Virus record (IMG/VR): IMGVR_UViG_3300042305_001253
Coordinates: 1 to 26,361 of that record
Length of the DNA: 26,361 nucleotides
Direction: 5' to 3' (one strand)
Source: a virus
In this document: piece after piece, positions 1 through 26,361 of the stretch
How positions within the stretch are numbered: the stretch's first letter is position 1
Layout: every line of letters begins with the position of its first letter
Translations under genes and position numbers: made by a program
Notes under the pieces: generated by a model
What the model saw: the letters and a program-made list of their open reading frames with translations, nothing else
The model's database searches: none
Told to the model about the DNA's origin: nothing

Positions 1-1
1 T

Positions 2-115
2 ATGATGCAACAATGGAATGAATACTTATATGATTTAAGATTTTGGTTGTGGGGGCTTGGATATAAAGAAACATTGCTTGACTATCAACATGAAGTACAC
101 TTATTTTATGAGTGA
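2..115 (+). CDS. C-terminal fragment of an unidentified upstream gene
   Basis: An open frame runs in from the left edge and stops with TGA at 113-115. It encodes about 37 residues rich in Trp, Tyr and Leu, with the core WLWGLGYKETLL. ATG codons at 2 and 5 are in frame, but the true start probably lies outside the window. It overlaps the 5' end of the next gene, the same tight packing as the three genes downstream, so it is probably the last part of another member of that glycosyltransferase operon. No family can be assigned from this stub. Confidence 0.42.
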   Translation: MMQQWNEYLYDLRFWLWGLGYKETLLDYQHEVHLFYE

Positions 116-962
116 TATTAACGCATACCTTTATTCAGTTAAACAAGAAGACTGTGCTGCTGATAAATGGGATTACGGTTTATTAAAACAATTTTTTAAT
201 AAAAACAAGATTAAACCAGACAGGGTAACAACTTTACCCAATGTAGATAGAGCCTTTGTGGTAGTTCCTGGACCACAAAACGTAGATTTTGAAGATCAAA
301 TATCTGAAGAGTTAAGTAAAATAGGCAGGGTAGTTTTATTTATTACTGGAGATGAAAGTGCTACATTTAAAATTGATAAAATAAAACATGATAATATTGA
401 GATTTGGATTCAATACCCGCACAGAAAACACTCACAATATAATAAGTTAGCGTTAGGTGTTCCACAACATCTATCAAATAATTTACCAGAGTATCAAGAT
501 AAATCTTATAATGTATTTTTTTCAGGACAAATAACTCATCAAAGAAGGCAAGAACTTGCAACTGTTATGCCTAATATACCAAACTCTTTTTATAATCCAA
601 CCAATGGGTTTGCAGAAGGACTAAAGCCAAAACAATACTACGACAAAATGTTTTTATCAAAGATTGTTCCTTGCCCTAGCGGAGCAATGGTTGTTGATTC
701 ATTTAGATTCTATGAAGCAATTGAGATGCTTTGCTTACCCATAGGAGATAAGTTAGATTCAAGAATGCAAAACACAGACTTTTTTAATTTTTTATTTCAA
801 GGTGAGCACTCAATAAATACTGTTGAAAATTGGCAAAACCTACCTAATTTATTGCCTGAATTATTAAATAACTATACATCTGAAATGCACCAAGTAGTTT
901 GCTGGTGGATTAAATATAAAAGAGATTTGTTTAATGAGTTAATGAGGCAAGTAAATGCATAA
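90..962 (+). CDS. Exostosin-like (GT47-type) glycosyltransferase domain protein
   Basis: This is a protein of about 290 residues with no membrane segment, probably a cytoplasmic transferase that adds a sugar to a glycan. The C-terminal half carries the exostosin-like signature: KIVPCPSG at residues 191-198, followed by a D-S-F-R-x-x-E-A block near 203-210 and a Leu-Pro-Ile turn. This resembles the part of GT47 enzymes that binds the nucleotide sugar. The N-terminal half (residues 1-140) is not recognisable. The start is uncertain: ATG at 90 is chosen because it keeps the first beta strand, but ATG at 108 (ATG overlapping the upstream TGA region) and TTG at 57 are also possible and none has a good Shine-Dalgarno site. 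The gene overlaps the next by eight bases, so the two are translationally coupled. Confidence 0.62.
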   Translation: MKYTYFMSDINAYLYSVKQEDCAADKWDYGLLKQFFNKNKIKPDRVTTLPNVDRAFVVVPGPQNVDFEDQISEELSKIGRVVLFITGDESATFKIDKIKHDNIEIWIQYPHRKHSQYNKLALGVPQHLSNNLPEYQDKSYNVFFSGQITHQRRQELATVMPNIPNSFYNPTNGFAEGLKPKQYYDKMFLSKIVPCPSGAMVVDSFRFYEAIEMLCLPIGDKLDSRMQNTDFFNFLFQGEHSINTVENWQNLPNLLPELLNNYTSEMHQVVCWWIKYKRDLFNELMRQVNA

Positions 963-1716
963 AAGAGATATAACAATTGTAATGGCTACTTCTGTAATTA
1001 CAGATCATCCAAGCACAAAGATGATAGATCAAACCATTAGTGATATTCGTGTTCATTTTCCAGACAACGAAATTATTATGCAAATAGATGGTCTTAGAGA
1101 AGAACAACAAAATCGTAAAAAAGATTACGATGAATATAAAAATCGCATTTTGTGGAAGTGTTTACATGAAGATAAAAACATTTTACCTTTTATATTTAAA
1201 GAACATAGCCATCAAACCAACATGATGCGTCAAACAATTACTGAAGTTAAAACACCTCTATTACTTTATATTGAAGGCGATGCCCCTTTAACTCCAGATG
1301 TGCCAATAGACTGGGATAAATGTTTGGATATGTTTGAATACAACAAAGCAAATACTATTCGTTTTCATTATGAATCATTTATACCAAAAGATCATGAACA
1401 CCTTATGTTTGGAGTAGAGGATGGCTTTATGAAAACCATACAATGGAGTCAGCGACCACACTTAAGTAGAAAAAAATATTACAAAGACATTGTACTTCCA
1501 AGATGTAGGGATAAATTTTTTATAGAAGATACATTTCATGGAGCAATTCAAGACGATATATCTCCATATGAAGTATTTAATCAAGAAGGTTGGGACATGC
1601 ATAAACTCTGGATCTATCATCCTGAAGGCAATATCAAACGCTCTTATCACTTAGATGGTCGTCAAGGTACAAGAAAGTATACTTCCGATGATGAAACTTG
1701 GGGGTATAAAGAATGA
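955..1716 (+). CDS. Putative GT-A-fold glycosyltransferase
   Basis: The protein has 253 residues. It starts with a beta strand (ITIVMATSVITDHP) and an Asp-rich second strand (EIIMQIDG, residues 39-46) typical of nucleotide-sugar-binding GT-A enzymes. YIEGDAPL at 105-112 sits where the metal-binding DxD motif is expected, although only E-G-D is present. The start is supported by GAGGCAAG just upstream of ATG 955, which overlaps the stop of the preceding gene. The last four bases overlap the next gene (ATGA). The neighbours are a GT47-like and a GT4-like transferase, so a role in building one surface or virion glycan fits. The acceptor and donor sugars cannot be told. Confidence 0.6.
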   Translation: MHKRDITIVMATSVITDHPSTKMIDQTISDIRVHFPDNEIIMQIDGLREEQQNRKKDYDEYKNRILWKCLHEDKNILPFIFKEHSHQTNMMRQTITEVKTPLLLYIEGDAPLTPDVPIDWDKCLDMFEYNKANTIRFHYESFIPKDHEHLMFGVEDGFMKTIQWSQRPHLSRKKYYKDIVLPRCRDKFFIEDTFHGAIQDDISPYEVFNQEGWDMHKLWIYHPEGNIKRSYHLDGRQGTRKYTSDDETWGYKE

Positions 1717-2750
1717 GACTAGGAATCATAGCAAGATCAGACAACACTGGCCTTGGTAATCAGACTAGAGAGTTAGTTAATATGCTTAGTCCTGATAAGA
1801 TTCTTTTAATTGACTCTACCCCGTTTAATAACAACAAGCAGCATCCAGAATGGTATGACCGATATAGTTGCATTAAGACACAGGGTTTTCCAACTGTTCA
1901 GCAGATAAAAATGTTTTTAGGAGACGTAGACGTTGTATTAAGTTGTGAAACTTTTTACGATCAAAATTTTATAAGGTTTGCAAATAAACGGGGAGTAAAG
2001 ACTATTCTTCAATATAATTATGAATTGTTTGGTCATTTAGCAAACCCAGAACTACCGTTGCCAACTGTTCTACTATCCCCCAGTTTATGGCAAATTGAAA
2101 CAATTCAAAGCATGTTTGGAGATAGAACAAAGGTTGTTCATCTTCCACCCCCAACTACTCCTGAGTTATTCTCAACTTCAAAAAATAATAACATTTCTAA
2201 ATCACACAATAAACTATTACACATTGCTGGAAAGAAGGCAGCCAAAGATAGAAACGGTACCGAAACAGTAATAAACATGCTAAAGCACTCTAAAGCAGAT
2301 TATGAATTAGTTATCAGAAGTCAAAGTGAAATAGTAACTAATGTAACAGACTCAAGACTAAAGATTGAAATTGGTAATCCAGAAAACAGGGAAGATTTAT
2401 ATAATGGGTTTGATGCTATGGTATTACCAAGACGATATGCAGGACTATGTTTACCAATGAATGAGGCTTTGCTTTCTGGTCTTCCCGTTTTTATGACAAA
2501 TGTTTCACCCAATAATCAGATCTTGCCACAAGATTGGTTAGTTGAATCAGATCCGATAGGAACAATTAGAACAAAGGTTAGGATTAATTTGTTTGAGGCA
2601 AACAATGTTTTGTTAGCGCAAACAATTGACAAGTATATGTCTATCAATGATAAAACTAACTATAAACAACAGGCTTATGAATTAGGATTTAATAACTTTG
2701 CACCAGGAATATTAAAAGAAAAATATTCAGAACTTATTTCTCAAATTTAG
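1713..2750 (+). CDS. Glycosyltransferase, GT4/GT-B type
   Basis: This 345-residue protein looks like a two-Rossmann (GT-B) retaining transferase. The N-terminal domain begins with a short strand and a Gly-rich turn (residues 3-16, TGLGNQ). The C-terminal domain contains LHIAGKKAAKDRNG near 169-182 and the family signature around 242-261, where RYAGLCLPMNEALLSGLPVF corresponds to the usual E-x7-E nucleotide-sugar site, with E251 retained and Leu/Met at the first position. The gene starts by an ATGA overlap with its predecessor. Its last 17 bases overlap, tail to tail, the end of the minus-strand transferase gene, and no terminator is seen between the two convergent operons. Substrate unknown. 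Confidence 0.75.
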   Translation: MRLGIIARSDNTGLGNQTRELVNMLSPDKILLIDSTPFNNNKQHPEWYDRYSCIKTQGFPTVQQIKMFLGDVDVVLSCETFYDQNFIRFANKRGVKTILQYNYELFGHLANPELPLPTVLLSPSLWQIETIQSMFGDRTKVVHLPPPTTPELFSTSKNNNISKSHNKLLHIAGKKAAKDRNGTETVINMLKHSKADYELVIRSQSEIVTNVTDSRLKIEIGNPENREDLYNGFDAMVLPRRYAGLCLPMNEALLSGLPVFMTNVSPNNQILPQDWLVESDPIGTIRTKVRINLFEANNVLLAQTIDKYMSINDKTNYKQQAYELGFNNFAPGILKEKYSELISQI

Positions 2751-3444
2751 TTTTTTTATCAAACTTAACCTTAAGTATTTTATTAAATATACTATTAAAT
2801 GAACTATCTGCACTAGACAAATAAGTGTGATCATCTATGTTTAAATTATAAGACTTAAGAACTAATGGTCCAGAATTATAGACCTTAACGTCCTCCATCT
2901 GTGTGCCACCCACATTAAACTTATTTCCATATATGGATCTCCATAAAAATTGATCTAAAAGTTCTAATACTATCTTTAATTTTTCTTTTTCCATAATCAT
3001 GGGAACGTGGAGTTCATAGTCTAAAGGATTTTCAAATCCTAATGCTTTAAGTTTTTTATATGTGCCTGAGAGTTTTCTGGTGTACTGAGAGTTACCATTG
3101 AGTTTTTGGTATAGGTTTATCTTATCTAACAGAAAGCCACTATGAAAATTTTCTATCTTGTTTATTTTTTTAATAATATAAAAGTCATCATTCATTAAAA
3201 TAAATGATTCTGATATTTCTTTTGAAAAACAAATTGTTTGTAAATTTTTTACAGCATTTTTATACTTTGATTCTTTTTGTTCTACTTCTATATAATTTCC
3301 TATATACCAATCAGGTTTACCACCAACAAGCCATATGTTTGCATCTGGAAAACTTTCAGCGACAGATCTAATTGAATACTTTAGTTCTTCATTTACCCCG
3401 TCTTTACATATATATACAAAATCTTTTTTATTCCCAAATTGCAT
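2734..3444 (-). CDS. Stealth-like / capsular phosphotransferase-type glycosyltransferase
   Basis: The protein of about 236 residues matches the order of conserved blocks in Stealth-family hexose-1-phosphate transferases. DFVYI comes near the N terminus, then N-E-E-L-K-Y-S-I-R-S, then a strand ending NIWLVGGKPDWY, and finally ILMNDDFYI, the metal-binding Asp-Asp block. Stealth enzymes transfer sugar phosphates in capsule assembly, and phage relatives are usually annotated only as nucleotide-diphospho-sugar transferases. ATG at 3444 is chosen as start. An in-frame TTG at 3483 would add 13 residues, and neither start has a clear ribosome-binding site. It follows the epimerase gene after 51 bases and is strikingly AT-rich. 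Function by analogy only. Confidence 0.62.
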   Translation of the reverse strand: MQFGNKKDFVYICKDGVNEELKYSIRSVAESFPDANIWLVGGKPDWYIGNYIEVEQKESKYKNAVKNLQTICFSKEISESFILMNDDFYIIKKINKIENFHSGFLLDKINLYQKLNGNSQYTRKLSGTYKKLKALGFENPLDYELHVPMIMEKEKLKIVLELLDQFLWRSIYGNKFNVGGTQMEDVKVYNSGPLVLKSYNLNIDDHTYLSSADSSFNSIFNKILKVKFDKKTKFEK

Positions 3445-3495
3445 ATTTATAATTTCTACAAAATCTATTTGTATCTGTTTCAAAAAACTTTATCA

Positions 3496-4395
3496 TTAAA
3501 TACTTCTTTCTTTAAACCATTGATCTAAAGTTATACTTGGTTCCCAATCAAAGACTTCTTTTACTTTTTTAATATTTGCAAGTGTTTCTCTTGCTTCTCC
3601 AAGTCTTTCTGGAATATTAATAGTATTATCTGATATAAAAGATGCAATTTGATTCACAGAATAATTTGTTCCAGTTCCAACATTAAAAACATTGCCAAAG
3701 TATTTACGATCAATATCTTTTGTTGTTGCAAGTATGTTTATATCTACAACATCTTTAACATTTGTAAAGTCTCTTCTTTGTTCTCCATCGCCAACAATTG
3801 TTAATTTTTCACCATTTAATTTTTGAACATCAAACAGTCCAATCACTGGTGCATATATACCTTTTGTCGGATGCCTATTTCCATATACATTAAAATATCT
3901 AAATATTATTGTATCTAATCCAAAAATGTTTGTATACATTGAACATAATTTTTCTCCAGCAACTTTGGAAATTGAATATGGGTTTAAACAATCGTCTGGC
4001 TGTGTTTCTTCATTTGGTATTTTATTTCTTCCATATGCGGAAGATGTTGAAGAATATACGACTCTTTTAACATTTGCTTCTTTTGAACATTGAAGTACTG
4101 TTGTAGTCCCAACTACATTTGTTTTTACAGATCTTATTGGATTTTTTATTGTTCTCTGTATTCTTGCTTCTGCTGCAACATGAAATACATAGTCAACTCC
4201 ATTGTAAAGATTTCTTGTGCTTTCATAATCACATATGTCTAATTTATAGTTTTTTGCATTTTCATTCCAAAAAAAATGATCATGAGACTCAGAAGACTCA
4301 TTGTCAATAACAACAACTTCATGACCAAGTTTAACCAAAGAATCAACTATGTTTGATCCGATAAATCCAGCACCGCCAGTTACTAAGTATTTCAT
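3496..4395 (-). CDS. NAD-dependent nucleotide-sugar epimerase/dehydratase (extended SDR)
   Basis: This 299-residue enzyme has the full set of extended short-chain dehydrogenase marks. GGAGFIG at residues 7-13 binds NAD. DICDYES at 53-59 contacts adenine. The Ser/Thr-rich strand YSSTSSAYG at 114-122 is followed by the catalytic Y140-x3-K144. FRYFNVYG and GDGEQRRDF in the second half are typical of UDP-sugar 4-epimerases. It probably converts a UDP- or dTDP-sugar and so supplies the neighbouring transferases. It is slightly shorter than typical GalE proteins but appears intact. Its ATG overlaps the stop of the upstream GT2 gene (ATGA), with GAGG eight bases before. The exact sugar cannot be read from the sequence. 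Confidence 0.88.
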   Translation of the reverse strand: MKYLVTGGAGFIGSNIVDSLVKLGHEVVVIDNESSESHDHFFWNENAKNYKLDICDYESTRNLYNGVDYVFHVAAEARIQRTIKNPIRSVKTNVVGTTTVLQCSKEANVKRVVYSSTSSAYGRNKIPNEETQPDDCLNPYSISKVAGEKLCSMYTNIFGLDTIIFRYFNVYGNRHPTKGIYAPVIGLFDVQKLNGEKLTIVGDGEQRRDFTNVKDVVDINILATTKDIDRKYFGNVFNVGTGTNYSVNQIASFISDNTINIPERLGEARETLANIKKVKEVFDWEPSITLDQWFKERSI

Positions 4396-5123
4396 TTTAT
4401 TGCCTCATCAATAGAAAAAAATGGTTTATAAAAATCTTTGTTTTCTTTCATTTGACTAATTTTATTCATATAATTATCAAAGTGTGGTTTTCTAATATCC
4501 ATTCCCATCCTTACTATCATATTTTTATCTGTTATTTGAGAATAATACAGTAATTCTTTTAAAGTTAAAATTTTATATTTTTTATTTATTTCAATATATT
4601 TTAAAATTCTATTCCAAAGTTCTGTGTCAGAACTACACATATAGTTATCATAATATCCAAATATTTCAAATGATTTTTTAGAAAAAAAGGCATGAGCATG
4701 ATTTGGCATTGTCTTCCCAACTTTTGCAAACCATTCTGGTGGAGTTCCACCAATCCTTAAATCAAAATCTTGAACGGCTAAAACATTTTCATCATCAAAA
4801 AGTTTAATTATTTTTTCAAATCTTGTTGAGTCTGAAAAATCATCTGCATCATGCGTTGTATAAACATCAAAATGTTCCTCTTCTAATAATTTTATTCCAA
4901 TATTTTTACTATAAAAACAACCACCATTTTTTTGATTATTTATTAATTCAATGTTATTGTTTTTTAAATATGGTTCAATTTTTTTTAAAGAGTTATCAGT
5001 AGAGAAGTCATTAACAATACATAATTTAAAATTTTTAAATGTTTGGTTAATTACACTATTAATTGCTCTTTCAATATACTTTTCATCATTATGCACTGGC
5101 ATAACAACTAATAATTTTTTCAT
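4392..5123 (-). CDS. Glycosyltransferase family 2
   Basis: The 243-residue protein starts with the GT2 hallmark LLVVMPVHNDEKYIERAINS and continues with LCIVNDFSTDNS (residues 34-45) and H91-D92-A93-D94-D95, the DxD metal site that holds the donor nucleotide sugar. It lacks membrane segments. Translation starts at ATG 5123 behind a strong AAGGAG seven bases upstream. An intrinsic terminator sits directly before this gene, so it either depends on read-through or has its own promoter, which is not evident. It ends in Glu-Ala-Ile-Lys, and this coding sequence forms the ribosome-binding site of the epimerase gene. It probably works with the epimerase and Stealth-like transferase on one glycan. Confidence 0.88.
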   Translation of the reverse strand: MKKLLVVMPVHNDEKYIERAINSVINQTFKNFKLCIVNDFSTDNSLKKIEPYLKNNNIELINNQKNGGCFYSKNIGIKLLEEEHFDVYTTHDADDFSDSTRFEKIIKLFDDENVLAVQDFDLRIGGTPPEWFAKVGKTMPNHAHAFFSKKSFEIFGYYDNYMCSSDTELWNRILKYIEINKKYKILTLKELLYYSQITDKNMIVRMGMDIRKPHFDNYMNKISQMKENKDFYKPFFSIDEAIK

Positions 5124-5140
5124 AATAACTCCTTAATTAA

Positions 5141-5173
5141 AAAATGGGCCTAGAATAAAACCAGACCCATTTT
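5141..5173 (-). terminator. Intrinsic terminator downstream of the membrane-protein gene at 5185
   Basis: Read on the minus strand, AAAATGGG and CCCATTTT form an 8-bp stem, extended after one mismatch by two more pairs. The descending arm runs straight into a T-tract. This is the standard Rho-independent form. It lies 12 bases after the stop of the upstream gene and just before the ribosome-binding site of the GT2 gene, so it would separate the 5185-6744 gene string from the glycan block. Confidence 0.75.
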
Positions 5174-5184
5174 CTATAATTAAA

Positions 5185-5463
5185 CTACTTTTTCTTAGCA
5201 GCCTTCTTCTTTGGTGCACTTTTAACAGGCACAATCTTGCCAAGAGCATCTGAAATAATACCAGTGTCTGGTAATACGCCAAATGATTTGTCATTAGGAT
5301 TGAGCGCTCTCAATGCAACAGGCGCTAAAGCAGCAACTAGTGCAGCCCATAGATCCTTTGGATCAGTTACGCCAGCCATGTAAAGTGCAATTACTGCACC
5401 AAGAACAGATCGTCCGTATGATGCCAGCATTGCCTTTGACTTATCGTTTAATAAGTTATTCAT
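5185..5463 (-). CDS. Small membrane protein with Lys-rich tail, holin-like
   Basis: The protein has 92 residues with two hydrophobic helices (about 14-31 and 37-54) joined by a short polar turn (TDPKD), a globular-looking linker and a tail of alternating Lys, Ala and Pro ending KKKAAKKK. Two helices followed by a basic tail is the layout of many small holins and other phage membrane proteins. It is far from the endolysin gene, and two better-placed holin candidates exist near 23229-24030, so the holin role is only a suggestion. The start is firm: AGGAGG stands six bases before ATG and overlaps the stop of the XapX-like gene. The gene is less AT-rich than the glycan genes next to it. Confidence 0.72.
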   Translation of the reverse strand: MNNLLNDKSKAMLASYGRSVLGAVIALYMAGVTDPKDLWAALVAALAPVALRALNPNDKSFGVLPDTGIISDALGKIVPVKSAPKKKAAKKK

Positions 5464-5471
5464 TATTCCTC

Positions 5472-5630
5472 CTAGGATATAATTTGTGTTAGTGTTTTAT
5501 AGCCAATCCATAAACCAATAATTCCTGCGACTCCCGCAAAAACTGGTGGTGCTGGTACTGGCAATTTGAATGCTGCGAACACGACACCGCATCCAAAACC
5601 TGTGATAATTGATAACAGAACGTCTCTCAT
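5472..5630 (-). CDS. XapX-type small membrane protein
   Basis: This is a 52-residue protein. The first hydrophobic helix (residues 4-21, with GFGCG) is followed by LPVPAPP (23-29), AGVAGIIG and a second helix ending GYK. That order, a Gly-rich helix, a Leu-Pro-x-Pro-x-Pro-Pro hinge and an A-G-x-x-G-x-x-G helix, is the signature of XapX-domain proteins, small inner-membrane proteins of unknown function named from a xanthosine operon. The start codon follows the upstream stop by one base (TAACATG), and its own stop lies in the ribosome-binding site of the next gene, so all three are co-translated. A XapX protein in a phage-like string is unusual. Confidence 0.78.
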   Translation of the reverse strand: MRDVLLSIITGFGCGVVFAAFKLPVPAPPVFAGVAGIIGLWIGYKTLTQIIS

Positions 5631-5631
5631 G

Positions 5632-5994
5632 TTACCTTTTTTCTTGACCCATCTCTGGTAAAAGCGCTAAAAGTTTATCAGAATAGTTATCTAAACCTTT
5701 TACTTTTAGTTCATCTGAAACCTCTTTAATGGTTTGCTGAGACCTTTCAATATACTCAAAGGCCCAATCTCTTGAGTCAGATAGAAACTTTATAAAGTTT
5801 TCTTTATGTATTGTGTCGTCAGACATACTAATGCCGTTGTTAATTTGAGAGTTTAATTCTTCAAGTGCCCTGGTTTTTATAAAAAGTTCAGCCAACAATA
5901 GGTTAGACTTTTTTAGTTTATCAAAGGTAGCCCAATAGGATAGTCCAAAAGAAAAAGACAGGGTAGCAAAAAATATCAAAAGCATCATTTCCAT
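5632..5994 (-). CDS. Membrane-anchored protein of unknown function
   Basis: The 120-residue protein has one N-terminal hydrophobic helix (about residues 2-24, no signal-peptidase site) and then a charged, largely helical region that could form a coiled coil (residues 26-112). This layout suggests a bitopic protein with its helical domain on one side of the membrane. No family is recognised. The start has no good ribosome-binding site. ATG at 5994 is used, and a Met at the fourth codon is a near alternative. It follows the stop of the glycosylase-like gene by five bases. Confidence 0.62.
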   Translation of the reverse strand: MEMMLLIFFATLSFSFGLSYWATFDKLKKSNLLLAELFIKTRALEELNSQINNGISMSDDTIHKENFIKFLSDSRDWAFEYIERSQQTIKEVSDELKVKGLDNYSDKLLALLPEMGQEKR

Positions 5995-5999
5995 AATAT

Positions 6000-6488
6000 C
6001 TATTGTACTCCATCCCTAATAGCGTGAGTTGTCCAATAGTATAAGCACTTATCGCAACATGGTTTGTTGTCTTCACTCTGAGTATCTTTATAAAACTCTG
6101 CATAATAAATATAATCTTTACGATAAAGGTTGGCTCTATGGGTAATATTGACACGATTTACATGAGATGCCTTACTCCAGACTGGCTTATCAGTACCCCA
6201 CAGATGCCCAGAAACGGCCTTCAGAGCCTCTATGTTGGCCTCATTCTTGTCTGTCTTAATACCTCTAAGGCTAGCCTCTTTAATCATGGCTCTTGTATAC
6301 GTGAGTAATGATTTTTCAGCGTTCTTCCACATCAGTACTGCTGGGTGATTACGCCATGCACCTGAAGTGGATTGACCAGATAAAACCTTGAGTATCTGAT
6401 AAGACTCTAGTATTTGTTTATTTAAACGCTTATTATCAAGAGTCTCAGCGCATTGATCAAAATCTTTATATGGTAAAAAGGTTTGCAT
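6000..6488 (-). CDS. Pyrimidine-dimer DNA glycosylase-like protein (Pyr_excise type)
   Basis: The 162-residue protein begins MQTFLPYKDFDQCAETLDNK, followed by RLNKQILE, SYQIL and WRNHPAVLMW. This pattern (LPY near the start, LDNKRLxKQ, W-R-N-H-P-A-V-x-M-W) is shared with proteins annotated as pyrimidine dimer DNA glycosylase/endonuclease V-like, related to T4 DenV. If active, it would cut the base at UV-damaged sites, useful for a virus in sunlit water. Identity to true DenV is probably low, and many phage members are uncharacterised. The C-terminal part has CCDKC at 144-148, which could bind metal. The start ATG follows the stop of a small gene by two bases. Confidence 0.72.
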   Translation of the reverse strand: MQTFLPYKDFDQCAETLDNKRLNKQILESYQILKVLSGQSTSGAWRNHPAVLMWKNAEKSLLTYTRAMIKEASLRGIKTDKNEANIEALKAVSGHLWGTDKPVWSKASHVNRVNITHRANLYRKDYIYYAEFYKDTQSEDNKPCCDKCLYYWTTHAIRDGVQ

Positions 6489-6490
6489 TA

Positions 6491-6616
6491 TTAATCTTTT
6501 TCAATGTCAAATAAATCTAAGTCTGATAACTGACTAAGCCTTGAAGCAAAAAACAAATTAATTGCAACAAAAGTAGATATTGCTAACAGTATTAATATAA
6601 TTATTTTCTTTTTCAT
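6491..6616 (-). CDS. 41-residue membrane protein
   Basis: The frame encodes MKKK, a single hydrophobic helix (residues 5-24) and an acidic tail (SDLDLFDIEKD). The positively charged start and acidic end suggest an inner-membrane protein with its tail outside or free in the cytoplasm. The start codon overlaps the stop of the upstream Cys-rich frame (ATGA), and its end meets the next gene after two bases, which supports it as a true gene. No family is recognised. Confidence 0.6.
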   Translation of the reverse strand: MKKKIIILILLAISTFVAINLFFASRLSQLSDLDLFDIEKD

Positions 6617-6732
6617 ATTGCTATCGTTGCTCCACATCTTGTACAGGCATTATAATTTTTTCCAGTAAAGGGGCATGCTCCAGCAAAAATTAATGCGTGT
6701 TGTTTAATTTTACAAATAATAATATTAAACAA
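6613..6732 (-). CDS. Tiny Cys-rich (possible zinc-binding) protein
   Basis: A short frame of about 39 residues ends with ACPFTGKNYNACTRCGATIAI. Cys residues at 7, 20, 30 and 33 (counting from a TTG start at 6732) could form a small zinc knuckle with a C-x2-C end. It has no in-frame ATG. TTG 6732 is possible but is 18 bases after a GGGGG block. The in-frame ATT at 6744 is ideally placed behind that block, which would be a rare start codon. The ATGA overlap with the following small gene is the main support. Confidence 0.42.
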   Translation of the reverse strand: MFNIIICKIKQHALIFAGACPFTGKNYNACTRCGATIAI

Positions 6733-6765
6733 TTGTTTAATAATTTATTTCCCCCAAACTTAGTA

Positions 6766-8286
6766 TTAGTTATTCTTAATTATATCAATAAAATCATTAT
6801 GTGTCAAGAAATTAGGTATTAATATTTTTTGTGCATTTAAAATAAGTTTATAGTCTTGTTTTTTTAAATTATCCAATATTGTTTTAGATATTTTTTTCAT
6901 GTTGTTTTTATTAATAAGTTCATTTCCGATTAAAATATAATAATAAGAAGAAGAACTAAATATTGTATTATCAAATAAGTCAAATATTTTAACTAAAGGT
7001 TTATCATTACAAGTATTTAAAATGTAAGATATTTTTTCTGGCATTTTATTTTTTTTAGTAAAGTCTTGCCAAAATATACTATTTTTTTTATTTGTTACAT
7101 AATGTAAATATAGAAAATCAACAATTTCTTGTGTTTCATTTAAATAAAGATCGTTAAACCTTTGTTTAATAAAATCATTTTTTGTATTTAAATTTTCTCT
7201 ATCTGACATAAATCTTTGTAAAACAAAAATTGTTTGCATAATAGATGTTGCTTCTAATGGTTCTACAAAACCAGAGGATAGGCCTACGGATAAACAATTT
7301 TTAATCCAAATTTTTTCAAAACATCCTGCAGAAAAAGTAAATGCTCCTTTTTCTTTTCTTGGATATTCTGGTTCAAAGCCTAAATATTTTTCTATTTCTT
7401 TTATTGCATCTTCATCAGAAATGTAGTCGCTGTCAAAAACATATCCACAACCATATCTGTGTTGCAATGGTATTTTCCACATCCATCCGTAATCCATGGC
7501 TATTGATTCTGTGTAAGGAGGTATTTTTTCATCCATTTTTAAAAAAAACGGAATTGCTTTTTTTGCTGGCAAGTTTTCAGAATGAGATTTCCAATTGCTT
7601 TTATAATGATTACCAATAATTAATTTTCTAAAGCCAGAGCAATCAAAAACAAAGTCACAATCTATTTCTTCTTTTTCTGTTTTTAATTTATTAATATATC
7701 CTTCTTTATTATTAAATACTTTATTTATAATTCCTTCTTTTCTAATTATTCCACGACTTTCTCCTATATTTTTTAAATAATTTGCTAAAAGTTTTGCATC
7801 AAAATGAATAGAAGTTGCAGCAAATTGATCTGTGATTTTATTTTTATTATTTTTTATAAACGGAACAAGCATTAAATCAGACGCTTGTTCTACTAAAGAA
7901 TAGTCCTTTAAACTATGATTTTCTAAAGATGCACAAAAATGAGCAAAGTTTGTATCATTTTCTAAATAAGAACTGTTTAAATGAAAATTGTAATCATTTG
8001 ATGCCACGCTATTTGAAAAAAATGGATGAAAGTAATCCTTGTTTGACCAATTTGTAAACTTAATTCCATTTTTTATTGTTGACTGGCAATTTTTAATTAA
8101 ATCTGTATATGGTATTTCTAAAAAATTTAAAAAATCAATAAAATTTGGAGTAGATCCTTCTCCAGCACCTAAAATTCCATAATCTTCGCTTTCTATTAAA
8201 ATTACATTATGTGTATCATATATTTTTTTAGCATATAATGCCGTTAACCAACCAGCAGTTCCACCACCTATAACAACTATATTCAT
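6766..8286 (-). CDS. Flavin-dependent tryptophan-halogenase-family enzyme
   Basis: The 506-residue protein has all key marks of FADH2-dependent halogenases. GGGTAGW at 7-13 binds FAD. GIKFTNW at 74-80 carries K76, aligned with the lysine that forms the hypohalous adduct. The diagnostic WxWxIP motif is present as WMWKIP at 268-273, and GLSSGFVEPLEAT near 335-346 carries the conserved active-site glutamate. Such enzymes need reduced flavin, O2 and halide, usually with a partner flavin reductase, none of which is seen here. The family includes phage members, one from a cyanophage shown to be an iodinase. The start overlaps the sulfotransferase stop by four bases (ATGA). The gene is markedly AT-rich, which suggests acquisition as part of a cassette. 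The substrate is unknown. Confidence 0.9.
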   Translation of the reverse strand: MNIVVIGGGTAGWLTALYAKKIYDTHNVILIESEDYGILGAGEGSTPNFIDFLNFLEIPYTDLIKNCQSTIKNGIKFTNWSNKDYFHPFFSNSVASNDYNFHLNSSYLENDTNFAHFCASLENHSLKDYSLVEQASDLMLVPFIKNNKNKITDQFAATSIHFDAKLLANYLKNIGESRGIIRKEGIINKVFNNKEGYINKLKTEKEEIDCDFVFDCSGFRKLIIGNHYKSNWKSHSENLPAKKAIPFFLKMDEKIPPYTESIAMDYGWMWKIPLQHRYGCGYVFDSDYISDEDAIKEIEKYLGFEPEYPRKEKGAFTFSAGCFEKIWIKNCLSVGLSSGFVEPLEATSIMQTIFVLQRFMSDRENLNTKNDFIKQRFNDLYLNETQEIVDFLYLHYVTNKKNSIFWQDFTKKNKMPEKISYILNTCNDKPLVKIFDLFDNTIFSSSSYYYILIGNELINKNNMKKISKTILDNLKKQDYKLILNAQKILIPNFLTHNDFIDIIKNN

Positions 8287-9128
8287 ATTATTACTCCCAT
8301 GTTTGAATATTTTTTTATAACATAATCAGATAAAACATCGTTTGGGTCTTTACTTATTTTACTTAACGTTGGTCTTATCTTATGTAAGTCAATTGGATGA
8401 CCTGGCATAAAACTATCTTCGTCCTCTAATTTAATTATATTATTAAAGTCATGTTTAAAATAAGGAACCTCTAAAAAATTGTAAACATCTTCCATTATTT
8501 GTTTAGGATTTTTTATTAAATTATTATAGTTGATAACGCAAACGTTATTTTTATTTTCTTGTTTTAAAATTTCACTTAAACCAAAAAGTGTATTATCTAT
8601 TTGTCCATAAGGGCGCATTAAAAAATCACAGATATTGTCATTTTTGCTTAAATATTCTTTACTCCACCAATAAGAATTTTTCATTTCTAAATCTATGTAA
8701 GAATCTTTTGGCAATATATTAATAAAAGAAGCCAAAATTTCAATAATTGGACGGACTGTAAATAAAATTTTAGGATTTGGATCAACATATTTTTTAATAT
8801 TTTCTAAATTTTCTGGTATTGCCCAAACTTTAGATCTATCAAATATTATTTTTTTATTTATTTCACTATAATAATTTGATATTAAGTTTTTGCCAAATCT
8901 TATTAAATTATCTTTGTTTTTAATTTTAATTGCACTTTCTTCTGTTTTTAAAATATTATCGTAGTTTGATAAAATTTGTACCATTGGACTTAATGGACTA
9001 CTATAAATGTCTGGATTTTGATTTAAAATAGCAGACAATAAAGTATTGCCAGATCTAGGAAGTCCTGATAAAAAATAATATTTTTTTATTTTATTGCCTC
9101 CCTGGTTACTAAAACAATTGCTCCGCAT
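8283..9128 (-). CDS. PAPS-dependent sulfotransferase
   Basis: The protein of up to 281 residues carries the sulfotransferase 5'-phosphosulfate loop GLPRSGNT at 22-29 followed by LLSAILNQNPD. An R-S-K-V-W segment and an I-x-Y-N-N-L-I-K-N-P-K segment, typical of the 3'-phosphate-binding and downstream parts, follow. It would move sulfate from PAPS to a hydroxyl or amine. It is translationally coupled to the halogenase. Two starts are possible. ATG 9128 lies inside the previous gene behind a weak AAGG. GGGAGGC is ideally placed for a start at 9089, but the codon there is ATA, where the otherwise identical junction at 4395 has ATG. The APS-kinase-like fusion at 9799 may help make PAPS. Confidence 0.87.
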   Translation of the reverse strand: MRSNCFSNQGGNKIKKYYFLSGLPRSGNTLLSAILNQNPDIYSSPLSPMVQILSNYDNILKTEESAIKIKNKDNLIRFGKNLISNYYSEINKKIIFDRSKVWAIPENLENIKKYVDPNPKILFTVRPIIEILASFINILPKDSYIDLEMKNSYWWSKEYLSKNDNICDFLMRPYGQIDNTLFGLSEILKQENKNNVCVINYNNLIKNPKQIMEDVYNFLEVPYFKHDFNNIIKLEDEDSFMPGHPIDLHKIRPTLSKISKDPNDVLSDYVIKKYSNMGVII

Positions 9129-9316
9129 TCTTCCAAAACCTTTTTTAATTTTACCACATATTGTAAGGCTGATATTTTATCATCATGCCCCATGTGTAAA
9201 AACTTTCTTTCATCTAATTTTACAGTAAGAAAGTGTTCATTGTCAATAATCTCTACGCCAAACCCTTTAGGTGGTGTAATTGAATGTACAGCCTTACGCA
9301 TTTCATCTGTATACAT
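9086..9316 (-). CDS. Conserved-looking small protein, unknown function
   Basis: This is a soluble 76-residue protein: a short helix, then strands (GFGVEIIDNEHFLTVKLDE), then a helix (KISALQYVVKLKKVLEECG) and a final strand (IVLVTREAIK). The alternating pattern suggests a compact alpha/beta fold. No family is recognised. Its ATG overlaps the upstream stop (TAATG). It ends in Glu-Ala-Ile-Lys, encoded by the same 13 bases that end the GT2 gene at 4392, and that stretch forms the ribosome-binding site of the sulfotransferase gene. Base composition is like the phage-type genes rather than the AT-rich sulfotransferase. Confidence 0.68.
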   Translation of the reverse strand: MYTDEMRKAVHSITPPKGFGVEIIDNEHFLTVKLDERKFLHMGHDDKISALQYVVKLKKVLEECGAIVLVTREAIK

Positions 9317-9612
9317 TAATGTACTTCTGGTTCTTTCTTAGCAGCATAAATATTTGCAAAAGTTCCGTTCCAACGAACTCTGCCTTTGCATCCAACATTA
9401 TATTTTTTAATATCATTATCATATGAAATTACATCATAAATATATCCTTGTATTTCAAAACCACTAGACAAATGTTCCTGACCATTAATAAAAATTCTCC
9501 AAACTAACGGGCTTTTTGGTTTTGCTTTTGTGTTAAAACGAATAACAATTTCATCATAAGGGCGCAGCCACCTGTCTTTAACAATTTTTGCAATATATGT
9601 TAGTTTATTCAT
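9316..9612 (-). CDS. Unknown protein with beta-rich, SH3-like pattern
   Basis: A protein of 98 residues is expected when read from ATG 9612, which lies within the end of the upstream gene behind a GGTGAT motif. An ATG at 9642 would add ten residues. The sequence is rich in beta strands with conserved-looking aromatic and glycine positions (DEIVIRFNTKAKP, LVWRIFINGQEHL, GFEIQGYIYDVISYD, GCKGRVRWNGTFANIYA). It has no signal, membrane segment or catalytic motif. The function is unknown. It is part of a chain of genes overlapping from 10560 to 9086. Confidence 0.62.
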   Translation of the reverse strand: MNKLTYIAKIVKDRWLRPYDEIVIRFNTKAKPKSPLVWRIFINGQEHLSSGFEIQGYIYDVISYDNDIKKYNVGCKGRVRWNGTFANIYAAKKEPEVH

Positions 9613-9802
9613 GATCACCCTGTCTTTTATTAGTTCTTGCAAGAATATTTTTTACCATTGTTGATGCAGTTGTTTGAAATATAAAAGGAAAAACTGAATG
9701 AATAAAAACAATAACTCCAGAAATGAAAAAGACTATTGCTATTAACCATGCTTCAAACATATGTTTTAGATAGTTTTCATTAACCATTTTTAAGTGCTTC
9801 AT
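9605..9802 (-). CDS. DUF6356-like single-pass membrane protein
   Basis: The 65-residue protein shows N-x-N-Y-L-K-H-M near the start, one hydrophobic helix (about 18-38) and H35-S-V-F-P-F-I-F-Q-T-T-A-S at 35-47, then a basic tail. The order YLxH, membrane helix, H-x-x-x-P-F-x-F-x-T-T-x-S matches the small DUF6356 family of bacterial membrane proteins as remembered, whose role is not known. The start is coupled to the end of the kinase/nucleotidyltransferase gene by ATGA. Confidence 0.68.
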   Translation of the reverse strand: MKHLKMVNENYLKHMFEAWLIAIVFFISGVIVFIHSVFPFIFQTTASTMVKNILARTNKRQGDHE

Positions 9803-10560
9803 ATATTTAGTTCCTTACGTTTTTGTGTAGCAGATATTGCTTGAATTTCTGCAGATAATTCAACTTGTTCAATTTTATATCCTACATCACGACCATAAAC
9901 TATGTTAGTAATGTTTGGTAAACGCAATACCATTGCATCTTTCATAAACTCATCTTTTGCAATATATTCTTTTACCTGATTAAACTTAAGTGGATCCTTT
10001 TCACTTGTGTTATATGTATTTCGTACTCCAAGTAATACTTGATTAGTTCGCTTACCCGCTTCTTTATATAAAGCGTGATGCCCCTCATGCCATGGTTGAT
10101 AACGACCAAGCATAAGTGTTGTTGGTGCAGACCAATCATGTAATTCAAACAAAGAAATAATTAAACTTGCTTTTTCGTATGAATTTTTTTCATGATCAGA
10201 AAACATAAAATCAAATTCTTTTGGTGCTACAAACATCTTATTTGTATCTTTAAATCTGCCTTCTTTAATTGTATCCATAAAAATTAGAATATCTGGTTTA
10301 CCAAATGCTTCTCTTGTCGCATCTGTTGGACAAACAAAATCTACAATTACTGGGGCAACTCCTTGGTTGGCAATAAGTTTTGCCATTTCCCCCATGCGTC
10401 GTGCCTGCTCTATGCGATCTTCTGGGGTAAATCCAAGATCAGAATTAACTGTAGCACGTACTTCATCTGCATTAAGATGGATAGAGTTAATACGTTCTTT
10501 TAATGCTTTTGCCAGTTCCGTCTTACCAGAACCAGGTAATCCAATTATTTGTATAATCAT
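9799..10560 (-). CDS. APS-kinase-like domain fused to HxGH nucleotidyltransferase
   Basis: This protein of about 253 residues has two enzyme domains. Residues 1-140 resemble adenylylsulfate kinase: Walker A GLPGSGKT at 7-14, then N-A-D-E-V-R and D-L-G-F-T-P-E-D-R-x-x-Q-A-R-R-M-G-E (41-58), the CysC signature that contacts APS. Residues 147-253 are a cytidylyltransferase-type domain with LGRYQPWHEGH (151-161) and ISAT near 242-245, as in NMN adenylyltransferases. The kinase part could make PAPS for the nearby sulfotransferase. The second domain is closer in motif to NadM-type enzymes than to ATP sulfurylase, so sulfate activation is not proven. Second ATG of a TAATGATG start is chosen because GGAG is five bases before it. 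Confidence 0.82.
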   Translation of the reverse strand: MIIQIIGLPGSGKTELAKALKERINSIHLNADEVRATVNSDLGFTPEDRIEQARRMGEMAKLIANQGVAPVIVDFVCPTDATREAFGKPDILIFMDTIKEGRFKDTNKMFVAPKEFDFMFSDHEKNSYEKASLIISLFELHDWSAPTTLMLGRYQPWHEGHHALYKEAGKRTNQVLLGVRNTYNTSEKDPLKFNQVKEYIAKDEFMKDAMVLRLPNITNIVYGRDVGYKIEQVELSAEIQAISATQKRKELNI

Positions 10561-10562
10561 CA

Positions 10563-10844
10563 TTACTCCATTGTTAGTGCTTGCCAAGTAATTGACCAGT
10601 CTTGTTTGGTTTTATGTTTGTTAAATTCCCTTGAGACTTCTCCACCTTCTAAGTATATTCCACCCCAAACGCCCCACTCTTTTCCAGATATACCGTTTGC
10701 AAAGCATATTTTCTTTACTGGGCATTGTTTACAAAGTGCGTCAATATCTCTTCTGGATCCTTCGTGATCTTCATACTTATCAAAAAATGCGTTGTTGTCC
10801 ATTCCTAAACACAAGGCTTCGTCTTTCCACAAATGCTGCTTCAA
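10563..10844 (-). CDS. WhiB-family Fe-S transcription regulator
   Basis: The 93-residue protein has the complete WhiB core: C12, then C38-x2-C41-x5-C47 to hold a 4Fe-4S cluster, and the G-V-W-G-G turn at 58-62 followed by a charged C-terminal helix region. WhiB proteins are confined to actinobacteria and their phages, so this gene is the best single host indicator in the window. Phage members such as WhiB of mycobacteriophage TM4 alter host septation and exclude other phages; whether that applies here is unknown. Translation starts at TTG 10844 with AAGGA six bases before it. It is coupled by TAATG to the kinase fusion. Confidence 0.93.
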   Translation of the reverse strand: MKQHLWKDEALCLGMDNNAFFDKYEDHEGSRRDIDALCKQCPVKKICFANGISGKEWGVWGGIYLEGGEVSREFNKHKTKQDWSITWQALTME

Positions 10845-10846
10845 GA

Positions 10847-11056
10847 TTAATCCTTATACTTATTTGGTATGTCCCAACCATTACGACCAGGTTTATATAT
10901 TCTATGCAAATACCACTTATCTTTTACTCTAATACCCATAGGAGATGTTTTTGCAGTGTCTGATTCTTTTAAATCAACTACATCCCATCCACGCCATAGC
11001 AGATTGTTATTCTTATTTATAATTTTTTCCATTGTATTTAAACTTCTAATAATCAT
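10847..11056 (-). CDS. Small protein of unknown function, Trp-rich
   Basis: The 69-residue soluble protein has a Trp/Gly/Pro-rich core: LLWRGWDVVDL (19-29), then S-P-M-G-I-R-V-K-D-K-W-Y-L and P-G-R-N-G-W-D-I-P. The core looks like a small beta sheet. No family is recognised. The start is well supported by TAGGAG seven bases before ATG. The stop is two bases before the TTG of the WhiB gene, so the two are co-expressed. Confidence 0.6.
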   Translation of the reverse strand: MIIRSLNTMEKIINKNNNLLWRGWDVVDLKESDTAKTSPMGIRVKDKWYLHRIYKPGRNGWDIPNKYKD

Positions 11057-11065
11057 TTTATTCTC

Positions 11066-11416
11066 CTAATACCTAAAAAGACCAACATCAATGTTGTTGG
11101 CTTCTGCAACTAAAACTAATTTTGATTTTGATTCTTTTGGACGACTTAAAAAAGCAAAATAATTAATTTGATTTATATTTTCACTTAACCATATTGGCGC
11201 AGCATTATAAAACTTAATTTTTTTGCCTCTTGCCTTCATTCCTCGTTCTGATAAATTAGAAAACTCTGAAACAAAGTGATTTATTCTTGATGGGCCAGCA
11301 GAGTAAATAATAAAATCATTATCTCCATCTTTCATGCCAGATAAAGCAACGCTCATAGCACGAAGGAATACGTTGTAGTCGTTAAATTCCTTTGTTCCCT
11401 GTACCGCTACTATCAT
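11066..11416 (-). CDS. Possible SLOG/YspA-like Rossmann-type protein
   Basis: The 116-residue protein begins IVAVQGTKEFNDY, then a helix, then DNDFIIYSAGPSRINHFVSEF, another helix and KIKFYNAAPIW. The order strand, Gly-rich turn with a D-Y, helix, strand ending in S-A-G-P-S-R resembles YspA/SLOG nucleotide-binding proteins (GSR...DY...SGGARGAD). The match is partial because the usual Gly-Gly-Ala is replaced. If correct, it would bind a nucleotide or ADP-ribose derivative. Its start lies 35 bases inside the upstream gene behind GGGGTAGGA. Function open. Confidence 0.55.
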   Translation of the reverse strand: MIVAVQGTKEFNDYNVFLRAMSVALSGMKDGDNDFIIYSAGPSRINHFVSEFSNLSERGMKARGKKIKFYNAAPIWLSENINQINYFAFLSRPKESKSKLVLVAEANNIDVGLFRY

Positions 11417-11810
11417 TTGGTCCTACCCCTTGTTTTAAGTCATCAAGTATTGATAACATCTTATCTAATTCTTTTGTTGGCATATTTTCAATATCTAATG
11501 GTTTTATTGTTTCTTCATCTACCCTGCCATTTATGGCATTTGCAGTATAAAAAACATTATTTAATATCCAATATGCACTTCCGTCTGCTATTACGACCCT
11601 TAACATATTTTTTTGAATATGTCTTTGAGACTGCGTTATAACTTTAGGCTTATCAAACCTTTGCTTTGGAACAACATTTTTAACCATTTCATAAATAGAA
11701 CTTTGTTTGTATTTATTCTTGTTTAAAAATATCATTCTTCTTTTGTTTGATATTTTAATTATAGACCAATAAGATAACAATGTCAAGCCTATAATTAATA
11801 AATATTCCAT
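11382..11810 (-). CDS. Membrane-anchored protein of unknown function
   Basis: The 142-residue protein has one N-terminal helix (about 3-18), a basic stretch (SNKRRMIFLNKNKYK) that should stay inside, and a soluble domain with LRVVIADGSAYWILNNVFYTANAINGRV near residues 70-97. That segment resembles the domain of a common but uncharacterised actinophage protein. The acidic-helical part ends with a Gly/Asn/Ser-rich tail. No enzyme motif is seen. ATG lacks a strong ribosome-binding site and overlaps the run-out of the coiled-coil gene upstream by two bases of spacing. Confidence 0.62.
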   Translation of the reverse strand: MEYLLIIGLTLLSYWSIIKISNKRRMIFLNKNKYKQSSIYEMVKNVVPKQRFDKPKVITQSQRHIQKNMLRVVIADGSAYWILNNVFYTANAINGRVDEETIKPLDIENMPTKELDKMLSILDDLKQGVGPNDSSGTGNKGI

Positions 11811-11811
11811 T

Positions 11812-11973
11812 TTATTTAGTTTTTTTCACTGACTCTTTGCTTAAACTTAAAACCATAGAATTAAGTTTATTAACCTCAAGTTGTAGTTTTAATGACTCTA
11901 GTTCTATATCAGATAGTTTTTGCTTATAAAATCCTACTAATTGAATTAGTTCATTTTTTTCTAAATTTTCCAT
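11812..11973 (-). CDS. 53-residue coiled-coil protein
   Basis: The frame encodes MENLEKNELIQLVGFYKQ, then a heptad-like run of Leu and Ile (residues 18-47) and a Lys-rich end. It is likely one long alpha helix that forms a dimer. GGGGG stands three bases before ATG, close but usable, and the gene fits exactly between its neighbours (stop TAG just before, next start ATG just after). No function can be assigned. Confidence 0.62.
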   Translation of the reverse strand: MENLEKNELIQLVGFYKQKLSDIELESLKLQLEVNKLNSMVLSLSKESVKKTK

Positions 11974-11979
11974 TACCCC

Positions 11980-12348
11980 CTACTTTCTTAAATCAAAGGC
12001 AGTTCCCTGCCAAACCTTTTCTAATTTTTTCTTTTCTCTTTGTGTAATTGCACGGCTCCATGAAAAACCTGCATCGCCACCCCAAGCATCCCACATAATT
12101 CTTCCATTAGATGGAAACTCTGGACCATCATAAAAACCTTTACCTTTTTTATCTACCTCATGACGTGAGAAAAAAGAATACATTCTTTTAACAGTACTAA
12201 GAGACATTGCTGATCCATTTACAATATCAGTTGCACGTCCCCAGCCTACTGGAGTTCCTGCTCCTTTAGCCTTGCCATCTGCTTTCCATTTTAAAGCACG
12301 ACGAGCAGCAGCCTTCATACCAGATGTAGGAGTGTATGTATCAGCCAT
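11980..12348 (-). CDS. Conserved phage-type protein, unknown function
   Basis: The 122-residue basic protein has M-K-A-A-A-R-R-A-L-K-W, then GTPVGWGRA, D-I-V-x-G-x-x-M-S-L-S-T-V-K-R-M-Y-S-F-F-S-R-H-E-V-D, and S-N-G-R-I-M-W-D-A-W-G-G-D-A-G-F-S-W-S. The last two blocks closely resemble segments that occur after prohead-protease domains and as stand-alone proteins in many phages, of unknown role. It has no catalytic motif of its own. AAGG is placed well before ATG 12348, which lies inside the end of the small upstream gene. Confidence 0.75.
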   Translation of the reverse strand: MADTYTPTSGMKAAARRALKWKADGKAKGAGTPVGWGRATDIVNGSAMSLSTVKRMYSFFSRHEVDKKGKGFYDGPEFPSNGRIMWDAWGGDAGFSWSRAITQREKKKLEKVWQGTAFDLRK

Positions 12349-12448
12349 GTTCTTTTACCTTGTTTTTTTCATAAGACTTACCCCAAAAAAATGAACCAAT
12401 CATTAATAAGCCTATTGCTAATGAATGTAAGAAATAAAATGTACTCAT
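12341..12448 (-). CDS. 35-residue membrane protein
   Basis: The frame encodes a single hydrophobic helix (MSTFYFLHSLAIGLLMIGSFFWG) and a polar basic tail. Its ATG overlaps the stop of the Lys-rich frame upstream (ATGA), and its own end runs eight bases into the next gene. The overlaps and hydrophobic pattern are the only evidence that it is translated. Confidence 0.52.
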   Translation of the reverse strand: MSTFYFLHSLAIGLLMIGSFFWGKSYEKNKVKEHG

Positions 12449-12549
12449 TTTGATTTCTTCTTTTCTTGTTTGGCAGCACGTTTTTCTTTAAGAGTCATCT
12501 TTGGCTCTTTCTTTTTATTAGTATTTCCCTTTTGTTCTTTATTTGCCAT
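12445..12549 (-). CDS. 34-residue Lys-rich peptide
   Basis: The frame is made mostly of Lys, Glu, Ala and Gln with no hydrophobic core, so it is probably unfolded and could bind nucleic acid or another acidic partner. GGGGGC lies seven bases before its ATG, a good ribosome-binding site. It overlaps both neighbours, 11 bases with the upstream gene and four with the downstream gene. Confidence 0.52.
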   Translation of the reverse strand: MANKEQKGNTNKKKEPKMTLKEKRAAKQEKKKSK

Positions 12550-12697
12550 TGCTAGCCCCCTTTTTTATTTTTGGATACGGACCAAGATCCGCCTTAACAC
12601 TACCGTCTTTTCTTAAACGAACTATTCTTCCATTTTTTATTTGCAATGGATTAAATGCATAGTTTTTAAAAAAAGATCCTGAAGATTTTTTAGACAT
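12539..12697 (-). CDS. 52-residue basic protein, unknown function
   Basis: The frame starts at a TAATG overlap with the stop of the larger upstream gene. It encodes a basic protein with F-x-x-N-Y-A-F-N-P-L-Q-I, then a strand pair (NGRIVRLRKDGSVKADLGP) and a Lys-rich end. The short strands suggest a small beta hairpin. The ATG has no clear Shine-Dalgarno site other than reinitiation after the upstream stop. No family is recognised. Confidence 0.55.
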   Translation of the reverse strand: MSKKSSGSFFKNYAFNPLQIKNGRIVRLRKDGSVKADLGPYPKIKKGASNGK

Positions 12698-13401
12698 TAT
12701 TTTTCAAATGTCAGAGGATCAAATGCTCCGCCCCAGATACTTTTTGTTGTAGATTTTGACTCTGACTTGTATGTGCCACCACGACGCTTATATTCTTGAA
12801 CTACCCAAGAGTTAGCAACGGCAGATGGATAAACATCAAACTTATCTTTTGCTGCTTGTACAACTGCTGCATAAAGTTTTGGATTAGATGGTTCACTACC
12901 ACCACTTCTTGGTTTAATAAAATCTTCATACTTTGGTTTTGCTTTTGCCATATCGTCATCCATTTCTTTTAGTTTGCCAACAGGAACACAATTAGGAACC
13001 ATGCGTCCACCTTTTTCTTTCATACCACGTTGTTCATATCCAACCCAACATGCTTTTGTTACGTTATCCCACTTATCCATTTCTTCATCTTCTGAATGAT
13101 AAGACTTTCCCATTTCCATATCTGTGTTCATGTGATGCCCTTCCAATTTATCTAGTTTAGTAGCATCATTATGCATCATACCAATGCTATATGCACTTTC
13201 TTTCCAACTACCTTTTTCTTTTTGTTCTTCATAAATTCTAACGGACATTGCAGGATTTTCTGGAGGCATTGACTGAAGAGCATATTCTGAACCCTCACTA
13301 CCAAGAGTTCCACCTTCTGTCATTATGTGTTCAATTTTTCCATGGACAAGTCCTACCTTTGTTTCACCCATTACAAAATCGCCTTCTACAATATGACTCA
13401 T
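12697..13401 (-). CDS. Phage-type protein of unknown function with Lys/Tyr-rich C-terminal domain
   Basis: The 234-residue protein is polar throughout. It starts with short strands (IVEGDFVMGETKVGLVHGKIEHIMT), a middle part with many Met, Glu and His, a Trp/Cys/Gly block ACWVGYEQRGMKEKGGRMVPNCVPV, and a C-terminal domain (NPKLYAAVVQAAKDKFDVYP, then A-V-A-N-S-W-V-V-Q-E-Y-K-R-R-G-G). This C-terminal block is like that seen in phage proteins annotated with DUF5872-like regions. No catalytic site is visible. A TATAAT box exactly six bases before the ATG points to a leaderless transcript. Confidence 0.68.
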   Translation of the reverse strand: MSHIVEGDFVMGETKVGLVHGKIEHIMTEGGTLGSEGSEYALQSMPPENPAMSVRIYEEQKEKGSWKESAYSIGMMHNDATKLDKLEGHHMNTDMEMGKSYHSEDEEMDKWDNVTKACWVGYEQRGMKEKGGRMVPNCVPVGKLKEMDDDMAKAKPKYEDFIKPRSGGSEPSNPKLYAAVVQAAKDKFDVYPSAVANSWVVQEYKRRGGTYKSESKSTTKSIWGGAFDPLTFEK

Positions 13402-13407
13402 GCTTTT

Positions 13408-13413
13408 ATTATA
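13408..13413 (-). promoter_or_regulatory. Extended -10 promoter giving a likely leaderless mRNA for the gene at 12697
   Basis: On the minus strand CTCTGATATAATAAAAGCATG places a TG-extended TATAAT six bases before the ATG at 13401. Initiation at the usual distance would begin at the A of ATG. There is no good -35 hexamer at 17 bases, which fits an extended -10 promoter, and no Shine-Dalgarno site. Confidence 0.62.
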
Positions 13414-13419
13414 TCAGAG

Positions 13420-13797
13420 TTATTTTTTACGAGTTAGACGTTTAAGTTCTTCTATAGCCCAGACGTCTTGCTTACGTAGTTTTGACATTTCTACAGGATC
13501 AAAAGACTTGTTTGTGATTGTTACTATTGGCTCTTTTGCTAAAAAGTCTATGTCTACATAGCCTCTTTCCCATAATGAAAGAATTTCAGCGTTAACTCTG
13601 TTGAGATGGTCATGATAAAGTTCTGGCATTACCTGCTCAATTTTTGGAGTAAATGAATATAACAATTCCCCATTTTCAGCATCAACTCCAGCAACTTCCA
13701 TTGCCCCCTCAAGAATTAACTTTTCAATCATTTCATTTTCATCTAAACTCATGCTTTTCCCATCTGGATTAAAGATCCTTTTGAATAATTTTTTCAT
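13420..13797 (-). CDS. Phage-type protein of unknown function
   Basis: The 125-residue soluble protein has a basic N terminus (MKKLFKRIFNPDGK), an acidic helical middle (residues 17-35), then AENGELLYSFTPKIEQVMPELYHDH, then V-N-A-E-I-L-S-L-W-E-R-G-Y-V-D-I-D-F. The pattern is seen in small phage proteins of unknown role and no catalytic motif is found. GGGGG stands about nine bases before the ATG. The start lies 29 bases inside the upstream zinc-binding gene. The last base is seven short of the leaderless promoter. Confidence 0.65.
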   Translation of the reverse strand: MKKLFKRIFNPDGKSMSLDENEMIEKLILEGAMEVAGVDAENGELLYSFTPKIEQVMPELYHDHLNRVNAEILSLWERGYVDIDFLAKEPIVTITNKSFDPVEMSKLRKQDVWAIEELKRLTRKK

Positions 13798-14275
13798 CTA
13801 AATAAACCCCCACTTTTTTTAAATCATTTATAGCATTTAGTTTTAAGTTTTTGTATAAGCCAACTTCAAAATCTTCATCCAATAAAAATTTCATGTGAGG
13901 GCAAAAAATTCTTGCCTCTTTCATGCATTCTGTATGAAACGGATGAATATCTGATTTAACAACTTTTATTTTTTGTTTAATAAAATTTAAGTTAGCAGAA
14001 ATCCATCTGATTGTAGTTTCTGAATCATTTATTTTTAAACCACAATATCCACATAAATCTTCTTTGTATATCTTACCTTCATTCTCTTTATTTAAACCAA
14101 GATGTCCTGTAGAATTAAAAAGATCTTCAGATTGCCAAGGTATGGGGACTATTTTTGCTAATCCTGGCTTATACTTATTATTAAACTTTGTGTTTGCATA
14201 TGGCCTTGGCAATCCAACAGTGTTTATATCTGTTGGCTGCCACTTGTGACTATCTTTAAAATATTTATTTTTCAT
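13769..14275 (-). CDS. Putative zinc-binding protein
   Basis: The 168-residue protein has a likely zinc site: C75-G-Y-C78 and, after a beta region, H111-P-F-H114-T-E-C117, and C125-P-H127. The spacing resembles treble-clef or RING/HNH-like metal sites without the HNH catalytic pattern. The first 70 residues are Pro/Lys/Asn-rich and look unstructured. The C-terminal 40 residues are helical. A role in nucleic-acid or protein binding is possible but unproven. GGGAG lies rather far (about 16 bases) before the ATG. Confidence 0.62.
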   Translation of the reverse strand: MKNKYFKDSHKWQPTDINTVGLPRPYANTKFNNKYKPGLAKIVPIPWQSEDLFNSTGHLGLNKENEGKIYKEDLCGYCGLKINDSETTIRWISANLNFIKQKIKVVKSDIHPFHTECMKEARIFCPHMKFLLDEDFEVGLYKNLKLNAINDLKKVGVYLDEKIIQKDL

Positions 14276-14313
14276 AATTGAAATATTTAAACTCCCACTC
14301 CCAATTATGATCT

Positions 14314-14571
14314 TTAGAAAATATCATTATTAAAAAAATCCTCTAATTCTTTTTTAGTTTTTGAACCAGTCATACGATTAATTTCTTTTTCATCTTCAAA
14401 TAATATAAAAGTAGGAACTGACTTTACCTGAAATCTTTTAACTAAAAGTTGTTCATAGTCAGCATCTATCATTTGAAATTGAAAGCCTTCTTTTTTCATA
14501 TCCTCAACAATTGGTTTTACCTTTTTACAAGGTTGGCACCAATCTGCTGTAAAATAAAAAACAGTTTTCAT
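14314..14571 (-). CDS. Thioredoxin
   Basis: The 85-residue protein carries F-T-A-D-W-C-Q-P-C-K with redox cysteines C12 and C15 (CQPC rather than the common CGPC) and the cis-proline loop SVPT with P53. A final G-S-K-x-K-x-E-L helix completes a compact thioredoxin fold. It would reduce disulfides, for instance in ribonucleotide reductase or other phage proteins. It is somewhat shorter than cellular thioredoxins, as usual in phages. Its ATG overlaps the nuclease stop (ATGA), so it is co-translated with that gene. Confidence 0.9.
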   Translation of the reverse strand: MKTVFYFTADWCQPCKKVKPIVEDMKKEGFQFQMIDADYEQLLVKRFQVKSVPTFILFEDEKEINRMTGSKTKKELEDFFNNDIF

Positions 14572-14975
14572 TTTCCAGACTTTAACCTATTTTGTTTTAG
14601 TACAGAAAAGTCTTTAATCTTGGTTTCGCCAAGATATCCCCAAGCATAACCATCATTAATCATTTTGTTATTAACTGATTCAGACTCTCCATTTATATAT
14701 ACCCAGCCAAGAATACGTCCATATTTTTCAGATGAATTCATTTTTTCTGTACGAATAACAACAGACTTTGCGTCTTTAAGTTGTTTCTTTAAATATTCTT
14801 TAGCCTCAATGCCAAGAACTTTTTCTGCTTTATCTGTTGTGCGTGACTCTGGAGTGTCAATGCCAGCCAAGCGAACACGGGATGCAAATAAAATATCAAA
14901 CCCTAAATCAATAACAACATCAATTGTATCTCCATCAACAACATTCTTTACTTCTTCAACAAAATACTCATACAT
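14568..14975 (-). CDS. Staphylococcal-nuclease-like (thermonuclease) protein
   Basis: The 135-residue protein matches the SNase fold. V-D-G-D-T-I (near 14-19) opens the barrel, R-L-A-G-I-D-T-P-E follows (R36 and E44, counting from the first of two Met codons), and Y-G-R-I-L-G carries R88. These correspond to the catalytic Arg/Glu/Arg of thermonuclease, so it should cut DNA or RNA with Ca2+. It lacks a signal peptide, so it probably acts inside the cell, in DNA processing or host DNA breakdown. The second of two adjacent ATGs is chosen because GGGGGC is better spaced from it; 14978 is equally possible. Confidence 0.86.
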   Translation of the reverse strand: MYEYFVEEVKNVVDGDTIDVVIDLGFDILFASRVRLAGIDTPESRTTDKAEKVLGIEAKEYLKKQLKDAKSVVIRTEKMNSSEKYGRILGWVYINGESESVNNKMINDGYAWGYLGETKIKDFSVLKQNRLKSGK

Positions 14976-15232
14976 CATACGCCCCCTATTGGTTTGTCTT
15001 TAATAAGTTTTTCACGCTCATCAAGAACTTCTACTAAAAAAGCCATCATTTTATTGTGCGATTCAGGATTGTTCATTATTTTTTCATAATGATGACTGCA
15101 AAATGTCAACTCTCCCACCAAACCTTTTACTCTAATTAAGGCTTGTGCTTGACACGTATCACAACGGTCGTTGGCATTTAGTATATATTTTTTTGAAACT
15201 ACGCTTGGATGATCTTTAAGTATTTGAGTCAT
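14975..15232 (-). CDS. DUF7455-like small zinc-binding protein
   Basis: The 85-residue protein has D-R-C24-D-T-C27-x-A-Q-A near the start and E-L-T-F-C45-S-H47-H48 further on, the pattern of the small actinobacterial DUF7455 proteins, thought to bind zinc through C-x2-C and C-x-H-H. The C-terminal part is helical. It has no known function; similar small proteins are common in actinobacteria and their phages. The start lies behind a TATAAT box with six bases to ATG, so a leaderless transcript is possible, although an AGGAGG sits 12 bases upstream. Confidence 0.78.
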   Translation of the reverse strand: MTQILKDHPSVVSKKYILNANDRCDTCQAQALIRVKGLVGELTFCSHHYEKIMNNPESHNKMMAFLVEVLDEREKLIKDKPIGGV

Positions 15233-15238
15233 ATTACT

Positions 15239-15244
15239 ATTATA
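15239..15244 (-). promoter_or_regulatory. Possible leaderless -10 box before the DUF7455-like gene
   Basis: On the minus strand TATAAT is followed by AGTAAT and the ATG at 15232, the same six-base spacing as at 13401 and 23835. The box overlaps the stop codon of the radical SAM gene. There is no -35 match and no TG extension, so this is the weakest of the three sites, and AGGAGG further up could serve a longer transcript. Confidence 0.42.
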
Positions 15245-16286
15245 CCTCCTTTAACCCTATATTTTTTTTAGTTTTAGATAAAACTTCTCCTGCTAAAGCA
15301 TTGTTTGTTGATCCCAAACTTGGCATAACGTTGTCAGACCAAACTGCTTTTGAACATTTTATACACATAGAAGAATATGATTTTTCAATCATTTCTTTTC
15401 TTTGTTTGCTTTGCCAAATTTCTTTAATAGTTTTATTTTTAATATTAGTGTAAATACTTTCATAAGCAAAATCGTCTGCACACAAATACACATTTCCTGT
15501 GGCAGATATAAACAAATATTCATCTGGAAAATTCCAACCACAGCCTATAACTTTTCCACTGTGTCTTTCTTGTATTGTTTCTTGATTAGAAATAATTCCA
15601 AGTTCGGACAATGAGCCATTTCTATCTGATAGATTTGGCCTAAAAACAAGATCAAAATTTGGAAAAGTATTTTTTATTTCTTTAAATATTCTTTGGTGTT
15701 CATTTTTTTCGTATTCTGGTGCCTTATCTAAAACTTTTAGCCAACCACCATTTTCTGCTTTAGTACTTTCATCAACACCGTTTACCATTAACATTAGTTT
15801 ATCTTCTTTAAAAATTTTAGAAAGTTCGTCATTTGCATATTTAAGATTATTCATTATTTTATCAAACAATTTTTCATTAAATCCTGTAAATTTAGCCCAC
15901 TGATGTCTCTCTATTGACGGAACATTTAATAAAATTCTTGTTACTACATCTGGATATTGTTTGATTAAATCTGACTTACTTGGTGTCAGGTTTAGGCCAT
16001 TTGTATAAACATACATTCTTATATTATATTTTCTATGTAAGTCTAGCATTTCTTTAAGATGTGGGTATAATAACATTTCATTGTAATGAATTGGGTTATT
16101 TTTTATTTCAATGTTTGGATCAACAAAGTCTCCTCTACCTTCATCTATTTGTTTTAAAATATTTTCCATCATCTCAATAGGCATGTTTGCACGATTTTCT
16201 TTTGAGTTTCCTAAATAAGCAACTGGACAAAACCAACATTTTGCATTACAAACTCCATTGGGATCTATATTAATATGTTTTATCAT
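15240..16286 (-). CDS. Radical SAM enzyme with SPASM-type C-terminal domain
   Basis: The 348-residue protein has the radical SAM cluster motif C13-x3-C17-x2-C20 near the N terminus, within D-P-N-G-V-C-N-A-K-C-W-F-C. The C-terminal third contains G-C-G-W, then S-A-T-G-N-V-Y-L-C-A-D-D and S-S-M-C-I-K-C, the Cys pattern of a SPASM domain that holds auxiliary Fe-S clusters. SPASM enzymes modify peptides or small molecules by radical chemistry. No obvious precursor peptide is nearby, so RiPP maturation is only one option, and similar proteins in phages lie among glycan genes. It overlaps the FmdB gene by ATGA and is more AT-rich than the flanking genes. Confidence 0.88.
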   Translation of the reverse strand: MIKHINIDPNGVCNAKCWFCPVAYLGNSKENRANMPIEMMENILKQIDEGRGDFVDPNIEIKNNPIHYNEMLLYPHLKEMLDLHRKYNIRMYVYTNGLNLTPSKSDLIKQYPDVVTRILLNVPSIERHQWAKFTGFNEKLFDKIMNNLKYANDELSKIFKEDKLMLMVNGVDESTKAENGGWLKVLDKAPEYEKNEHQRIFKEIKNTFPNFDLVFRPNLSDRNGSLSELGIISNQETIQERHSGKVIGCGWNFPDEYLFISATGNVYLCADDFAYESIYTNIKNKTIKEIWQSKQRKEMIEKSYSSMCIKCSKAVWSDNVMPSLGSTNNALAGEVLSKTKKNIGLKEV

Positions 16287-16462
16287 TTTTTCTTTTTACT
16301 ATCTGTTGAATAGAATCCACTACCGTTAAAAATTGCAGCAGGAGCGCTCCAAAGCCTTTGCATAGATTCATTACAACATACTGGATAATTGTCATCACCA
16401 ATTGATTTTTCAAATTCAACTTGTGAAGAACAGATAGAGCATTTGTAATCGTATCTAGGCAT
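16283..16462 (-). CDS. FmdB-type zinc-ribbon protein
   Basis: The 59-residue protein begins MPRYDYKC8-S-I-C11 and continues with a C29-C30 pair, then M-Q-R-L-W-S-A-P-A-A-I-F-N-G-S-G-F-Y-S-T-D, the C-terminal signature of FmdB regulatory zinc ribbons. The second metal knuckle is Cys-Cys instead of Cys-x2-Cys-Gly, an unusual feature. Start ATG 16462 is chosen over a longer frame because AAGGAGAG stands six bases before it. It is coupled to the radical SAM gene and shares its promoter. Confidence 0.82.
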   Translation of the reverse strand: MPRYDYKCSICSSQVEFEKSIGDDNYPVCCNESMQRLWSAPAAIFNGSGFYSTDSKKKK

Positions 16463-16487
16463 AAACTCTCCTTTATTTTCTATTACA

Positions 16488-16516
16488 AGTATATCAAAAA
16501 ATAGGCAGTTTTCCAA
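16488..16516 (-). promoter_or_regulatory. Promoter for the FmdB/radical SAM pair
   Basis: On the minus strand TTGGAA (16511-16516) and TATACT (16488-16493) are 17 bases apart, with the TG extension before the -10. The start point would be about 7 bases further, giving a leader of roughly 20 bases with an AAGGAGAG ribosome-binding site. Confidence 0.68.
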
Positions 16517-16533
16517 CATGCCCAGGTTGTTTT

Positions 16534-16553
16534 GTTGCTAGTTATTTAGCAAC
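16534..16553 (-). terminator. Stem-loop at the end of the hsp20 gene
   Basis: GTTGCTA and TAGCAAC form a perfect 7-bp stem with a six-base loop, overlapping the last codons and stop of the Hsp20 gene. There is no T-tract after it on the minus strand, so it is at best a weak terminator or an mRNA 3'-end stabiliser. It stands between the hsp20 gene and the promoter at 16488. Confidence 0.35.
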
Positions 16554-16994
16554 TTTTACTTTAATTTGTTTTGGTTTTTTATCTTCTGGGATGTTTCTAT
16601 AAATTACTATAGAAAGCATTCCATTTCTTAAAGTAGCATCACCTATTTCCATATGCTCTCCAAGAGCAAAAGATTTAGTAAATTTTCTATTTGCTATGCC
16701 TTTATGTATGTATGAAGTAGGCGTTTCATCTAGATCTTCAGTTACTGTTTTACTATCGCCTTCAATTACTAAAGTTCTATCTTTAAGGGTTACAGATATT
16801 CCGTGTTCTGGAAACCCTGCAAGAGCCATAGATAAAAGAAAGTTATCTCCTTCATCATCTAATTGCTGTATGTCGTAAGGCGGATATGCCTGACGAATTG
16901 CTAGATTATGTACTGTATTTAAACGCTCCAATTCACGATTGAAGCCAATAAAAAAAGGATCTTTAAAAAGATCCAGTGCAAATGAACTTACCAT
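16542..16994 (-). CDS. Small heat-shock protein, Hsp20/alpha-crystallin family
   Basis: The 150-residue protein has a short N-terminal arm with D-P-F-F-I-G-F and an alpha-crystallin domain from about 38 to 137. Typical features are D-N-F-L-L-S-M-A-L-A-G-F, I-E-G near 77-79 and the A-x3-N-G-x-L motif at A120-L127, followed by a Lys-rich tail. The tail lacks a classical I-x-I/V beyond I-K-V. It should form oligomers that hold unfolding proteins, as in cyanophages and other phages that carry Hsp20. AAGGAG lies seven bases before the ATG. It may be transcribed from the extended -10 promoter in the 3' flank of tRNA-Glu. Confidence 0.92.
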   Translation of the reverse strand: MVSSFALDLFKDPFFIGFNRELERLNTVHNLAIRQAYPPYDIQQLDDEGDNFLLSMALAGFPEHGISVTLKDRTLVIEGDSKTVTEDLDETPTSYIHKGIANRKFTKSFALGEHMEIGDATLRNGMLSIVIYRNIPEDKKPKQIKVKVAK

Positions 16995-17054
16995 CTTATA
17001 TTCTCCTTTTCAGCGAGTTTCATTTATATACCCCCTTTTGGCAGGTACATAACT

Positions 17055-17060
17055 ATTATA
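17055..17060 (-). promoter_or_regulatory. Extended -10 promoter for hsp20
   Basis: On the minus strand TTCTGATATAATAGTT has a TG-extended, consensus TATAAT 60 bases before the hsp20 ATG, between tRNA-Glu and the gene. The hexamer at the -35 distance (within the tRNA) is poor, so the extended -10 must carry activity. Confidence 0.55.
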
Positions 17061-17070
17061 TCAGAATTTG

Positions 17071-17142
17071 TAGCCCTACAGAGAATTGAACTCTGCTCAC
17101 CAAGATGAAAGCCTGGTATCCTGACCACTAGAAGATAGGGCC
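17071..17142 (-). tRNA. tRNA-Glu (UUC)
   Basis: Read on the minus strand, the sequence folds as a standard 72-base cloverleaf. The acceptor GGCCCTA pairs with TAGGGCT (one G-T pair at the end), the anticodon stem is CCAGG/CTTGG with loop CTTTCAT and anticodon TTC, and the T stem is CAGAG/CTCTG with TTCAATT. Discriminator A is followed by CAA, so the 3' CCA is not encoded. It begins one base after the CCA of tRNA-Gly, so both come from one transcript. Confidence 0.92.
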
Positions 17143-17143
17143 T

Positions 17144-17218
17144 TGGAGCGAAAGACGAGATTTGAACTCGCAACATCTACCTTGGCAAGGTAGTACTCTA
17201 CCGTTGAGTTACTTTCGC
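17144..17218 (-). tRNA. tRNA-Gly (GCC), CCA encoded
   Basis: The minus strand folds as a full cloverleaf: GCGAAAG/CTTTCGC acceptor, ACTC/GAGT D stem, CTACC/GGTAG anticodon stem with loop TTGCCAA giving anticodon GCC, and GCGAG/CTCGT T stem. Unlike its neighbour it ends in an encoded TCCA. It lies 11 bases after the stop codon of the exported-protein gene, so it may be co-transcribed from that gene's promoter and cut out. Confidence 0.94.
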
Positions 17219-17229
17219 AACACTTTTAA

Positions 17230-17970
17230 TTAATTAAGTGTCCATCTTCCTAACATAGAAAGAATAAGATTTATCTGTTCTTGAATTTTTGCTCTAGCCT
17301 GTGCAACTGCCTGCGCTAAAACTTGCTCACTTGTTTTTCTTTCACTAAATGAGATAGTTTCTTCACCTAATTTAGTTGAGGCACTGCTTAGTCTTTGTGA
17401 ACAAACAAATCCTGACTCTTCACAAGTAAATAGTTTAGTGTTTGTAGATACTTGTGCGCTTGTGTTTTGAGCAGGAGAAATTTCAGTCATTTGAAATTGC
17501 CCACCTGTATTTGTAAAATTTTGAACTCCAAACTCATAAATACGCTGAGAACGAGAAACTGTAACTTCTGTTTCAACGGCTGCAGCACTTGAAGCAGACT
17601 CTGTAACTGTTTGACTTTGTGCCACGTCTGTTTCTACAACCTGGAAAACTTCTCTATTTGGAATATACGTAACAGTTCTGTTGCCATTATCTTCTGTGCG
17701 AATTCCATTAACATTGCCGTTTTGATCTGCAGTAGATTGTTGAATAATTAAACAACCTGCTGGGCAGCCCATGTACTCAGATCCCATAGTCCTATTGTTG
17801 CCACCAAAATATTCAATACTTCCAGTAATAACACCATGAACAATTCCCGTTTCAGGATTAACTACTGCAAAACCACCTACGGGCTCTCCAGTTTCACCAG
17901 CCTGAGCCGAAGATGTTAAAAATGTTGAAATCAAAATACCAGTAAATAATAAAGTTAAAACTTTTTTCAT
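17230..17970 (-). CDS. Exported protein of unknown function
   Basis: The 246-residue protein has a clear Sec signal peptide: MKKVL, hydrophobic core to about residue 19, cleavage after A-Q-A at 24. The mature part has a beta-rich domain (GFAVVNPETGIVHGVITGSI, Y-M-G-C-P-A-G-C), then Thr/Ser/Gln/Val-rich stretches with many short strands, and an amphipathic C-terminal helix (QVLAQAVAQARAKIQEQINLIL). Four cysteines could form disulfides outside the cell. It resembles no enzyme. It is the first gene after a consensus promoter and is read with the tRNAs. It may coat the host surface or be part of the virion, but this is a guess. Confidence 0.72.
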   Translation of the reverse strand: MKKVLTLLFTGILISTFLTSSAQAGETGEPVGGFAVVNPETGIVHGVITGSIEYFGGNNRTMGSEYMGCPAGCLIIQQSTADQNGNVNGIRTEDNGNRTVTYIPNREVFQVVETDVAQSQTVTESASSAAAVETEVTVSRSQRIYEFGVQNFTNTGGQFQMTEISPAQNTSAQVSTNTKLFTCEESGFVCSQRLSSASTKLGEETISFSERKTSEQVLAQAVAQARAKIQEQINLILSMLGRWTLN

Positions 17971-18013
17971 TTTTTTATTCTCCTATTTTCTATTATTCTT
18001 GTACTACAACTTA

Positions 18014-18042
18014 AGTATACTGCATAACAAAAAATTTGTCAA
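18014..18042 (-). promoter_or_regulatory. Strong sigma70-type promoter for the exported-protein gene
   Basis: TTGACA (18037-18042) and TATACT (18014-18019) are exactly 17 bases apart on the minus strand. The AT-rich block with a 12-bp palindrome upstream could act as an UP element. The leader would be about 37 bases with an AGGAG ribosome-binding site before ATG 17970. Confidence 0.85.
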
Positions 18043-18083
18043 TTTAATAAATATATTTATCTTGACCTTTTTTGTTTTTTTTA

Positions 18084-18111
18084 TATATTTTATAATATTT
18101 TATAAAATATA
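18084..18111. repeat. Perfect AT-only inverted repeat
   Basis: TATATTTTATAA (18084-18095) and its exact complement TTATAAAATATA (18100-18111) are separated by TATT. It stands between the SGNH gene at 18126 and the promoter at 18014. It has no T-tract on the minus strand, so it is not a classical terminator. A second AT-only repeat with the same TATT loop lies at 21228-21251, at the other side of the cassette. Confidence 0.8.
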
Positions 18112-18125
18112 ACATTTTAATTATT

Positions 18126-18965
18126 TTATTTTTCATTTATTTTATTAAAGTATTCCTCAGAAACTTTTATGTTCCAGGCAATTCCTGGATGATATCCGTC
18201 TTTTGCTAAATCCCAGTATGGCAAATTTTTATCATTAATTAAATTATTAGTGTTTGTGTCTATTGAAAAAAAATTTTTAAAATCTAATTCTTTAAATAAA
18301 TTCTTATCTTGTTCTCTCCAAGTTGTCCAAATTAGTTTTATTTTTGATGCTTTGCAAAAACTTTCTAACATATAAATTAAAGTTGTTGACAATAAGATAC
18401 TGTTTTCTTCAATATAGTTTAAGTTAAATTTTTGTTGAGTTGAATCTTTAAATGACAAAAATTCGTTCCATAATAAACAATTAACAAAATTATTTTTTTT
18501 ATCTGAAAAATACAAATCCCTATTAACGCCTGGAAACATAATAAACAAATAATCTGGAGTTCCAAATTGTTCAATGAAAAAATATATATTTCTAATAATA
18601 GAATGAATTGAGGCTGCGGGGTAGGATATATTATAATCTTCTATTGTTATATTTTTTTCTATATCTTGTATTTTTTTTACTAATAGTTTAGACCAAATAT
18701 ATTGTTCTGGAAGTCCTTCTCCAAAAGTATTTGAGCATCCAGCAAAAAGAATTTTTAAATTATCTTTAGAATACTCTTTAAATTCTTTGGTTCTAAATCC
18801 ATAAGAATTAATAGAATAAGAAAAGGCGACATCGCTTTGTTGTGTTTTTAATAAATGATGGTCAATGCCTGGGTTTTTTCCACTAGATTCAAAAGTGTAT
18901 AAATTTGGTTGATTTATTTTTGATTTAAAAAGTTTATATATTTTATCTGAATATTTTTTGTCCAT
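18126..18965 (-). CDS. SGNH-type (GDSL-like) hydrolase
   Basis: The protein of about 279 residues has the block-I pattern L-F-A-G-C-S78-N-T-F-G-E-G, with S78 as nucleophile, N-I-S-Y-P-A-A-S further on (the Gly/Asn region is degenerate) and D256-G-Y-H259-P-G near the end, the D-x-x-H of the catalytic triad. SGNH enzymes act as esterases or acyl-transferases on sugars and peptidoglycan, so this one could remove or move an acyl group on a glycan. ATG 18965 is chosen: it overlaps the carbamoyltransferase by 23 bases with a GGGAAAG site. ATG 19001 would add 12 residues. A related gene lies on the other side of the carbamoyltransferase. Confidence 0.74.
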   Translation of the reverse strand: MDKKYSDKIYKLFKSKINQPNLYTFESSGKNPGIDHHLLKTQQSDVAFSYSINSYGFRTKEFKEYSKDNLKILFAGCSNTFGEGLPEQYIWSKLLVKKIQDIEKNITIEDYNISYPAASIHSIIRNIYFFIEQFGTPDYLFIMFPGVNRDLYFSDKKNNFVNCLLWNEFLSFKDSTQQKFNLNYIEENSILLSTTLIYMLESFCKASKIKLIWTTWREQDKNLFKELDFKNFFSIDTNTNNLINDKNLPYWDLAKDGYHPGIAWNIKVSEEYFNKINEK

Positions 18966-20367
18966 AAACACTTTCCCATTTTTTAATATCAATTTCGTCA
19001 TTTAATAATGGCTGCCCTTTTATGTTTAAACTTGTATTAAGAAGTATTGGAATTCCAGTAATTGTATACCAATTAGAAAGCACTTCATAAAGTCCTGGGT
19101 GTTGTTTTCTGTTGACAGTTTGCACTCTAGAAGTGCCATCTTGATGAACGACAGATGGTATTTTTTCTGGCTGTAAACACTTAACTGCATATTGCATATA
19201 CGGAGAATCAAAGTCCATATCAAACCATTTATCTGCATATTCTGCCATAACAACTGGTGCAAAAGGTCTGAATAGTTCACGTTTTTTAATTAAATTAACT
19301 TTATCTTTAATGTTTGGATTTCTTGGATCTGCAAGAATACTTCTATTACCTAGTGCTCTTGGTCCATACTCTGCTTTTCCTGTTGCTACCGCTGCAATTT
19401 CATTGGTCAATAACTCTTGCAATATTTGATCTACAGGGTATTGACCGCCCAAATCAAATCCAAGATACGGGGTTTGCCAATCTAAATGTTTACCGTACAA
19501 TGCTGCTGCTGCACCTAAAGATGACCCAGCGTCGCCAGGATTTGGCATAATCCAAACATCATCAAATATATCCCATAATATTGTATTGGCAGAGCAATTT
19601 AATGCACATCCACCCATAAATACTAATTCATGTTTACCTGTAATTTTTTTAACATGAGTCATAAAATCAAATAGTCTTAATTCATATACTTTTTGTACTG
19701 CTGCTGCAATATCAAATTTATCTTGTTCTGTTATTTCTTGTTCCCAGTCAATAATACCTTTATGAAAGTTATATTTTTGATAATTTATTGAAGGAAAATA
19801 AGATGAAACTTTTTGATAATATTTTTGCCAGTCGCCATATGCAGCCATACCCATCATAATGTATTCTTCTTGATTGGGCATTAGACCAACTAATTTTGTA
19901 AATGCAGAATAAAATAATCCAAAACTAAAGGGATAATTAATTTTTTCTTTTAGAGTAATAGAAGATCCTTCTCCAACCCAAATGGTAGATGTATTGTATT
20001 CTCCTATTGAATCTAATACTACAATTACTGCATCATCAAATTTGCTTGTATAGTACCCCGCTGCTGCATGAGAATAATGATGTTTAAATGATACTCTTGG
20101 GATGTTGTCTAAATAAAAACGTGGTTTCCAATCTCCTAGGCCACCTTTTAAAAACAGCCTAGAGGCTTTTAGAAAGGGTTTTTCATAGTAGGCAATGTAA
20201 TCAGGTGTGCCATATTGTAAAGCATCATTAATTAAACTATTATTTATATACCAATCATTTTTTATTTTACTATATCGTTCAGCATGTCCCGCAAATAGTA
20301 TTTTATCATTATCTATTAGGGAGACAGATGCATCATGAGATGTTTCATTAATTCCTAAAATTAACAT
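18943..20367 (-). CDS. NodU/CmcH-family carbamoyltransferase
   Basis: The 474-residue protein opens with I-L-G-I-N-E-T-S-H-D-A-S-V-S, the first part of the Kae1-like domain. H96-H97-Y-S-H100-A-A gives the H-x3-H iron site, followed by V-V-L-D-S. P-N-P-G-D-A-G-S-S-L-G-A-A and P-F-A-P-V-V in the second half are also typical. The family moves a carbamoyl group from carbamoyl phosphate to a hydroxyl via a carbamoyl-adenylate, as on nodulation factors and antibiotics. It ends soon after L-N-T-S-L-N-I-K-G-Q-P, shorter than cellular enzymes, which seems usual for phage forms. It is flanked by two SGNH hydrolases, one starting two bases after it. Confidence 0.92.
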   Translation of the reverse strand: MLILGINETSHDASVSLIDNDKILFAGHAERYSKIKNDWYINNSLINDALQYGTPDYIAYYEKPFLKASRLFLKGGLGDWKPRFYLDNIPRVSFKHHYSHAAAGYYTSKFDDAVIVVLDSIGEYNTSTIWVGEGSSITLKEKINYPFSFGLFYSAFTKLVGLMPNQEEYIMMGMAAYGDWQKYYQKVSSYFPSINYQKYNFHKGIIDWEQEITEQDKFDIAAAVQKVYELRLFDFMTHVKKITGKHELVFMGGCALNCSANTILWDIFDDVWIMPNPGDAGSSLGAAAALYGKHLDWQTPYLGFDLGGQYPVDQILQELLTNEIAAVATGKAEYGPRALGNRSILADPRNPNIKDKVNLIKKRELFRPFAPVVMAEYADKWFDMDFDSPYMQYAVKCLQPEKIPSVVHQDGTSRVQTVNRKQHPGLYEVLSNWYTITGIPILLNTSLNIKGQPLLNDEIDIKKWESVYGQKIFR

Positions 20368-20368
20368 T

Positions 20369-21193
20369 TTAAATGCTCTCTAAATATTTTTTCCAAATAA
20401 AATCACTCCATAACAAATTCCAGCCAGTGCCACGATGTCTTTTGTCTCTTGCTAAATCAAAGTATTTATTATTTTTTGTTTGTTTTAACAAAAATAAATC
20501 TTCAATCATTTTTTCTTGATTAATATAATAAAAAGTTTTAAAATTAAATTTTTTAAATAACTCATTTGTGCATTCAAATCCATCTTTATCTAAACAATCA
20601 TAGGTAAAACTAAACAACTTTATATTATTGCTATTGCAATATTGTTCTAACATTAAGTAGGTATTATAAGTTATAAGTTTGTTTATATAAAAACTATCAT
20701 CTACTTTATTATAATATGTTATTTTATATTTAGATTCTTTTTTATCAAAATCAAAAAATCTTTTTGATTCTGGCAAATTAATAAAAATTGCTTCTGGATT
20801 TCCAAAATTTTTACAATATTTAAAAATATTTAAAATTGAACTATAAATATTGTTTCCCTTAAGACCTAAATTAAAATATCCAGAACAACCATATTTATCA
20901 TCAAATTTTTTATATACTTGATTTGCCCAAGTTTCTTCTTTTGTTAGACCTGTACCAAAAGTGTATGAACAGCCAGAAAATAAAATATGTTTTCTATTAT
21001 GTTTTTTTATAAATTCATCACAACGATAATTATAAGAGTTTACATTAAATGCATCTTCTGATAAAGTTGATCCAAAAATCTTTAATTCTTCTTCTTGTAT
21101 TGTTTTTATATTTTTTGTTAGTATATAGTAATCGTCAAGTTTATCTGAAAATCCTCTAATTTCGTGCCAAAATTTTATATTATCAGTATACAT
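20369..21193 (-). CDS. SGNH-type (GDSL-like) hydrolase, second copy
   Basis: The 274-residue protein shows L-F-S-G-C-S76-Y-T-F-G-T-G, F-N-L-G-L-K-G-N-N as the Gly/Asn blocks, and D250-K-R-H253 followed by R-G-T-G-W-N. This parallels the first SGNH protein (D-x-x-H-x-G-x-x-W-N) strongly, so the two are paralogs or specialised partners. The N-terminal 60 residues have no match. The start has only an A-rich leader and no Shine-Dalgarno site. It ends one base before the carbamoyltransferase start, behind which GAGAG gives its ribosome-binding site. Confidence 0.74.
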   Translation of the reverse strand: MYTDNIKFWHEIRGFSDKLDDYYILTKNIKTIQEEELKIFGSTLSEDAFNVNSYNYRCDEFIKKHNRKHILFSGCSYTFGTGLTKEETWANQVYKKFDDKYGCSGYFNLGLKGNNIYSSILNIFKYCKNFGNPEAIFINLPESKRFFDFDKKESKYKITYYNKVDDSFYINKLITYNTYLMLEQYCNSNNIKLFSFTYDCLDKDGFECTNELFKKFNFKTFYYINQEKMIEDLFLLKQTKNNKYFDLARDKRHRGTGWNLLWSDFIWKKYLESI

Positions 21194-21227
21194 ATTTTTC
21201 TTTTTTTTCTTGTTTTTTTATTTTTTT

Positions 21228-21251
21228 AATATAAAAATATTTTTTTATATT
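21228..21251. repeat. AT-only inverted repeat upstream of the SGNH/carbamoyltransferase cassette
   Basis: AATATAAAAA (21228-21237) and TTTTTATATT (21242-21251) pair across a TATT loop. It lies in the gap of 71 very AT-rich bases (21194-21264) that separates the DUF6065-like gene from the SGNH gene. No other signal was found in this gap. On the minus strand, A-runs follow the stem, so an intrinsic terminator is unlikely. Confidence 0.6.
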
Positions 21252-21264
21252 ATTTATAATTTTT

Positions 21265-22062
21265 TTAAACATTGTTATTGTTTTTTGTAGGTAACTGATG
21301 ATCTTTAAATTTATTTCCACGTACATCTTTTCCAGAGTAATAAATTTTATCTGCTACATATTGTGATTTTAAATTATCAAAATCTCTACTTTTCCCATGT
21401 TCATTTACAACTGTCATTTCTTCTTCTACAATGTTTTTATCAAAAATATCATACGCATTTTTTAATTCAAAAGAATCGCAAAAATATCTTGGTATTGGAA
21501 TTATTCCTGCTAAAGGGGTATCTTTTATTATTTGATATTTTAAATTAGGAAAATCTAATTTTATATTTAACGTAAAAGAAAATCTAATATTATCTGACTC
21601 TACAACACCAGTCATTGGACTTAGTCCAGGAAGTAAAAAATTAGGCGGAGCAATTGTCATTAAATTAACACCTGGGGGAGTTTTAAGAGTAAGTGGAAAA
21701 TGAATAGTAAGTATGCCATGGCCAAACTCGGAAGTAGGATATACAAAGTTTGATCCTTCATATGGTGTAACTTCTTCCCCCATTTCTACTACAAGATCAT
21801 TTTTTTTATCTCCACCATTCCAATAAACACTAAATTCATAAGGCAAACTAAAAACAAATCCTTGCATATTACCAATTGATAATGGCAAACATTTATAAAA
21901 ATGTGGAGTGAACCAATCTCTTTTGTGGTCAGTATTTAGTGGTCTTAAAAATGAACTAATAGTGTTTATATCAAAAGGTTTTACACCTTCGTTTGGTATA
22001 ATTGGGAAAAATGCAATAGTATTTTCTGGAACAACTAGACTACCTTCTTGATTAATTATCAT
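21265..22062 (-). CDS. DUF6065-like protein
   Basis: The 265-residue soluble protein has segments that I recognise from an uncharacterised family found in bacteria and marine phages: P-L-N-T-D-x-x-R-D-W-F-T-P-H-F-Y-K-C-L-P-L-S-I-G-N, then V-Y-W-N-G-G-D, F-G-H-G-I-L-T-I-H-F, P-P-G-V-N-L-M-T-I-A-P-P-N, G-L-S-P-M-T-G-V-V-E-S-D-N and I-P-I-P-R-Y-F. The pattern of beta strands, Pro and Gly suggests a double-stranded beta-helix (cupin-like) fold. No catalytic residues can be named. It overlaps the Ntn hydrolase stop by ATGA, so the two are co-translated. Confidence 0.72.
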   Translation of the reverse strand: MIINQEGSLVVPENTIAFFPIIPNEGVKPFDINTISSFLRPLNTDHKRDWFTPHFYKCLPLSIGNMQGFVFSLPYEFSVYWNGGDKKNDLVVEMGEEVTPYEGSNFVYPTSEFGHGILTIHFPLTLKTPPGVNLMTIAPPNFLLPGLSPMTGVVESDNIRFSFTLNIKLDFPNLKYQIIKDTPLAGIIPIPRYFCDSFELKNAYDIFDKNIVEEEMTVVNEHGKSRDFDNLKSQYVADKIYYSGKDVRGNKFKDHQLPTKNNNNV

Positions 22063-22589
22063 ACACTTACCACATCAACTGGACCCATGCAAGTAGGGCT
22101 AAACTTTATTGCTGAATTTACCGCTCCCACAACACGATTACGAGGGTTTTTAGATTTTTCTGTAGCCGATAAATACCCATAGGCATACTCTGCTCCTGAA
22201 CCCATTGCTAAATAATCTAAATTATATTTTGACAAGGACATATCAATAGCATTGTGTTCATATATTTGACCTTTAATACAAATAATAAGACCTAAATCAC
22301 CTTCTTTAGTAGTGTCTACCCACCAGTCTTCGTAAAAATTTCTAAGTTGTTTAATAAATTTAGTTTGCATAAATTTATCTAAATCTTTTATATCTGGGAC
22401 ATATGGATTAAAATTATATCTAATACGTTCTCCATCTAGTGCTCCTGCATATCCAAGCAAATATGGACCAAGTTTCCAAACCTTTGGAGATGTTAATGGA
22501 AGAATTGTGTTGTCATCTGAGGCACCACGATCACCAGCCATATATATTTTATTGGTTAATTGATCACGCACAACAGCAAGTACGGTCAT
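22059..22589 (-). CDS. Proteasome-beta-like Ntn hydrolase (HslV-type)
   Basis: The 176-residue protein begins M-T2-V-L-A-V-V-R-D, and T2 would be the catalytic N-terminal threonine after Met removal. M-A-G-D20-R-G-A-S and S-P-K36-V-W-K-L supply the Asp and Lys of the Ntn active site, then G-Y-A-G-A-L-D-G and M-G-S-G-A-E-Y-A-Y-G-Y-L (near 129-141) correspond to the GSG loop. It is a stand-alone subunit without the ATPase partner in this window, and probably forms a self-compartmentalised peptidase. It has its own promoter and a GGGGG ribosome-binding site. The target is unknown. Confidence 0.85.
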   Translation of the reverse strand: MTVLAVVRDQLTNKIYMAGDRGASDDNTILPLTSPKVWKLGPYLLGYAGALDGERIRYNFNPYVPDIKDLDKFMQTKFIKQLRNFYEDWWVDTTKEGDLGLIICIKGQIYEHNAIDMSLSKYNLDYLAMGSGAEYAYGYLSATEKSKNPRNRVVGAVNSAIKFSPTCMGPVDVVSV

Positions 22590-22615
22590 GCATTCCCCCT
22601 CAGAGTATAACTTTA

Positions 22616-22644
22616 ATTATATCAAAACATTATTGCTTAGTCAA
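22616..22644 (-). promoter_or_regulatory. Near-consensus promoter for the Ntn hydrolase operon
   Basis: TTGACT (22639-22644) and TATAAT (22616-22621) lie 17 bases apart on the minus strand, with a TG extension as well. It lies in the gap between the endolysin stop and the ATG at 22589 and drives the Ntn hydrolase, DUF6065 and perhaps the whole AT-rich cassette. Confidence 0.85.
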
Positions 22645-22650
22645 ACACCA

Positions 22651-23226
22651 TTATTTGATAGTTTGGCCACATGCTGAGCATGTTTTTGGTTTATTTTGAG
22701 ATTTTTTAGCGGTACTTGTAGGGGCAGATCCAAACTTAGGTCTACCAAACCCTACAATAGAAATCATTACACCTTTTTTATTTTTCTTATAGGCACGAAG
22801 TTTTTTACAAACCTCTCCACCATTACGTTGGCTACCTTTAGGATCTCCAGATGTATTTCCTTCAACACACCAGACTGTTCCATCTTCATTGTCTTTTACA
22901 ACAATACCTACGTGAGATATTCTATCTACCCCGTCAGATGGGAAATCAAAGTATGCAATATCTCCTGGCTCTGGATCTGCAACATCTACATCAATCCATT
23001 GTCCAGCCTTTTTAAATGCTGCTGCACCACCTGGAGTAAATACAGTATTTGGAATTTTAACTCCTGCTTCATTAGCGCACCAGTTTACAAAAGATCCGCA
23101 CCATGGTTGAAAGTCTGCTTTAGTAAATTTACCATACTTGGTTTCGTTATCTTTTGGACCTTCTACAGTGCCAATTTCTGCTGTAGCAACTTCAATTAAA
23201 CGTGCTGCTGTGCCCTGCTCTGCCAT
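22651..23226 (-). CDS. CHAP-domain endolysin
   Basis: The 191-residue protein has the CHAP peptidase/amidase pattern: P-W-C43-G-S-F-V-N-W-C with C43 as nucleophile, P-E-P-G-D-I-A-Y-F-D-F (86-95), I-S-H105-V-G-I-V with the catalytic His, and W-C-V-E-G-N-T (119-125). CHAP enzymes cut peptidoglycan stem peptides or cross bridges, so this is the likely lysis enzyme. The C-terminal tail is basic and ends C-S-A-C-G-Q-T-I-K, a possible half zinc ribbon or wall-binding tag. It lacks a signal peptide and would need the holin. Two bases separate it from the holin-like gene upstream. Confidence 0.92.
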   Translation of the reverse strand: MAEQGTAARLIEVATAEIGTVEGPKDNETKYGKFTKADFQPWCGSFVNWCANEAGVKIPNTVFTPGGAAAFKKAGQWIDVDVADPEPGDIAYFDFPSDGVDRISHVGIVVKDNEDGTVWCVEGNTSGDPKGSQRNGGEVCKKLRAYKKNKKGVMISIVGFGRPKFGSAPTSTAKKSQNKPKTCSACGQTIK

Positions 23227-23228
23227 TT

Positions 23229-23636
23229 TTATTTATCCCAATCTGTATCAACTGGTTGTTCTTCAGGCATTGCACCATCTGGTTTAGATAATCTACGTGC
23301 TTTAGCATCGTCAATCTCTGCTTCTAATTTTTTATCTGCCATTGTATTTTTGGCATCAACTTCTTTGTTTGCAATCTGTGCTGCCATAACATCTTTAGCA
23401 CCAGATGAACCAATTAATAAACCAGCAAGTGTTCCTGTAATAAATGTTGCTACGCTTCCAAGAACATTGAAAAACATTTTATCGTTTTCTGATTGTCCCG
23501 TAATTGGTTGTGTAACAAATATTAATGCATACATAATTCCTGTTGCTGTTATAAATAAAATAGATCCTAATGTGATTCCTAGGATAAACTTTAATCTTGC
23601 ATCTAACTCTTGAGGAGTTAATCTTTCTTTAGCCAT
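23229..23636 (-). CDS. Holin-like protein with two membrane helices
   Basis: The 135-residue protein has TM helices at about 16-41 and 55-77, separated by a short polar loop, and a long charged C-terminal helix (82-120) that probably sits in the cytoplasm as a coiled coil. It is directly upstream of the endolysin gene and so is the best holin candidate. A GGAGG ribosome-binding site stands ten bases before the ATG, which overlaps the lipoprotein stop. Confidence 0.72.
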   Translation of the reverse strand: MAKERLTPQELDARLKFILGITLGSILFITATGIMYALIFVTQPITGQSENDKMFFNVLGSVATFITGTLAGLLIGSSGAKDVMAAQIANKEVDAKNTMADKKLEAEIDDAKARRLSKPDGAMPEEQPVDTDWDK

Positions 23637-23835
23637 TTGTTGTTTCCTCCACCTTTTCTTGTGATGCTAAATCTTCTGGACATGCTCCATTAGCAGTACA
23701 AATTGGTGGTTTGCATTCTGCTGATTCCCAATTTGCTGGGTCCTGACATGGATAGCGATAATGACCGTCATACCCACAGCCAGTTAGCCATACGGCTAAA
23801 ACAGTTGACAGTAGGAATATGCGTATTTTTGACAT
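23629..23835 (-). CDS. Small Cys-rich lipoprotein
   Basis: The 68-residue protein has a lipoprotein signal: MSKIR, hydrophobic core, L-T-G-C20 with C20 as the lipidated residue. The mature part is only 49 residues with further Cys at 30, 41, 46 and 52, which could form two disulfides. It lies between the two-TM protein and the holin, so it belongs to the lysis region, perhaps as a spanin-like or superinfection-blocking factor. Its ATG is preceded by TATAAT and GGGAG, so it may be read from a leaderless or very short-leader transcript. Confidence 0.72.
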   Translation of the reverse strand: MSKIRIFLLSTVLAVWLTGCGYDGHYRYPCQDPANWESAECKPPICTANGACPEDLASQEKVEETTNG

Positions 23836-23841
23836 ACTCCC

Positions 23842-23847
23842 ATTATA
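23842..23847 (-). promoter_or_regulatory. Extended -10 promoter of the lipoprotein/holin/endolysin operon
   Basis: On the minus strand GTTTGATATAATGGGAGTATG places a TG-extended TATAAT six bases before ATG 23835. It has no good -35. Initiation near the A of ATG would omit the GGGAG. This is the best-placed promoter for the lysis genes. Confidence 0.6.
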
Positions 23848-23853
23848 TCAAAC

Positions 23854-24030
23854 TTATTCGTCTTCTTTACGAATCCCAATGGTTGCAAACCATATGGCTA
23901 CTGAGGCTAGGGTTACATACCCTACCACCGTCTTTGCGCTACCCTCTAAAACCACCCATGCTACAAAGAAGCCCAGGAATGTAAAGTTTTCGTTTAGGGC
24001 TGCCATACCCCATTCTTTTAACTTTTTCAT
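23854..24030 (-). CDS. Two-TM protein, possible holin or antiholin
   Basis: The 58-residue protein starts M-K-K-L-K-E-W-G-M and has two hydrophobic helices (about 15-30 and 34-53) with a short turn (EGSAKT) and a charged tail. It sits in the lysis region between fibre and lipoprotein. AAGGAG stands seven bases before ATG 24030, which is preferred to a longer frame starting inside the fibre gene. It may be a second holin-type protein beside the one at 23229. Confidence 0.68.
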   Translation of the reverse strand: MKKLKEWGMAALNENFTFLGFFVAWVVLEGSAKTVVGYVTLASVAIWFATIGIRKEDE

Positions 24031-24031
24031 T

Positions 24032-26361
24032 TTATCTCCTTCTTCTAGGTGCGGTAGCAACAATTAATTGACCAGCAATCACTGTCACTACCACAATATC
24101 TTCTGCTTTTTCACGCTCTGGAATGGACATATCAGCACCTATGCTAAGCAAGGCTTTCCCCAACTCACATTTTTGCTCTTCTGTCAAACCTTCAATTGCT
24201 TCATCTGGATTAAAGCAAGTAGCAACTGCTCCTAATAATGCTGCTGGACTTTCTAATACAAGCAGGGCAGATGCTACCTCTGCTTGAATTACTACGGGGT
24301 TACCATTAGCATCTTCTCTTACCTCTACTGGAATTGTAGGAGGAAGATCACGATATTCAAGTCCCGCCGATTCTATGTTTGCAGCAGTTACAGGTGCTCC
24401 CTCTGCTGATTCTATCAATACATCTGCAACTAAATCTTTTTCTACTAAAGTAAACTTACCATCTTCAGTTAAAGCCTCTGATAAATTAACAACTTCAGCA
24501 GTAGTTATTTCTCCATCTGCAGAAAGCATTTCTGTAATAAACTCTGCTTCTGCTTCTGTTAGTCCTCCCTCTGATAAAGATTCAGATACTTCAGCAACGA
24601 TCTCTGCAGATACTTCTCCGCCTTCAGCAATTGCTTCCAGTACGGCAGAAATCTCAGATGCATCTAAACTACTATCGCTAATTAAATCAGTAACAACGTC
24701 TTGAATATCTTCTACAGAAAGATTTGCACCACTTTCTGATATTTCTTCAATAGATATTTCGCTTTCTTCCAATACAGCCTCTACTTCTTCTGTAGGAGTA
24801 TCAACAGGTTCTGTATCTACTGGTTCTGTTTCTACTGGCTCTGTATCTACTGGTTCTGTATCAACTGGTTCTGTGTCTACAGGATCAGTATCCACAGGAT
24901 CTGTATCTACGGGAGTTGTATCAACTGGTTCTGTATCTACAGGGGTTGTGTCAACAGGAGTTGTATCTATTGGAGTTGTATCTATTGGGGAACTATTGCC
25001 ACCAGTAGTTAAATTGGAGCCTTGTGGTGCGGGTACAGAAATAACAGTCTCAGTATATTGACTTACAGGTCCAGACCAGTTAGCAACTCTAACTGTATAG
25101 GTAGCGCCTTCTGTCAAACCAGTTAATTGAATAGACGCTGGTGCACCATCTGTATTATATGTTCCACCTTCGTATGGATTTTCTGCATCTGGATCATCTG
25201 TTACTACTTGATAAAACCAAGTGTTTGCTGTGTATCCTGCTGGTAACTCAGGTGTAATTGTTACAGTAGTACCAGCAATAATTGGTTCCGCAAGTACTGG
25301 AGCGGGAGTAGGAATGTTATTATTGATGGCAGATGTTAATTGACCTGCTTTAGTGTTTAATGTTGATTGCAAAGAAGTCTTTGTTGATACCGCTGAGTTT
25401 ACGGTATTGGTTAAAGATGTTGTGTTGATTGCATTTATATTAGAAGTGTTTGTTGTATTTTGTGCAACAACTGGAGAAAGGCTTTGATTTAGTTGAGTAA
25501 TTGTTGCATTTGCTGAGTCTACTGCTGCCTGAATTGTTGAAGTATTTGGATCTACATATGGAGTAAATGCGGAGCCCTGACTTATTTGTCCAGCAAATCC
25601 AGTACCAGAATTTGTATCTGTAATTGGTGTAATAGCGCCATTTGTTGTTTCTCTATAATTAAATCTTGCTCCGCCTGGTATTGGTCCAACTGCGGTTACG
25701 TTTGCCATCCATGCACCGTCATTTGGATTAACATCAGCATTAAATCTAATTTGAACCATTTGTGTAGAAGCATCCTGTTGCGGGAAAGGCCTTAAGTCCC
25801 AAGCAACATCTAGGCTTGTTCCAGTAGTTGAATATGTAATTCCAGTTCCTGTGCTCCAAGTAGTCCAGTCCCAGCCAGCAATAGATATAGAAGGTGCTCC
25901 TGGTGTATCCCAATATACATGACCCTCATTATTTCCAAATGTTATTGTTGCATTTGATCCAACAAACACATTGTTGTAAACAGTTCCTCCCATTTGCATG
26001 CCGAATGGAAGATTCATTTGAACACCAGCATCGTCTACTCCAGCCAAAACGTTAACAGTTGTTCCAATAGTGGCTTGTAAATTATTGACTGCTGTTTGAG
26101 CAGCATCAATAGCAAGGTTTGCCTGTGTTAATTCTGTTTGTGCAGTTGTTTGTGCTGTAGACGCTTCTGTTTTTGCAACTACGGCTTCAGATATTGCTGT
26201 CTGAGCCTCTGTTATTTGTGTTGTTATATTATTTATGGCGGTAGTTGCAGTAGTTACTGTAGCCTTTGCATCTTGAACTACCTGAGAACTTTGATCTATT
26301 GGGGTAACAGATAAATCAACACTACTAATAGTATTAATAGCGGTTTGAACATTATTTACTT
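24032..26361 (-). CDS. Long repetitive fibre-like surface protein (5' end outside the window)
   Basis: The frame is open to the right edge, so at least 775 residues are present and the start lies outside. Order: an Ala/Thr/Gln-rich coiled coil (about 26050-26361), a beta-rich Gly/Asp domain with G-W-D-W-T-T-W (25500-26045), another coiled coil, a fibronectin-III-like domain (25010-25320, with P-A-S-I-Q-L-T-G-L-T-E-G-A-T-Y-T-V-R-V), 13 Pro-Val-Asp-Thr repeats, and acidic helical repeats. The last residues are hydrophobic (I-V-V-V-T-V-I-A-G-Q-L-I-V) followed by four Arg. It probably forms a tail fibre or adhesin. Its stop is one base before the next ATG. Confidence 0.82.
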   Translation of the reverse strand, partial: VNNVQTAINTISSVDLSVTPIDQSSQVVQDAKATVTTATTAINNITTQITEAQTAISEAVVAKTEASTAQTTAQTELTQANLAIDAAQTAVNNLQATIGTTVNVLAGVDDAGVQMNLPFGMQMGGTVYNNVFVGSNATITFGNNEGHVYWDTPGAPSISIAGWDWTTWSTGTGITYSTTGTSLDVAWDLRPFPQQDASTQMVQIRFNADVNPNDGAWMANVTAVGPIPGGARFNYRETTNGAITPITDTNSGTGFAGQISQGSAFTPYVDPNTSTIQAAVDSANATITQLNQSLSPVVAQNTTNTSNINAINTTSLTNTVNSAVSTKTSLQSTLNTKAGQLTSAINNNIPTPAPVLAEPIIAGTTVTITPELPAGYTANTWFYQVVTDDPDAENPYEGGTYNTDGAPASIQLTGLTEGATYTVRVANWSGPVSQYTETVISVPAPQGSNLTTGGNSSPIDTTPIDTTPVDTTPVDTEPVDTTPVDTDPVDTDPVDTEPVDTEPVDTEPVETEPVDTEPVDTPTEEVEAVLEESEISIEEISESGANLSVEDIQDVVTDLISDSSLDASEISAVLEAIAEGGEVSAEIVAEVSESLSEGGLTEAEAEFITEMLSADGEITTAEVVNLSEALTEDGKFTLVEKDLVADVLIESAEGAPVTAANIESAGLEYRDLPPTIPVEVREDANGNPVVIQAEVASALLVLESPAALLGAVATCFNPDEAIEGLTEEQKCELGKALLSIGADMSIPEREKAEDIVVVTVIAGQLIVATAPRRRR
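24794..24988 (-). repeat. 13 tandem 15-bp coding repeats (Pro-Val/Ile-Asp-Thr-x)
   Basis: Within the fibre gene, thirteen units encode P-[VI]-D/E-T-x, where x is T, D or E (and P in the last unit). The DNA copies differ at synonymous positions, so the repeat is old or selected at the protein level. It probably forms a stiff extended stalk between the fibronectin-like domain and the acidic helices. It is a typical place for length change by slippage. Confidence 0.88.

Follow-up and report, generated by a model that had tools for sequence, protein, structure and literature searches.

The stretch of viral DNA analysed here, referred to as the window, comprises 26,361 nucleotides (positions 1 to 26,361 of IMG/VR record IMGVR_UViG_3300042305_001253). 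It was compared with other loci and contigs designated by L-numbers, of which L007 represents the same phage as the window (99.96%). A gene for a flavin-dependent halogenase of 506 amino acids with a BrvH-like open substrate site is located on the minus strand (6766-8286), and it directly follows, on the same strand, a gene for a PAPS-type sulfotransferase (ST; 8283-9089). As the preliminary description had stated, both genes are intact, and their identities and positions were confirmed by matches to PF04820 and to Sulfotransfer_3 and Sulfotransfer_1, as well as by the preserved motifs. The ATGA overlap of the ST stop with the halogenase start was likewise seen at 8286-8283 on the minus strand, with a ribosome-binding site (GGGAG) at 8298-8294; overlaps of 4 bp occur at 9 of the 39 same-strand junctions in the window. 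Upstream on the minus strand lie a conserved 76-aa gene (9086-9316), a fusion of an APS-kinase-like domain with an HxGH nucleotidyltransferase (9799-10560), which is a possible PAPS supplier, and a WhiB-like regulator gene (10563-10844; PF02467, 46.7 bits). An epimerase and GT2 cargo block was placed at approximately 3430-5175 on the minus strand, based on alignment gaps and Pfam matches. The view of the halogenase and ST as AT-rich acquired genes is supported, and their low GC content is real (24.6% and 24.1%, respectively, versus 31.8% for the whole window). However, the AT-rich island in which they had been placed is not unique, because other genes of the window are equally AT-rich, including two SGNH-like genes (21.8% and 24.2% GC) and a GT2 gene (23.5%).

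The halogenase matched PF04820 over residues 2-463 with 346 bits in a Pfam profile search and PHROG 2928 with 347 bits, and no internal stops were found in its reading frame. Its active site was mapped by alignment with PrnA, the sequence of which was checked against PDB 2apg. The FAD loop GxGxxG is present as GGGTAG at residues 7-12 (G7, G9, and G12 are invariant across 44 family members), and the WxWxIP motif is represented by W268, W270, and P273. The catalytic lysine K72 corresponds to PrnA K79 and is kept in all 44 members, the active-site glutamate E345 corresponds to PrnA E346 and is kept in 42 of the 44, and the halide site T347/S348 corresponds to PrnA T348/G349. The AlphaFold2 model (pLDDT 92.4) showed TM scores of 0.82-0.87 against solved flavin-dependent halogenases in a Foldseek search. 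PrnA and RebH share with the window halogenase the fold, GxGxxG, WxWxIP, K79, and E346, but they have a tryptophan-binding loop (Y443, Y444, E450) that is deleted in the window halogenase. The test for the free-tryptophan loop was negative: PrnA Y443/Y444 fall in a gap common to at least 42 of the 44 family members, and E450, W455, and N459 are replaced by F438, F443, and S447, respectively. Further differences from PrnA are the changes S347 to A and G349 to S.

The residues I442/F443/S447 and T347/S348 resemble those described for BrvH, which departs from the tryptophan halogenases in the same way and does not use tryptophan as a substrate; the site of BrvH is open and was likened to that of the peptide halogenase MibH (PMC5945002). 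BrvH of Brevundimonas (PDB 6frl) resembles the window halogenase in its fold (TM 0.82), catalytic Lys/Glu, T-S halide site, the short loop replacing the tryptophan-holding lid, and the F/S at the indole contacts, but it is a bacterial enzyme of 26% identity, whereas the window halogenase clusters with viral sequences only. Since the lid that would hold tryptophan is absent, as in BrvH, the term tryptophan halogenase serves here as a family name, and by analogy the substrate of the enzyme is probably not free tryptophan but an aromatic compound that is bulkier or resembles indole. The dN/dS of the halogenase was 0.23-0.31 against its nearest relatives and reached 0.49 against more distant alleles, versus mostly 0.03-0.15 for the flanking genes, so that the halogenase protein changes approximately three times faster in nearly identical phages. 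The values of 0.23-0.31 among the closest relatives indicate a functional gene under purifying selection. The best reading of these data is a presumably active open-site enzyme maintained by purifying selection.

The ST matched Sulfotransfer_3 (46.6 bits) and Sulfotransfer_1 (40.3 bits), both over the curated cut-off. Its 5'-phosphosulfate loop, LPRSGNTLL, is intact, with L23, P24, R25, G27, and L30 found in at least 90% of the alignment rows, and the 3'-phosphate pair R126/S134 is invariant. The AlphaFold2 model (pLDDT 86) returned tyrosylprotein sulfotransferase (TPST) and curacin ST first in Foldseek (TM 0.50-0.54), and the best 47 PDB matches were nearly all sulfotransferases (E 1e-8, TM 0.5). 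The ST was considered as a candidate TPST, an assignment that was not adopted; the fold is nearest to TPST, but the TM score is only 0.54, and the sequence alignment ends at residue 44, just short of the site that would show the catalytic Glu behind the PSB helix and the peptide-binding groove. The PAPS loops and the fold (TM approximately 0.5) are shared with NoeE/Sulfotransfer_3, TPST, and curacin ST, but the window ST lies far under the NoeE cut-off (29.5 versus 500 bits) and has approximately 15% identity to solved enzymes. The STs of phages S-SKS1, AG-345-O18, and AG-345-L05 are 33-39% identical across the whole window ST, but have no halogenase alongside.

The reading frame of the ST is open from an ATG at 9128; however, its phage homologues begin at residue 14-16 of this frame, and its first 11 residues are modelled as disordered (pLDDT below 50). 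At the position where the homologues start, the window has an ATA codon (9089-9087), located 7 bases behind a strong Shine-Dalgarno sequence, AGGGAGG (9103-9097), and this codon is present in all three ST contigs (window, L007, and L033). Together with the stop of the 76-aa gene, this ATA forms an ATAA overlap; relatives without the ST mostly have ATGA there (GTGA in L008), and the start at this junction then belongs to the halogenase. Judging from the sequence, the ST probably starts at the ATA, which gives 268 amino acids, with the ATG at 9128 as the alternative.

To describe the distribution of the pair, 84 viral halogenase loci dereplicated at 90% identity were considered. An adjacent co-oriented ST was absent from 82 of them and present only in the window and L033; accordingly, the ST adjoins the halogenase only in the window/L007 and their sister L033. 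Approximately ten related phages have an ST-free halogenase locus. In L008, L010/L009, L011, L014, L053, L054, L055-L057, L058, and L060, the 76-aa gene immediately precedes the halogenase, whose start (ATG or GTG) overlaps the TGA stop of that gene, and the locus also occurs without the ST at lower identity in L012, L023, L025, and L026. In one Pfam scan of a pool of 130 halogenase-neighbour proteins, which is not an alignment of relatives, three matched Sulfotransfer_1: those of the window, L033, and, by inference, L104, in which the ST-like gene is on the strand opposite the halogenase. Two 2OG-Fe(II) oxygenase families were matched by 22 and 17 proteins of the same pool, counted separately and overlapping. 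None of the 50 other dereplicated phage ST loci had a halogenase next to the ST, and L106 alone had one within 3 kb. The gene before the halogenase in L029 (LPRTSSMSF...) was considered as a second independent ST pairing and dropped, as Pfam, PHROGs, and profile comparison gave no support. No near DNA matches were found in annotated phages, and no paper on ST-halogenase pairing in phages or on ST-APS kinase linkage was found in the collection searched, which is incomplete. The preliminary description had named, as evidence that would count against it, relatives that lack the pair and carry the halogenase as a decaying singleton; half of this was observed, as the pair is indeed missing there, but the halogenase is not decaying (dN/dS 0.23-0.49).

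The two genes also differ in history. Comparison of the window with L033 revealed a recombination tract (8218-9229, no strand assigned) with only 3 differences in 1,012 bp (approximately 99.7% identity), which covers the 3' half of the 76-aa gene, the ST, and the first approximately 70 bp of the halogenase. Beyond the tract, the halogenase DNA identity drops to approximately 79-90% and the halogenase proteins are 82% identical. The dS between the window and L033 was 0.014 for the ST versus 0.488 for the halogenase. The near-identical ST tract, with a diverged halogenase beyond it, indicates that the ST is a late, separately moving insert. In L058, a diverged C-terminal ST piece was detected (40% identical in protein over 95 aa and 76% identical in DNA over its last 125 bases), and it ends in ATGA on the start of a kinase gene, not of the halogenase. 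Together with the history of the tract, this piece at the kinase junction indicates that the ST moves alone and lands at overlapping junctions. Among the compared relatives, the epimerase and GT2 block was found only in the window/L007/L033, the same distribution as that of the ST (two sister phages). The earlier proposal of one acquired two-gene module is therefore not supported, in view of both the ST-free halogenase loci of the relatives and the separate histories of the ST tract and the halogenase.

An association of phage STs with APS-kinase-like genes was observed. An APS-kinase-like gene lies within 6.5 kb in 25 of the 52 dereplicated phage ST loci, and a halogenase lies within that range only in L033 and L106. 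In whole records, APS kinase (PF01583) scored over the cut-off in 21 of the 45 searched, and in all 21 it was within 2.9 kb of the ST. These records span 15-150 kb, and the kinase is often 7-280 bp downstream of the ST; the probability of chance placement was approximately 3e-11 (Fisher), treating the records as independent although they are partly related. The ST, the kinase, and the HxGH nucleotidyltransferase are separate genes in that order in L043, L044, L260, and L288, and the kinase is fused to the nucleotidyltransferase in L222, L226, L230, L235, L251, L257, and the window. The fusion gene of the window, 0.7 kb upstream of the ST, has an APS kinase domain (PF01583, 60 bits; cut-off 21.1), and it is below the TIGR00455 equivalog cut-off (63 versus 138.7). 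No match to an ATP sulfurylase domain was found in it up to E=1, and its nucleotidyltransferase profile is nearest NMNAT. In the group of the window, the fusion gene also occurs in relatives without the ST (an ST scored over the cut-off in only 2 of 20 long records), and it was found in Xanthomonas, Stenotrophomonas, and Clavibacter phages without an annotated ST nearby. From these sequences, PAPS supply is likely for the clean (unfused) APS kinases; because the nucleotidyltransferase is nearest NMNAT and the fusion occurs in phages without an ST, it is only possible for the fusion of the window. With no adjacent halogenase at the 50 other ST loci and an APS-kinase-like gene near 25 of the 52, the joint halogenated and sulfated product suggested in the preliminary description is not borne out.

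Contrary to the preliminary description, phage halogenases are also not rare, and they are common in environmental phages. Halogenase relatives were found in 66 of 50,697 phage records, mostly cyanophages, and at least 575 loci in IMG/VR encode one; halogenases have been reported in 20 of 153 cyanophages (PMC10452541). In a tree built by a quick method, the window halogenase grouped with viral sequences only, in a clade of 28 that does not include VirX1, itself a long branch. VirX1 of cyanophage Syn10 (PDB 6qgm) is likewise a viral flavin-dependent halogenase with an open site, but its 28% identity and separate clade in that tree do not place the window enzyme in the VirX1 type. The closest annotated phage relative, at 43% identity, is the halogenase of Pelagibacter phage HTVC008M, which differs in being flanked by terminase genes on one side and a 2OG-Fe(II) oxygenase gene on the other, with no ST. 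Three or four halogenases per phage were observed in L030, L126, L093, and L127, and in these and L112 two to four diverged halogenases stand together among several 2OG-Fe(II) oxygenase genes. A protein of approximately 94 aa with two TM segments (e.g., L075:7511-7795), which has no Pfam or PHROG name, adjoins the halogenase in 61 of its own 76 loci; it was rejected as a halogenase partner, as nine well-covered loci carry the gene in the replication module without a halogenase, which gives it the look of a hitch-hiker.

WhiB proteins are stated to be restricted to actinobacteria and the phages that infect them (PMC10611076); the window, with its WhiB gene, is therefore most likely derived from a phage that infects aquatic actinobacteria and not from a cyanophage. 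In the lake actinophage DSL-LC01, the genes for a halogenase, WhiB, and a pyrimidine dimer glycosylase lie near one another (PMC10611076). This phage resembles the window in the WhiB gene near a halogenase, but its halogenase has 27.6% identity, follows collagen-like structural genes and precedes a glycosyltransferase gene, and has no ST. Other genes of the window include a radical SAM/SPASM protein with a weak match to the SynChlorMet cassette protein ScmF (15240-16286), a NodU-like carbamoyltransferase between two very AT-rich SGNH-like genes (18126-21193; 22-24% GC for the latter), a DUF6065 protein (21265-22062; 117 bits), related-looking proteins of which recur near phage halogenases and STs, and a proteasome/HslV-like Ntn-hydrolase-type protein (22059-22589; weak Pfam match) adjoining a CHAP endolysin.

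Taken together, the halogenase and the ST are probably two independent cargo genes that touch by chance, the halogenase being the older resident and the ST a recent sulfation cargo. A host flavin reductase would supply FADH2 to the halogenase; following the conserved mechanism of the family, FADH2 and O2 would form a flavin hydroperoxide that converts halide near T347/S348 to HOX, which would then pass to K72/E345 and attack the aromatic ring. Loss of the free-tryptophan loop would leave the site open, as in BrvH and MibH. With that loop deleted and the site open, free tryptophan is a less likely acceptor than a compound resembling indole or an aromatic moiety carried by a larger molecule (e.g., a phage tail protein, peptide, or surface polymer), which we propose tentatively. 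The ST would later have inserted at the point where the 76-aa gene and the halogenase overlapped, with the ATGA coupling kept by default. It may use PAPS to sulfate another acceptor, most plausibly a glycan made by the phage glycosyltransferase/epimerase genes, and the APS-kinase-like gene upstream would perhaps help PAPS supply.

A joint substrate of the two enzymes is unlikely. An acquired two-enzyme module, in which the same product is halogenated and sulfated and coupled translation matches the enzyme amounts, would agree with the 4-bp overlap, the intact and AT-rich state of both genes, and the retention of the pair in two diverged phages; an aromatic acceptor is also conceivable from the nearest solved folds of the ST, the tyrosylprotein sulfotransferases and curacin ST. 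However, no other lineage examined has the pair (an adjacent co-oriented ST is lacking at 82 of 84 halogenase loci, and only 3 of 130 neighbours are sulfotransferases), the overlap is older than the ST and of a routine kind, and the two genes differ in history, which makes such a module improbable. Even less probable is its variant in which the open-site halogenase and the TPST-like ST both act on phenols or aromatic side chains of a single phage-made macromolecule, e.g., a tail protein, to give a halogenated and sulfated virion, a chemistry that to our knowledge has been described for no virus. Against full independence, the ST-halogenase adjacency either outlasted the split of the window and L033 or re-formed, and some benefit of the pairing is possible.

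The strongest competitor, though itself rather doubtful, makes the ST and the kinase-nucleotidyltransferase the real unit, a phage sulfation module in which the kinase gives PAPS and the halogenase is a bystander. The frequency and closeness of kinases at ST loci (25 of 52 within 6.5 kb; within 2.9 kb in all 21 records with a kinase over the cut-off), the recurrent gene order and the fused forms in L222, L226, and others, and the ST remnant directly before the fusion gene in L058 argue for it, but the fusion without an ST in the window's own group and in the Xanthomonas, Stenotrophomonas, and Clavibacter phages argues against it. Its boldest form, the fusion as a compact PAPS synthetase, was rejected except as a bold variant, the nucleotidyltransferase part being NMNAT-like and not ATP-sulfurylase-like. 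Decaying cargo, in which the ST, its ATG changed to ATA, is scarcely expressed while the halogenase drifts, would fit the ATA in all three contigs and the raised dN/dS of the halogenase relative to its neighbours; it has little probability, given 268 open codons with all PAPS motifs, the strong Shine-Dalgarno sequence before the ATA, the alternative in-frame ATG, and the clear purifying selection on the halogenase.

In summary, the independent-cargo reading corrects two tempting inferences, namely the rarity of halogenases in phages and the reading of an overlapping start as the sign of a shared pathway. It places a clade of open-site halogenases, predicted not to accept free tryptophan, in phages of aquatic actinobacteria. 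The finding that phage STs travel with APS-kinase-like genes suggests that some phages encode the sulfating enzyme together with a source of its cofactor.
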